A DNA stretch of 64,000 nucleotides from Alloascoidea africana (lineage: Eukaryota > Ascomycota > Alloascoideomycetes > Alloascoideales > Alloascoideaceae), in assembly GCA_030581615.1 (NCBI GenBank), contig JAKTTT010000022.1, positions 1 through 64,000 on the forward strand, in the 5' to 3' direction. Below, piece after piece: positions 1 to 64,000 of this stretch. The translations under genes and the position numbers were made by a program. Positions within the stretch are counted from its first letter, which is position 1. The number at the start of each line of letters is the position of its first letter. The notes below the pieces were generated by a model. The model worked only from the letters and a program-made list of their open reading frames with translations. It was not told where the DNA came from and did no database searches.

Positions 1-168
1 TTTGTTTCGATGGCACATTTGGTCACATGTGTATAATGAATACTGTTTTGTGTATTTAAAGTTAGTTTCTATAGTTTCCTTGTTCTTTTCTACAAGTTAC
101 CTTAATACAAGTTTTTCGAACCAAACCCACCACCTAAGAGTTCAGAGCTGAGGCTCTGTTCTCTTACA
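1..168 (+). mobile_element. LTR, family A, cut by the window edge
   Basis: The sequence matches the solo LTR at 63247-63437 almost base for base and ends with the same CTCTTACA. Its first 20-odd bases lie outside the window. Family A LTRs are about 191 bp with TGTAAGA/TCTTACA ends. It is followed by the pentamer gatgg and then the 370-bp repeat described next. This is a fossil; no coding capacity. Confidence 0.85.
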
Positions 169-170
169 GA

Positions 171-539
171 TGGTATCACAGTGGTGATTTTTCAAGAGAA
201 AACTTGTTAATTCTTATATTAAAAGTGGCGAAAAGACGCCCTTATATAGACCTCAACGATAAATAAGGATTATATACGATCAAGAATAAAAGTAAACGTG
301 TCAATAACAGATTATTGCTAGCAAGAAAAGAATATAGCTTGATAGCAATTAAGAAAGAAAAGATAATCAATAACAATAAAGAGTAATCGTAGCAAGATTG
401 TAATAAAGTAAATAAAAAGAAAAGAAGAAGTATAACGTTAAGAAGAACAAGAGATAAAGCATAACGTTAAGAAGAGAATAAAGGAAATAGTTTGTAAAAG
501 AAGGTAAAGTATAAAGACGCCAGAGCAATAATCGTCACA
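171..539 (+). repeat. 370-bp LTR-like direct repeat, copy 1
   Basis: About 370 bp repeated, with few differences, at 1493-1865. It has a TATATA promoter-like stretch near its start, TG at one end and CA at the other (ATCGTCACA), which are LTR hallmarks. No target duplication could be assigned to either copy, so it could be an LTR of its own family or the untranslated leader of the family A element. It is followed by the pentamer gatgg. Confidence 0.5.
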
Positions 540-645
540 GATGGTGTAAGAGATGCTGAAGAGAATGTAAGAAATGAGAAGAAAAGAAGGACACAAAGGA
601 TGGTTTACAAAGAACACAAAGAACACAAAGGCTGGTTACCTTTGT

Positions 646-998
646 TGTTACATGAGTTATATTAACACTTCGGTTTGCACCTAGAAGTGAAGTACATTGA
701 ACAATGACAATTGCATGAAAGTACATCAAAGGACAACTGAACTCACAAAGGAAAAGGGAGTTTAGGAAGCAATCAAAGAATTGTCATTATTGATTTAGAA
801 GTTATTTAGGAACTATATAAGAAGCTTGTGTCTCCCTGAGATGGAGTACAAGTATTAGTGGTTATTAATAGTTATCAAGAAGTTTTAATAAGAAACCGTT
901 TACCGGATTATCTCTCTCTTTCTCGCTTGAAAAGCCGTTCTCTATCTTAGAGTTACAACTCTCAGTATTCACCTCGCGCCAGAAGACGATCTGTAACA
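646..998 (+). mobile_element. LTR, family B (TGTTACA...TGTAACA)
   Basis: About 353 bp with perfect 7-bp terminal inverted repeats TGTTACA and TGTAACA and an internal ACTATATAAG box about 165 bp from the left end, as expected of an LTR promoter. No second copy or matching 5-bp flanks were found in the window, so it is a lone LTR in a nest. The stretch 545-645 between copy 1 of the 370-bp repeat and this LTR is unassigned. Confidence 0.55.
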
Positions 999-1003
999 GA
1001 TGG

Positions 1004-1295
1004 TGTAAGAGAAATGATTCTCTTGATCTCTGATTGGTTCTATTTAGTTTCTGTTATTCACATTCGCTCTCAATTACCTTCTCTTGACTTAGTTTACATT
1101 CAGTAACTACAAGCGATTATTCTAATAATCCTTTAGTTGCTCACTTAGTTTTTAGTTCTATATAAAGAGGCCTTTCTCCCCAAGTCTTGGGAGAAGGCAT
1201 CAAACACTGAATACATTTTCTTTCCTGTTTCTTCTGAACCTTTGAGCCCTGTTCATCCCCTTGTAGTAAGAGAATCCCCAGGCATTCATCTTGCA
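1004..1295 (+). mobile_element. Solo LTR, family C, with gatgg target duplication
   Basis: About 292 bp beginning TGTAAGAG and ending TCTTGCA, with a TATATAAAGAGG box in the middle. The pentamer gatgg lies immediately on both sides (999-1003 and 1296-1300), fitting a 5-bp target duplication. Its left flank is the end of LTR B and its right flank runs straight into an inverted family A LTR, so it inserted into an existing LTR cluster. Confidence 0.6.
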
Positions 1296-1300
1296 GATGG

Positions 1301-1491
1301 TAAGAGAACAGAACCTCAGCTCTGAACTCTTAGGTAGTGGGGTTGGTTCATAAAACTTGAATTAAAGTAACTTGTAGAAAAGAACAAGAAACGACATAAA
1401 CTAACTTTAAATACACATCATCAGTATTCAATTTACACATGTGATCATTTGTTGTGCTATACAAACAAAGAGTAAGAATTATAATTCTTAC
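1301..1491 (-). mobile_element. LTR, family A, inverted copy
   Basis: The reverse complement reads TGTAAGAATT... and follows the family A consensus over its full length, with more sequence differences than exist between the copies at 1-168 and 63247-63437. This suggests an older insertion. It lies head to head with the family A copy that starts at 1870, separated by the second copy of the 370-bp repeat. Confidence 0.75.
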
Positions 1492-1492
1492 A

Positions 1493-1865
1493 TTGATATT
1501 ATCACGGAAGTGATTTTAGAAGAAAAACTTGTTCATTCTTATATTAAAAAGTGGCGAAAAGACGCCCTTATATAGATCTCAACGATAAATAAAGATTATA
1601 TACGATCAAGAATAAAAGTAAACGTGTCAATAACAGATTATTGCTAGCAAGAAAAGAGTAAAGCTTGATAGCAATTAAGAAAGAAAAGATAATCAATAAC
1701 AATAAAGAGTACTCATAGCAAGATTGCAATAAAGTAAATAAAAAGAAAAGAAGAAGTATAACGTTAAGAAGAACAAAAGATAAAGAATAACGCTATGAAG
1801 AGAATAAAGGAAATAGTTTGTAAAAGAAGGTAAAGCATAGAGACGCCAGAGCAATAATCGTCACA
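1493..1865 (+). repeat. 370-bp LTR-like direct repeat, copy 2
   Basis: Near-identical partner of 171-539, including the TATATA box and the ATCGTCACA end. It is sandwiched between two oppositely oriented family A LTRs (1301-1491 and the one starting at 1870). Confidence 0.55.
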
Positions 1866-2408
1866 GATTTGTAAGAATTCTGATTCTTACTCTTTGTTTG
1901 TATAGCACAAATGATCACATGTGTAAATTTAATACTGATGATGTGTATTTAAAGTTAGTTTATGTAGTTTCTGACAAAGGTGGAAAGTGGCGATGTGCAG
2001 TGGTGGACACGTGGAACTAGGGAAGGCTATCACGAATGTGGTCAGACTAATGAGCACGAAAGGAATAGGGAGTCGAAAGGAACTACAGAGAGAGATCTAA
2101 AGACTATGTCGTAGATCTGAGAACGAAGAAGAAACTGGAACTAAAGAGCCTGAACTCATTCTAACACATCCCCCGAAAGTGCACTGTCGAACAATGAGAC
2201 GAGGAAAAGGAGGAATTGTGAAGATAAGTGTGGTTTCCAACAAGAAAGAAGAAGGCTCAGAAAAAAAAAAAATGAAAAACGGAGAATGAAGAGAATAGAT
2301 TACGCTTGATGAACACGTTTGAAGTGAAGTAAGTGATCAAGGTAATGAATTTGGAATGAACTTATTCCAGAATCAAGAAAGTGGAAGATTTGTGAAATGT
2401 GAGAAAGG

Positions 2409-4274
2409 TCAAGTAGTTATAGAAGAGAGATGGATAAGTGAAGATAGTTTTCGAATGGTGACCGCAGGTAAAGGTTTAGTCATCATATCCACAACGTTTT
2501 CGTTTGAGCGAATATATTTGAGTTCAATTTGTTTTTCAACAACGTAATGTCGAAGAAACATTAGTCGGATATTCAAATGTTTGAGACCACCTCTAGCATT
2601 GGCATTCTCGATAAATTTAATGGCAGGAATATTATCGACATGTAAGATGATGGGGCGAGGGAGTCTAGTTCGAAATAACTCATCAAATAGTTGAGTAATG
2701 TATAAGCACGATTTAGAGGCTTCTGAAGCAGCATAAAATTCTGCTTCAGTACTTGAAGCAGAGACCACAGTCTGTAGTTTTGATTTCCACGCGATAGCAG
2801 TGTGGTTAGCAGTTTCTATAAAACCTGATCTGGATTTCCGTGTTAATTCATCGCCAGCAAAATCAGAATCAGAGTAAAACTGAAGTAGTGGTGGTTGTGA
2901 ATCTGGAGTTTTAGCGAAAGTTAAGCCAAGAGAAGCAGTGCTATAAACGTAGCGGCCGAGGCGTTTGAGTAACTCAAAGTGTTCAACAGATGGCGAGCTT
3001 GCGAAACGGCCAAGGGTGGAGAGTGAATAACAAATATCAGGTCGAGTACATGTACCTACCCAGTTCAATGATCCAAGTAAACATTGAAAGTTTGTAGAAT
3101 TGACAAGGGGTCCCACAAAGTTGCGAAAGTCCACTTTGAGCATTGGAACTGTGACAGGATGATGGTCAATCCCAAATTTATGAGAAAATTCAAGTATATA
3201 GGACTGTTGGGAGATAGTAATACTTCGTGACGTTTGTTGAATGTCATGACCAAGAAAATGGCTCATGACCCCAAGGGTTTTAACAGTGAAAGTTTCGGAC
3301 AAAGAGGAAAGAAATGAGGATACGAAGTTCTCAGGACCTGTACAAGCAAGGTCGTCAACGTAAATGCCGACAAGCAGACCCGAGGAGACGTCGAGGTATA
3401 AGCAAGAGTCAGTTAAAAGTCTGATGAAAGAAAAGGTGGAATGATTGTTGATATTCAAAATTGCTTTATTAAGTTTCTCATAGAATTTGAGACTTGCATC
3501 CCGTAGACCATAGAGACATTTTAAGAGACGCCATTTCTTCCCGGGAGTTGTGGTAAAGCCGGGGGGTGGATGAATATAGAGAGGGTTTTCACTTTCATAT
3601 TCCGTGTGAAGAAAAGCTGTTTTGATGTCAGCTTGGAAAATGTAAAATTTGTTGACAGCAGCGTATGCTGTTAGAGATTTAAAACTATCCAAGCGTAGGA
3701 CAGGACTGAAGAGAGGGGTATCTGGATTAATGGGTTGTTTGTCACCGCGACAAGCTAGCCTCGCTTTGAAACGCTCTATTGAACCAGTCGAGGGGTCGGT
3801 CTTGAGTGAGAAAACCCAGGTGGTACCGATGATGTCGAAATCAACGTTACGTTTACCGACTGGTTCCTCTTCGTGAAAGACATTGTGGGAGACGAAGGCC
3901 TCAATCTCTTCCTCCATGGCCTCTTTCCAGTGTTGACGAAATTCACCGCTCATAGCCTCAAGAAATGTCTTTGGAATGGGTACATCGTTTTTGTTGAGGG
4001 GTTGAGAGTGGTGAAGAACCAAGAGTGCCCGTTTTGTACGCTTGATAGTCCGCCCGGATTTTGATGTAGCAGGGAGAAAATCAAGAGGATCAATTTGTTT
4101 CTTTCTGGGGGAACTCACCCTTGCTTTAAAGCGGGCCGTTCTAAGTTGGCGCTTGGAACGGCGCAGGCCAGGTATTAGGACGAGGTCAACTGATTCGTCT
4201 GTAATGGGAGGATCAGATTCTTCCGATTCCCCTTCTACCCCTACCCCTCGTAAACAGTCCACAACCTCCCGCAA
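2409..4274 (-). mobile_element. Ty1/copia pol part: reverse transcriptase and RNase H
   Basis: The open stretch carries copia-type reverse transcriptase signatures (WVFSLKTD, FKARLACRGDKQ, the active-site block YVDDLA) followed by the Ty1-type RNase H (DSDFAGDELTRKS, SSTEAEFYAASEA) and the tail HLNIRLMFLRHYV. Gag, protease and integrase are not seen in this copy, so it is only the 3' part of pol. It belongs to the element at 1972-5008. Confidence 0.9.
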
Positions 4275-4812
4275 GTGAAAAGCGAAGGATCAACTGGAAG
4301 AATCTGATCCTCCCATTACAAATGAATCAGTTAACCTCGTCTTAATACCTGGCCCTCGCTGTTCCAAGCGCCAACTTAGAACGGCCCGCTTTAAAGCAAG
4401 GGTGAGTTCCTTCAGAAAGAAACAAATTGATCCTCTTGATTTTCTCCCTGCTACATCAAAATCCGGGCGGACTATCAAGCGTACAAAATGGGCACTCTTG
4501 GTTCTTCACCACTCTCAACCCCTCAACAAAAACGATGTACCCATTCCAAAGACATTTCTTGAGGCTATGAGCGGTGAATTTCGTCAACACTGGAAAGAGG
4601 CCATGGAGGAAGAGATTGAGGCCTTCGTCTCCCACAATGTCTTTCACGAAGAGGAACCAGTCGGTAAACGTAACGTTGATTTCGACATCATCGGTACCAC
4701 CTGGGTTTTCTCACTCAAGACCGACCCCTCGACTGGTTCAATAGAGCGTTTCAAAGCGAGGCTAGCTTGTCGCGGTGACAAACAACATTTTAATTCAGAT
4801 ACACCGCTCTCA
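3712..4812. repeat. Inverted repeat inside the copia relic
   Basis: About 520 bp of the start of the reverse transcriptase region occurs twice in opposite orientation, roughly 3712-4228 and 4290-4812, with about 60 bp between the arms. The arms are nearly identical. The right arm ends just short of the 5' LTR. Such a hairpin could come from aberrant reverse transcription (strand switching) or a later rearrangement. Confidence 0.85.
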
Positions 4813-5098
4813 TAACCTGACAAAAGTGGAGAGTGGCGATGTGCAGTGGTGGACACGTGGAACTAGGGAAGGTTATCACGTGATCAGACTAATGAGCACG
4901 AAAGGAATAGGGAGTCGAAAGGAACTACAGAGAGAGATCTAAAGACTATGTCGTAGATCTGAGAACGAAGAAGAAACTGGAACTAAAGAGCCTGAACTCA
5001 TTCTAACAGTTTCTTGTTCTTTTCTACAAGTTACCTCAACACAAGTTTTAAGAATCAAATCCACAACCTAAGAGTTCAGAGCTGAGGCTCTGTTCTCT

Positions 5099-6004
5099 CT
5101 CTCACAAACGTAAGGGAAACCGTAGCAACGAACCGATGGAGTCCCATGGAAGATTCCATTGATACTGCCACCTATGCTTTATTTTATTCTGTTTATTTTT
5201 ATTCTCATGCGCTGTTCTTAAGCTATGTCGGTCTTTTAGAACATTCCATAGCATTCTTACTCTTAGTTTACATAGGACTGTTAGCCTCGGATGGGTGATC
5301 TCCTCACTCTCTAGTAGTGAGGCTTAGATAGGTCTATATAAGTAGCCTATCTGTTCCCCCTTATGGGGAACAGCAATCAAATCCTAGTGTTGTTTGTAGC
5401 CTCTCACCTTCTCGAACCCTTACATGGAGGTCGTACCTGGTTCCTTCTGGCTCACACACTATGTCTTCTTCTATACAACCCTCAGCTCTGTCTGCAGCGG
5501 ACTTGGCCTCATTGATTTCTGCTATTACGGCCTCTCACCTTCTCGAACCCTTACAAGGACTATTTAAAGGGCAGTTCCACCCTGGAGAAGAGGATAACAA
5601 TAACAATATATAAGAAATACAATCATTTTTTGACTCTAAAACACTTCCTTATCTTACATCAATAGGGTTCAGGTTCCTCTGCTGTTTCTTTCAAAGGGAA
5701 AAGAGGAAGCAGGAAAAAGGATGTAAGATAAGGAAGTGTTTTAGAGTCAAAAAATGATTGTATTTCTTATATATTGTTATTGTTATCCTCTTCTCCAGGG
5801 TGGAACTGCCCTTTAAATAGTCCTATGTAAACTAAGAGTAAGAATGCTATGGAATGTTCTAAAAGACCGACATAGCTTAAGAGCAGCGCATGAGAATAAA
5901 TATAAACAGAATAAAATAAAGCATAGGTGGCAGTATCAATGGAATCTTCCATGGGACTCCATCGGTTCGTTGCTACGGTTTCCCTTACGTTTTGTGAGAG
6001 AACA
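5099..6004. repeat. Large imperfect palindrome of LTR-like sequence
   Basis: The left arm (5099-5278 continuing at 5556-5654) is the reverse complement of the right arm (5722-6004); the spacer is about 65 bp. Each arm contains a sequence beginning TGTAAGATAAGG at the spacer side, probably an LTR of the Ty3/gypsy element whose pol scraps adjoin at 6021-6720. The left arm is interrupted by a short LTR element (5279-5555). Confidence 0.75.
5279..5555 (+). mobile_element. Miniature LTR element with aggac target duplication
   Basis: It begins TGTTAGCCTCGG, has an LTR-like unit 5279-5424 with a TATATAAG box and the end CGAACCCTTACA, about 105 bp of internal sequence, and ends with a repeat of the last 25 bp of the LTR (5531-5555). 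The pentamer aggac flanks it at 5274-5278 and 5556-5560, and removing it restores the palindrome arm. It carries no genes and is not whole. Confidence 0.75.
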
Positions 6005-6020
6005 GAAAGAGTGGTGATCG

Positions 6021-6340
6021 GTCATAATAACAAATTCTTTTCCAAACAAATAGTGTTGCCAATGACGGAGCGCACTTACCACAGCCAGGAATTCTTTTTC
6101 ACGCGTAGGATAGTTCAATTCTGCTGGGGCTAATTTCTTTGAATAATAGGCTACTACACCTCGAATTTTTCCATTTCCATCTACTTCTTCCAATGTTGCT
6201 CCTATTGCAGTTCCACATGCGTCCGTGGTGAGCCTGAAAGTGCAATCCTTGATATTCGGAATCACCAATATTGGAGCTTGAGTCAGTGCTGTTTGCAATG
6301 TCGTAAACGCCTCTTCTTGTTCTTCTTTCCATTTCCGCAC
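6021..6340 (-). mobile_element. Ty3/gypsy RNase H fragment
   Basis: The conceptual peptide carries the Ty3/gypsy RNase H hallmarks [45 protein letters not shown] and [10 protein letters not shown]. It adjoins the palindrome at its 3' side and a head-to-head second pol fragment at its 5' side. It is a fragment of a fossil element. Confidence 0.9.
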
Positions 6341-6347
6341 AATAATT

Positions 6348-6720
6348 TTGCAAACAGCACTGACTCAAGCTCCAATATTGGTGATTCCGAATATCAAGGA
6401 TTGCACTTTCAGGCTCACCACGGACGCATGTGGAACTGCAATAGGAGCAACATTGGAAGAAGTAGATGGAAATGGAAAAATTCGAGGAAGTTCAGACTTA
6501 TTGCAAAGAAGAAGAAATGTGCTTTCATGCTTTACAGGTTGCATTACCTAGGGTTTGTGGCGTCTGATGAAGGTATTCACCCAGATGAATCAAAGATTGA
6601 AGCTGTCAAAGAATGGCCCAGACCCATAACTGCAAAAGAAACGAAAAAATTTTTAGGACTTACTAACTTTTATAGGCGCTTCGTTGAAGGATATTCAAAA
6701 ATAGCATCGCTACCAACTGT
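6348..6720 (+). mobile_element. Ty3/gypsy reverse transcriptase / RNase H fragment, inverted
   Basis: 6348-6480 repeats part of the RNase H fragment in opposite orientation ([15 protein letters not shown]). It is followed at about 6490-6715 by the connection region of a Ty3/gypsy reverse transcriptase (LHYLGFVASDEGIHPDESKI, KKFLGLTNFYRRFV). The order of parts is scrambled relative to a normal element; a fossil with several breaks. Confidence 0.85.
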
Positions 6721-7285
6721 AAAGTTTCTAGCGTGGGGACTTTCTTATCAAAATATATCTTATTATTATTTATCAATATAGAGGAATTCATATCATTTAT
6801 ATAGGTTTCCGGATTCAACAAGGAAATAACAAAATACATAAAGTGACAAAGTGGGAATCAGTCAGTATATCGAGAATCTGTTGAAGAATCCCGAGATATC
6901 CCAATAAATACATGAATGATCAGACAAGTCATTCATAACAAGGTTCTTTAGAAATAAGCAGACAATGATTAACAGACTCTCGTAAAGCGAAAGAATATTA
7001 TAAGTAGAATCTCGTAAAGTAAAAATAAAAAGAAGTTGATATTGGCAAAATAGGAGTTCCGTTACATGACTTTTAAAAATCATACTGAACCAGATCCTCT
7101 CGATGTGATTTTTCTTTAGACCTTAATATTCGGTAAGAAGAATATCGATGTTGTTTTAAGTATATTTAGGATAATGTATAGTTGATATAGATATTATGGA
7201 AGCACTACTAAAAGAGCCTGGTCTCCCTAAAGGAAAAGGGGACAATGACAAGAAAAGAATATAAATGTTAATTAAGAAGATCATT
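6721..7285. other. Unassigned AT-rich sequence between transposon relics
   Basis: No convincing gene. It is AT-rich with a purine run at about 7222-7237 upstream of the next LTR. Probably decayed transposon sequence, but no motif supports a family. Confidence 0.4.
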
Positions 7286-7477
7286 TGTAAGAATTCTGAT
7301 TCTTACTCTTTGTTCCGATAGAACAATTGGTCACATTTGTAAAACGAATATTGATGATATGTATTTAAAGTTAGTTTCTGTAGCTTCTTTGTTCTTTTCT
7401 ACAAGCTACCTTAATGCAAATTTTATGAACCAAACCCACAACCCAAGAGTTCAGGGCTGAGGTTCAGTTCTCTCACA
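7286..7477 (+). mobile_element. LTR, family A, solo
   Basis: A complete 192-bp family A LTR from TGTAAGAATT to TCTCACA. It is clearly diverged from the copies at the window ends, and its flanking pentamers (tcatt and taaat) do not match, so it is old or was rearranged after insertion. Confidence 0.8.
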
Positions 7478-7650
7478 TAAATCTGACCTAGCACCACCTT
7501 GCGGGTCACCCTGGGATCAACTGAGTGTCAGCATGTCTTCGATCTAAGTTCTTCCCAAACACTGATCAGAGCATCACCAACTACATCAAGTCTCGCTAAG
7601 TTTGTATGAAACTCAAGTCACAAAAAAAGAAAACCTGGGCCTCACCTCAG

Positions 7651-7875
7651 TCAAGGCGTTGTTAATTTTATGCTTGGGTGGCTGCGATGATTGTGATGGA
7701 GAAAGTCAAGAAGCTTTTTTAGGTTGCCGTGGGGGAGGCAGAGCCGTTTTCGAAAGAACAGGCGGCCGTTGTCGCTCACACTGTAATCCTTATAACTTTG
7801 AGGTTGTTGTGTAATGCGCTGAAGAGTTTGTTTTTTAATAGTTTTTAAATGAGCTGGGCAAGGCAGCGTTGACAT
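7651..7875 (-). mobile_element. Ty3/gypsy integrase N-terminal scrap
   Basis: The peptide includes YSVSDNGRLFFRKRLCLPHG followed by a His-His pair, resembling the zinc-binding N-terminal region of Ty3/gypsy integrases (consensus of the type GLLYRKDRLCVP then HDSPLAGH). Only a short piece remains. It may derive from the same family as the pol fragments at 6021-6720. Confidence 0.5.
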
Positions 7876-8529
7876 GTTACAATAGCCTTTACCGTATCGT
7901 GGGAAGGGTTATATAATGCTTACGTAGTTAGTTGATCCCTTTACATCAAAAGGGTTAATTTTCGAAGGCTATTGCAATTGTTCAGCACTTGGTCTTGGGC
8001 TTCAGTACAGAAATGCAAAACAAGGGACGGTGGGTGTGGTCTGCTCCTTGCAAGACATTGGAAGACCGTAAATAAAGCACCTGACTAGGAGGGTATTCAG
8101 TTCGTGATATCTGGATTCGATTGGTAGTCAACCATTTCTATAATCTTGTCATAATGCTGCGTCATGAGCGAATTCCGAAGTATTGGTGCGATTTTTGTCT
8201 TTCGTTTTGAGTGAAAGTGTGTAGTTGTGTTTTTCTCAGACGCTCTTCTTTAGCCCTTTAAATGCTCCTTATGCCCATAAGAATACAGTCATTACTTAGA
8301 GGAAAATCGATTTTGTTTTCATTAATAATAATAAAAATAAGATACAATCTATTGTTTATCGATCGATTAATTACTTAGGTTGTAGTCTAGTAAAAACTAG
8401 CGACCCCTATGCTTTAATAGAACAACCGATCCACGAACTAAAACAAAACATTATTCCCCATTCTGTAAAGTAAAGACATGGCCAAAGAATCAGGAAGTGA
8501 GAATTCCTCCAAAAAGCTGATCCATAAAA
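7876..8529. other. Unassigned sequence
   Basis: No supported gene. A minus-strand open stretch near 8105-8230 ends in a stop but is short and unrecognised. Position between two transposon relics suggests more mobile-element debris. Confidence 0.35.
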
Positions 8530-9720
8530 TTCTTCAAGAATTGAAGAGATTGTGAACTGAGAGATGTCCGAGACCAAAGAAGAGTTTCAAGATCGTTAGA
8601 ATTATGCTGAGACATTGGGCTGTCTCGAGGATGAAGAGGATCAGAGAAGTAGCTAAAAATGTAGAAACCGTCAAGGGGATTTGTTGATGATATTGGGCAA
8701 ATATATTTCCCATCCAGAAAGGATGAGAAACGCAGAACAACTGTGCTAGGTAGTTAAGGAAAGGATGCTGCAAGTTTACATCTTGTTCTTTCTGTGACCA
8801 GTTGAATTATGGGCCTTTTGAGAAGGCCTGACATGAGCTTCAAGAGCTTGGCAAAGTTTGAATATAATAGCGACTCTTGTGGTAGTCAATAACCAACATT
8901 CGATATTCACACTTTGCTAGTTTGATGGCATGTTTAGGGAAAGCATGTATTCAATAATGGAAGGTAGTATCACCATTCCATCTAGTCTTAGTGAGTTTAA
9001 TATCCCAAATTAACGTGAGGTTGCAATCTTTGTACCAGAAAATAAGAGACCCTTTAACACCAGAAACAGGAGACACCAACCCCACATAATTTCCCTGGAT
9101 GAATCTAACCAAATTCCCGATTTTCAGCATATATATGTTTTGTCTTTCTGCATTATTCGACTCCCACAAAAGCTATTGAGGAGGAGATCATGCTCATCAT
9201 TGGCCCAGTCTCGTCAAATTTGTACAAATACGCATAAACAATGCCATGCTTGGCTCTCATTTTCGACACGAGACCAATCCATGCAATTATTGCACCAGTA
9301 TCTTTTACTATGAAGACCTTACACTCGATTATGACGAGCGTTGAGGTTGTCACTGGACGAAGAGAAAAGCCCATTGCTTCCTGCTATACTGCATTTGCCG
9401 TTGTGCTCCATGGGCAGGAGATCGATTATATCTCCAAAACTAAAGAATCAAAAACTTCTCTCTCAAAGGGGCCAGAAACGAATTTGAATAGTACCTTCTC
9501 TTCTTGCTGAGTCAATATGTTATAATTGGCAGGAGTATCGGCGCGAACTTGTCATCTGATAACCCAAGCTTGTAATATAGTTTGGCTGAGAGAGCAAATA
9601 TGGGAAGCTTTCAGAATGTCCAGTTTTTGGACTCGTTTAATAACGAAAAGTGAAAGTAAAAGATCAGGTTTTATTGATCGAAGAGATGTGGCGTATTCCA
9701 ATATACAGAAGTTTTAAAAA
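8530..9720 (-). mobile_element. pogo/Fot1-like DNA transposase relic
   Basis: Read on the minus strand, short conceptual peptides follow the order of pogo-family (Tc1/mariner superfamily, DDE) transposases. First comes a CENP-B-like helix-turn-helix piece with LTQQEEKVLFKF (about 9490-9530), then YKFDETGPMM at about 9200-9225 (the NFDETG block with the first catalytic Asp), then LIFWYKD at about 9025-9050, then MLVIDYHKS at about 8880-8900 (the second Asp block, usually DGHGSH, here altered). In-frame stop codons (for example near 9130 and 9400) and frame changes show it is dead. No terminal inverted repeats were identified. Confidence 0.6.
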
Positions 9721-9985
9721 TAAATAGGTGAAGTTATTGATACTAGCTCGCATACGAAAGATTTAAGAAAGTTAAGATACTATCGTGAATGATCTAGATG
9801 TGTGCGCTTTGCCCTCGTTGAAAGAAGAGTATCAAAATTAAAGTTAGGCTTTTTAAACTACCAAGACACTTGGAAGAAAAAGATGTCTTCTTCTTCAACT
9901 CATAGGAACTTCAAAAACATAGCAATACATTCATTTTATGTCTATATCTAATCTAAATTATAAATTCTATTTTCCAAGTCACAGA

Positions 9986-11515
9986 TCATAGTAAATTACG
10001 ATTGAGATTAACGTGGACAGCTTTTACTTGTGTGTAATTTGTGAGACCATACTCTCCCAATTCCCTTCCAAAACCACTCATTTTGTAACCTCCGAAAGGA
10101 ACTCTAAAATCGGCGTCATTGGAAGAATTGATAAAAACCTGGCCAGATTCCAGCTGATCCGCCAAAATATGAGCTTTGGAGACATCCCTTGTGAAAATCG
10201 AGGCTGCTAGCCCATACTCTGAATTATTGGCCTTCTCAATTGCCTCCTCTTCAGTCTTGAAGGAAGAAACAGCAACAACAGGCCCGAAAATTTCTTCCCG
10301 GACAATCTTCATGTTCTCATTAACATCAGCAAAAATTGTGGGAGGTATAAAGTAGCCCTGATCGGGAGTTTTGTTGATTTCACTCGCCGAAATATTCGAA
10401 GCATTATCGTGACCTCCAATAACAAGCCTGGCACCTTCCTCGATGCCAGATTTGATATAACCTTGTATCTTCTCTTGCTGAAGTCTTGAGACCTGTGCAC
10501 CATGAAGAACGCCCTCCCCAAAAGCTGGACCCACTTTTGATCTCGTCTCGACTGCTTTCTTGTACTTCTCCAAGAACTGTTCATAGACCTCTTCCTGCAC
10601 ATAAACTCGGGAAATTGCGGTACAGGTTTGTCCCATGTTAATCATGATTCCTGCAAAAGCCCATTTTGCTGCCTGGTCTAAATCAGCATCTTTCAAAATA
10701 ATCATTGGTGATTTACCACCACATTCCAAGGTAATCTTTTTTAAATTTCCAGCAGCAGACTTCATAATGTGCTGGCCAGTAGCAGTGGAGCCTGTGAATG
10801 CGATTTTGTCAATATTGGGGTGATTAGCAATCGCGGCACCTGTAACAGCGCCGTAGCCGGTGAAGACGTTGAAAACGCCAGGAGGGAAACCAGCTTCAAC
10901 AACCAATTTGGCCAAATAAAGTATCGAGAGAGGAGTAAGCTCTGCCAGTTTTAGGATAATAACATTTCCTGCGGCGATTGCGGGAGCAATCTTCCAAGCG
11001 GCCATAAGAAACGGAAAGTTCCAAGGGATTATTTGACCACAAACGCCAATTGGCTCATGCTTCGTGTATGCGAATTTCAACCCAGTTGTCTCAATGGTCT
11101 GACCGAAAATCTTGTCCGCCCAGCCAGCATAATAATCGTAGACGGAAATAGCTGCTCGAATGTCGCCACGGGCATTCGCTTTATAGGGCTTTCCAGAGTC
11201 CCAAGCTTCGATCTGAGCGATCAATTCAAAATCTCTTTCGATTAAACTAGACAATTTTCGAATTAATCTTCCTCTTTCTGTGCCAGTTACTTTTCTCCAA
11301 TTATTCTTGAAAGCGGCTCGAGCAACTTTAACGGCATCGTTAACATCATCTACAGTAGCGCCATGCACCTTTGTGATAGGTTTGCCGGTTGAAGGGTCGT
11401 CTACCTCAATCAACGTCCCATCGGAGGAAGGCTTGAATTTGTTATCAATGAAGATGCCTGTGGGCTGCGAATAGGTCAAGCCGGTGGGAAGAGTAAGCTC
11501 AATTTCGGTTGCCAT
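9986..11515 (-). CDS. NAD(P)-dependent aldehyde dehydrogenase
   Basis: A 509-residue ALDH-superfamily enzyme, about the usual length, oxidising aldehydes such as acetaldehyde to acids. Visible motifs are PWNFP (Asn166, oxyanion site), FTGS (240-243) in the coenzyme-binding part, ECGGKSP with the general base Glu264, and GQTC with the catalytic Cys298, plus the ending FGRELGEYGL typical of the fungal AldA/Ald family. The start was placed at 11515 (MATEIEL), which gives the family N-terminus; the open frame continues upstream by 47 codons without family resemblance. There is no strong mitochondrial presequence, so a cytosolic location is inferred. A CCCCT stress-type pentamer occurs near 11868. 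It is the first host gene after the transposon block. Confidence 0.93.
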   Translation of the reverse strand: MATEIELTLPTGLTYSQPTGIFIDNKFKPSSDGTLIEVDDPSTGKPITKVHGATVDDVNDAVKVARAAFKNNWRKVTGTERGRLIRKLSSLIERDFELIAQIEAWDSGKPYKANARGDIRAAISVYDYYAGWADKIFGQTIETTGLKFAYTKHEPIGVCGQIIPWNFPFLMAAWKIAPAIAAGNVIILKLAELTPLSILYLAKLVVEAGFPPGVFNVFTGYGAVTGAAIANHPNIDKIAFTGSTATGQHIMKSAAGNLKKITLECGGKSPMIILKDADLDQAAKWAFAGIMINMGQTCTAISRVYVQEEVYEQFLEKYKKAVETRSKVGPAFGEGVLHGAQVSRLQQEKIQGYIKSGIEEGARLVIGGHDNASNISASEINKTPDQGYFIPPTIFADVNENMKIVREEIFGPVVAVSSFKTEEEAIEKANNSEYGLAASIFTRDVSKAHILADQLESGQVFINSSNDADFRVPFGGYKMSGFGRELGEYGLTNYTQVKAVHVNLNRNLL

Positions 11516-13230
11516 TGTGACTTTGAAGGGAAAACAATTGCAAAGACGGAACGGGGTTGCTAGCGGCTTTATATTCTCAATATCCCCACAGATCCAGGCA
11601 GCAGACGTTCTCCAATCCATTACTAAGCTTCTCGGATTCGGGTCTAGTAAGAGCATAGCTTAGCCGAGCCGGAAGCCAGTAAGCGGCCAGTCTTGAAATC
11701 CTGAAATCGCGAGAACTGCGCTGCCAGAGCTGATTGAAGACCCTCCAGCTCCACGCAGCTCCCGATTTAACTTCCTTCCCAGGCATATACATTGTCCCCC
11801 GCTATCTCTAATTATTGATCCTTCGAGATAGAATTTGCGGAACGGAGCTGCGTATACTGGGCGATCCCCTCAAAAACTCTAAACCGAAACCTTCCTTAGT
11901 CTGCCTTGGACTGAACGCACCAAGTCTTCAGGACATGGAGCAACAAGATCCCAGCCACTTGCTCATTTACCGATCCATACACATGCTCGAAATCCAGAAG
12001 ACCAGAAACTGTCTTGTTCGCTCGTCGAAACCGGGTGTCCTGTGACAGCGGATGATGCTTCTTAGGCGCTGGAGGTGGCTTTTCTGTGATCTTTCTCCAG
12101 TAGATTATTAGTATCTAATTGCCGTCTTTCTGCACCTCAAGAAAAGGGACGGTTGATTAAATGAGCGAGGAGTTGTGGGGTCCGAAAAACTCCACCATCT
12201 TTTCAGGTGGTTCATCCATTAGTGCTATTATGGTGATGCGGTCATCATCCTCTTTCTTGAATATGACCCTAACACTACTCCAAGCTCTCCCAAAAAGACT
12301 CCACACTAGTGGGTCTTTAGCACTCGCTTAGTCACATCACGAAATAGCCGTGCTAAAGCGGATGATATTGATTTTGGTTTTACCAATGCCACGTTCTTTA
12401 CTGTTTGTCGCAGCCACTTTCGACCAGCCCTATGCAATTTGTACTTACTACCTAGTTTCCTTAGAGTTTTGGTACACTCTTTCGCAGTGTAAAAACAACT
12501 GTGGGTGTAACTTTCATTACCAAATACCTTCTTACACCATAGGACACTAGAGAGCAAGGCTTTGAATAAATTCGAAATTCTCCTTTTCGTTATCCATTTA
12601 ATACTACTTTTTCAATTTTCTTCTTTCCTTGAGGTGTTTGAGATTTTCAGTTTCTCGCTCTCTCACTGTGTAAATCACAATGAGCATTCTCTTAAAGTAC
12701 TAAAAACAAACACAAGCCATTACAACATAAGAAAACGGTTTGCTACCAATCCATATCTACCAATATTGAAGACAGATAGAAAAACATGCCTAACAGGCCT
12801 CTCAACATCATCATCTTGGCGTTAATCCGAAACCTTTGATGCCTTCCAACGGTCATATGGTGATAGGGAGCTATCTGTACCCGGTTTGACATACATTTCA
12901 TAATAAGGACTAGATTTCTGTTGAAGGTTTTTAACGTTTACATTTGCGATTTAGAGCCCATTTTCATTATTTATCCACTTACATCTTCACTATTTTTTGT
13001 TTGAAAACAGTTGGGCCCTGGAAATGCACCTCAAGTTACCCGGCGTCTGGCTTTTGTCCTGCCTGTCTGATATAAATATTTGCTATGTATCATCAACTTT
13101 GGCTAGAAGCAGAACGCTTGATACCAAACACAATACAGAGCTTAGATTTGCAACATAGCTGTCTGGTTCTTATTGCTAATCACACAAAAGAGATCGCTTT
13201 CCATCTCTTCTCATTCTGCTAAACAGAAAC
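11516..13230. other. Long intergenic region with a possible decayed gene
   Basis: Divergent promoter region of the aldehyde dehydrogenase (left) and the cyclin (right), 1.7 kb. In its middle two adjacent minus-strand open stretches, 12306-12557 (rich in Lys/Arg, KWLRQTVKNVALVKPKS) and about 12166-12320 (VRVIFKKEDDDRITIIALMD, then FFGPHNSSLI and a stop), look protein-like in composition but are in different frames and match no family I recognise. Confidence 0.35.
13036..13043 (+). promoter_or_regulatory. Reb1-like site upstream of the cyclin gene
   Basis: TTACCCGG matches the Reb1 consensus of yeasts and lies 187 bp upstream of the start codon at 13231. Assignment is by motif only. Confidence 0.45.
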
Positions 13231-14466
13231 ATGAACCATAAAGCCAACATCAAAGTTGACCGGACTTTCTCCCAAACATCACAGACGCACACGGGCGAAA
13301 TCAGTTCCGTTTCTATATCAGCAGAGCAGACCCAGCAAGTATCTCACTCTAGTCCGCTTTTATCCAAGGGCCTTAAAAACGGAAATTTAAATGGATTCTC
13401 TCATGAACGGATTCAAGTTTCTGAGCACCCTCACAATACTGGCGAGCATTTGAAAAATACAAGTGGATCAGAGTTCAATTCTGCAAATTTGCCATCTTAC
13501 ACCAATAAAGACAAAAAAATGGCTACTGAAAATTTAGCTCATGGATCGAAGAGAAGCATATCTACTTACAACGGAGAAAATTATGGCTCCTCTCCTAAAA
13601 GACAACGTTCTCAACCTCTGTCATCTCCAACTGTGTTCGACTCTGGACCGGCTAATATAGACAGTACAGCAAATTCGTGGCCCTCAATAATAGACATATC
13701 GAAGAATTCGTGGCTGTTCAAACCTACCGAGATCCGGATAATTAGTCCTTCAATTCAACGTGACAGGATGTCAGCAAAGGATGAGCAGATATGTAGAATG
13801 AAGGGAATTAATTTCATTCTTCAGTTGTGTACAGCGATGAGTGTACCAAGAATAACATTTATGACGGCATCGATATTTTTTCATCGATTTTATATGCGAA
13901 ACAGCTTTCGGTCGATTCATCAATACGAGATGGCAGCAACCTGTGTTTTTCTAGCGTCGAAAGTGGAAGAGACTCATCGCAAGCTGCCTAACTTAATCAA
14001 AGCCACTGCTAAGATTGCAACGAAAAACCCCAAACTGCAAATTGATGAACAGACCAAAGAATTTTGGAAATGGCGGGATCTAATATTAGACCATGAGGTT
14101 AAACTTTTACAAGCACTATGCTTTGATTTAGAAATAGACAGCCCATACAAGCTTCTGAACGATTTTACAAAAGAATTGGGCATCTCCAACGAAGAAGTAT
14201 CCAAACGAGCCTTGGATTTTATCGATGATACAGCACGTACAACCGCTTGTCTATCTTACAGTTCAGTGACTATCGCTGCTGCGGCCTTAAACTACATTAC
14301 CCATTTTCAAAACATCCAACTTCCAGCAGACTGGACGAAGCGTTATCATGTCAACAGCATTGATATGATAGATATTTCAAATTCCATGGCAGAATTCTAT
14401 TCAATCTTTAATATTTACGGATCTGCAAAATATAAGAAGCTGCCAATTTCAATGCCATCCTCATAA
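13231..14466 (+). CDS. Transcriptional cyclin, Ctk2/Pch1 (cyclin T/K) type
   Basis: 411 residues, unspliced. Residues 1-150 are polar and unstructured with a basic SPKRQRSQ patch that could be a nuclear signal. From about 165 the cyclin fold begins (WLFKPTEI), with FFHRFYMRNSF, YEMAATCVFLASKVEE, EFWKWRDLILDHEVKLL and LCFDLEIDSPY. This pattern is that of cyclins partnering RNA polymerase II C-terminal-domain kinases (Ctk2 of CTDK-I, Pch1/cyclin T of P-TEFb) rather than cell-cycle cyclins. I cannot separate Ctk2 from Pch1/Bur2 by eye. It converges on the MsrA gene with 204 bp between stop codons. Confidence 0.85.
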   Translation: MNHKANIKVDRTFSQTSQTHTGEISSVSISAEQTQQVSHSSPLLSKGLKNGNLNGFSHERIQVSEHPHNTGEHLKNTSGSEFNSANLPSYTNKDKKMATENLAHGSKRSISTYNGENYGSSPKRQRSQPLSSPTVFDSGPANIDSTANSWPSIIDISKNSWLFKPTEIRIISPSIQRDRMSAKDEQICRMKGINFILQLCTAMSVPRITFMTASIFFHRFYMRNSFRSIHQYEMAATCVFLASKVEETHRKLPNLIKATAKIATKNPKLQIDEQTKEFWKWRDLILDHEVKLLQALCFDLEIDSPYKLLNDFTKELGISNEEVSKRALDFIDDTARTTACLSYSSVTIAAAALNYITHFQNIQLPADWTKRYHVNSIDMIDISNSMAEFYSIFNIYGSAKYKKLPISMPSS

Positions 14467-14670
14467 ACGGCCAATCACAATGCTTTAGCACCCTCCAAAC
14501 CTCAGAGTTTGAACCTGAACCCGCTTTTCAGAACCTATTACGGTCAAGGAAAATCAATCAAATAAATGCGCTATCCTCACTCAAGACATATTATGTATTC
14601 TTCAACATTAACCTAATATCCATAGAACTACAAATCCTCCCTGAGCGATTTGGTAGGGTTACGTAGAATC

Positions 14671-15222
14671 TTAAACTTTGGGCTTGGATCTAAGGAAATG
14701 CGAAGGACACTCATATCCCCAGGGGTTCTTTGCCAAATATAGCTGGTGGTACTCCTCCGCGTCCCAGAATGCCTTGATAGGCTCGATGACAGTGACCAGA
14801 GAGGCATTAGGATAGTACAGTTTTTGAGTGGACTCTTTGAGTTGCTGCGCAATCCTATTCTGCTCCTCTGAATGTGTGAAAATAGCGGATCTATACTGCT
14901 TCCCAATATCTGGGCCTTGTCTGTCGAGAGTAGTTGGATCATGAATCCGAAAGAAAAAATCGATCAGTGTCCCGTAGCTGACTATAGAAGGGTCAAAAAC
15001 AACTTGTAAGGCCTCGGCATGACCAGAATCTTTCAAATCTCCATATTGTGGATTAGAAGTATGCCCGTTAGCATATCCCACACGGGCATCAGTTAGTCCT
15101 TTGCCATTCGCAAAGTGCTTCCGAAACATCTGCTCAACCCCCCAGAAGCAACCTCCAGCGACTGTGAGAACCTCATTTGAGGATGGAGCACTCAATGTTT
15201 TCGAAATAGTAGAGATGGACAT
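14671..15222 (-). CDS. MXR1: Peptide methionine-S-sulfoxide reductase (MsrA)
   Basis: 183 residues, normal for yeast Mxr1. It reduces methionine-S-sulfoxide in proteins and free methionine, protecting against oxidative damage. The catalytic motif GCFWG spans 24-28 with Cys25. Other family blocks are RVGYANGHTSNPQYGD, HAEALQVVFDP, FFFRIHDPTTLDRQGPDIG, QYRSAIF and AEEYHQLYL. The short N-terminus has no obvious targeting signal, so it is probably cytosolic. The ATG at 15222 fits the family start. It lies 276 bp downstream of the CAND1 stop codon on the same strand. Confidence 0.95.
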   Translation of the reverse strand: MSISTISKTLSAPSSNEVLTVAGGCFWGVEQMFRKHFANGKGLTDARVGYANGHTSNPQYGDLKDSGHAEALQVVFDPSIVSYGTLIDFFFRIHDPTTLDRQGPDIGKQYRSAIFTHSEEQNRIAQQLKESTQKLYYPNASLVTVIEPIKAFWDAEEYHQLYLAKNPWGYECPSHFLRSKPKV

Positions 15223-15498
15223 GGTTCTCGGGCTATTCAGTGTGATAGTACTTGGACCAGTGCTAGAAGCTATTGAGAGGGGAGAGTGGTGAGGTTACAA
15301 CGGTTCTTACAAATCTTAATGCTGAGAAGTTCAACACTACACACCAACGGTCAGATGGGTTTGAACCATGGCATCTTCCTCCAGGTATAAGCAATTTTCC
15401 CTCTGCCGTACTACAATGATTCTTAATGCCATGATTATGCCTTTTATATATTTTGTGTTATGAAACGGACAGTATGTAGACTTCCAGAGCTGGCCCGT

Positions 15499-18400
15499 TC
15501 AATCATCCAGCTGCTTCACAACATCACTAAACTTCTTCAAAACGCTCTCAGCAAATCTGTCCCATTCCTCAGTGTCAACGCTGCTCAAAACGCGACCTCG
15601 CCCAGACTCAACGCTACTCCTATGTCCGCCGGCGATGGGTAATCTTCTTGTGTAGTTCTTGCTATCTAAATGTGAAAGCGCTACTGATGAAGTTGTGTGT
15701 GCAGAGTCAAGGCTTTCCCCATGTACACATTTGGTAATCTGCCTGATGCACCGAATCACGTTTCTAATCACCTCGTTATGTTTTTCAATCTCCTGTTTGA
15801 TTACATTATCTTTGAGCTTTTTGTTTAGTAACGCAGCGAACTTCTCAATAAGCTGGGAGATACCAGGCACCTCTTTATCGGACGAATTCAACAACCTCAC
15901 GTCAAGATATGTTAGACGACTGATAATAACGCTGCTCAGTACAATGATCTCGTGGTCATCTGCTAATCCCAATGCCATGACTTTTGAAAACATTTCTTTC
16001 AAGTCGACTGCGTGCTGGATTTGGGCAGGAGAGAGAGCTGTAACCAACATATACAGCGCTTCATAGGCTGTCTTGCGGAGCTCCAATCCATCATCAATCT
16101 TATGCTTAAACGGACCCATCTGAATGACTCTTATCAACTGCGTCTTAATAGGCAACTCAGAATATACCAACGGAAGAAGCGAGGGAAGATAGGGCAAGAG
16201 GAGATGGGGCTTATTGTGAAGCGCCGAAATAAGGGCACTCAAGGCCAATTGCCTTATAGACATGTCATTGTCCTGAGCCAAAGACAAAAAGTCTGCGACA
16301 ACAGGCTGTAATAAACTGTCGTACTGACTGGATTCTGAATGCCCCAGTGTAAATCGAATAGCTGCCACAATAGACTTTCTTATTGAGACATTGCCAGTGT
16401 TTAGTCTGTTCTTCAAGTCAGCTAAACAGCGCTCAGGGTCCAAAATAGTGAGACGGCCAATACATTCTGCATACGCCGCTGCTTCGTTGTTATCGATTTC
16501 AGTACTCTCTTCTTGCGCGCTGAACAGAGCCTCCCATAACACTTCTGCGCTGTGACCATCCGAATCGGTTGTTCTCTTTACTAACTCATACGCATCAAGA
16601 TGCTCAAGCTTGATAGAAATCTCCTGCTTTAAAGCAACCAAGATAAGGTATCTGCTAGACTTTTCTTCTCGAAGCTTCTCGACTAACAAGTTCAGGTAGC
16701 TAGGGAAACCATTCGAAATGATATCTGCCAATGCATACGCAGCGGCTAACCTGATCTTTTCGTTCTCATTTGAAAAATGCTGGAAAATAACCTCTAGTGG
16801 TATATCAACTGTGGGCTTTAACCGGCCCACACTTCCAAGAAGCTGCAAATTAAACATGATGTCTCCTTCTCCTTTTCTCAATTGAGCTTCATACTCAGAA
16901 ATGTAATGAGTAAGATTACCTGAAACGACAATAGTTGCAAGCACCTTGGGTAAAAGATAGCTGTCAACCTTTGATTTAGGAACAGATGCAAGACACTGGT
17001 AAAACTCCTGTGCCGGTGTCACCAAACACAGTTTCTTGACCAAAGTAACCAATGACATTACATTGACCGGCTCAACACCACTACTGAGGATCGTTTTCAC
17101 AGCATCCACCAGCTTATTTGTAACTGCAACGTTGGCGTCGGTAACTGTATACAAATTTGAGAGCACCTCCAGGGCTAGAGACACCAATTTCTCATCGTCA
17201 AGGGGAAGGGAGTCGGTTAAGCAATTGATAACTACAACCGCAAGATCCGATGGAATGGTACTACCGGGAAATGTCGAAATACTATTCAGAGCCATCAAGG
17301 TTGCCGAACGTAGCTGCTTATTGCTCTTGTTGAGGAAAAGGGTTAATTCCCGTATCACAGAAGTAAGCCAATCATTGGATAACTGCTTTATTTTGGTATC
17401 TTTTGAAAGAACCGTTGAGATCGCTGAAATGGCTGCATCCCTAGTAGTTTCGCGCTTCAAAGATGAAGCCAGAATATCAAGGCCAACATTTTGATCAACT
17501 TGAGGAATTTCTAGCAAGGCCAGAAAGTTCGCCAATGCTTTTAGTGATATACACCTTGTCTCACTGTCAACACTATGGTCATTAGCCTTTTGAGACAGCA
17601 CTGACCCCAACTTGGAAATGCCAGGGATATCGGCTTCTTTAGACAGGGCCTTTTCAAGGACAATCGCTGTGTTGAGAGCGTCCAGCGTAGTCGAATGCGT
17701 TGATACGCTATTAATTCCGAATACAATGTCGTCAACAATGTCTGGCAAGTAAGCTTTTATGGCCTCGATATTTGTGGAAGAGCTTAAAAGAGCGGAGTAA
17801 AACCTGAAAATGTCAGACAGCGACCCAAGAATAGAATGTCCAACCCGGTGCACAGTGGGCAAAACAGTATGAAGGTCTGTATCAATGTTCTTGACTACTT
17901 GAACCAGTTGAATTAGCAATGAGATATAAGCCCGAAAAGCAATCTGCTCATTTGTACGGGAAATCTCTTTGGAAACAGCGGAACAAAGTGCAGATGATAA
18001 TCTCTCTAACAGGTTCAAGGGATCCGTATCTGAAATCACCATACTAGCATCTGATGATCGACGTGTTAATGATGAGTAAATTTTTGCAGTGTAGTAACTT
18101 CCGTCCTTTGACGTAGCTTCCACTATCGTCGTAAGTGAAGAAACCGCTTCCAGTTTGACTGCCTCCACAGAATCATTTAGCCGTGAGATCAGTAAGGGTA
18201 CAACCCGGCTGTAAATCGACGGTAGCAGAGACGGATGAGAACGGAGCAAATCTGCTGGTATCTTTGCAGCGTGTTTTCTAAGACGCCAACTGAAATCACT
18301 GCTATCATCAGAAAACTCGTCCTCATCTGTAAAATCATAATCGTCTTCATTCTCGCCTCCGCTCATTTCGTCATCAGGTTCACTGCCATAAGTATCATCA

Positions 18401-19473
18401 GCTTCCGGTTCCTGGATTTTGTTAGGGTCGTAAGGCAAAAAAAGAGTAATAATCTTGATCAGGTCTTCAGTATATGGCAGTAAATCTGCCGAGCCGGTGG
18501 AGCAAGTGGCTCCGATAGCAGTAAAGGCTTCATCTCGTAAGTCATCTAAATCCATGTTTTCGTAGATATCCCCATTTTCAAGACTAGAGAGACGCAGGTT
18601 CTCTACCAACGTTGGGAAAACAAGAGGTAAAACGTCACCAAATCCAGAAATATCGGCTTTACACACAGCTGTCAAAAGCGCCAATCTCGTAATTGAAAGC
18701 TGTGATGCGGTTCGTTTTCCAGATTGTGATCCAGGGGTAGCATTGGCGTATTCTCTATTGATCTCATCAACAACTTGTTTCGTGAAATTGACTGACGAAT
18801 ATTTGACCAGTGTTGAGAGAGTAGAAATTGCACGTTTCCCTACTATGCCATCCACTGAATAGGCTACGCTTACCAACAAAGACGAAGCTTTCTGGATAAG
18901 CTTTCCAGAAAAAGTTGATCCCAATTTCTTTATGAGATCTGACAGGAGCTCAATTCTATCAAGAGAAGAGTATAAATTATTGTCCAAAAGAAGCGGAAGC
19001 AAAGAATCATTGAGCTTTACTGCACTTTTATTGGTGACGGGAAAATTCTGGATAGTGGTTCTTGCCGCTGTTGTTGAGATTGAAATGCCCACGCTTGAGG
19101 TTGGAGTGTAGTTAATTAGCTTGACTAGAATCCGAACCAGCTCATCTGTACTTATAGAATATGCCAATGGTTTGAAGCAGCTCACAGCCTGATTCTGGAC
19201 CTCAGAGTTGGAGTCTCTAACGCCATTGAACAGAAGGTCAGTGATGGCGCCCAGAAAACGGGGATGGACTTTGAGAAACTTGGGATTGCATTCCATTAGC
19301 CTGCAGAGATCACTAAGCGCCATAAACCGATGGTCAGGATCTACGTCCAGTGCCCTTTCAAGCAAGGAAGGGACGTCATCATAAGTTACTCTATGAATTT
19401 CTTCCATCTTCTGTGTTGGTTGGGTCTGGAGCTGAGATGGGTCGAAGAGGCGAGTAGTGCCACAATCCTCCAT
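15499..19473 (-). CDS. TIP120: CAND1/Tip120 cullin-associated HEAT-repeat protein
   Basis: About 1,324 residues if started at the ATG at 19473; another in-frame ATG at 19407 (MEEIHRV) is possible. CAND1 binds cullin-Rbx1 and exchanges substrate receptors of SCF ubiquitin ligases. Evidence: HEAT-like helical repeats over the whole length, the N-terminal block DHRFMALSDL, EVQNQAVSCFKPL, and an acidic loop at about 345-390 followed by SWRLRKHAAK, which parallels the DDMSWKVRRAAAK of animal CAND1. The C-terminal Tip120 part has GPFKHKIDDGLELRKTAYE, nearly identical to the family. Baker's yeast has only the distant Lag2, so a well-conserved copy is phylogenetically informative. No introns are needed. 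Confidence 0.93.
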   Translation of the reverse strand: MEDCGTTRLFDPSQLQTQPTQKMEEIHRVTYDDVPSLLERALDVDPDHRFMALSDLCRLMECNPKFLKVHPRFLGAITDLLFNGVRDSNSEVQNQAVSCFKPLAYSISTDELVRILVKLINYTPTSSVGISISTTAARTTIQNFPVTNKSAVKLNDSLLPLLLDNNLYSSLDRIELLSDLIKKLGSTFSGKLIQKASSLLVSVAYSVDGIVGKRAISTLSTLVKYSSVNFTKQVVDEINREYANATPGSQSGKRTASQLSITRLALLTAVCKADISGFGDVLPLVFPTLVENLRLSSLENGDIYENMDLDDLRDEAFTAIGATCSTGSADLLPYTEDLIKIITLFLPYDPNKIQEPEADDTYGSEPDDEMSGGENEDDYDFTDEDEFSDDSSDFSWRLRKHAAKIPADLLRSHPSLLPSIYSRVVPLLISRLNDSVEAVKLEAVSSLTTIVEATSKDGSYYTAKIYSSLTRRSSDASMVISDTDPLNLLERLSSALCSAVSKEISRTNEQIAFRAYISLLIQLVQVVKNIDTDLHTVLPTVHRVGHSILGSLSDIFRFYSALLSSSTNIEAIKAYLPDIVDDIVFGINSVSTHSTTLDALNTAIVLEKALSKEADIPGISKLGSVLSQKANDHSVDSETRCISLKALANFLALLEIPQVDQNVGLDILASSLKRETTRDAAISAISTVLSKDTKIKQLSNDWLTSVIRELTLFLNKSNKQLRSATLMALNSISTFPGSTIPSDLAVVVINCLTDSLPLDDEKLVSLALEVLSNLYTVTDANVAVTNKLVDAVKTILSSGVEPVNVMSLVTLVKKLCLVTPAQEFYQCLASVPKSKVDSYLLPKVLATIVVSGNLTHYISEYEAQLRKGEGDIMFNLQLLGSVGRLKPTVDIPLEVIFQHFSNENEKIRLAAAYALADIISNGFPSYLNLLVEKLREEKSSRYLILVALKQEISIKLEHLDAYELVKRTTDSDGHSAEVLWEALFSAQEESTEIDNNEAAAYAECIGRLTILDPERCLADLKNRLNTGNVSIRKSIVAAIRFTLGHSESSQYDSLLQPVVADFLSLAQDNDMSIRQLALSALISALHNKPHLLLPYLPSLLPLVYSELPIKTQLIRVIQMGPFKHKIDDGLELRKTAYEALYMLVTALSPAQIQHAVDLKEMFSKVMALGLADDHEIIVLSSVIISRLTYLDVRLLNSSDKEVPGISQLIEKFAALLNKKLKDNVIKQEIEKHNEVIRNVIRCIRQITKCVHGESLDSAHTTSSVALSHLDSKNYTRRLPIAGGHRSSVESGRGRVLSSVDTEEWDRFAESVLKKFSDVVKQLDD

Positions 19474-19591
19474 CCTTCCTGGTGCACGTGATCTGATGTT
19501 GGCGGAAACAAAGTAGCAATTGGCTTCCAAAAGCGAAGGAAACTAAGTTCGGCTTTTCTCACGTTCAACTCGATGCGCTATTGTTCGTTCC
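19474..19591. promoter_or_regulatory. Short divergent promoter between TIP120 and POL4, with CACGTG
   Basis: Only 118 bp separate the two inferred start codons. It contains a CACGTG E-box at 19485-19490 (context GTGCACGTG). Both genes must share this promoter if the chosen starts are correct. Confidence 0.5.
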
Positions 19592-21867
19592 ATGCCCTGG
19601 CACAAGCAAGCAAAGTGCGAGCCCTCCCGTTCGGCACGACTTTCTGGAGACTCCGGCCACCACCCGAGCTTTGGATTGAGACACAGCAGTTCCGTTTCGG
19701 TAAGTGATCAAGAGAGCGACGACGAAGCTGCTGGCATTGGTAAGAGCTAAGAGATTGGATGGTCGCCAAAGTTCTCGTGATATAGTGAGACTAACCGCAG
19801 AATGCCCTAGGTCGTGGATTCCATGGACTGTCGTCGCCAGTGACCTCCAAGGGTACAAAATCAGATCCCATTGAATCTGATGAATCTGGTTCAACCACGG
19901 CTGCTGAAAGCGAAGACGACCAGACTGCATATACGGCATTGCAGACGCAACAAAAAAGACGTAGGACCACGGAGAGATCAACTGAAAAAAAGACAGGCGT
20001 GTCCTCAAAGCCATCTCAGTTGCGAGTGAAGACCAAAGCTCCACAGAAAGAGCTTTTGTTTCATAATTATGCGTTTTGTAAGTGTCAAAAGTTTGCCAAG
20101 CAGAGCATTGAATAGCAATAGACTGACCTTTTATCAGTATTGATTCCTTACAACCCGACTTCTAAGAAAGCCTGGAACTTGAAAGTCAAGGCATTTCAAA
20201 ATCATGGCGCCAGTATTATTGAATCTCCGCAAGAGCTCAGCTCGTATCTCGATAATGAAAAGAAGATCTGTGTTCTAGTATCGGGGAACTACAAACTCAA
20301 TAAGGTCACGGAGATGCTAAAGCAAGGAGGAAAGGAAATAACTGACGAAACGATCAATGAAATAAAACTTGTCAAGGAGGTCTGGGCTTCTGAGTGTATA
20401 GAGCAAGGAAGGGTTATCGGAGAGTATGAAAAACCGTCTTATATTGTTGCGCCTAACGTGCATAGGGAGAAGCGAGAAACGACAGACTCAAAACCGTCGC
20501 TAGAGACAAAACTCGGTCATGCAACTGTTTCGAGCTCAACACCTGCTAGAGAGAAAGATGATTTAGAAGCGCTTGTTGAGAAAGAGAAAATGAACGAAGA
20601 GTTTGCAAACTACCTCTCTGACGAAGAGGACGCGGCGCGGCTGAAGAGTTTGAGGAAATACACAGGGAGAGATCACCACCCGGCAGAGAAGGAGGACGAG
20701 GAGAAACCAACAAGAGAAAACTCATGGGAGGAAACGCTACTACTGCCTTCTGCGGCAGCTGTTGAAGATGGTCCAAATGCTCGTGTTCTCTACTTTTTCA
20801 ACCTATTATTAGAGTACTACTCAGCGAAACGAGATGTATGGAGAATGAATGCGTATCGGAAAGCCATAATGACCTTGAAGACGATCAAAGAACCTATTCG
20901 AACAGCAGAAGAGGCCAGACAGTTGAAAGGTTTTGGAAAGAGTATATCTGAGAAGCTGGAAGAGATTGTTAAAACGAACAATCTGGAAAAGCTTAAAGAG
21001 CGTGAATACGATACGAGAATGAAAACTATCCAAAGTTTTGAAAAGATCTATGGAGTCGGGTCTAAAACAGCTCGAGAGTGGTATCGACTTGGGCACAGGT
21101 CTCTGGACGACATACGGGAAAAAGTCGATCTGACTGTGGATCAAGCAAAAGGACTACGATTCTATGACGACTTTAACCAGAGGATTCCACGGGAAGAAGC
21201 AGAAATACACTTTAATGTTATCAGAGAGGTTGCAACTTCTCTCGACCCGGATGTTAAGCTTTTGCTGATGGGGAGTTATCGACGAGGGAGACCAACCCTT
21301 GGCGATATAGACTTTATTGTAACACGTCCAGGCGACAACATTCTGACAGACCTCCAAGAATTTCTCAAGTATTTCATTGATCTCTTGTTTGACAAGAAAT
21401 ATTTACAGTGCTCTTTAGGGAGACCCTTTGACAGTGGGTCAAAGTGGTTTGGAGGTGGCATGGTACAAAAACAATGGGTAAATGACGGCAAAGGGGAACT
21501 AATTGAGATCGGAGGTGTTTGCCGAAGGGTCGATTTTTTGCTAGTTCCATGGCACCAGTTGGGGGCTTCGCTGATTTATTTCACAGGAGACGACCTGTTT
21601 AACCGCTCTATTCGGCAATTGGCGAAGAACAGGAAGCTATCATTGAACCAGCACGGCCTATTCAAAAACCCTAACGGAGTACCTGTCGACACAAAACTAA
21701 TAGACTCACTACAAGATGACAACGGCTGGAGAAAAGAAGGAGACCCATTGAGAGAACAAGCTAAACGCTCAACAGGTGTGGAGATTATTGAAGGAGCAGA
21801 TGAGAAGAAGATTTTTGAGTATTTGAAAGTTCCCTACAGAAATCCTCAGGAGCGGAATTGCAATTAA
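19592..21867 (+). CDS. POL4: DNA polymerase family X (Pol4 / Pol lambda type)
   Basis: Three exons, 19592-19699, 20138-21867 and the middle one 19801-20077, give 704 residues. Donors are both GTAAGT; acceptors follow GACTAAC and GACTGAC. The reading phase is kept through both joins. Order: basic N-terminus (KRRRTTER), BRCT domain (about 120-215), then the 8-kDa domain and helix-hairpin-helix segments (FGKSISEKL, YGVGSKTAREWY). The polymerase core has GSYRRGRPTLGDIDF (metal-binding Asp pair near residue 519), RRVDFLLVP (third Asp near 593) and FTGDDLFNRSIR. The role is gap filling in non-homologous end joining and base excision repair in the nucleus. It is longer than baker's yeast Pol4 (582). 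Confidence 0.93.
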
Positions 21868-22334
21868 TCGATCGACTATCGTAGTATTATTCACGATTAC
21901 TGAATTTCTTTCGCAAGACCTTGAACGAGCTTCGTACATAATAACTACTCAGTCGATAATAGATTGCAGTCTCTATACATAGACCTAAACTGCAATGGTG
22001 AAGAATGGTAAACGTATCTAACATTTGGCCATCGAAAGGGCCAGTTTTCGGAATCTATTCGGAATAAGTTCCAGAAAGAGTTGACGGAAATGGAGGTGGC
22101 CTATCAATAACACGAACAAGTTCTGTTGAACCGAGAACACAATGTTGAGCGCCAAAAAAACAATATAGAGAAATACTTTTTATTGATTGAATGAACACAC
22201 ATTCTGAAATAGCTGGAGCCTTGCAAAAAGTGTCAAAGATCGACAAGCCCAGGCACCGATAAACCAACTCATACATATAAGACATATCTCACTTCTCATT
22301 GGACCATTCCTAGAACGCATATACTACTTTCCGC
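21868..22334. other. Convergent intergenic region
   Basis: 3' flanks of POL4 and ATP19, 467 bp, no supported gene or RNA. Confidence 0.5.
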
Positions 22335-22783
22335 CTATTTCTTATCCTCCTCTTTCAAAAACTCGCTAAGAAAGAGCAATTAGTAAGAACATTTGGGCAA
22401 GAGTATTCTGAGCAATCAAAGACACATACCCAAAGACCTTTTCGAAATCAAAGTCGTCCTTGGAGGCAGCCGGGGCAGCGGCAGCAGGAGGAGCATCAAC
22501 GGCTTCTTTCTTGGCCCTCGGGTACAGGGCTACACCAGCAATAAGACTGAAAGTGGCAAGCGATAGCTGATACAGCCATAACCGAAAAGAATTGGTTCGT
22601 TAGAAGTCGGCAAAGCGTCATCAGAAAAACGGCATTACCGTAGGTCAGTAGATCTGGGGAGTCAGCCAGGCCTTCTCCATGCGGCTCTTCCCAATTTCCT
22701 TCGGTGATTTGCTAAGACGCAAAGGCCAAACTTACCACATGGGCTGGAACATTTTTACCGAAGATAACGTAGCCTGCAGACAT
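22335..22783 (-). CDS. ATP19: ATP synthase subunit k (Atp19), three exons
   Basis: Exons 22736-22783 (48 nt), 22430-22566 (137 nt) and 22335-22365 (31 nt) join in frame to a 71-residue protein. Donors GTAAGT and GTATGT, acceptors ATCAG and TTAG, branch-like TTACTAAT in the second intron. The N-terminus MSAGYVIFGKNVPAHVLSLA resembles yeast Atp19 (MGAAYHFMGKAIPPHQLAIG), followed by one membrane span (about 17-33), an Ala/Pro linker and an acidic-basic tail ending EFLKEEDKK. Atp19 is an accessory subunit of mitochondrial F1Fo ATP synthase that helps dimerisation in the inner membrane. It is too small and split to appear as one long open frame. Two Reb1-like sites lie upstream. Confidence 0.8.
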
Positions 22784-22872
22784 TTTGAGGGAAGAATCTT
22801 ACGGTGGAAGGGAAAACAGTTGGTACTAAATGGAGAGGATGATGAAAGCAAACCCGGTGGAAGCGGCTTCGC

Positions 22873-22909
22873 TTACCCGGAGGGTCCAAAATCCGGAACA
22901 GTTACCCGG
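22873..22909 (+). promoter_or_regulatory. Pair of Reb1-like sites upstream of ATP19
   Basis: TTACCCGG occurs at 22873-22880 and again at 22902-22909, in the 207-bp gap between ATP19 and the seryl-tRNA synthetase stop codon. Same orientation, 29 bp apart. Binding is inferred from the consensus only. Confidence 0.5.
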
Positions 22910-22945
22910 ATCTTCCAGGGCCCTGTTCCTTTCATTCAAATCTAT

Positions 22946-22950
<5 letters not shown>

Positions 22951-22976
<26 letters not shown>
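22951..22976. repeat. (GA)13 microsatellite
   Basis: Uninterrupted GA dinucleotides just downstream of the seryl-tRNA synthetase gene on its 3' side. Confidence 0.9.
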
Positions 22977-22990
22977 TCAAGCCGAGAGAG

Positions 22991-24530
22991 TTACTGTTTT
23001 GTGATATACTGTTTCCCGTCCATGAACTTTTGTAATGGCGCTGGAATTGACACGCGCTTTGATTCGGGGTCATAGAACGTTTCCAAAATCGCGACAATCA
23101 CACGGGGAACAGCTACCGCCGTGCCATTCAGAGTATGGGCATAGGTCAGCGACCCATCTGGATGCCGAACTCTCGTGTTGAGCCTTCGGGACTGGTAGTC
23201 TGTGCAATTTGAAGATGAGGTGAGCTCGCCCCATGAGCCTCGCCCGGGCATCCAAGCCTCAATGTCGTATTTCTTGTAGGCAGGGGCACCTAGATCATCG
23301 GCTGGCATGTTTAATACCCTAAACCCCAGGGTACAAGTTAGAATAGATGTGTGGTCCATACAAAGCTGTGTTTGCTTACCTTGCAGTTAATCCAAGTTCT
23401 GTTATCAACTCTTCTTGAAACTCGCGTAATTCCTCCAGTAGCTTTTTGGAACTATCAAGGCCATCCGTTGTTGCAAAGAGTTCAACCTTTGTGAATTCAT
23501 GGACTCTGTACAAGCCTTTTGTGTCTTTACCTCGTGCTCCAGCTTCTGCTCTGTAACTTCGACTGACGCCCACCAGTTTCACGGGCAGTTCCTGTGACTT
23601 GAAAATCTTGTTTGATCCGAGTCCACCAAGGGGTATTTCGGCGGTTCCTGTGAGACACAGACTGTTACCGTTATTGCTACCCTCGATCTGATACACCTGC
23701 TGCTCGTTGTTTTGATCACGGGGCCTGAAACCGCAAGCATGGCTAATCTCAGAGTTCACAATTGAAGGAGGAATTACCATCTTGAAACCCTTTGCGCGCG
23801 CTTTTGCCAATGCGTACTGGACCAGAGCTTGCTCCAAAAGAGCCCCATCTCCGAGTAGATAATACCATGATGAACCGGACACTCTGGATGCTGTTTCAAA
23901 ATCCATTATTCCGAGGTCGATGCCAATGTCTCGATGCTCATAAGGACGAGTCACTTCCATGGTCTCTTGTGCTTGATTTAAATATCTGACCAGTTCCTGC
24001 TCGTCCTTAACCGAAGGATCCATCAAATTTGGGATACCGTCCATTTTCGAATAGATCAAAGTTTCCAGTTCTTGAACCTTTTCTTCTTGCTCTTTGATTT
24101 GTGTCTTTATCAGAATTGCTTTTTTCAGTGCGAGGTTTCGAGCGTCCTGGTTCATTTTTGTTTTTAGCTTTGCCTGTACCACTTTCCTCTCCGTTTGCAG
24201 CCTGATCTTCTGTTGCTGGGCCTGTACTAGAGAGCCATATGTCTGGTCAATCTCGACTATATCGGACAAAACTTTTTCGGGGAATTTCCTCCTCTTTGCG
24301 CTGTCGAGATGACTTTCGACGTTAGCTCGAAGAAACTTGAAGTCGTAATGTGGTCTAGGGAGTTGGACTGAGTTTTTCACCTTTACGAACTCGGCGGTTT
24401 CCTGCGGAGCCTGTGCAGCCTGTTGGGGCACGGGGAAGGTGCTCAAAAGCCGGCTGGCACAGCACGGAAACCCACGGCTATAGCTCAGCTGTAGCGCCCG
24501 GAGTGATCTGTTCAAAACACGGGATTGCAT
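22991..24530 (-). CDS. DIA4: Mitochondrial seryl-tRNA synthetase
   Basis: Two exons, 23380-24530 and 22991-23318, joined at LGLTAR-VLNMP in frame (donor GTAAGC, acceptor TTTAG, intron 61 bp), give 492 residues. Class II aminoacyl-tRNA synthetase charging mitochondrial tRNA-Ser. Residues 1-35 are Arg/Ser/Leu-rich without acidic residues, a probable presequence. A coiled-coil tRNA-binding arm spans about 90-180 (many Lys/Gln/Glu). The catalytic core has [28 protein letters not shown], motif 2 [29 protein letters not shown], and motif 3 [18 protein letters not shown]. The targeting signal and divergence favour Dia4 over cytosolic Ses1. Confidence 0.9.
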
Positions 24531-24640
24531 GTTTTTTCAGCACCGTGTTTGTGTCTGTGAACCTTAGGCAGAGAGACAGTTGGATGGGGTGTACGGAGGT
24601 AGAAACAATACTAGACATAACTATGGAAGACCTAAACTAT

Positions 24641-25406
24641 TCAGCTCGAGTCTTTTTCCTTTTCCTTTTCCTTTTCTTCATGTTTGCTCTTTTCTATTAG
24701 AAATTCGCCTAGAACAGCTAGAGGGTTTTCAGGTCTAAGATGGGGAAAGGTTAATGTACTGTAGACAAAAATTGATGGCAGTAGAGTAAGCAACATACCT
24801 TTCCTTTGCTATTTTCCTCATTCCCTGTAGCAGAGTCGGAGTGACATGCTCATTTAACCATCGTCTAACAGGAGCGCCTCCGATTAGCTGAGAGGCCTTT
24901 TCGCCTGGCGGCACTTCTGGTAGCTTGTCTGGTCCAAGACCTCTGTAGAATTTATGATGCGAGTGGCTGCTGTGATTGTTCTGAGAATGCGAGCTTCTGG
25001 CGTCAGCAGGATGGACATGATCCTCTGTTGCGCTTGTAATCGGAAGAGCAGGCTCTGCTGTTGAAATTGGAAGAGGCTCGGTCTCTCCTGGCCCAGGTGT
25101 CTCTTGCAGCGGATGCTCCTTGGGAGCCTCGAGGGAATCTTTTATTCCAAGAGCCTCTATACTATTGGAATTTTGCTCGCCATCCGAGACAGTGGCCATG
25201 ATATTGTGTATGGGTGGCTGCTGTTCTTCCACTTTCTCCTCGGTTTCGATTTCAGTATCGGTGTCGGTGTCGGTGTCAGCGTCTGCAGTTCCTCCATTCG
25301 TGATACCATTGCCAACAGGCACTGCAGCGGATACAGCATTAGCGGCCTTCTCAATCCGAGTCGATAGAGATGAATTTTGGAGGCTTTGATTGTCGAAATC
25401 TGCCAT
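24641..25406 (-). CDS. SDC1: COMPASS subunit Sdc1 (Dpy-30 domain)
   Basis: Exon 24799-25406 plus exon 24641-24734, with a 64-bp intron (donor GTATGT, acceptor TCTTAG), give 233 residues from the first ATG. The join falls inside the Dpy-30 motif: GGAPVRRWLNEHVTPTLLQG then MRKIAKER-PENPLAVLGEFL. This four-helix dimer docks Sdc1 into the Set1/COMPASS histone H3K4 methyltransferase. The N-terminal 170 residues are acidic and low complexity with an Asp-Thr repeat and a His/Ser patch, longer than the baker's yeast protein. The open frame runs 35 codons above the chosen ATG, so a 5' micro-exon is possible (see next entry). The end is a charged KEKEKEKD tail. Confidence 0.88.
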
Positions 25407-25966
25407 AGACACGTCTTCGTCTTCTTCATTTGAAGCTTGAGGTTGGGTGCGATCTAGTACGTGCTGTGTCTCTGACGCAGACACGGCCGTAGAGTCCTGT
25501 TCTTCCTTCAAAAGCCCTAGTCAGTATCATACTCTGTCGCAAAATAGGAGAAAGAGCAGTATCGCACACGCTTACACGATTTATACTATCCATTTGTCAG
25601 TATCGTACCGTATCGCGATTTCTTTTGCTTCTTTCACATTACAGACAACACCCACACACCCAAAGGCCTCCTCCAATTTCAAAACCGTTGAAATCGAGCT
25701 GTCTGCTTTTCTTCGATTGGGATCTTCAGTTTGCGGATCTAGGCAGGTAGTGCGCAGTTAGCCAAGCGTATACGCTGTAACTGCAATCTCTATCGTGGAT
25801 TCTGGGTACAAGGGCTTCGCAGATCAACAGTCATGCTGATGAGTCAGCGCTGAGTAACCCCCAGGCGGGTCTCTCTTCAACAGCTCCAAACAGCCAGAAT
25901 GGCGCAGAGGCTTGACCATCGACCACTGAACACTGAACACTGAGGAGCCACGCGAGACGTCAAGCC
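25407..25966. promoter_or_regulatory. Divergent SDC1/TLG1 promoter, possible SDC1 5' micro-exon
   Basis: Contains on the minus strand an ATG at 25593 followed by GT dinucleotides, and a branch-plus-acceptor like TACTGACTAG ending at 25516. Splicing these could extend SDC1 by about 40 residues in frame, but the phase-correct donors (GTATAA or GTGTAA) are not the usual form. Otherwise promoter for both genes; no other gene seen. Confidence 0.4.
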
Positions 25967-26680
25967 ATGGATCCCTTCCCACAGGTGTGTCAAGATGCCC
26001 AAGAGCGGCTCCAGAATCTACGGAATTTGCTGGCAACGGGGCCCTCAAACCCGCACGACTTGCAGTCCGTAGAGGACACTAAACAGGACTTTCTCAACAT
26101 TTTGGAAGAGCTGGAGGAGACTATCGAGGATATGAAGTCGTCCATCTCGATGGCCAGCGTGAACCCGCGGGAGTTTGGGCTCGACGAGGCAGAATTGGGC
26201 CGGCGGAGCAGGATGGTGGGTAGCATGGAGAACGAAGCGAGCCGGCTGACAGCGATGTTCAACAACCGGCAGCAGCAGCAGCAGCAGCAGCCAGGGAACT
26301 ATAACCGCACGGACGTAAAGAACAGGATAAGCCAGGACGACGACGGCTACGGTGGAAACCCTGCCAATGGGTACGAGGCGTATGGGCAGTTTTCGCAGCA
26401 GCAGATGCTCCAGGAGCAGGATGGGCAGCTGGACCAGGTGTATAGCACGGTGCAGACGCTTCGCCAGCAGGCCCAGGTCATGTCTGGAGAGCTGGAGGAT
26501 CAGGCCGAGCTGGTCGATGAGCTGGACGGGGAGATGGAGCGGGTCCAGGACAAGCTGGGCCGGGGGATGAAACGGGTGGAGCACGTCATCCGCAAGAACC
26601 AGGACACGCTGGGCTCGTGCTGTATCGGGCTGCTGGTCGTGGTGCTGGTGGTGCTGTTGGTGCTGCTGCTGATATTGTAG
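25967..26680 (+). CDS. TLG1: t-SNARE Tlg1 (syntaxin-6 family, Qc)
   Basis: 237 residues, close to yeast Tlg1 (224). The N-terminal syntaxin-6 three-helix domain (about 1-100, with DFLNILEELEETIEDM and the FGLDEAELGRRS block) is followed by a poly-Gln run at about 103-109, the SNARE helix at about 150-212 with the glutamine layer in MSGELEDQAELVDELDGEM, and a C-terminal membrane anchor 217-237 rich in Val and Leu. It acts in fusion of endosome-derived vesicles with the late Golgi, as a Qc SNARE partner of Tlg2 and Vti1. The ATG at 25967 starts the family N-terminus. Confidence 0.93.
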   Translation: MDPFPQVCQDAQERLQNLRNLLATGPSNPHDLQSVEDTKQDFLNILEELEETIEDMKSSISMASVNPREFGLDEAELGRRSRMVGSMENEASRLTAMFNNRQQQQQQQPGNYNRTDVKNRISQDDDGYGGNPANGYEAYGQFSQQQMLQEQDGQLDQVYSTVQTLRQQAQVMSGELEDQAELVDELDGEMERVQDKLGRGMKRVEHVIRKNQDTLGSCCIGLLVVVLVVLLVLLLIL

Positions 26681-26929
26681 CTGGAGGTGGTGGAGGAACC
26701 CCCAGCAGATCGGATCAGGCCATGGAGCTAGACAGGAAAAAGAGAAAAAGCCTACCACTACGCTACTACAAGCTAATGTAAAGGAAAATAGCCACGCTCT
26801 GCTTTACTCTAACATCTTCTTTTCTAGTTCTATTCCTAGTTCTATTTCTTCTTCTTCTTCGTCTTCTTCTTCTCTTCACCCTTTCTACTGCTTCTGCTGC
26901 TTCTGCTGCTGCTGTTCACCCACAATCAA

Positions 26930-28399
26930 ATGTCGGACAAAACTCACATCGTCATAGTTGGTAAGCACACCTTAACCCTAAACTCCTCCACATAGGGATT
27001 TCCACTCTAACAAAATCCGCCAGGCGCCGGAGTCATAGGCGTCTGTACCGCCTACTATCTGACCCAGCACCCCAGCTTTTCTCCGGAAACACACCATATC
27101 ACTATCCTCGAGTCCAAACGGGTCGCGGGAGGTGCCAGTGGAAAAGCCGGAGGGCTGCTGGCCCTATGGGGATTCCCCCAGCAGTTAGTCCCGCTATCTT
27201 TCCAGCTACACCAGGACCTCGCTAACCAGTACAACGGCGAAAAAGAATGGGGATACAGACGAGTCACAACCGTTTCCGTCGAGGGCGACATATCGACCGC
27301 CTTTTATTCTTCTCTGCCGGGTACAGCCACCGCAAAGAACCCGAACTATGTCGATCTTGACTTTTCACTGTCCCGCTCTTGCTCATCCTGCTCTTCTCAG
27401 AACTCAAACTGTAACAGCTTTAGTGAAAACGACGAAGAGTACGATGACGACGATGACGAAAAAGAGGATGACGACGACGACAACGACGAAAAACCCCGGA
27501 AAAGAAAGCTCGAAATTGCTCCAAAAGTGCCGAGCCATAAAACAGTAAACCTCCCTCGCGGCCTGGACTGGGTCCGCAGTGAAGCCATCAATGGTTGGTC
27601 CTCCTTGGGCTCGACTGAAAGCACAGCTCAAGTCCAGCCGTTCAAATTCACAAACTACATCCTCCGGAAAGCCCTCGAATCAGGGGCCGTGGACCTGATC
27701 ATCGGCACAGTGCTCACCGTAAACCATTCAACATCAAATGGTTCCGCGGAGTCCGTCACTTATATCCCCAGCACGACAAGAGAACGGGCAGCCGGCGTCG
27801 ACCAAAAAAATACTCCAAGGATTCTGAAAGCAGACAAGATCGTCCTAACGCTGGGACCATGGACCAGCAAAGTGCTTCCCGACTGCCCTATAAGCGGCCT
27901 TCGAGCCCACTCAATAACGATAAGCGTGCCCAAACAGCTTAGCCCGTTTGCCATTTTCACAGAATTGAAACTAGGCGGGGGCAAGTATGTTTCTCCCGAA
28001 ATTTACTCGAGGCCTGATGAAGTCTACGTCTGTGGAGAAGGTGACTCTCTGGTCGGCGTGCCCGAAACCACAAGCGACGTGGAAGTAGCACACGAGAAGT
28101 GCGATGAGCTTTTTGAATACGCTAGCAGGCTGTCTGCCCAGATAGCCGGCGGCCAGATCATGAGAAGACAGGCCTGTTATCTGCCGGTTCTGGACGTGCC
28201 TTCCTCCTGCGGCCCCTTGATCGGAGAGACAAACGTTTCCAATCTATACCTGGCCAGTGGGCACAGCTGTTGGGGGATCAACAATGCCCCCGGAACCGGC
28301 AAAGTAATGGCTGAATTGCTGTTGGATGGAGAAGCTGTGAGTGCGGACATAAGCTCTCTGGACCCAAGCCTTTACTTTGATGCCAGTGGTGTTTATTAG
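26930..28399 (+). CDS. TDA3: Tda3-like FAD-dependent oxidoreductase
   Basis: A 31-nt first exon (26930-26960), a 63-bp intron (donor GTAAGC, acceptor CGCCAG) and exon 27024-28399 give 468 residues in frame. The intron splits the Rossmann dinucleotide motif: HIVIVG-AGVIGVCTAYYLTQHP. Next come ILESKRVAGGASGKAGGLLA and WGYRRVTTVSVEG, strikingly like yeast Tda3. An acidic Asp-rich insertion at about 146-168 sits where Tda3 also has a long loop. The C-terminal part has GPLIGETNVSNLYLASGHS and CWGINNAPGTGKVMAELLL, typical of DAO-fold enzymes. Tda3 is implicated in late endosome to Golgi transport; the substrate is unknown. Confidence 0.9.
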
Positions 28400-28468
28400 C
28401 TCTCTGTACATTAACCGATATTTAAAACCGACCATATATATACTAATAGACTTTTACTAGAATTTCAA

Positions 28469-30349
28469 TCATTCATCTCCGCCCAGTCCTTCTTCTTTCC
28501 CCATGTAAAACCCCATTCCCAGATTTGTGTTAAGCATGGAGTCAATCACCACGGTTATCGGGTTGGTGGACTCGGTGAACATGATTCCTCCCGCAAACTC
28601 TTTCCTGCTAAACTCGAGAGCCTGGGACACTCCTTCCAAGAACCAAACCCTATTCTTCATCCTCATTGTGTAGTTCTGCAAAAACTTGTAGTAGACGGTG
28701 AGAACCCGGTGTGCGGTCTCATCTCCGCCATTCAGCAATTGCAGAAACCTCTGGTCCAGAAGTGCCGGGAAGGCAAAAATACGCATCATAAAGTCCGCTT
28801 TGTCTTGCTCGTGTATCAGCTTATCCAGATACGCCAGAGTTAGAAAGTAGGGCGAGCCGAATCGCAGAGGGTACAGGTCCGCGATCAGCGGGTCCAGACA
28901 CTCGAGATTCAGCTTGTGGTTGGGATCATCGCCCAGCGCCAAGTCGCCCAAATCTCCAAGGTCTATCGAAATGAACTTGAAGAAACGGGACTCCATTGGA
29001 AGAGGCCACACTGCGGTAAGTATCGTTGCTGCACCCCGTATATGGAAGATCCAGGTGGAAGCAGGCAGCGAGTTTGGCGATTGGGACATGGGCGGTGAGG
29101 CATTCGCCAGAGAGTCCATGATGAAGAGCATGGAGGCGGCCACGAGCGAGTCCGTACCGTCAATGTTGTCGCTCGAGATGTACTGGACTGCCTCTCGGAG
29201 CAGCTTCAAGGCCAGTCCGCGATGGTAAGCCACGTACTGGCCCATATGGGACTCGCCGAACCGCGCTAGATGGCTGGCCGAGAAGGCCAGAAGGGCGTGT
29301 AACAGGAAAGGATATCGGAACGACAGCTCGGGGATTTCTGTTCCCCAGATGACATCGTTTGACAGTCCCGCGGACGTGATGGTGTGCCATGCTTTGGAAG
29401 AATAGTGGAACATCAACTTGAGATCCACCACGTTAAGCGAGTCGAACGCTTCCGTTGAAGAGGCCGCCGTGGCCAGCGACGTAGGCAGCACTGAGTCTGT
29501 CGCCGTTGTAACTGCTACTGCTGCTGCCGCCGCTGCTGCTGCCGCCGCCGCGGAGGCTGAAGAAGGTGAAGACGATAAAGGCGGCAGCCGGTCTTCAAGA
29601 AGCGTTTCTGTCTCCGTCTGCAACTGCATTGGATGTGTCTGAGTCTGTTGATCCCTCAAAACTTTCCGTTGGTGATCACCAGTGCCATTATTAGGATTAG
29701 TGCCATCTTGTAAGGACTTGTAAACACAGCTGATTCCTAGATGTTGGCAGTTTTTACACACTGGCTTTGTCTCATCGCACTGTCCATACCATCTAAGTTA
29801 GCAATGAGAGACACAAAAGCAAAACAAAAAACGTCCCATTTAACATTAACCTACCTTTACACGTCTTCGTTTACAAGTGATACACCCCAGCCGAGACTTT
29901 TGATGATATTTTTTCTTCTTCTTCACCGATGGTTTGGTGTTCACAGCACTGGCACCGGCACTAGTGCTTGGGCTGTTCACCAACCCCTTACTCCCCACGG
30001 TTGGGCCAAGGCCAAAATCGCTGTGCAGCGTGTCTGAATTTTGTCGGTTGGCCCCGTCTGTCATTATGAGCACTTCATCGTCTTCCTGTTTGATAAGAAG
30101 TGGGTTTTTTACTCTCGAGTCGTTGGATTCATCTGTGCTTATCCCCGTTCCGCCTTCTCCTTGCCTTTCGGATGCCAGTTCGACCTTTCTCTTTTTCGAC
30201 ATCATTCCATCTTTCTCCGGTATCGATCGAACCGCGCCATGCGAAGAAGAAGCCCCCCGCTGCATCTCGAAAGGTGTTGGGCTTGAACTGGGTCCGCAAC
30301 TCGAGGACTTCCCATCTACATTCCGATCCGGCGATAAGTGGGTCCTCAT
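28469..30349 (-). CDS. Zn(II)2Cys6 transcription factor, Upc2-like C-terminus
   Basis: Exons 29855-30349 and 28469-29779 join (donor GTAGGT, acceptor GGACAG, 75-bp intron) exactly inside the zinc cluster: GCITCKRRRVK then CDETKPVCKNCQHLGISCVY, giving all six cysteines. 601 residues from the ATG at 30349; an in-frame ATG at 30553 would add 68 residues of unconvincing composition. The cluster is preceded by KKKKK and followed by Gln/Ala-rich sequence with a poly-Ala run. The C-terminal half has DLKLMFHYSSKAWHTI, YPFLLHALLAFSASHLARF and a glycine-rich end (NLGMGFYMGKEEG), as in sterol-regulator-like Upc2 relatives. Targets are unknown. It converges with TDA3, 69 bp apart. Confidence 0.85.
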
Positions 30350-30797
30350 GTCGTCAATATATATGCCTAGCCTCAGAGTCTTGCAGCCACTACAAGCAAA
30401 TTGTTTGGATTCTACTCTTCGAGCTTCCCAGTGGCAGACGTGGGGGCTGAGACAATGTGGTATCAAAACGGTCTGTCCGTCTCCAAAATGGTGGACTGTG
30501 GATGGATGTGTTTTTGGCCGGGCGAGGATCACTTCCCACTGCCCTGCCCGCATCTTCCAATTGGCGGGTCTCGCGAAAACAATAAAGCCGTCCTTTTCCC
30601 TTTCCAGACCGCACAGGACAACCCAACTCTAGCTCTGGTGGAACCGTCCAATCGGCATTTATATTCCAAAAAGCGAAGTAAAAGTAAAAGTAAAAGTAAC
30701 AATAACAATAACAAAATGTAAGCCATAATAATAGTAATACAATACACCTTTCCAAGTAAAATCAACAACTCAACTTGAATATCCCATGCCCAAGTTT

Positions 30798-32207
30798 CTA
30801 ATCCTGATCGACTAACCGATCCATGTCGGCGCTGCTGCTCCTTTTCCTTTTCATGCCCAGTCTTTCATCAATGACACATTCAACAACATCATTGATTGTT
30901 CTTGTCTGTAGCAAGAATCGTTCCTCCTGAAACTCGCTAAACTCTCTCAGCGTCTTGTTAAAGTTTTGGGTAATGATGTTGATGGTCTTGATGAACCGAT
31001 CGTTCTGCCTTTGGAAAAGCTCATCGTGGATCCGTGCCAGGTTCGAAAGCAACGTGTTTTGGTTCACCAGAATCTCATCAAGCTTTGCAATAGTGGCTTT
31101 ACCCTGTGAATATACCATCTTCTGGAACGCTGCAGGTCCCATAGGCACAGAAAAGTCAACGCCAGAGTCTGTTATAACATCGGATTCGGTAACAGAATCA
31201 GAACGAGCGCATGAGCCAGCGCTTGCCGAAGCACCTGCCCCTGTGAAATTGTTGTAGATGGGAGTGTGAAGCGTTTCCCGAATTTCATCATGTTCCAGCA
31301 GTTGCTTCTTTGCAGGTGGTGGTATAGCCAGGTAAGAATTCTCACCACTTCCATGTTCTGCCATTGCCATTGCCATTGCCATAGTGGTTTGCATTTGCAT
31401 TGGCAGGATTTCGTCAAAGAGATAGGGAGGAGAACTTGTTTTCAGATCGTGTTCCCGGCCAATAGCACTGCTACCGTTGCCGGAAGAAGCGCTTGTTGAA
31501 TTGCTTCTGTGTGAGGTTTTATTTAGTCTGTTCAATGATTTTGTAGCACGAAGTTCCTGCTTCGCTCTTTCAGTTTCAAGCTTTCTCTGCTTGATGACCT
31601 CGTTGATCCTTGCCAGAAGCTCTGCAACCACAGGGTCCTCATTTGCCTTGTTGTATCTAGAAATGCGGCTACTGCTTCTTCCCTTTGAGGATGCACCGTT
31701 TTTGGTCTTTGTCTTCCCGCTGGATCCTTCTCCACTGTCCTGGTTGATCATCTCGTTGAAATGATCCTGACACAACCGGTAGTACGGTTTGACCGTGACG
31801 TTGTAACCGTGCTCATTGAGCGCTTTCAGAAACTCGTTTGAAAAATGCTCCCAGGTCTTGTTCGTCTCGCCATACCTAGCAGAAAATGGTTCCAGCTCCA
31901 GGACCTTGGTCAAAAAAAGCTGATCAAACTCGGGCTTGAACCTGAACTTTCTCTTCTGCGTGGGCACCGCGCTCGAAGGCGACACGGCGGTGGGGCCGGG
32001 GGCCCGGGCCCGGGGCGAAGTCGAGCTTGCAGAAAGCGAACCAAGAGGCATCTCTGTAAACAGAGAAGCCAGATCTGCCAGAGGAGGGATGGAAAGTTTT
32101 GAAAGATTGCCATACTGGAAGATCGAGGCTGAGGACGCGGTCGAGGAGTCCGAGGCCTCGGACTGCGGCGTCGTGGAGGTGGAACTGGGCTCGTAGACCA
32201 GATGCAT
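30798..32207 (-). CDS. Unknown protein with a SANT/Myb-like domain
   Basis: 469 residues from the first ATG of the frame (32207). Residues 1-95 are Ser/Thr/Pro-rich. About 98-160 form a helical, aromatic block (KPEFDQLFLTKVLELEPFSA, TWEHFSNEF, VKPYYRLCQDHFNEM) with the spacing of a Trp-containing SANT/Myb-like DNA-binding fold. Then a basic Lys/Ser/Arg linker, a predicted coil with many Arg/Glu/Lys, and a C-terminal heptad-like segment (KLDEILVNQNTLLSNLARIH onward) that could oligomerise. The end is basic (KRKR). A DNA-binding regulator is my inference; I do not recognise an ortholog. Met-Ala and Met-Gln repeats occur near residue 280. Confidence 0.75.
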   Translation of the reverse strand: MHLVYEPSSTSTTPQSEASDSSTASSASIFQYGNLSKLSIPPLADLASLFTEMPLGSLSASSTSPRARAPGPTAVSPSSAVPTQKRKFRFKPEFDQLFLTKVLELEPFSARYGETNKTWEHFSNEFLKALNEHGYNVTVKPYYRLCQDHFNEMINQDSGEGSSGKTKTKNGASSKGRSSSRISRYNKANEDPVVAELLARINEVIKQRKLETERAKQELRATKSLNRLNKTSHRSNSTSASSGNGSSAIGREHDLKTSSPPYLFDEILPMQMQTTMAMAMAMAEHGSGENSYLAIPPPAKKQLLEHDEIRETLHTPIYNNFTGAGASASAGSCARSDSVTESDVITDSGVDFSVPMGPAAFQKMVYSQGKATIAKLDEILVNQNTLLSNLARIHDELFQRQNDRFIKTINIITQNFNKTLREFSEFQEERFLLQTRTINDVVECVIDERLGMKRKRSSSADMDRLVDQD

Positions 32208-32355
32208 TGGCAAAACAGTAGCGGGACTGGGAGAAGAGGAAGAAAAAGAAGGTAGCACAATGTTTTATACCGGCCTGGCACATCAGCCACAAATCTTCCC
32301 CATTGGCGTTGACACATCTGCCTGCAGATGGAGGTGCGGGGCCGCGTTCTCTGAC

Positions 32356-32405
32356 ACACCCGTACGCCCGCATGGCGGGGGCGGGGGAACACGCGCGCGC
32401 ACGTG
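32356..32405 (-). promoter_or_regulatory. Rap1-like site with nearby CACGTG
   Basis: ACACCCGTACGCC at 32356-32368 matches the yeast Rap1 consensus at 12 of 13 positions; a CACGTG lies at 32400-32405. It sits about 150 bp upstream of the SANT-like gene and downstream of the polyol dehydrogenase stop. Binding factor inferred from consensus only. Confidence 0.4.
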
Positions 32406-32571
32406 CCGTTGGCTGTCCGGAAAAGGCAACCGTGAGTCAGATGAGTCATCCGCGGCTACACCTTCCCCAGGAAAGAAGGTGCCTGGCAGCTCCTGGCAGC
32501 TCCCCGGAATTCCGCCCCGTGTCTACTCCGGGCTCCATGTTCAATCCTCACTAGACGTCCAATTAAACCTA

Positions 32572-33747
32572 CTAGAACTCAATTGCAACCTTAACCACCA
32601 GCTCTCCGCTGCCTCCCTGGCCGCTCGCGATCTCAAACCCTTCCGCAACAGCTTCTACTCCCCGAACTCTATGTGTCACTATCGCACCAATGCCCTTGTC
32701 CCCAATTACTCGGTTCAGAGCTCCGCTCGCCAGAAGCTTCACAGACCGTTCGTAAACGTTTGCATACCTGAACACTCCCTTGAGATCAACCTCCCTCAAT
32801 GCAGCCGCCGCCAAGTGTAGAGTCGTTATGGGAACGCCCATCCCGATCAGCATCACAGACCCACCAGGCTGTGTGGCATAGATACACGTTTGGATAGAAG
32901 TTGGGAATCCAGTGCACTCAAAGCTCACGCTCACGCCGTCCTCCTCGCCAATTTCGCCAAGAATCTCTTCTGCTGCTTGCCTTGTCGATTTAAGCCAATC
33001 CTCATTACCCTCTGGAGTTATTCCAGGCTTCCGAACAAGGAACCCCTTATCGGCAAATCCATTCTCAATGGCAAAATCCAGCTTGGACTGCACAATATCT
33101 GCGATGATCACTTTTGAGGCTCCGTTGACTCGCGCAACAGCTGATGTTAACAACCCAACTGCTCCTGCTCCAAACACAAGCACAGTGTCTCCAGCCTTGA
33201 TCCCTGAGCGATCCGTAGCATGCATCCCAACCGCTAACGGTTCGACAAGCGCTCCTTCCAAGTAACTAACCGTCTCGGGAAGCTTCACACACCATCTAGC
33301 AGGGTGGTTAATAACCGTTTGCAAAGTTCCTTGCGCGTGTGGGAACAGTTTGGCAGATGACCGAAACTGAACTTGCTTGCACAGGTTATATCTTCCAGAT
33401 TTGCATATCCTACACTTTAAACATGCAACCCCAACCTCTAATGCGACTTTGTCCCCAACTTTGAAGCCCTCAACCTGGCTGCCAACAGCGACAATCTGCC
33501 CTGCTGACTCATGGCCCAACGTTAATGGCTCTCTAACGGCAAAATCGCCATTTCGAAATTGATGGTAGTAATGCAGATCAGACCCACAAATCGTCGTCGC
33601 GTGCACTTCCACTTGGACCTCTTCTTCAGCGGGCTTCCCCACGCTGCGTTCCTTCACCTGTAAATCATGAATCCCACACAGACTGGACGCAAGCGCCCGG
33701 ACTACCGTGGCAGCGTTCTTCTCTGGGTTTGCAACTGAACCAGGCAT
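32572..33747 (-). CDS. Zinc-dependent polyol (sorbitol/xylitol) dehydrogenase
   Basis: 391 residues, medium-chain dehydrogenase/reductase. Catalytic zinc ligands are visible as Cys54 in TICGSDLHYY and His79-Glu80 in GHESAG; the structural zinc loop has Cys109, 112, 115 and 123 (CLKCRICKSGRYNLC). The nucleotide-binding motif GAGAVGLL and the acidic residue in KVIIADI favour NAD. Other family marks are WCVKLPETVSYLEGALVEPL and FECTGFP. It resembles fungal sorbitol and xylitol dehydrogenases, oxidising polyols to ketoses in the cytosol. Exact substrate cannot be told. It is divergent from the Sgt2-like gene with 243 bp between the starts. Confidence 0.9.
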   Translation of the reverse strand: MPGSVANPEKNAATVVRALASSLCGIHDLQVKERSVGKPAEEEVQVEVHATTICGSDLHYYHQFRNGDFAVREPLTLGHESAGQIVAVGSQVEGFKVGDKVALEVGVACLKCRICKSGRYNLCKQVQFRSSAKLFPHAQGTLQTVINHPARWCVKLPETVSYLEGALVEPLAVGMHATDRSGIKAGDTVLVFGAGAVGLLTSAVARVNGASKVIIADIVQSKLDFAIENGFADKGFLVRKPGITPEGNEDWLKSTRQAAEEILGEIGEEDGVSVSFECTGFPTSIQTCIYATQPGGSVMLIGMGVPITTLHLAAAALREVDLKGVFRYANVYERSVKLLASGALNRVIGDKGIGAIVTHRVRGVEAVAEGFEIASGQGGSGELVVKVAIEF

Positions 33748-33899
33748 GGCTGTATACAGCGAAAAGAATGAATCACTATCACAGCCGGAGAAATTGCAGT
33801 CTTTTTATACTCTGCATTTTCGGCCAAGCGCTTGCCAATATTTGTTTCCGGAGCGTGGGGGACAAAATCTGGACGTGGGGGAGATGCCCATCCCGGGGT

Positions 33900-33927
33900 C
33901 ACGTGGATGGCACGGGTGCACGGGTGT
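33900..33927 (+). promoter_or_regulatory. CACGTG plus GGGTGCACGGGTGT element upstream of the Sgt2-like gene
   Basis: GTCACGTGG (core 33900-33905) is followed 8 bp later by GGGTGCACGGGTGT (33914-33927), 63 bp before the start codon at 33991. The same 14-mer occurs upstream of PKC1 and the Rtg3-like gene. Its complement ACACCCGTGCACC differs from the Rap1 consensus at one position. Confidence 0.6.
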
Positions 33928-33990
33928 CTGGACTCAGATCTGGAATCGCCACAAACTTTGCTTGACAATTTGCATTTGCATCTCGGTGAA

Positions 33991-35559
33991 ATGTCACAAT
34001 CTGAGCTGGTGCTTGCAATAGCCGACTATCTGAATGGCTGTGTCCTCTATAACCGGGTCCCTTTTGACCGTTCAGAGGGAATTCAGTTTGTCGTCAGCCG
34101 TTTGGCCGACATGTTTGACATTCCTCAAGACCAAATAGATAGCCCTGAAAGGACTGCTTCGGTGGACCCTTTCCGATTAGAAGTCGCCTTCCGCCGATTG
34201 GAAGATACGCGGAACATTACAACACCTAGTTTAACCGAATCTCAGACTCAAGCTCTGTTGGGAGAAGGAGGAGAAACTGGTGATTATCTCAATGCTGGTA
34301 ATATAAACATGCATCAGAAGCAGTTTGCCTTAGCAGTTACAAACTATACTCTGGCAATAGCCCTGAACCCTGAAGAGGCGAGATCTTTTAACAATAGGGC
34401 CGCTGCTTACGCGGCTCTAGGAGACTTTAAGAGTGCCGAAATTGATGCAAAGAAGGCAACGACTCTCGATGAGAACTATCCCCAGGCATGGGGTAGGTTG
34501 GCCTATATGCAGTTCAAATTGAACGATCTGGAAGGCGCCGAAAACTCCTATAGCAAGGCTGTTACCATATGTTCGCAAATACTAGAGGATGAATCCTATC
34601 AACAAGACAAGACCTCCATTCGGGTTCTCCTAAAACAAATGAAGGTTGGCTTTGACGGAACTAAAAGAGCTCGAAATAACCCCTCTCAAGGTGCAAATAA
34701 TGCAGGCTCAACCTTCACACAACCAGGAAATGGAATTGAGTTGCCACATTTTGTGCAACAGATTGACAGCTATTTTCAGAATCATTTTTCTGGCCAAAAC
34801 AATGGGAATGCAAATGGCAATGCCGCAGATCAACAGCAAGCGAACGCTACTGTAAACCTGATGACAGAGATTCAAAATTTTGCTCAGCAGTTTACTAACC
34901 CATCAACGGTACACAATGATAATGGAGCAAATGCTAATCCCAGTGGAAATAACAACAACGCGGGTCAGAATCAAAACCAAAATGAGACGCAAACGCAAAC
35001 GCAAACGCAAACGCAAACGCAAACGCAAACGCAAACGCAGACACAGACACAGACACAAACCCCCCAAGATGAAAGCAGTGCTGGGACACAGCACGTGGAG
35101 AACACCAACCGTTCCAACGTTCCCACCAATGACTACCCTGAAGTTGCTTCTTCTGCTGAAGGATCTATTAACCAAGATGATCCTGATACCATGGACATCG
35201 ATGACCTTGAGCCACCCCGAGCTCAAACTACCCATCAATCTGAAACTCAGCAAACCCAGGAGCAGAGTACTGATACGACTCCAAATCCAAATCGGCTTCA
35301 CAATGTTATTTTGGACGGAGTAGATTCACTACTGAGGAATGTGTTTGCAAATGAGAGAACAAATGTACATTCCCAAGTTCATGCTATAAACACACCAGAA
35401 TCTCCTGCCAACATTGCATCAGTGATCACAAACTCGTTCCGGTCAATACTCGATACGGTGGCGGAGCAGCAGTCTCGACCACGGCAGCAGCAGCAAGCTA
35501 GACAAAATACAAATACATCTGGTAATGATTTTTCTATTCCTGAAGAGGACCTTGATTGA
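33991..35559 (+). CDS. Sgt2/SGTA-like TPR co-chaperone
   Basis: 522 residues. The N-terminus (LAIADYLNGCVLYNRVPFDR, VSRLADMFDI) resembles the homodimerisation domain of Sgt2, and three TPR motifs follow at about 105-210 (NMHQKQFALAVTNYTLAI, EEARSFNNRAAAYAALGDF, AWGRLAYMQFKLNDLEGAE). Sgt2 hands tail-anchored proteins to the Get pathway and binds Hsp70/Hsp90 tails. The rest is unusual: an Asn/Gln-rich stretch, a Gln-Thr repeat at about 332-356, and a C-terminal helical part instead of the Met-rich NP-repeat region of classic Sgt2. Hence I call it Sgt2-like, possibly a diverged paralog. The start at 33991 was chosen because the Sgt2-like part begins there. Confidence 0.75.
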   Translation: MSQSELVLAIADYLNGCVLYNRVPFDRSEGIQFVVSRLADMFDIPQDQIDSPERTASVDPFRLEVAFRRLEDTRNITTPSLTESQTQALLGEGGETGDYLNAGNINMHQKQFALAVTNYTLAIALNPEEARSFNNRAAAYAALGDFKSAEIDAKKATTLDENYPQAWGRLAYMQFKLNDLEGAENSYSKAVTICSQILEDESYQQDKTSIRVLLKQMKVGFDGTKRARNNPSQGANNAGSTFTQPGNGIELPHFVQQIDSYFQNHFSGQNNGNANGNAADQQQANATVNLMTEIQNFAQQFTNPSTVHNDNGANANPSGNNNNAGQNQNQNETQTQTQTQTQTQTQTQTQTQTQTQTPQDESSAGTQHVENTNRSNVPTNDYPEVASSAEGSINQDDPDTMDIDDLEPPRAQTTHQSETQQTQEQSTDTTPNPNRLHNVILDGVDSLLRNVFANERTNVHSQVHAINTPESPANIASVITNSFRSILDTVAEQQSRPRQQQQARQNTNTSGNDFSIPEEDLD

Positions 35560-36467
35560 TATAGCATCCTTTTTTACGTCTGTTCTTTGTATGGTAAGTA
35601 AGGTTTTGTTTTTTCAAGTTTGAATTTTTGGACCTCAATGATGATTTACCAAAAATCTGCAATTCTGAGTTCGTTTTCTTGTAATGCCGAGCCTTCTCTT
35701 ATTCTATCTAGAACTATCCCTTGGTTTCGATCAAGGTGAATACTAGACTGGTTTAGAGGAGAATCTCTCCGTTATTTGGGAACGAATCATGCGGATAAGA
35801 ATATCACAAATTCACAAATATCTGAGTCCTGAAGCACAATTTTTCTATCAAATAAGCGTCAATTTAATATTATTCCAAGACTAACACACAAACAATAGGA
35901 ATCTTGTCGTTCCCTGGTGCAACGATAAATTTGATTTCTTCTCATGCCTAAACCATTATTTTGGTTCTCAACTTTTTTACAGCGTATCCGTCTTTGCAGT
36001 AATGATAAAAGGGTTTATATGACCGTAAGCGAGATCACAGCTAAATCTCGTGGGGTGTGTCATTCGTAGTAAGAGTACTAAGCTCTCTAAGCTCATCACT
36101 TTAGAATGATTTAAATTGCAAGTTTCTTGCTTGCAATAATTGCACATATTACTTTTAAAACAGGGTCTTATGAATATTAGAGCCATGCTAAACTTATAAA
36201 GTTCGATTAAAGAATACTATTCACATACGACTTGGACATGAGAACAAGAAAGACCAATAAAAAAACAATTAATTATGTGTATTGCAATGACAAGAAACCA
36301 AACTCAATCAATCAACAAATCGCCAAAGGTAGTTTTCTTTTCCTTTTTCTTTTTTTTCAAAACACCAAAAATACAAGTCTTTTCCATTGTGATGATAATA
36401 ACGAATATATAAAACAGTTGGCATTTACTGTCCTTCTCCTCTTTGCTTCTATTCTCTCTGGAAAAGT
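35560..36467. other. Convergent intergenic region, AT-rich
   Basis: 3' flanks of the Sgt2-like gene and PKC1, 908 bp, with no supported gene or RNA. Confidence 0.5.
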
Positions 36468-38109
36468 CTAAACTATATCATCCCTCATATAGGAAAAGCC
36501 CCTAAACTTCTCCTGCATCTCTGCTGTTAATGTGGTTGTAACAGGAGTCAACTTGGGAACCTCACTCGTAAACTCTTGGTCAAAATGGCTAATATCGTTT
36601 GCGTACTCTACTTTTGGTCGATATGGAGGAGCCACTCTTCGCGCCAACATATCATCAAAGTTCACATTCCGGAAATATGGGTGCTCCATAATCTCTTCGG
36701 CATCTCTTGGGCCCGATCCAATCCGCTTCTCAGGGTCTCGTGTGAGAAGTGCCTGCAAGATGGAGACAGAGTCGCGATGCATATGGATGGGATAAAGTGG
36801 TTCATCAGACAGAATTGAATCAAATATCTCATCTTCATCCTCACCCTTGAAAGGAGATTGACCTAGCAGCATCTGATAAAGAAGAACACCAAAGGCCCAC
36901 CAATCAACGGCTTTTCCATACCCTTGCTCTTTCAAAATCTCCGGGGCCATAAACTCTGGTGTTCCACAAAACGTTCCGGTTGTCTTGCCATACCACATCT
37001 CCTCTTTACACAAACCATAATCCGCAATCTTTATATGGCCATCTGTTGTCAACAGAATGTTGTCGAGCTTCAAGTCTCTGTAAATGACACCATTTGAGTG
37101 GAAATACTTGAGTGCGAGCAAGACCTCTACTGCGTAGTATTGAGCCCGGCGTGGTGAGAACCGTTCTTGTTGAATGTGCCACATCAAGTCACCACCGCTA
37201 ACATACTCCATGACAAAGTATATTCTATTTTCCGTTTGGAAACAGCAGTAAAGGCTAAGCAAAAATGGATGCTGCTCCTGATTTGCAATCAAAAATACCC
37301 GCTTCTCAGACTTGGTGCTGCCAACCTCATCGTTTTCAATAATAAAGTCCTTTTTCAAAACCTTGATCGCATACAGTCTTTTTGTATGTCTTGACTCTGC
37401 AAGCATTACTTTACCAAAGTTACCCTTACCTAAAACTGCCAAAAACTGGAAATCATCAAGACCAATCTTCTTTCTCGCGTGAGACCTATGTCTTCCATGA
37501 CCTCTTCTCCTTGGTGAGGGTGTTCCGTTAGAGTCTACATTTGGTGCTGTGACCGTTTGTGTTGTGGGGCTCTGCTGAGGGATTGCACTTGTTGGAGTAG
37601 TCACTGGAGTCAACTGTGTCATATTATCACCGGTCAGAGGCTTGCTCGTTTGCGGTTCATGTTGTTCAGGACCAGGACCCATATCGGGCTGTGGGAGCGC
37701 ATGATGTTCTTCATGTGGTTGTTGTTTTTGACCAGGGTAGATCGGTCTGGAAGGAGAAGGCTGTGCAGAATTATCATGTTGGTAATGAGGTTGTGAAATG
37801 GAATGGGTAGGGGAATGCTCTGATTTGCGAGGAGATTGTTGTTGATATTGTTGATAGTTCTTGGACGGGGAAGAAGGGGGTGGACGTCTACCTTGAGCAT
37901 ACGGCACAGGCTTGACGGGTTCAACATACTGTCCCCTTCTTTGAGCAGTAGGTAGCTGGCTCTCATATGTCTCAGTAGGAGGTAGTGGTGGTTCGTCCTG
38001 AGAAGCGCCATAACCACCAGAAGGATAGACTTGCTGAAACTTGTTTTGATTTTCATACCTGTCATTCAAACTCAGATCTTGAACAGGCAAATCTAAAGGT
38101 TTTTGTGCT

Positions 38110-38144
<35 letters not shown>

Positions 38145-40257
38145 TTGAGCTTGAGCTTGAGCCTGGGCACGAGCTTGGGCTTCAGCTTGAGCTTGGGCTT
38201 GAGCACGGGCTTGAGCCTGAGCCTGAGCCTGAGCTTGAACGTGTGTTTGGGTTTGAATCCTATGTGCCTGGTTCTGCTGTTTTGCGGTCTTGATCGTGGT
38301 CAAAATTGTACTTGCCATCTTCATGTCCATCCCTCCGCAAAAATCAGGCACCAAATGAGCACAATCAACATGACACATTGTTCCACACTCAGTGCATCGT
38401 CTGACATTCTTTTTTCCCCATGGAAGCAAATATCCACAATGGCAACACCAATTTGTGCCCTTGTTGTTGTAAGGCTCAAACCTATGTGGAATGCGATGGT
38501 TCAGTTTCTCTTCGTCGGGGTCAATGTCGGAGCTGGATCTCGCAATACACTTTGTAACCACGTTTTGGTGACATTTTTTGTGGCATACGAACCTGCAGTC
38601 CATACACTGATAACCATTGGATCGGAGAAATTCACCACAGACCGCACAGCATAGAATATTGTAAAACTGTTTTTGTACAAATCTATGGCCATGCTGCTGA
38701 ACAACCTCTTCGTTCTTCATGCGAATAGCACCATGACGATCTAGACCGCCCAAACCACCATCCTTACGGCGTTTCTCTGGAGCCACGCTCTTTGTGAAAC
38801 CCATAGAAAGCTGGATTCTTCCAGCAGGTTCCATAACAAACCATTCCTTGTTGAAAGCTCTGTTACTGGTGTTGGATCCATTATTAGCTCCGCCAGGAGG
38901 TTGACCAGCACCAGTTGCTCCCCCGGCACCCAGTGGCTGAGAACCGGTCGGGCCATACATTTCCACTCCACCCGAAGAGCCCGATTTGTTCTTCATAGTA
39001 TCGGCACTGACCCATCCTGCATTGCCAAACTCTTGCTTAAACTTTTGCATTCTAATCTCGCCTGCTAAATCCGAAAGCAGGATCCAAGCCATTGCCACGG
39101 GCACCAAATGATCCCCGATCTTGTTGTAGACAGTCAATTCGACTTCGTTTCCCTTTTCGATGGACAAATTAAACTCTTCATTCCATCGATCGTAGCGAGT
39201 GGGCTTTGTCTTTGCCCTTTGCTGGTCATCAATTTTCACCATGATGATGGATTCGGGACTTCGGGAGAACATGGGCGATGCGACGTGGTCCACATCTTTG
39301 ATTGCGTGGATCACAAGAGTAAATGTACCAGAGAGAGGACGCCGACGGCCTTTTAAAGTGGTGATGCCATCTGTTTCTTTTGAAATGTCATCATCGTAAT
39401 TGATGTAAATGTCTTGGTAGCGTTTAAGAGCCTTTTTCAGGAGCTGGATCTTTTGATTGCTTTCTACCATGCCACCCTGGGCGGCAGAGCTGCTCTGTCT
39501 GTCGCCATCGATCTGGTACAACTTTGAAATTTTTTCGTTTGCCTCCTTATACTGTTTTTCGACGGCGAGCTTGAATTCCAGCTGTTGAAGCATGTACTGG
39601 ATTTTTTGGCCCAAAGAGGGACACTCATACTTGATCAGATCTGGAACAGGGGGGGTAGATGAGAGTGTTAGGGGGATGTGTGTGTGATGGATCTTGGCAT
39701 AAATGAGGAGGGCAAAAACAAATACAAATACAAACCTAATCCAGAGTAGCTTGTTTGTCTAACGTTTGTAGCAGAGGAACTCGCTAATAATAACAAAAAT
39801 GGTAATAAGAACAATAAATAGTCAGTCAGTGAGATTTCGCGAGCAGGGATTAGCCACTAGCCAGCCCCTACTAACCCTCCCCACGGCAAGAAAACACAGA
39901 TCCTGTCAGTTGTTCACCAGCACGACAGGGGAGGATCAGAAAATGGAAAAAAAGGGGGTATAGAGCCTAGCAGGAGCAAGCTACAAACGTACCACTATTT
40001 GCCGTGTAGTCCGGGATCAGGGTCGATCCGGTTGTCGAGAGACGCTTCTTCTTGACCTTGAGGTCCTGGAGCGACTGCTGGAAGTAGTCAATGTTCTTGT
40101 TTGCCTCGAGGATGCTGGCAGCACAGCGCTCCTTAATTGCCGGGTTCGTGGTGCTCTGGCTAAGGTTGCGGGCGCCAATGGCAATGTTCTTCTCGCGTTC
40201 GATCTTGCGGTAGATGTCCTGGATGACAGGGTCATTGTCCAGCGAGTCGTCGTCCAT
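36468..40257 (-). CDS. PKC1: Protein kinase C, Pkc1
   Basis: Exon 39993-40257 and exon 36468-39640 (352-bp intron, donor GTACGT, acceptor TTCCAG) give 1,145 residues, close to yeast Pkc1 (1,151). The join restores LIKYECPSLGQKIQYMLQQL, the second Rho-binding HR1 repeat; the first HR1 is in exon 1. Then a C2-like domain (about 140-270), two C1 zinc fingers (about 400-530, HRFVQKQFYNILCCAVC and HRFEPYNNKGTNWCCHCG), a long Gln/Pro-rich linker with a Gln-Ala repeat, the AGC kinase domain (glycine loop GKGNFGKV near 825, YRDLKLDN near 942, GTFCGTPEFMAPE) and the tail motif FRGFSY. Pkc1 is the Rho1 effector atop the cell-wall integrity MAPK cascade. The promoter is only 102 bp, bounded by the NTO1 stop. 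Confidence 0.97.
38106..38240 (-). repeat. Gln-Ala coding repeat inside PKC1
   Basis: A degenerate hexanucleotide array (units such as GAGCCT and GAGCTT on the plus strand) encodes about 20 Gln-Ala pairs with occasional Arg/Glu changes, between the C1 domains and the kinase domain. Both Ala and Gln codons vary, so selection on the peptide or old slippage is likely. Confidence 0.9.
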
Positions 40258-40320
40258 GGCTGCTTGCTACCTGGCGTTGTTGTTGTTTGTTGTGGTGGTG
40301 AGGACTCGGCAAGGCATGGA

Positions 40321-40358
40321 CGGGTGCACGGGTGTTCCCGCGGTCCCGTGCTCACGTG
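40321..40358 (-). promoter_or_regulatory. GGGTGCACGGGTGT element plus CACGTG upstream of PKC1
   Basis: The plus strand reads CGGGTGCACGGGTGT at 40321-40335, 63 bp before the PKC1 start codon, with a CACGTG at 40353-40358. All of it lies within the 102-bp gap between the NTO1 stop and the PKC1 start. Confidence 0.6.
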
Positions 40359-40359
40359 C

Positions 40360-42762
40360 TCACGACAGCACCACGCGGTTACCCTCCTCGTCACTCAACG
40401 GGCTGCCGCCCAGTGTTACCCGCCGCGCAGCCCGCCGCCCGACCCACTCGCCGGGACCCGGTCCCAGCGCCTGCTCCAGCGCCTGCTCCACCGCGCGTCC
40501 GCACGCCGCTAACCCGGACCGCGAACCGGGCAGCGTCCGTCGGCGCCCCGGCCCCACCGGGTCCCGTGGAACTGTACCCAGCACCGACTCCACGGCCTCG
40601 CGCTGGACCGCCAGCAGCTCCATCTTGGAGGCCTCCCGCCGGCAAACCAACCCGACCAGCTCTCGCAGCTGGTGGAGATCCCCAAGCAACCCGTTCGCAA
40701 ACTCCAGCAGCTCCTCGTTCTGCTCTTCCTGCTCAAAGTCGGCCGGTCGCTGCTGGGACACAAACACAGGCTCAAGCCGTTTGATCAGGCCGGCTCCTCG
40801 TTTCATCTCTTTTTTCAAAACCCAGTACCGGCAGATTTCAGATGCGAGCTCTTTCGACTTGGGCACAGCATTTTTGTTCAAGAATTTGACCAGGCTTTCG
40901 TAGATTATAAATGGCGGAATCGGTATTCCGGCCCTTGTTTTCCATTTTCTCCTTCGTGGCCCTTTCGCCGCGTCCCCATCTTTTTTCTTTGGTATCAAAC
41001 TGATTGTAACCTTTAGCGATGGTTTCCCGTTCGGCCTTGTAGATTTGATAACTGAAACTCTCCCGCCGGTTCCATTTGTCTGTTGCTGTTGGCGTGCCAG
41101 AAGCTTCTGTCCAAGCTCATAGTAGTGTTCCTGGGCAGCCAGTGTCTTTTGCACAACATTTCGCTGTTCTGCCCATTCGGGAGGACAATGCTTATCGCAG
41201 AACGTGCTCAATGGATAGGAATGCTCCAAAATGGCCTGGATTCCTTGCTCGACTTTCAAATACAGCCCTGCTCTTTGGGCACACGTAACATGATATGCTC
41301 GGAAACAGTTTTTGTTACAGCACTGGACACAAGCTCCCACCTTGCGCTTGCAAATGTAACAGATGAGCTTCCATCTCCCCTTGGGAATGCGCTCCAATCC
41401 CTCGATCGGCTCCATATATATGCTGTTTCCAAAAAACACTTCGGGAATCCATAAAGAACACGCCACATGAGCCCATCGACTATCCTCGGTCTGTTTGAAA
41501 GCCCCCGTTGTGTTCGGACAAAAGATACAATGCAGCTTTTTCTTTCTTGAAACCAGACACTTGCGACAAAGCCACTGGCCTTCCGGGATGAAAGGAACCC
41601 CGTAGCATTCTTGGTGAACGGCCATGTCACATCCATCACAAAAAATGATCGCGTTACTGTTATCGCATTCACTCTCGTTACAAATAGCACACGTTTGATC
41701 ATCTGAGACGTTTGTTGTTGTGTTTGTATTGGTGCCCGATAACGAGGTGGTGCCAGCACTTCTGTTGCCGTTCTCGTTGACCATGTCTCGTTCATTATTG
41801 ACTGCTATCCCATTTGTACCTGCACTTCCATTGGCTCCCTTGCGCACTTTTGGAGGCAGTTTTTTCTCAATCTCATACCATTCTTTCTCTAACAGTGTTA
41901 TTAGTGCCTCAAAGAGCTCGGGGCTGACCTCCAGGTCATTCTTTGTCAGTGAGGGCTGCACTGTTAATTGAGAGCTTCCATTGTTCAGCCTTCTCCGTTT
42001 ATTCAGCCCATTTAAAAAGTTCGAATCCTGTTCATCCATGTCGTATTCAATGGTAACTCTCCCGCTTGTCGCCATCTGAAACAGCGGGTTCGCTTCATTT
42101 CTTTGTGTTTTGCGCGGCGGAATCAAAACGAGTTGAACATCATCTTCTGGCACAGCTATTTCTTCCTCCTCTTCCTCCTCCATCGTGGGGCTATTTTCCA
42201 TGTTTATTCGACCTCGATTCCTCATAGCCAAATTAGCTCGAATATACTCATCCGAAATGCTAAAACCTTGTGTTTCTGGTCCGTTTCGTACCATTTGTAA
42301 AGCCTTTCCATCGTCATCTCCTCCTGTACGATGACGATTAGGGGTTGTTTCCTGGCTTGCCAAAGCTGGTGTCGTCACTTCAATTTCGTTTCCCACATGT
42401 TTGTGTGTTTCGTTATCTGTTTCCTTGGCTGTGTTATCGGTCCGGGCTTTATCGCGCGTTCTTAACCTCATCGACAAATCCGTTGAGCCTAAAGTGACAT
42501 TGTTCTTGGGCCCTGGGTCGCTACCCGTAACCTCAGAGTCCGTGGTAGCGTCTCTACTACCGTTCGCAACAACTATGCCCTCATTCTCGATCTTTCTACC
42601 GGTGATGAAGACTTTAAGAGGCTTTTCCGAGTCCAAATCAGGGTAAAGCTCTTCAAAGGGTATTTCTTCGCGCGGCTTCTGGGGCTCCAATGGCGCAGCC
42701 GAGCTGGTACGGACCACGCCAGATGTTCCTGCCAATGCACACAGTTTTTGCCTTCCTCTCAT
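40360..42762 (-). CDS. NTO1: NuA3 histone acetyltransferase subunit Nto1 (PHD protein)
   Basis: 800 residues (yeast Nto1 748). Central PHD finger at about 355-400 (CAICNESECDNSNAIIFCDG, MAVHQECYGVPFIPEGQWLC), then a zinc knuckle and extended PHD (CIFCPNTTGAFKQT, WAHVACSLWIPE, CYICKRKVGACVQCC, AYHVTCAQRAGLYL) up to about 530, the BRPF/Jade-type arrangement that binds histone H3. The N-terminus holds an EPL1-like stretch (EEIPFEELYPDL). Nto1 links Sas3 acetyltransferase to H3 tails in NuA3. The last 80 codons are much more GC-rich than the rest and Gly/Arg/Ala-rich, possibly a recent extension. Confidence 0.93.
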   Translation of the reverse strand: MRGRQKLCALAGTSGVVRTSSAAPLEPQKPREEIPFEELYPDLDSEKPLKVFITGRKIENEGIVVANGSRDATTDSEVTGSDPGPKNNVTLGSTDLSMRLRTRDKARTDNTAKETDNETHKHVGNEIEVTTPALASQETTPNRHRTGGDDDGKALQMVRNGPETQGFSISDEYIRANLAMRNRGRINMENSPTMEEEEEEEIAVPEDDVQLVLIPPRKTQRNEANPLFQMATSGRVTIEYDMDEQDSNFLNGLNKRRRLNNGSSQLTVQPSLTKNDLEVSPELFEALITLLEKEWYEIEKKLPPKVRKGANGSAGTNGIAVNNERDMVNENGNRSAGTTSLSGTNTNTTTNVSDDQTCAICNESECDNSNAIIFCDGCDMAVHQECYGVPFIPEGQWLCRKCLVSRKKKLHCIFCPNTTGAFKQTEDSRWAHVACSLWIPEVFFGNSIYMEPIEGLERIPKGRWKLICYICKRKVGACVQCCNKNCFRAYHVTCAQRAGLYLKVEQGIQAILEHSYPLSTFCDKHCPPEWAEQRNVVQKTLAAQEHYYELGQKLLARQQQQTNGTGGRVSVIKSTRPNGKPSLKVTISLIPKKKDGDAAKGPRRRKWKTRAGIPIPPFIIYESLVKFLNKNAVPKSKELASEICRYWVLKKEMKRGAGLIKRLEPVFVSQQRPADFEQEEQNEELLEFANGLLGDLHQLRELVGLVCRREASKMELLAVQREAVESVLGTVPRDPVGPGRRRTLPGSRSGLAACGRAVEQALEQALGPGPGEWVGRRAARRVTLGGSPLSDEEGNRVVLS

Positions 42763-43693
42763 GTATTCTGTCCGTGTAGTGTGCTTGCGCTACAAAAGAT
42801 AAGGAGGCAACACGAACAAGGGCTTGCACTAGCAGAGTTGGAGTTAAAAGAGCGTGCGTGCCGTGATTGTGGGCTTTGGCGGTGTAGTGTTGTTAGAGCG
42901 CAACCCCAATTTTTCCCCAGCATGTATTCTCTATTATACTGATACAGCGAAATGTCAAAAACAGAAAATAATATAAATATAGAATAGCAAGCTGTTTTGG
43001 CTATAAAAAAAAAAGGCTCAACAGCGTATATGATAATAGTAATAATAGTAGTAATCCATCGTGCGTGTAACAATGCCAACGAGAACGAGAAAAGTAGTAA
43101 CCTAAGTTGAGTTTGTCATAATCTGTTTCCTTTACTTGCAATTCATTCCTCATCCAATGCTTCTTGCTGTGGCTTTTCAAAGGCAAAGAAATACCAAAAA
43201 AAAACAAAAAAACAAAAAAAAATAAAGAATTAACCATTGTCTGAACGTTCAAACCAACTGATTATTGCACATTTATGGGCACATCAAAAAAGGCAATATA
43301 TGGGATGACGGTTTCAACCTGATACATTCAAAAACGCTAAAAATGTAACAAAAACATGGGACCCCAGTGACTCGATAAATCAATCAATGAATAATGTAAA
43401 CGCAACCAGAGAAGGCCAAAAAATGGGAAAAAAGTGATGTTAATGGAGAAACCAAGGTAAAGTCGACCGAAAAAAATCAGTGATATAGAGGGAACGTCGA
43501 TAACAGAGAGGCAAAGCAAAAAAAATAATAGCAATAAGAGGTCGCAGCAATTTCTTTCTTTTTCTTTTTTCCTTCCTTCAACAAGCCGCAAATGAATGAG
43601 GCAAACAAATCAAATCAAATTTCATTTGCAGTATCCATAAAACAAAAAAACGAAACAGAACAATGGGGGAAAAAAACCTCATCCAAGCATTTT
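42763..43693. other. Intergenic region upstream of NTO1
   Basis: 931 bp of A/T-rich sequence with A runs, holding the NTO1 promoter and the 3' flank of the bHLH gene. No supported gene or RNA. Confidence 0.5.
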
Positions 43694-45142
43694 TCATACA
43701 ATGGTGTTTCTCTGGCGTCGAGATAACTCACTCTCGAATCGATCCAAATCATCAATGTTATCAAAATCCGTCGAGGCTGCAGTTCCAGTGCCTGTTATTC
43801 CACTCAAGCTTGGATCAACAACCGGCATGTTTCTGTTCCCATTGTTGTTGTTGTTGTTGTTGCTATTGACCTCACCGATGATACTGGAATCGGGGAAAAA
43901 CACGTCTTCCTGTTTCGGAATAATGTATTGTGAAAAGCTTTCGGTATTGGGATCAACGGCAAACCCAGTGGCACCTAGTTGCTCTTGTTTGATGGTGCCA
44001 ATGCTGGCAGGCACGCGTCGGAGTTGTCCCGCTGAGGAACCCCCGAGTCCTCTCAACTTTTCGATTTTTGATCGTAGTTCTGCTTCTTTTTGTCTCTGCA
44101 ACTCCACAATGTTCTGCAGAAACTGGATGTATTCGACCGTCTTTGTGAGAATTGTGCCCTTATTAGGCTTTGAACTGTCTTTCCCGCCAGTCTCACCATT
44201 ACTACCGCTGTTGAGAAGCACTGGGGGTACGAGCTCACCCAGTTCGCGTATACGTTCCTTGATATTGTCTCGTCTTCTTCGCTCCACCGCGTTATGAAAT
44301 TCCCGCCTTCGTTTGGCTTTTTCTTCCTTCGTCAGATTGCGAACGTTTGTGGTTTGATGTGTGCTATTTGTGCTACCACCGCTGCTGACTCCGGCACCAG
44401 CTCCTGCTCCAGCTGATGCTGCTGCCGCCGCTGCTGCTGCTGCACTAGTTCTGGATCCCGTGGGGAGTGCCCCCATCATGGTTCCACCAGCACTGGACTG
44501 TCTGTTTTGATTTGGCAATGTCATTGGAGACAGAGGATACTGGGAAGGGCTCGTGAGCCCTTCTGGATCAAAAGGTGGCGGGGATGTGTAAGCAGAGTCG
44601 CCGGTTGTCAGCAATGGATTCCCCAGGCCAGGCGGAGAAAAGAACTGGGGGCTGTGGAGAGACGAGAGGGTAGGCGGAGAGTGGTAGTCATAACCACTGC
44701 CCAGGCCAAGGTTATCGTGGAGGTCGTTAGGGTTTGAAAGCACTTTTGTGAGTAAAGAGTCGTCGAATGAGCCTGGGATGCCGATGGGAGAAGTGGACAG
44801 CGGCGATCTGCTGGACATGTAGCCCGCGGAAGGGCTGTTAAACTGGTTCATCATGGGAGGCGGTGACCGCGTGGGGCTCTGGCCATATATGGGGATGGAG
44901 CGGTCTGTGCCCATGGACAGAGCGGCGTTGGGATCTTCGTGGCCGCCGCTGATTCTTCGTGAATCAACACCAGAGACGGAGCTGGGAGGGCCAAAGGCCA
45001 GGGCCAGTTTCTGGTGCGGCAGGAGGTCGTCTGTGCCATACTGCGGAGGCATCATGAAGTTGGAGGAGTAGGCCGCGGCGTCTGTGCTAGCGGGAGGCGA
45101 CTTTCTGAGCGACGATGGGTCCTTTCTGTGGATACTGTCCAT
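43694..45142 (-). CDS. RTG3: bHLH transcription factor, Rtg3-like
   Basis: 482 residues from the ATG at 45142; the frame is open further upstream but reads as promoter. The N-terminal half is Ser/Pro-rich with poly-Ala and Gly-Ala runs. The bHLH at about 280-350 starts with EFHNAVERRRRDNIKERIRE, having the His-Glu-Arg triad that reads CANNTG-type boxes, a loop of variable Ser/Gly sequence, and helix 2 KGTILTKTVEYIQFLQ running into a coiled heptad region. The block HNAVERRRR...IRELG...VPP plus PNKG.IL.KTVEY is that of Rtg3, which with Rtg1 drives mitochondrial retrograde genes. Poly-Asn and a C-terminal acidic FDNIDDLDRFE segment follow. Assignment to Rtg3 is by family resemblance. Confidence 0.82.
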   Translation of the reverse strand: MDSIHRKDPSSLRKSPPASTDAAAYSSNFMMPPQYGTDDLLPHQKLALAFGPPSSVSGVDSRRISGGHEDPNAALSMGTDRSIPIYGQSPTRSPPPMMNQFNSPSAGYMSSRSPLSTSPIGIPGSFDDSLLTKVLSNPNDLHDNLGLGSGYDYHSPPTLSSLHSPQFFSPPGLGNPLLTTGDSAYTSPPPFDPEGLTSPSQYPLSPMTLPNQNRQSSAGGTMMGALPTGSRTSAAAAAAAAASAGAGAGAGVSSGGSTNSTHQTTNVRNLTKEEKAKRRREFHNAVERRRRDNIKERIRELGELVPPVLLNSGSNGETGGKDSSKPNKGTILTKTVEYIQFLQNIVELQRQKEAELRSKIEKLRGLGGSSAGQLRRVPASIGTIKQEQLGATGFAVDPNTESFSQYIIPKQEDVFFPDSSIIGEVNSNNNNNNNGNRNMPVVDPSLSGITGTGTAASTDFDNIDDLDRFESELSRRQRNTIV

Positions 45143-45205
45143 GTCCCTTGGATTGGCATTGGGGGCAGCCACGAAGGAGCAAAATGCCAAAGCGAGAGAT
45201 GGAGG

Positions 45206-45264
45206 CGGGTGCACGGGTGTAGCCACAACATGCAACATGCACAACATGCAACATGTGTAACATG
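45206..45264 (-). promoter_or_regulatory. GGGTGCACGGGTGT element and AACATG repeats upstream of RTG3-like gene
   Basis: The 15-mer CGGGTGCACGGGTGT (45206-45220) lies 63 bp before the start codon, the same distance as in PKC1. Immediately upstream five copies of AACATG occur in 38 bp (45227-45264). Confidence 0.55.
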
Positions 45265-46205
45265 TCCGTGGAATGTGATTGAATGGATGGCACTGCTGGA
45301 ACCCAGCTGGGTTCCAAAGAGCTCGGCTGCTCTTGTCCTTGGCATGTGTGACACCAGTTTCCCGGCTGTGGTGGAATTGCTGTGGGGACAATGGAGAGGA
45401 ATGGGCCAGAAGACTCGAGCAGGTCTGCTAGTGTTGCCGGTCTTCGTTCAACAGCCAGCTAAATGAACATGTCGACCAGAAGGCGTCCGTGTCGTTCTGG
45501 AGAACAGGATGTGAGTGCTGTTCTGTTCTGCTCTGTTCTGCTCTGGAGCCAAGTGCTGAGCTCCGTGGATTTTCTGGGTGCGGCGCTCTCGTTTCCAGAA
45601 CGGCTAATCTACTCCATCTCTCCGGTATCCCCGAGACTCGAGACTCGAGCTTAAAGCCATTTTCTGACTGTTCCTGGCTGAACCAGCCGTCTTGTCGGTG
45701 CGATTGCACAAGCCGTGGATGGGTGTCGATGCTGGCACTCATGCCCACGGCTCTGATGGTTCTGTGACACAGGTGCCGTGGCCAATGCTGACGCCTATGC
45801 CAGAATCTGACAGGAGAAAAGGCTGTCTACGTTTCTGTTTCTGTTTCTGGCTCCGGGACAAATGCTTCAGGAAACCCCCATTGTGAAGCCCTGTCAAAGG
45901 GCCCAACAAAGATGTGCGCCCCGAGATCCTGGCCGTCTGCTGAAACTGGCTCTCCGTGAAAGGCCCGTTCCTCGCACGCTTGGGCCTCCCGTCCAGGCCC
46001 ATACCAGCTGCTGGAGCCTGGAGCCTGGAGCCCACCTCCTCGTCCGCCAACATTGGGATCGGCGCACCCGGGCGACACCATCATCTAGAATCAAATTTTG
46101 CTATATCATCAGCCCTCCTCGCTCTCTCGCTCTCTCGCTCTCTCGCTCTCCTTCTTCCCTCCCAGACCCCCAGTAAGGCCCTCCCTCGCCGTCCCCGTCC
46201 TCGCC
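45265..46205. other. Divergent promoter region of the RTG3-like and PCL-like genes
   Basis: About 940 bp, GC-richer than average, with no convincing gene. It ends with a CTCGCTCT tandem repeat (46118-46151) 55 bp before the cyclin start codon, a pyrimidine-rich tract often found before yeast start codons. Confidence 0.5.
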
Positions 46206-47807
46206 ATGTCGGTGGTCTCCGATAGCTATGTTCTCGAGCTGTTCGTGCGCTCCCCCGTGACGCCGCAGATGATCGCGACCCTGGTCTCCACATGCCACAC
46301 CGTCATCTACTGCGAACAGCCCAGCCCGTCTGCCAACGCCTACCCGTCGCCGCCCCAGTCGCCGCTGGCCTGTAGTATCGACCCTGTCCGTGGCACGAAA
46401 GCGAAAGCCCGCGGTGACCCCAGCCGCCTCAAAATGCCGTCCCTGACCCAGTTCATAACTCGCCTGGTGAAGCTGTCCAACGTCCAGACCCCTACCCTTG
46501 TCTCCTCGCTGGTCTATCTCCAGAGACTCAGAATGAGACTGCCCCCGAACGCAAGGGGCCTGCCATGTACTCTCCATCGCGTCTTCCTCTCCTGTCTCAT
46601 GCTCGTGGCAAAGAGACTGAACGATTCCTCTCCAATGAACAAGCACTGGGCAAGCTACACAAACGGCCTCTTCACTGTTTCCGAGGTAAACCTCATGGAG
46701 AGACAACTGTTGCTTTTGCTGGACTGGAACTTGCGAATTGAAAATGAGGACCTGTACGATTGCCTATCTTGTTTCCTTGTCCCGCTTAAACATCGTCTCA
46801 AGGCAGAAGCAACAACTCGCTATATCCAAAGGTTGAATTGGGACACTGACACTTGCCTTCAAAATGACCTCAAGAATTTGAAAAACGAAAGAAACGCAAT
46901 ACGATATAGATCTATGAGAATCGTTTCTCCTTCGTCATTGTCATCATTGTCATCATCATCATCATCATGCTCTCCCGCTAATGTCCTCACCTCTCAACGG
47001 TTACAAACCCGTCCTCGCTCCATGATTCTTCCAACCAGCCAGCAGCAGACCTTTGATACCGGCACCAAATGTACTAGAGGCAAGTCTCTTCGATCAACTT
47101 CAACGCCAATTCATCTACGCCAACAGGTCCTCCAAAACAATACCAAATCTGGGGAGATACACCTGTCGAACACGAATGCCCACAGTAGAAAGCGAACAAG
47201 CAAAGATGATTCCTTTACGTTTCTGTTCCCCAATGTTCAAGAATCAGATGCGAAAACTCTTTCTCCTTATTCCCAATTTCGAGAACTAGGAGATTATAAC
47301 AGCTACGGAAATGGCTCTAATTCGTTCTCATCACTCACGTCTGCCTCTTCCAAACTGCACATGGGAAGTGCAGTAACTCCTTCAAGCAGTTTGTCCCATC
47401 TCAAGTATCCAACCACCAGCATCAGCATCGGCTATGAAGAGACCAGTGCATCTCAACCGTCATCTTCAAACTTGCTGGCATACCAACAGAGAAAGCAAAG
47501 ACGGACCCAACTATTTGAAAATCATGAAGATGGTGAATACAAATACTCTGTTCAGAAAAAGCCAACCCGGAAAAGATCCTCCCGTGTACAGGCTCCTGAC
47601 AGGCTCCCCATTGCTCAACATGAAAGAGAATCTGGTTACAACCGTGTTAGAGACAGAGAGCCCACATTGGGGACTACAAACCTGCTAAGACGAGAACTCA
47701 AATCAACCACTCAATACCACAAGAGCCAACAGAGTCCGAATGTCTTGGATCCAAACGACGATCTAATACAGACAAAGTTGAGGGCGCTTGAATTGATACG
47801 GATGTAA
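46206..47807 (+). CDS. Pho85-type cyclin (Pcl1/Pcl2-like)
   Basis: 533 residues from the ATG at 46206 (MSVVSDSYV). The cyclin box spans about 80-195: ITRLVKLSNVQTPTLVSSLV, YLQRLRMRLPP, TLHRVFLSCLMLVAKRLNDS, KHWASYTNGLF, LMERQLLLLLDWNLRI. The KRLNDSSPMNKHWASY block is diagnostic for cyclins of the Pcl family, which direct Pho85 to G1, polarity and nutrient substrates. The C-terminal 340 residues are Ser/Asn/Arg-rich and unstructured, longer than in Pcl1 (279 residues), closer in size to Pcl-family members with long tails. Which Pcl it equals cannot be told. Confidence 0.88.
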   Translation: MSVVSDSYVLELFVRSPVTPQMIATLVSTCHTVIYCEQPSPSANAYPSPPQSPLACSIDPVRGTKAKARGDPSRLKMPSLTQFITRLVKLSNVQTPTLVSSLVYLQRLRMRLPPNARGLPCTLHRVFLSCLMLVAKRLNDSSPMNKHWASYTNGLFTVSEVNLMERQLLLLLDWNLRIENEDLYDCLSCFLVPLKHRLKAEATTRYIQRLNWDTDTCLQNDLKNLKNERNAIRYRSMRIVSPSSLSSLSSSSSSCSPANVLTSQRLQTRPRSMILPTSQQQTFDTGTKCTRGKSLRSTSTPIHLRQQVLQNNTKSGEIHLSNTNAHSRKRTSKDDSFTFLFPNVQESDAKTLSPYSQFRELGDYNSYGNGSNSFSSLTSASSKLHMGSAVTPSSSLSHLKYPTTSISIGYEETSASQPSSSNLLAYQQRKQRRTQLFENHEDGEYKYSVQKKPTRKRSSRVQAPDRLPIAQHERESGYNRVRDREPTLGTTNLLRRELKSTTQYHKSQQSPNVLDPNDDLIQTKLRALELIRM

Positions 47808-48739
47808 ATACCAGAACCAAAGGAGGCACTACACATGATTATGCTCCAAAATCTAAATGTTTTTGTACTTTCTTCTCTACAAATTATGTCATTTCTTATA
47901 TTTCAGCGTCTAGGTTTTTCATCGCTTATTCTAACCCGCTGTTTCATTTTTCCTAGCTTTTGTTCTTTGTTTTTGTTATCTACTGGTTTTTGCATGACCA
48001 ATACTCATGGAATGCATGGCGTGAACAGATTACTTTTCTTCTAACCCACCTCTTATATTTTTGTTTCCATTTGGCATCTTACTTTTTTTTTTTTTTCTCC
48101 CCTTCCCACTGTGTGCTATATGTTGATGGGTCTCGCTATGTTTCATTTCATTTTATCCATTTTCATCTCTTTCATGCCTTGCGTTATAGCTATGTTATTC
48201 GTTACCACCCAGAGAATGAGACCCCAGAATTCTTTTTTAAACATTTTAAACATCGCTGTCCCCTTGTCTTTAGCTTAGCATTTTCTCAAGGTTATCTAGG
48301 GCAAATTAACGTCCATGTTTATGTTATCTTTTGTTATTAATAGCTTGTTTCTTTCTTTTCGGTTGTACATTGGTATAGAATGAGTTTGATTGGTGCTTTG
48401 AAACATCTGGAAAGATCATGTCTCCATTCCTTTGTAGAAGAAGCAATGCTCAAACAAAAGGCCCATGACTTGCTAAATTCTGCCCAGAACCCGCAGACGT
48501 GATATGATGATAGGTCCTTTTTGTGACTGTCCCTTTCGAGATGAGGCATCTGGTGCTCCCACCATGAAAGCAACAAGGCTTTCGAATAGAAAAGTTTCAT
48601 GGCGATTCACATTATACAGCATCGAATTCATGGATGACCTACAGAGCGCAGATCGGGTTCGGCACCATTAAGTACACCAAATAACGCTATATACTATGGA
48701 GATCTACAGCCGGAGTCCCTGTATAATAGTGCCATTACA
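47808..48739. other. Convergent intergenic region, T-rich
   Basis: 932 bp between the PCL-like and HNT1 stop codons, with long T and C/T runs around 48065-48110. No supported gene. Confidence 0.5.
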
Positions 48740-49285
48740 CTATAGACTTGAAGAGTCGTCCTGCTTTTGGATGGTATCCACCAGTTTCTTATGTAGCTCT
48801 TCCAGTTCCTCCTTCGTAGTCTGTACTTGCGGCCATCCAACCCCCAATCCCGTTTCAGCATCTCTCTTCGGAATGACATGGAAATGAACATGGTCAACGA
48901 CCTGGTGAGCAATGCTCCCGTTATTTTGCAGGATATTGTAGCCCTCGCCATCCAAACCCTCCCTATCGTTCCCGCTCAATTCCAACGCAACAGCGACTTT
49001 CTTCGCCACACCAAGAATATCCGTGAGATACTCGTCCGGAACATTGTGCAGCCTGGCTCCGTGATACTTGGGAATGACGAGCGCGTGTCCTTTTGCCGTG
49101 GGCTGGATGTCCAGAAACGCAAACGACTTTGCGGTCTCAAACAGCTTCAGAGATGGAATCTCGCCTGCACACACAACTTGCCGTTAGCAAAAAACGGACT
49201 CTGCCACACGCCAGTATTTACTCTACACACCTTTGATGATCTTGCAAAAGATGCACGAGGCTCGGAGGTGCAATTGCGATGCCAT
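48740..49285 (-). CDS. HNT1: HIT-family adenosine 5'-monophosphoramidase Hnt1
   Basis: Exons 49231-49285 and 48740-49164 (66-bp intron, donor GTGTGT, acceptor GTGCAG) join at KIIKG-EIPSLKL in frame, giving 159 residues (yeast Hnt1 158). Zinc-type cysteines in CIFCK start the domain; FLDIQPTAKGHALVIPKYHG and the catalytic histidine triad in DHVHFHVIP (about 106-114) complete it. The enzyme hydrolyses AMP-lysine and similar phosphoramidates in cytosol or nucleus. It is divergent from the mucin-like gene. Confidence 0.95.
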
Positions 49286-49629
49286 TGGATTCTGATCTAG
49301 TAGATTTTTGTCCCTTGCGATTCTGCTCGATTCTCAAATTTGGGAACCGCCGAGGGGTGGCTGGGTGATAGGATGTGTTGCTGTGCCAACGGCGTGTCTG
49401 CTGCGTGTCTGCTGCGTGTACGCAGCGAAGTTTCCTAATACGGCATTTCTGCATATGCACAGCGTGCGTTCAGGAAGTATCTGTGATTTGTGATATTTTT
49501 ATCTTTCCAGAGACCTCTTTTTCTTCTCCTTTTCTTTTCTTTTCTTCTCTTCTCTCCCTTTCCATACTCGTCTTCTTCGCTCGCTAGCCACTTGCTATAG
49601 ATCCCGGAACACTCACTCTGGCCCTGCAA
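49286..49629. promoter_or_regulatory. Divergent promoter HNT1 / mucin-like gene
   Basis: 344 bp containing a directly repeated GTCTGCTGCGTGT (near 49397-49420) and a long pyrimidine tract at 49500-49565 before the mucin-like start codon. Confidence 0.4.
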
Positions 49630-51501
49630 ATGGCATCCATCTCAAAGACCCTCACGAGTGCCGCCCTGGCATTGCTGTTCCTCCTGGTCCTGGCATGCTC
49701 CACCTCCCTGCTAACCCCCCATGGCAGCAGGTTGGACATAGGCTGTGGTCTAAATTGGGCTTCTCCAATATTCAATACTCTATCCTTCTCCAGAGTGGAA
49801 TCATCTTCTGGTGCTGGGAAATCCCATTCGGGCTGCTCTTCCTCAGAACAGTCCCAACAGCTACTGGACACCGAGGCTGAAATCCGAAGACTTGCGTTGC
49901 AACTGAAAAGCCAGCAGCAGCAGCAATACCGTCTTACTTGCGCCCTATACCAAATGAACGCCAATGCTGATTCAGATTCAAATTCAGATTCAAATTCCCA
50001 GCTGGCACTTGCAACCTCTGAGCAAACCGGACACGACGAGCAAATGCTCGTGGGTGAATTGCTAGAATCTGTCTCAAAAGCTATCGCCCATGACAAGTCC
50101 GGTATATCTGGCAGACCCACTTACCTCACAATTCCCGAGCCTTCTCCTCTGCCCAGTACCAGCCCGAATGATTGCGTTGGGGCTCCTCATAGACTTGAGA
50201 AAAGGGCAAACACCACCTCTACTTCCACAAAGCCAGAATCCTCAACTACTGAGTCCGAATCGGAAACTGTCACGGAAACCGTCACTTCTAGTGAGACCAC
50301 CACTGCTTCTCCTTCAACTAGAAGCACAAGCCAGAGATCCACCATCACTTCTACCCAGGAGGAAGAGTCTACAACTAGCACAGAGGAAGAAACAACCTCT
50401 ACGAGCCGCTCGAGCGAACGATCCACCGTTACTTCTACTGAAGAAGAGGAAACAACCACAACCACTAGCTCGAGGGAAAGATCCACTGTTACGTCCACTC
50501 AAGAGGAGGAAACAACAACCTCAAAAGAGGAAGAAACCACGTCCACTACCTCCAGCAAAGAGGAAAAGAGTACCTCTTCTACCAGTGAAGAGGAGGAAAC
50601 CACCACTGTGCTAGTCACCAGTACGAAAAAGTCAGATAGCTCAACAACAACAACAAAGGCCTCGAGCACATCCACCTCCAAAGAGGAAGAAGAAACCACA
50701 ACTTCCGAAGAGGTGACAACTATCACCACATCTTCTAGAATTGTCAGCACGAGCAGCTCTGATGGCGAGGTTTCCACAATCACAAAGGACGTGACCACCG
50801 TGATCACTTCGTCTGCCTCTAGGAAAACTGACAAATCAACCAAAAAAATTCTTACTATTAAAACTGCTACAGCACCAGGAGAGGAAGATACGACTGTAGT
50901 GGTCGTGACCCAAACCAAATCCAAGTCAAAAACTTCCAATCCAGAGGCTGCCACCACGACTGAAGAATCAAACACCACAGATCCACCTCTCACCACAACG
51001 ACCCGCTCTGGTACGGTCCTCGTTGTCCATCGAACACATACAGTGACATTGGGTACCTCCACGGGCACAAGAACGGCAGAGCCAACGGGTAGTGATGAGA
51101 ACCAGACTGCAGCGGGGGCACTTGTTACCAGTGAAAGCGAGGCCGAGTCCTCGTCGAGGTCGCTCTCGACTAAAAACAGAAATATTGTAATAGGGGTTGT
51201 TGTAGGGATCGGTGGATCCTTGATCATCGGCTCCCTGATTCTGTTTGTCTGGCTTAAGAGACGTCGAGCCGACCAGCCACCACAGTACTCCGAGACCGAG
51301 AAATATGCTGGAGGAGCTGCTGGGGGTTCAAACCGCAATAGCATACCTAGCACAAAACTCGGCAGTTGGAAAAACATTCTCATTGGCAAGTTCACGAATC
51401 ATCGGACTTCCCATGTTGCTCGGGATGAAGAGGAGTTGTTTAGAGATGATTTAACACAATATCATATTCAAAACAACAATAACCATTCCGCAAACTTTTG
51501 A
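49630..51501 (+). CDS. Mucin-like single-pass membrane protein (Mid2/Wsc-type sensor candidate)
   Basis: 623 residues. A hydrophobic signal peptide (about 8-26), a Cys-containing region to about 180 with a Gln run, and the dibasic RLEKR at 188-192, a Kex2-type cleavage site. Then about 320 residues dominated by Ser/Thr/Glu in imperfect repeats of the type STVTSTEEEETTT, surely O-mannosylated if exposed. A single membrane span at about 518-541 (IVIGVVVGIGGSLIIGSLIL) is followed by KRRR and an 80-residue cytoplasmic tail. Topology equals the wall-stress sensors Mid2/Mtl1/Wsc that feed Rho1-Pkc1, but I see no sequence ortholog; it could also be an Msb2-like or adhesion mucin. Confidence 0.8.
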   Translation: MASISKTLTSAALALLFLLVLACSTSLLTPHGSRLDIGCGLNWASPIFNTLSFSRVESSSGAGKSHSGCSSSEQSQQLLDTEAEIRRLALQLKSQQQQQYRLTCALYQMNANADSDSNSDSNSQLALATSEQTGHDEQMLVGELLESVSKAIAHDKSGISGRPTYLTIPEPSPLPSTSPNDCVGAPHRLEKRANTTSTSTKPESSTTESESETVTETVTSSETTTASPSTRSTSQRSTITSTQEEESTTSTEEETTSTSRSSERSTVTSTEEEETTTTTSSRERSTVTSTQEEETTTSKEEETTSTTSSKEEKSTSSTSEEEETTTVLVTSTKKSDSSTTTTKASSTSTSKEEEETTTSEEVTTITTSSRIVSTSSSDGEVSTITKDVTTVITSSASRKTDKSTKKILTIKTATAPGEEDTTVVVVTQTKSKSKTSNPEAATTTEESNTTDPPLTTTTRSGTVLVVHRTHTVTLGTSTGTRTAEPTGSDENQTAAGALVTSESEAESSSRSLSTKNRNIVIGVVVGIGGSLIIGSLILFVWLKRRRADQPPQYSETEKYAGGAAGGSNRNSIPSTKLGSWKNILIGKFTNHRTSHVARDEEELFRDDLTQYHIQNNNNHSANF

Positions 51502-54440
51502 TACCAAAAAATTACACACCACATCATTGCATTTTCCCTGTTTTTTGAGCTTGACTTCTTTATTCATTGGTGCTTTTTACACAAACTAAAGAAATAATTC
51601 AATCATTTTACTCATCATGGTTTTGACTAACCTTACTATCGCGCTCTATCTCATTATGGATTTTTTTAACCTTAATATTTTGCTATCATAACCCCCTTCC
51701 CTTGTCCCCATCTCATTAAGATTTCGGCTATTTTATGTATTTATTTTTTTCTTCATTTAGTTTACCCTTTTTGGCATCTTTTCAGATTCCTTTGAGGTTC
51801 GTTTGGTTCTAGCAGATCATCCACGCGCGCCATTCAGAGCTATTTTTGTCTTTTGCAAGCAACTCATAATAATTATCATCATAAACTGACATTGTTGGTT
51901 CCTTTTTTCTTCTTTTACGTTTTATTTTATTTTTTTTATTATATAGCATCAAGGTTGGCTTTTGCATTGATTTGGCATCTTTAGCAACCAAAGAATATAA
52001 GTTTTCAATTTTTCATCCTTTCTTTCATCTTATAGAATAGCGTTCATTCTTTAGCCATACATCAGCCTCTGAAACTAAGATCTATACTTTGTGGTTCTTG
52101 ATTGTCCCCACAACCAAAGAGTAGTGGCTAGCAGGGTTGAATATTCTCGCATTCTCTTCCAACGGTTACATATCTAAACGAGTATGTGTTTTCAATCTCG
52201 GGAGATACCAGGTTCCCATCTCAAGACTGGGTAACAAAAATCTAACTATCCTACTCCTTAATACAGTCACACCTGATTGTCTCTGGGAAGGAGGGATCTT
52301 TTTTTTTTCACTATCTAGTCCTAATTAATCGTAGATCGTCTCATAAACCCCGCCGCCATAAATCTCGCCTTGAGGTGGATCTAACTTGAAAATACATCAT
52401 CCATTTATGATTTTGGCATGCGTCAAAACAGACAAGTTTAACTAATACTTTGTACTGCCCTCTTTTAGTCTCCAGAACCAATAAAGCAGAACAAACTATA
52501 GACCAAGATTGACTTTCCTTTTTTTATATTTTTAGTTTGTGAAAACGCAATTACTCTAAAGTTGACGATGACAGTGAGTAATTGGTTTTCTAGAATGCCA
52601 TCTGCAGAAATCTAAAGTTAAAGTCTATATGCTTGGTTTCAGAAACTTTCTTCCCTCACGAATTGATTTCGATTTTGTACAAAACAGGGGGGTGAAATCT
52701 AAAGTTTTAAATTTTGATTCACAGACATGAAATAGGACAAGACTATTCCTGAAGTTGAAATGAGATTTGAATCAAAGCGCCTTTCCTTTATGACATTTGA
52801 ACAGGTCACGTTTGTTTTTGTTGGAGTTTGAAATTTTAGAGTTTTTCATCATAGGAAAATCTTTGCAGTTTTCGCTGTCAACTTTTAAGGTGTATCATCT
52901 TGAGGATGGACATTGACAAGGAAGAAGCGGCAGAAGGAATGAACACTACGTATTTTCTTTGTCATTCCCCAACTGCACCAAGCAGCATCAATTTTTCTCT
53001 ATACTACAATCAACCACGACGAGTAACGCTCACTTGGCGTAAAAGGAGGTGGTGGGATGCAGCGTCTTTTAAAACAACAATAAGTTGAAGCAGGAAAACA
53101 AATTATTCACTTGAATTGTGAAAGATCAATGCATCTTGTGCAGATTCCCGAGGTTTCCCTAGCATCAATATGCCATTGAGATAGCTGTTCCTTTTTTTAA
53201 AACGTTACAAGGACTTGGCTGTTGGCTATTCCATAGAGATGAAACCCATTTGATGGGTTTGTGAAATTGAACATCATCGCTTGCAGCATCCCCGGAAGAG
53301 AAAGCAAGCCGAGGAGCCAAGGGCCTCTTGGACTTTAGTTTAGAAATGTATATTGTAAGACTGAAACAAATGACAAATGACAGGGCCGATTAAACCTTTA
53401 TCCCGCTCCCAAAGCATAATACAAAAAAACAAGACGGAACAGTTGGAACGTACATCCTTCTTCAATACACAATCCTGGTTGAAATGTCAAGTTCGGAAAA
53501 TCAACAACTAGGGTCAAGGTCGGTCATTCCTCTCTCATTCATAGCCCACTCCATTATTTTCAGCCGAAAAGTAGACATGAACATGATATGCAAAAATGCG
53601 AGAGACGTACAAACAGGCATGTGGCATAACATAGCGTAGTTGTCTAGTTGATGAAACTTTTACCTGCCTAGATCGCGGAACATCAAACTGGGTAGCACAG
53701 TTGATGAATAATTGGATTACAAGAGAACGGAGGATGTGGATCTTCCCCCAGATAGCCTCCAAAAACATGCTTGCAAAAATTGGAATTAGTTTTGAAGACA
53801 TCTGCACAATAAGAGCAGGGGAGGGGGGCCATGAGATGAAAGACACCCAAAACCTTACATTATCGTCACCATCACTGCTTTACAGGCATCTTCGCACAAA
53901 CACCACAACAAAATATTAGTGTTTAGTGCAAGTCTGCAATTCCTCCCAGCAAGCGCACACACACACACACACAGGGGGACCCCAGTGTTAGCAATGTCAT
54001 ACAATTTTCCTGTGAGGACCAGAGTATAGCTTAGGCTATTTCGGCAAGCTTGTTGGTGTTTAGTTAGTGCCTACTTCGGGGAACGGCCCAAAGGTGTGCC
54101 CGTCCACCCCCATGCCTATCTTAAAATCCATTAATGTAGTCCTCTAGCTGGCTGTGGGGCTGTTCAGCGTTCCTATTATTTTTTCCCTTTATTTCCTCCG
54201 CGGGGCCAAGGCTGTAACTGTAATAAAAGAATAGTAGTGCTGTACCTGTGCCTGTAGGGAGGAGGCGTGAGGGCTGGCTGATAGACACATTCAGCAAATC
54301 AGGACGACTGGGCCAAGAGCCTTGATCCGTTGTTGAACTGGCTTGGCAGAAGCGAAACAGCTGGATAATGGTAATGGACCAAGTAATTTTCCAGCACAAG
54401 CAGAGCGTTTTGCCCAGCCGGATCGAATTTGCAAGGGCCT
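51502..54440. other. Gene-poor region
   Basis: 2.9 kb with only short chance open frames. AT-rich in 51500-53500 with T runs; a (CA)9 repeat at 53956-53973. No RNA gene, transposon terminus or conserved peptide was recognised. Confidence 0.45.
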
Positions 54441-54454
54441 GCCACAGCATTTAG

Positions 54455-54475
54455 GCACCCGTGCAGGTTACCCGG
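54455..54475 (+). promoter_or_regulatory. Rap1-like half site abutting a Reb1-like site
   Basis: GCACCCGTGCAGG (54455-54467) is followed directly by TTACCCGG (54468-54475), about 525 bp upstream of the RCK2 start. The first part shares the CACCCGTGCA core of the elements at 33914, 40321 and 45206. Confidence 0.45.
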
Positions 54476-54853
54476 CCCTCCAACTGCGGGCCGCGTGCGA
54501 TTTGAAAACCGTTTGTGTCCACCACACGCCCAGTGTTGTGCCTGCAAGACGCACCGAACGCGCGATTCGACGCATGGAAGCGCCCGTGCGTTTTCGCTTT
54601 TCGCTTTTCGCTCTTTCGTGCGCCCGCAAACTCTCTTCCCCCAGCACTCCTGGCAACTGCTCGCACTTTAGCACTCGCTCGCTCATACTCACACTCGGAA
54701 CCAGACTCAAACAAAAGGGCCGCTCGACCAGACCAGTGCACATGCATATGCTTCTACATTTGCATCCCTGCATCGCATGTACCGATTGAACGCAAGCGAA
54801 CAAATCCAAATCCTTCCACTACGAAAGGAATAATCGCCGATGAATTCACACAC

Positions 54854-54865
54854 ATATATATATAT
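54854..54865 (+). promoter_or_regulatory. TATA-like element of RCK2
   Basis: An ATATATATATAT run 136 bp upstream of the start codon at 55001, a usual distance for a yeast TATA box. Confidence 0.45.
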
Positions 54866-55000
54866 CAATGGAGTTCACCGTTGGAGTTTTGGTTCCTCAC
54901 ACTCTCATCCTCCTTCTCCTCCTCCCCCTTGATCTCGGCCCCGATCTTGGTCTTGGTTACGACCCTCGTCCAATCTACCCAACATTGCAAAATCCCCGAA

Positions 55001-57273
55001 ATGACTGTCCTAAAAGTATGTTCCTCTGTGTGCTACCCTGTCCTTGAATGCTAATTACTAACGCCATCCAGAACTTGAAAAAAAGAATACAGCGGAATAA
55101 AAACCGGAAGCAACAGGCTCAGCAAAAGAGATCTTCGGCTCCAACGACCATGACGATTCCCATGTCAGATTCGCAAAAAACTCTCTACAGTCACAAGATA
55201 AGGAAGAATGCCAGGACAAGATCAGCCAGTGTGATCCAGGAGGTTGAGGGGACCTATCTCACTCTGGCTGCCGCTGCCGCTGCTGCGACTGCCACTGCGA
55301 CAGCCACTGCTACGGAAGATCATACCCAGCCAAGGATACAGCTGCAAGCACAAGCCCCAACAATCCCATATCCTGGCCTCCGCAACTACGCAATTTCAAA
55401 ACAGATTGGCGAAGGCGCCTTTTCGAAAGTTTTCCAAGCAACTTCTCTGATAACAGGCAACGAGGTTGCGGTGAAGGTCATTTCTAAAAGAACCCTATCT
55501 GAATCGCAGACTGCGAGCATATACCAGGAGGCCTCGATACTGAAAATGGCCCGCCATGAAAATGTTGTCGAGCTTGTTGAGTTTAAGGAAACTGACAAAC
55601 ATTTTTACCTCGTCATGGAGCTTGTCCCCGGTGGTGAGCTCTTCCACCAGATTGTCAAATTGACCTATTTCTCCGAGAACCTGGCACGATGGGTAATCAC
55701 TCAGATAGCAGAAACTGTGAAGCACCTTCATCAAAACCTGGGTATTGCTCATCGTGACATCAAACCAGAAAATCTACTATTTTATCCCATAGAAACTGGA
55801 CCAAATGATCAGGCAACTCTGGCTCGCCTCAAAAGAAAGTCTGATGATCCCAACAAGTTAGATGAGGGCAGATTCATCCCAGGATACGGCGGTGGTGGAA
55901 TCGGCAAGGTCAAGCTCGCTGACTTTGGACTTTCAAAAGTGATGTGGGACTCAAAGGCCAAAACACCTTGTGGAACCGTCAGTTATTCGGCACCAGAGAT
56001 TATTCGAGATGAATACTATTCCAAATCTGTCGATATGTGGTCTATTGGATGCGTCCTTTACACTCTCCTCTGTGGATTTCCCCCTTTTTACGATACAGAT
56101 AACACGAAACTGAGACAGAAAATCGCAAACGGAGACTACAGTTTTCTCAGTCCATGGTGGGATGAGATTAGCACAGAAGCAAAAGACCTGGTTTCCCATC
56201 TTTTGGACATAAACCCCACAAGAAGATATACCGTTGACCAGCTTTTGCAGCATCCGTGGATCACACAAACCAGAGTCCAGGTTGAAACCTATCCAAGCGG
56301 CTACCAGCTCAGCTCAGTCACAACCGATTTATCTTTTGCTATGGACAGTCCCGAAGGAAACTCCAATATCTCAGTGGATTCCATTTTTACAAACAACAAT
56401 GGGCATAATTTCCAGGAGTACTTCTCACATAGACCTCATGATCTGGAGGAAGAAGAGGAAGAAAATGATGAACTCTTTCAAATCCTTAACTATTACAACC
56501 ATAGCAAAGAAAGCACAAGAACAAAAACAGCCGAATGTGGAATGTCCATACACAACAACGACAAGAATTTTTTTCGTTTAGATCTGAGCCAGTCCAAGCT
56601 GTTGGGAAAGCGCAGAGACGTTAATACATGCCTTCAGGTTCAAAGCCAAAACGCAAAAGACGATACTGCCCGATACAGTAATACGACTGCGTCATCTTTC
56701 AATTCTATGTACTCGTCGATCAATAATTCATTTCCAGATACTGAGGAAGAGGCGGACGAAACTGAAATTGCATCAACTCCGATAACAGTATCCGAATCGC
56801 TATATTCTCTCCATGCGTGCTCCACAACTCTTGTCGAGGAAACGGCTAGAGTGGTCAAGATTTCGGCCTTCAAAAATGTTCGCGATGTTCAAAATTCAGT
56901 TGAAGTCGGCCTTGGCGTTTATGCTTCCACAAATACAATCATTGAAAACAATAACTACCATTCTGTACAACAGAAGCATTCCCACCCCTCAGTTCCCATT
57001 CCCGTTCCACAACAACAACTACAACTTCTCTACAGTTCTCTACCCAATGCTTCGGGCACTCAGGCCTCTTACTTCAAAAATCGCTTCCTTACAATAGTTC
57101 AGCCTGCTGATGCAACCAGCTCTGTAACAGACGATGCCTTTGCTTACATTAATGGCCCGGCAATGTCTACTGGGGCTATTCAAAGTTGCAGAGATAATGA
57201 ACCCTGGTTAAGGTCTTCTCCATTGATCAACAGCTTTTTCCATGGACATGATATGGCCAACACCAGCCATTAA
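55001..57273 (+). CDS. RCK2: Rck2/Srk1-type MAPK-activated protein kinase
   Basis: A 15-nt first exon (55001-55015, MTVLK), a 56-bp intron (donor GTATGT, perfect TACTAAC branch, acceptor CCAG) and exon 55072-57273 give 738 residues. The branch site and a conserved-looking short start favour this over the in-frame ATG at 55048, which lies in the intron. CaMK-family kinase domain at about 111-407: GEGAFSKV, VAVKVISKRTL, HRDIKPENLLF (about 232), a 45-residue insertion before ADFGLSK (about 289) that Rck/Srk1 kinases also have, CGTVSYSAPEI, WSIGCVLYTLLCGFPPF. Rck2 acts downstream of Hog1 in osmotic stress and restrains translation. The long Ser/Asn/Glu-rich tail is diverged. Confidence 0.9.
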
Positions 57274-60200
57274 ACGTGGCTGCAAATTTCAGGCGGAAAA
57301 TTCAGACTAAACAAAATTAAGCCCCAAAGGGTGGGAATCAACAAACCTCGTCGATCGAGATTCGAGTTCGATTTCCGGTACTTTTGAGGATGAAAATCAC
57401 CATGTTTTGCAACACAATCACTATTCATGATCATTGTGGTTTTTACCTTTTGCATATTCCTACCAGTTTACCTTTAGCTTTGATCACCAATTTTTTTATT
57501 ACGCGCAAGACTAAAAGCTGGCTCTTTTTGCATTGCGTTTTGTCTTATATTATTAGATTCTGTTTTTGCTGGGGTTTCTCTTTGTTTTTCACATACATAG
57601 TTCTTAATCAGCAATTTGCTGTGTGTTGGTACGCTCTGTACAAAATGTATTAAATACAATATGAATTTGAACATCTAGTGAACACTTGTAATACTCTAAA
57701 GTCGAAAACCTTCTATCAGATTTCCCATAAACGAACATGTTTTAGCAAATCCAGAGAGACCAAGACTAATTACTTATGAACCAGTTTCTTCTGGACACTA
57801 TAGAAACATGTAAAAATTTTAACCACATGTTTTCACAGTTATGAGTTTAGTCCGTTGCAATACATAAAATATTCGACAAGCACGAAGCAAGTGTCTCATA
57901 CAGTGCATTGGGTGGCAACTGTCACTAACAGAAAGGGAATATTTACTACTTCCAAGTTTTCGGATCCTACAGGTCAACGCATTCTCTGGCATAGTCAAAG
58001 GCAGAGAATGAGATTTGACGCCTGCTTGTCTGCGGGTTGGCCTTCTCGGGTTCACACAATGTGAAACCAAGTTCGCGTGTGGAAGGGGACAAATCGAGCT
58101 TGAAAGGCACCTCGTACAGTGGCATTGAAAGAGCCAGCTGAGGCAAGATGTAGATGTAAAGGCAGAGGCAGAAGCAAAAGTAAAAGTAAAAGCATCAGCA
58201 CCACGTTGCTCAAGCTACAGTTGCCAGGCCTTGGGAGCGGATAGTGATCTTCTTGTTCTATGTGTGTAAAGAGGGACTCTTGGTGAGCCTAAAAAGTTTC
58301 TGTCGGGGAATTTGAACCGTTCAATTGGAAAATATATTCAATGCCCTGACATCCCTGTCATTCCAATTACGATGTCGAAGCTTTGTGCGTCTGCACATTC
58401 TCACCATTCAACAATGTTGACTGATGAGATGGGTTCGTAGCAAATTGACGATAGAACAAAAGCAAAAAAAAAAAAAAAATACAAGAGACCACCAAACCAA
58501 AAAGACCAAGTTATCGCATTTTGTCTTTCATATAAATGTGCAATTAGGTCTTTGGTTTGGTTTCGGGACTGTGGTCTGTGGCTCTTTTGCGTGCCTACAC
58601 AAACCTGTCTTGTAATGCTGATCATTTGTTGCAAGTTCTTCCGTCACCAAGAGGAATATTGAGCGGGGCATAAAATGATAACATTGCTTACAAGGTTGAG
58701 CACGTAAGAGCGTTATAATAATACTAGGACCTTGAAGTTGAATTTCATTCGCTTTAGATGTCTAAGTGTGTAAGCTCTTATTCCAAAGGTAGATAAATTC
58801 CAACATTTTCAGTCATTGTTCTATCCGAACATGATGGGTTTTTTCTTACTATAGGTTTTGAAGGGTTTTGAAAGATGATCTTCAGTACAGGGTGTTGTAT
58901 TAGAAAATTGTCGATTCAAGTACTTGGAAGTTTCAGCTTAAAGCGCAAACGTCATAGATCTTTTGGCATATCAGTATTCCATACCGGGAGAGATATCCTT
59001 TGAATTCTCCAATTCGTCTAGTTCCGGGTTGGAACGTACTTGTTCATGGCAGTTGGCTTAATATCTGTTAACTTTTTCTATTTTATGGTAGTGATTTTTA
59101 CGGGTGTGGTAACATTGGATGCTTGCTGTTGACTTAATTAGTTGCGAATAGGGTAAATGCCAGCCTTCAAACTCCACAAGCTACTTGAAATCATGTTTGC
59201 AAAATAGCTGTACGAAGGGAATCTTTTTCCGTTATATATTATGTTTATGTGATGGCTCAACATCTAAGAGAATATTGTAGGGTAGGCATGATAGACAATC
59301 GGTCAATTAGAGAGAATTGAATACTAGACAACAATGAATTTGCGAAGACAAACTCTGTGTTACAAATCTTGGTAACACGCATAAGGGCATATAGAAGGAT
59401 TGTACAAAAGTCTATTCAACCCATGACGGTAGATCTTTCCGCAACTCCTTGCTAAGGACCAGGATTCTTCCAGTTGGAAAGCTTTGCTCTTTCAGCGCGA
59501 ATTCAAATTCGACATTGGACCAAGCTCGCTATTTTTTTTTGCCATTCCCGAACGTTCCTAAGATCAGCTTTTGAGGTAGAGGGCAACGTGTGGCTGTTTG
59601 CAGTTTTACCTGGGAGTATAATGGGAAACGAAACGTTTTAGATTTGTTCTTGCAAAGTTCACAAATTTATCTTTTGGTCATTACTGTTTGTAGAGGAGAG
59701 AGTTTGTCCGTGTTTTGAAGTTAAATGGGAGGGAATAACTGCTACACTAGAGCACAAAGGGAGTCTTTACTAGTAAACGTTTTGATTACGTGCCTTATCG
59801 CAAATATATGTCGTCAATTGTGTAACCAGAGATAAAGCTTATCAAAATCAACGCCGGTGGGTGTTATCTCACTGTGGCACAGGTGGAGACGGCCGGAGCC
59901 AATTGCTCAACTCTACTGGCAATCATTTAATGAGATTAACAAAAAAAAATTGGGATTATGTTAATTAAACACAGGGTTATATACAGGCAAATATATACAA
60001 GTAAAGACAAATAGTTATGGACAAGAGTAAGCACAGGTAAAAGTATACAGACAAAAAGACAAACGGTATGGACAGGAGCAACACAAGAGGATAATTCACA
60101 AAACAAGATATTGACAAGAGAATAAAACAGAACGTAGGAAAGCCAAGCTTGAAGCATCGCTCAGCGGTCGAAGCGCTATGTGGACATTATCTGGGACTCG

Positions 60201-60503
60201 TGGAGTTGTAAACACCAGATTAACGTTGCCTCATCTCATCGAGACACAACGGAGAGGCTTTTGTGTTCAGTACACAGAGTGCAAACCTTAACACCACCAA
60301 GATGAGAGCTGGATATTCCTTTCTGAGTGGAAACATAAAAACGACCAGGAAGCGGAAGAAAGAGATCAAATATTCTGCTGTATCAACAAAAGAGAACAAG
60401 AACTAGGGAGTGTTGAGGGCACTAGGGGGGAGAACAGCGATGTGGGCGCTCTCGTATCGTATCGTATCGTATCGAGACATGTCACTTCATTTCATTTTCA
60501 TTT
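57274..60503. other. Gene-poor region
   Basis: 3.2 kb without a supported gene: only short open frames, an A15-type run at about 58466-58480, AAAAGT-type repeats near 58170-58195, and a (GTATC)n array at 60453-60474. No LTR ends or tRNA signals were found. Confidence 0.45.
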
Positions 60504-60854
60504 TCATGACATGCCATATCTTATCAATTCCAAGGCCAGAGCAGCAATTGACGTGGCCAGGCTCCGCTGAAGTTCTTGTACTAGAAGATTGATCCCGTAG
60601 GCCCCGGACTCCAGGAAAGACGAGGACAGCGGCCTCCTTTTATACCGCCCGTGGCTGTCCGGCGAGCTGTGCTCCGCGCCCCGTGGACCGCCGTGTCCGG
60701 AGCCCTGTGAGCCGGATCGCGAACCGGATCGCGAGCCGCGAGCCGCAAGTCCAGCGGAAGCTGCTCCGGAGGCTGCTTTCTCGCTCCCGCCGCCGCCCAG
60801 CTCGGGCGCCCAGCTCGGGCGCTCTGGGCTGTGGAGCTGTGGCTGTGGAGCCAT
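60504..60854 (-). CDS. Hypothetical small protein in a GC-rich patch
   Basis: 116 residues from ATG to stop. The N-terminal 65 residues are Gly/Ser/Ala/Arg-rich (GSRSGSRSGSQGSGHGG); the rest (YKRRPLSSSFLESGAYGINL then LVQELQRSLATSIAALALEL) looks like a folded amphipathic segment. I recognise no family. A TATAATAG sequence lies about 115 bp upstream on the coding strand. The local GC content is far above the flanks. It may be a real stress-type small gene or a chance frame. Confidence 0.35.
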   Translation of the reverse strand: MAPQPQLHSPERPSWAPELGGGGSEKAASGAASAGLAARGSRSGSRSGSQGSGHGGPRGAEHSSPDSHGRYKRRPLSSSFLESGAYGINLLVQELQRSLATSIAALALELIRYGMS

Positions 60855-63154
60855 GGCTCTTCAGCTATGACCCATTCCGCCCGCGGGCTTCCTTTTGGGT
60901 GGGATCTGGCGATAAAACGGGAGACGGCAGGCTCCGCCAGCGAAGCGCGGCGTGCCTCGTATTGTTTCTATTATATGCAAGGCTTCTTTTGCACTCCTTC
61001 GCGAGATCCACACAACAAACAAAGTGCAGAACGTGATCACAAACTTCCTTCCATTACGCGTTCCTGCTGTGTCTTCAAGGCGCCCCGTGCCCGTGCTCCG
61101 GCTCGTTTTCCGCTGCTTCGGATGTGTGTGGACTCGTTACTTCTGAATCGGGAAAAAATAGCCACCGTCGTCGTTTCGTTTCTGGCCATACTTTTCCGAA
61201 AAGAAGGCGGAACGGGCGGCCATCGCTTAGAGCATCTTGCTTTATCTGTAGGTTCCTGCTTTGATCCACCGGCCGGCGGCGCCTTTCACAAAAACGAAAA
61301 CGAAAACGAAAACGAAAAGAGGCAGAGCCAGCGGACAGAGGCTCATTTTTTTTAATCTTATCGCTGATGGTGTGGTATCGCTGCTTCCCCCACGGCTCCT
61401 ACGTTGTCTCTAATGGGAAAAACGGTTGAGAGCTTATAACGTTTCTATTCAGAAACCCGGAAACGGTACACGGAATAACTTAAAAACTTAGACACTGCTG
61501 CCTTGTTCCTTCTTCGCGGATACAAGAACGCCGTTATTCCAAACTCAAAGCCTCATAACGGCTGGTGGGGATGCCCTAACCAAATCGCAGGATATCTGCT
61601 AAGCGCTAATTATAAACCAAACCATCCAGCTAAGCAGTATTAATAGACTCTAATCGCCACTAGGGCAAGAAATCACACCAGTTGTATACCTGAATGTTAT
61701 CATATCAATGGCCCATTCATGTAAACGTGTATGGTCACCCACAGGAATCGATGACATTCAGAGTTTCAAACAAAAATAAGAACGTTTTGCAGAGAATGTT
61801 GGCGAACGTATTGTTGACGCTTATCACGCATTCACTCACTCACTCACTGACTCACCCACCCACTCGCTCGCTCGCTCCACTATGACGTATGGATTCACAA
61901 TACACAGGCTTCTTGTAAAGCCTGTTTTGTAACCTCATGCATTAGAATCAGATAAGAAATACCTTTATATTACTCTGTGCCACTGCCATACCCAGACTCT
62001 AAACATAAATCCCGGTTTAAAACCAAATCTCCTCCACCTTATCCTCTTGGAGAATGCCGAGCTTTGTGAACTTTTTTTATGCACAAAGTTATAACCAACT
62101 CAATCAATTCCTATGCTTATCAGACTCTTCAATAGTTGACTCCATAAAAAGGGAGCCATCGAAGTAAACAAACAAATGTCATCGCGCCCAGTGATCTGTG
62201 TGTGCTACAACCCCCATACTACAATGCGCATTCCTGTCACAAAATTCTTGTATAGGAGATCTTGAATTCTCAAGCTTACCCCATACTAAACTCAAGCTTT
62301 AAAATTAAAACTCTTCAGTCGTTGTACTAACTATAGCAAAGCTGGATATCGGGTAAATCAATTCCTTTTGTTTAGCAAGTTAAGCATAAAACATTTCAGT
62401 GGCAGTTTGAAGCCCTTAGGTTTAATCAGTTTATTACCCAGGAATGTAGCTTAGGTCTTTACTATCCTCGGTTTTTCAATCTGTATGCTCGTTGTTAAAA
62501 TCATCCAGTGCATCTGATTTCTTTGCTTTCCTGTTTCCGATCTCCAAAACCCATTTGTCTGCCTTTTGATAATTGGCTTTCTCTCTGGTTTACATTTCCA
62601 ACAGTCCTACTGATCGTGCTTAAAAGAGTTCTGAAGTCTAACCAGATACAGAATTGTGAATAAATGTATAGGATAACCTGATAGAAACCTTGATGGCTCT
62701 GTTCCATAAAGTGCTATACACAGACGAGCATGTATAGATATAAGACTATAATATAAAAAGATGTTAAGAAGAAAAGATAAAGTTGTAATACCAATGCGAA
62801 TCCCGATTGCAACATAATGATCTTGTGGAGTCTTAAGCGCCTCTAAAGCCCTTTTCAATTATCTTTCGCTGCAAAAAAGCCACAACCACATGTACCAATT
62901 TAGTTGGTATACACTTTATGCCATTTCGGTAGAGCTGAGTCAACATTTTATTTTTATATCTGGGCTTGTAAGAGAGACATCATACTGTTGTTTATGGTTC
63001 ATATTTTATTTGATACCTTTAGACAGCCCTTGCTTTGTGTGCTTAACTGTAAAAATATGTAAATTTGAATAGTTGGAGTTTATGCCGCAAGAGCTACTTA
63101 CCTCAACGAAGAGCTAGTGATTCCGCAAAGTAAAACTAAGGTAAAAAAAGAAGG
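60855..63154. other. Gene-poor region with simple repeats
   Basis: GC-rich to about 61350, then AT-rich. Holds an (AACGAA)n array at 61291-61319 and a (CACT)n then (CGCT)n array at 61831-61878. No gene supported. Confidence 0.45.
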
Positions 63155-63160
63155 AAAAAA
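63155..63160 (-). terminator. RNA polymerase III terminator
   Basis: Six T residues on the coding strand directly after the tRNA 3' end. Confidence 0.8.
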
Positions 63161-63234
63161 TGGACGACACCGGAATCGAACCGGGGACCTCCCGCATGCT
63201 AAGCGGATGTGATAACCAACTACACCAGACGCCC
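63161..63234 (-). tRNA. tRNA-Ala (AGC)
   Basis: A 74-nt cloverleaf on the minus strand, no intron. Anticodon loop TTAGCAT with anticodon AGC; anticodon stem TCCGC/GCGGG; T-loop TTCGATT; discriminator A73. The acceptor stem carries the G3:U70 pair that defines alanine tRNAs, and the U6:U67 mismatch also present in baker's yeast tRNA-Ala(AGC). Position 49:65 is C:U, a mild irregularity. Box A-like TGGTGTAGTTGG and box B-like GGTTCGATTCC are intact, and a T6 terminator follows. Confidence 0.95.
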
Positions 63235-63246
63235 TTTTGATGGGAT

Positions 63247-63437
63247 TGTAAGAATTATAATTTTTACTCTTTGTTTCGATGGCACATTTGGTCACATGTG
63301 TATAATGAACACTGTTTTGTGTATTTAAAGTTACTTTCTATAGTTTCCTTGTTCTTTTCTACAAGTTACCTTAATACAAGTTTTACGAACCAATCCCACC
63401 ACCTAAGAGTTCAGAGCTGAGGCTCTGTTCTCTTACA
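63247..63437 (+). mobile_element. Solo LTR, family A, inserted upstream of tRNA-Ala
   Basis: 191 bp from TGTAAGA to TCTTACA with 7-bp terminal inverted repeats, flanked by the pentamer gggat at 63242-63246 and 63438-63442. It starts 12 bp upstream of the mature tRNA 5' end, the zone targeted by Ty3-like and other tRNA-directed retrotransposons. It is nearly identical to the copy at the left edge of the window, so insertion is fairly recent. Confidence 0.92.
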
Positions 63438-63479
63438 GGGATTCTGGAAGGTGGGATCGTAGAAGAGGGATTGAGCACA

Positions 63480-63983
63480 TGTTAAATAGAAGAGAGTGTG
63501 TGTTATGAGATGGCTTATCACACACGAAGACTGTCTTACCACGTTTGGTATACAAGCCAGCCACTCTATGAGATCAAGCCAGCCTCTTGCCAACCACCTT
63601 AATTATTAACTATTATTGTATGTGAATGATATTACTTCGAAATAGAATCTGGTTTGTATAATTAAAGTACAAATAACAGTCTAAAATGAGCTTGACCTTT
63701 TCACTAGAAGGGGACAAGTCTTCCTTATATATTCGTAACTATCAACTAAACCTTTCTTTTGTGTGTTCTAGTCTGTGTGAGCTAAGCGACTTTGTATGAG
63801 GAGTCAAAATTTGTGATCGTTGTATGAGTCGAAGTTTGTAATCGTTGTATGCCTCAAATTCTCTTGCCTATAGCAACAACCTTGTAACAATTATGTAGTT
63901 CTGTCTATATAAGAAAAACTTTTCTCTCATTTCTAATAAGTCAAGCTTTATACAGACTACTTTCAAGGACAAAACTCCTAACA
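63480..63983 (+). mobile_element. Possible LTR of another family
   Basis: Bounded by TGTTA and TAACA, with a CTATATAAG promoter-like box at about 63904 and an 80-bp downstream stretch before the end, as in the other LTRs here. No flanking duplication was found and the left boundary is uncertain. It may continue as an element beyond the window. Confidence 0.35.
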
Positions 63984-64000
63984 ACTAGATTCTGTCATCC

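Follow-up and report, generated by a model that had tools for sequence, protein, structure and literature searches.

In Saccharomyces cerevisiae, the Rap1 site has the consensus ACACCCRYACAYM and consists of two hemi-sites. Sites of the Tbf1/TRF type carry TTAGGG or RCCCTAA. PMC6510891 also names TTAGGG and gives, for the ribosomal-protein promoters of Hansenula (Ogataea) polymorpha, the Rap1A motif BCGGTGYAVGGRTGY, together with binding of Rap1A to GTGC-containing promoter oligonucleotides (Kd of 10 nM for RPS0a and 1.4 nM for RPL5a). In Kluyveromyces ribosomal-protein genes, Rap1-Mcm1 pairs are helically phased at 54, 65, and 74 bp (PMC6173580), and CACGTG, bound by Cbf1, is described as the site of a general regulatory factor that depletes nucleosomes (PMC2897762).

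Here, we analyzed a 14-mer, ACACCCGTGCACCC, found in a stretch of 64,000 nucleotides of Alloascoidea africana DNA (the window). It very probably represents a Rap1 double hemi-site used as a general promoter element, sometimes with the assistance of Cbf1. The two hemi-sites are spaced as in S. cerevisiae, and the S. cerevisiae-type sites ACACCCGTACACC and ACACCCATACACC are abundant here, but the 14-mer has a G instead of an A at position 9. As for H. polymorpha, the 13-bp core GGTGCACGGGTGT fully fits its GGTGYAVGGRTGY, RAP1 is duplicated in both yeasts, and CACGTG is enriched in the same set of ribosomal-protein promoters, just as E-boxes adjoin some sites here (PMC6510891). However, the base before the core is C in the H. 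polymorpha motif and G here, its sites lie at ribosomal-protein promoters whereas no ribosomal-protein family occurs among the 37 Pfam-named frames near our sites, and its two Rap1 proteins have distinct, overlapping preferences (same source) whereas the recognition-helix segments are almost identical here. The partner lies at helically phased distances from the Rap1 site in Kluyveromyces (PMC6173580), as it may do here, although here it is CACGTG, the GTG class has gaps of 7 to 49 bp, and the sites adjoin genes of diverse kinds. CACGTG in promoters (6/58 controls) and Cbf1 genes likewise recall the Cbf1 system of PMC2897762.

The 14-mer in the window and in the genome

As originally predicted, the window contains three exact copies of the 14-mer, and CACGTG lies 8 and 17 bp beyond two of them:

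33914..33927, minus strand: putative Rap1-type site ACACCCGTGCACCC, exact match, 5' of the SGT2-like gene and of the divergent dehydrogenase gene
33991 (A of the ATG), plus strand: SGT2-like gene
33747 (start), minus strand: dehydrogenase gene, divergent from the SGT2-like gene and sharing its upstream site
33900..33905, unstranded: CACGTG E-box, gap of 8 bp to the SGT2 site, on the 3' side of ACACCC
40322..40335, minus strand: putative Rap1-type site ACACCCGTGCACCC, exact match, in the PKC1 sense
40257 (A of the ATG), minus strand: PKC1
40360 (stop): PHD/EPL1-domain gene upstream of PKC1, presumably NTO1-like; the gap of roughly 100 bp to PKC1 holds the site
40353..40358, unstranded: CACGTG E-box, gap of 17 bp to the PKC1 site, 5' of ACACCC
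45207..45220, minus strand: putative Rap1-type site ACACCCGTGCACCC, exact match, 5' of the RTG3-like bHLH gene
45142 (A of the ATG), minus strand: RTG3-like bHLH gene
32356..32368, plus strand: fourth putative Rap1-type site, ACACCCGTACGCC, one mismatch to ACACCCRTRCACC
32400..32405, unstranded: CACGTG E-box, gap of 31 bp to the fourth site

Relative to its gene, the SGT2 copy is oriented opposite to the PKC1 and RTG3 copies. CACGTG was absent from the 700 bp upstream of the RTG3-like ATG, and the fourth site lies 155 bp 5' of a minus-strand gene (30798-32207). Allowing up to 2 mismatches, the 14-mer had 4 matches in the window, whereas 100 shuffled versions gave 0.18 on average. In the whole genome (23.18 Mb), we counted 101 exact copies and none of the backward control, a clear enrichment. 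Finding three copies within 11.3 kb is unremarkable (we expect about 0.12 triples of this kind genome-wide).

By its sequence, the 14-mer is one sub-class, with a GTG centre, of a putative Rap1-site family, ACACCCRTRCACC. Its members have GTA, ATA, GTG, or ATG as an R-T-R centre, flanked by the same pair of hemi-sites. ACACCCNNNCACC had 572 matches in the genome compared to 45 in the control, and by our own count the centre was RTR in 74 of the 100 matches listed, from contigs C1 to C5. ACACCCGTACACC, from which the 14-mer differs by a single mismatch, in agreement with the predicted likeness to the Rap1 consensus, was present in 121 copies (1 in the control) and ACACCCGTACACCC in 93 (0 in the control), while 101 of the 113 matches to ACACCCGTGCANNH were the exact 14-mer. 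After masking of the 14-mers, 264 kb of sequence contained 9 matches to ACACCCRTRCACC at 0 to 1 mismatch compared to 0 in the reversed control. All 9 fell outside called coding sequence, to which 46% of these 264 kb belong. At exactly 2 mismatches there was no enrichment in the same sequence (9 compared to 17 in the control), and looser matches are therefore meaningless.

Forty-four of the 101 14-mer sites were read in context. Most lie outside coding sequence and near starts: only two (L016 and L034) fall inside a called frame, and three more (SGT2, RTG3, and L049) in upstream extensions of frames. Pfam names could be given to 37 of the 48 frames scanned near sites, and the named genes belong to diverse families. 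No telomeric repeat was seen by eye at 20 contig ends (300 bases each). A k-mer signal for Reb1-like sites (GGGTAAC) vanished against control promoters, with TTACCCG at 4/44 sites and 7/58 control promoters and GTTACCC at 6/44 and 6/58, and was discarded. CTG use is ordinary in this genome (19.4 per 1000 codons of long frames).

Pairing with CACGTG E-boxes

CACGTG was found within 60 bp of the site centre at 13 of the 44 sites, compared to 1.9 expected from control promoters, 6/58 of which contain it; at 11/44 sites it took the form CACGTGA/TCACGTG, with the T/A flank that Cbf1 sites frequently have. Over 300 bp the excess was modest (14/44 sites compared to 6/58 promoters, p 0.011), and CGCGC was raised to the same level (17/44 compared to 9/58, p 0.011). 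Since CGCGC is equally raised and the flanks of the sites are richer in G+C than control promoters (0.53 compared to 0.45), flank composition may account for part of the E-box excess.

The position of the E-box differed between sub-classes. In the GTG sub-class, CACGTG preceded the site (5') in 26 pairs and followed it (3') in 5, whereas the GTA sub-class showed no side preference (6 compared to 8; Fisher p 0.011 for the difference between sub-classes). The units counted are pairs of an E-box and a site, so that a few of either enter twice. The gaps of the GTG class (7 to 49 bp) showed a roughly 10-bp phasing in a post hoc analysis of 24 gaps (p 0.00175); these remained of 26 gaps, for which p was 0.0006, once the more distant E-box in each of two pairs had been removed. 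Phasing was not clear for the GTA and ATA gaps taken together. The phased pairing may be the sole new part of these observations: in a limited literature search, no title or abstract opening described a Rap1-CACGTG composite. The search also brought up PMC1488866, which concerns the spacing of factor sites and often names Cbf1.

Factors encoded in the genome

The genome encodes two Rap1 paralogues, in which a profile scan placed BRCT_2, Myb_Rap1, Rap1-DNA-bind, and Rap1_C domains over the cut-off and which both match PDB chains named Rap1. The two segments that we take to be the recognition helices are nearly identical between the paralogues (HTAASIRDRYRRVL and HSGNSYRYR[Y/F]RKV) and differ from those of S. 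cerevisiae Rap1 in 1ign (HTGNSIRHRFRVYL and HTENAWRDRFRKF); a literature search on the Rap1 recognition helix found no paper. One RAP1 gene has the 14-mer and two CACGTG upstream, in a region common to a divergent Hpt-domain gene, and the 600 bp upstream of the other lack a site even when 2 mismatches are allowed. Two Cbf1 paralogues (E 1.2e-27 and 3e-28) and one Tbf1 gene are present. Rtg3-like and Pho4-like bHLH proteins are also encoded and could bind the E-boxes as well.

Distance to the start codon

From the GTGCAC centre to the ATG, the distance is 72.5 bp for the SGT2-like gene and 69.5 bp for both PKC1 and the RTG3-like gene, in line with the original prediction. The SGT2 and RTG3 frames also contain earlier in-frame ATGs. 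The later SGT2 start is supported by a match to the SGTA dimer domain that begins close to it, at residue 31 of the ORF, the later ATG being residue 29, although this match is weak (20.4 bits, below the cut-off of 26.8). Likewise, the later RTG3 start is supported by its alignment with the start of its duplicate, as judged by reading. PKC1 begins in a short first exon that is followed by an intron, and its start resembles the start of the duplicate by the same criterion. The RTG3 duplicate (contig C57) has ACACCCGTACACC 98 bp upstream of its ATG, oriented as the site of RTG3 is, and the sole match upstream of the PKC1 duplicate is a 2-mismatch site.

Distances were obtained for 21 sites, 3 in the window and 18 outside, using starts called with a simple codon-pair model. 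For the other 23 sites, no start was called in the vicinity or we left the site out: L032, whose called ATG is just 11 bp off and uncertain; L034, within a called frame; and L031 and L023, whose nearest called starts are 899 and 1033 bp away. At divergent sites one gene was chosen, the other being 173 bp away at SGT2 and 416 bp at L036, and frames overlap at L016 and L049. Nearer in-frame ATGs also exist at L015 (195 bp) and at L049 (90 bp).

Alternative explanations

The agreement of the three window distances within 3 bp, which has a chance of about 0.0025 if they are drawn from the wider spread, would be expected of an element of the start site or of translation whose distance from the ATG is fixed. 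However, the 18 other sites lie at 62 to 497 bp (median, 118.5), in both orientations, with only 3/18 at 60 to 80 bp and 13/18 at 60 to 140 bp, and the site of the RTG3 duplicate does not keep the distance either. These sites do not support a fixed 70-bp distance, nor the constrained spacing originally proposed; an element of this kind is highly improbable. Though unlikely on its face, the agreement is taken as a selected coincidence, since it was the agreement itself that prompted the choice of these sites. Overall, 19 of the 21 sites lie 62 to 249 bp from the start. If the 101 identical 14-mers were parts of a dispersed repeat, for example transposon ends, they could have come to lie before genes by chance, but by eye the flanking 20 bp of the 44 copies read share no more than a base or two and the named neighbours are diverse. 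We rejected this origin on the flanks and regard it as extremely improbable.

The identity of the binder can be approached in the same way. Tbf1 was part of the original prediction and is encoded by one gene, but the 14-mer lacks a TTAGGG or RCCCTAA core, and on the motif we rejected Tbf1, along with other TRF-type single-Myb factors, as very unlikely. The count of RCCCTAA beside 14-mers (0/44 sites) adds little, because control promoters also have none (0/58). An unrelated factor, such as a zinc-finger protein or a regulator particular to this lineage, might instead read ACACCCGTGCACCC, its likeness to a Rap1 site being incidental. The rigidity of the GTG sub-class, in which nearly all ACACCCGTGCANNH matches are the exact 14-mer, and its different E-box side from the GTA sub-class are what a separate reader could produce. 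We nevertheless consider this unlikely, as all four centres belong to one R-T-R family around the same hemi-sites and the H. polymorpha Rap1A motif itself has GGTGY (PMC6510891). A Rap1-like factor, also named in the original prediction, is well supported by the motif match, the genome-wide enrichment, and two paralogues with the Myb DNA-binding region. The Cbf1-like partner is supported in part: E-box closeness, the one-sidedness of the GTG class, and two Cbf1 paralogues speak for it, but only 13/44 sites have CACGTG within 60 bp, an excess that G+C-rich flanks may partly explain.

A model for Rap1-type promoter sites

We thus propose that GGGTGCACGGGTGT, the other strand of ACACCCGTGCACCC, is a double hemi-site, GGTGC-ACG-GGTGT, that would be bound by the two Myb domains of Rap1, present here as two paralogues, its GTG centre being a variant (GGTGY) that Rap1 would tolerate or prefer. 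It would serve as a general promoter element, lying mostly 60 to 250 bp ahead of unrelated genes, where Rap1 would hold the promoter nucleosome-free and aid recruitment of the general transcription machinery. A Cbf1-like bHLH dimer may assist at roughly a quarter to a third of the 14-mers, binding a CACGTG that is mostly 5' of the site and may share a similar face of the helix. We also tentatively entertain the possibility, doubtful at present, that one base splits the Rap1 sites into two classes: the GTG class would be an ordered, helix-phased composite with a 5' Cbf1-type E-box, on which Rap1 and Cbf1 paralogues would act jointly at many non-ribosomal genes, including one RAP1, and the GTA class would be without such order. 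Such a split could have followed the duplication of both factors.

These data point to a Rap1-type site that, in a large-genome yeast, probably serves non-ribosomal genes as a general promoter element, partly beside E-boxes. If the phased Rap1-E-box order is true, it would be a further case, beside Rap1-Mcm1, of two general factors on one helix face, and the sharing of promoter sites by duplicated RAP1 and CBF1 would become directly testable.

Frequency of the 14-mer and its motif family

The candidate Rap1-type promoter element GGGTGCACGGGTGT was found three times in the window, each time as an exact match:

33914-33927, GGGTGCACGGGTGT copy 1, upstream of the SGT2-like gene
40322-40335, GGGTGCACGGGTGT copy 2, upstream of PKC1
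45207-45220, GGGTGCACGGGTGT copy 3, upstream of the RTG3-like gene

Allowing up to two mismatches, the window held four matches, compared to a mean of 0.18 in shuffled sequences. The positions and start-codon distances of the original prediction were correct inside the window, the GTGCAC centre lying 72.5 bp (SGT2-like), 69.5 bp (PKC1) and 69.5 bp (RTG3-like) from the ATG. Earlier in-frame ATGs are present in the SGT2-like and RTG3-like genes, and the later ATGs are supported as the predicted starts. In the SGT2-like open reading frame, whose later ATG is residue 29, a weak SGTA-dimer match (20.4 bits, under the cut-off of 26.8) starts at residue 31, and the RTG3-like start aligns with that of its duplicate on contig C57. 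By our reading of the sequence, the PKC1 start lies within a short exon that is followed by an intron. In the SGT2-like gene, tandem CAAACG units (around 34990-35060) encode a Gln-Thr repeat run. The window also contains ACACCCACACACC at 25648-25660, 312 bp upstream of a plus-strand gene, which we take to resemble the S. cerevisiae telomeric form.

Searching the whole genome (23.18 Mb, 138 contigs) returned 101 copies of the 14-mer and none of the motif read backwards; by our own arithmetic, about 0.2 would be expected at equal base use. The 14-mer is real and enriched. Related motifs behaved similarly: ACACCCGTACACC had 121 copies (reversed control, 1), ACACCCGTACACCC had 93 (0) and ACACCCNNNCACC had 572 matches (45). 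Among the 100 ACACCCNNNCACC matches listed, from contigs C1 to C5, a manual count gave 74 with an R-T-R centre (GTA, 28; ATA, 24; GTG, 18; ATG, 4). Because the family motifs are enriched and R-T-R centres predominate in this list, we place the 14-mer in a Rap1-type family as one of its sub-classes. A 264-kb sample, made up of the window and twenty 10-kb stretches with the 14-mers masked, gave nine family matches at zero or one mismatch versus none for the reversed control, all nine outside called coding sequence; at exactly two mismatches there was no enrichment (9 versus 17).

Two observations concern contig ends. The last bases of C1 (L053) resemble a sequencing adapter. C7 (L064) and C10 (L068) open with an identical sequence, which may be a long terminal repeat; by eye, a tRNA-like stretch adjoins it in L068.

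Position relative to genes

We sampled 44 sites, comprising the three window copies and 41 of the 98 found elsewhere in the genome. A usable start call was available for 21 of these 44; site L032, whose called ATG was 11 bp away and uncertain as a start, was excluded. The proposed near-fixed distance of about 70 bp did not hold: the 18 sites outside the window lay 62 to 497 bp from the start codon (median, 118.5 bp), 3 of them at 60 to 80 bp and 13 at 60 to 140 bp. Under this spread, three distances within 3 bp have a chance of about 0.0025, and since the trio was picked for that very agreement, we regard the fixed spacing as a selected coincidence. The gene-proximal position itself we take to be real. 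ACACCC ran in the sense of the chosen gene at 16/21 sites (p 0.027), and at 14/18 outside the window (p 0.031).

Pfam names were obtained for 37 of 48 frames near sites, each a candidate served gene only. They were varied: isocitrate lyase, aconitase, porin, Cox11, Pet100, LSM, JmjC demethylase, EPL1 domain, CBM48/alpha-amylase, protein kinases and a Git3-type receptor. No ribosomal protein was among these 37.

Candidate factors and duplicated genes

The genome encodes two Rap1 proteins, each with BRCT_2, Myb_Rap1, Rap1-DNA-bind and Rap1_C domains and each matching PDB chains named Rap1. They are 47% identical across 590 aligned positions, and their recognition-helix segments differ solely by one Y/F. 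Two proteins have Centromere-binding protein 1, Cbf1, as best PDB match. Tbf1 gave a single match, unlike the doubled RAP1 and CBF1. A bHLH survey gave 24 matches; of 12 stretches examined, 5 yielded a bHLH frame under the pattern used. Two Pho4-like frames are alike (L085 matched Pho4; L086 was judged by eye).

PKC1 and RTG3-like duplicates lie together on contig C57 (109447-114444; L072, L074), their window counterparts at 36468-45247. The PKC1 duplicate is 62-63% identical to the window PKC1; the PHD/EPL1-domain gene between the two window genes had no match at the C57 locus at 1e-10. Because PKC1/RTG3-like, RAP1 and CBF1 are paired, the Pho4-like frames are alike, 24 bHLH matches occur and the genome measures 23 Mb, the data suggest whole-genome duplication or a hybrid origin with gene loss.

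A full family site was present in both copies for one of three duplicate pairs compared. At the RTG3-like duplicate, ACACCCGTACACC lies 98 bp from the ATG and keeps its orientation; the sole match at the PKC1 duplicate is ACACCAATACATC at 78 bp, with two mismatches, a level without enrichment. The 14-mer and two E-boxes (CACGTG) lie upstream of one RAP1 gene; the other RAP1 gene has no site in its upstream 600 bp. In the TBF1 promoter (contig C4, L011 478-571), two Rap1-type sites of opposite orientation, one an exact family match and one with a mismatch, flank two E-boxes.

PMC6510891 reports that RAP1 is likewise duplicated in H. polymorpha, that its Rap1A motif at ribosomal-protein promoters is BCGGTGYAVGGRTGY, that these promoters are also enriched for a CACGTG motif, and that Rap1A binds two GTGC-containing oligonucleotides with a Kd of 10 nM (RPS0a) and 1.4 nM (RPL5a). 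The 14-mer core GGTGCACGGGTGT fits GGTGYAVGGRTGY of that motif; therefore, the one mismatch to the Rap1 consensus noted originally is an accepted variant in H. polymorpha.

Pairing with E-boxes

CACGTG occurred within 60 bp of the centre at 13/44 sites, with 0.2 expected from random positions and 1.9 from control promoters, which are the better reference. When 300 bp were considered, the counts were 14/44 sites versus 6/58 control promoters (p 0.011). Since CGCGC showed a similar excess (17/44 versus 9/58, p 0.011) and site flanks are more G+C-rich (0.53 versus 0.45 in control promoters), base composition may account for part of the E-box excess.

Genome-wide, at gaps of 0 to 60 bp from ACACCCRTRCACC, the E-box lay 5' in 41 site/E-box pairs and 3' in 15; controls had none. 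Sidedness was pronounced in the GTG sub-class (26 versus 5, p 0.0002) and differed from GTA (6 versus 8; GTG versus GTA, p 0.011); ATA had 9 versus 1 and ATG 0 versus 1. General promoter layout may be a partial source of this sidedness. GTG-class 5' gaps showed a periodicity of about 10 bp (p 0.00175 for periods 10-11; n = 24, after the more distant E-box of two pairs was dropped), peaking at 10.0 among periods 4-15.5. It was not seen in the pooled GTA plus ATA gaps or in the 3' pairs. As the test was picked after the data had been seen, the phasing is only suggestive. At a gene encoding WW and rotamase domains (L031, near 4994) and at one RAP1 gene (L049, near 994), two E-boxes 11 bp apart lie at gaps of 38 and 49 to the 14-mer. 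A precedent for a phased partner of Rap1 is Mcm1, in place of the E-box here; PMC6173580 ascribes that partnership to common contact with TFIID.

Most likely, Rap1 would bind both hemi-sites of the 14-mer and serve as a general promoter factor, probably acting on chromatin, and in some promoters Cbf1 on an adjacent E-box would aid it. The 14-mer is well explained as a predicted Rap1-type site, an already known kind of element; only the order and phasing with which GTG-class sites are paired with E-boxes may be new.
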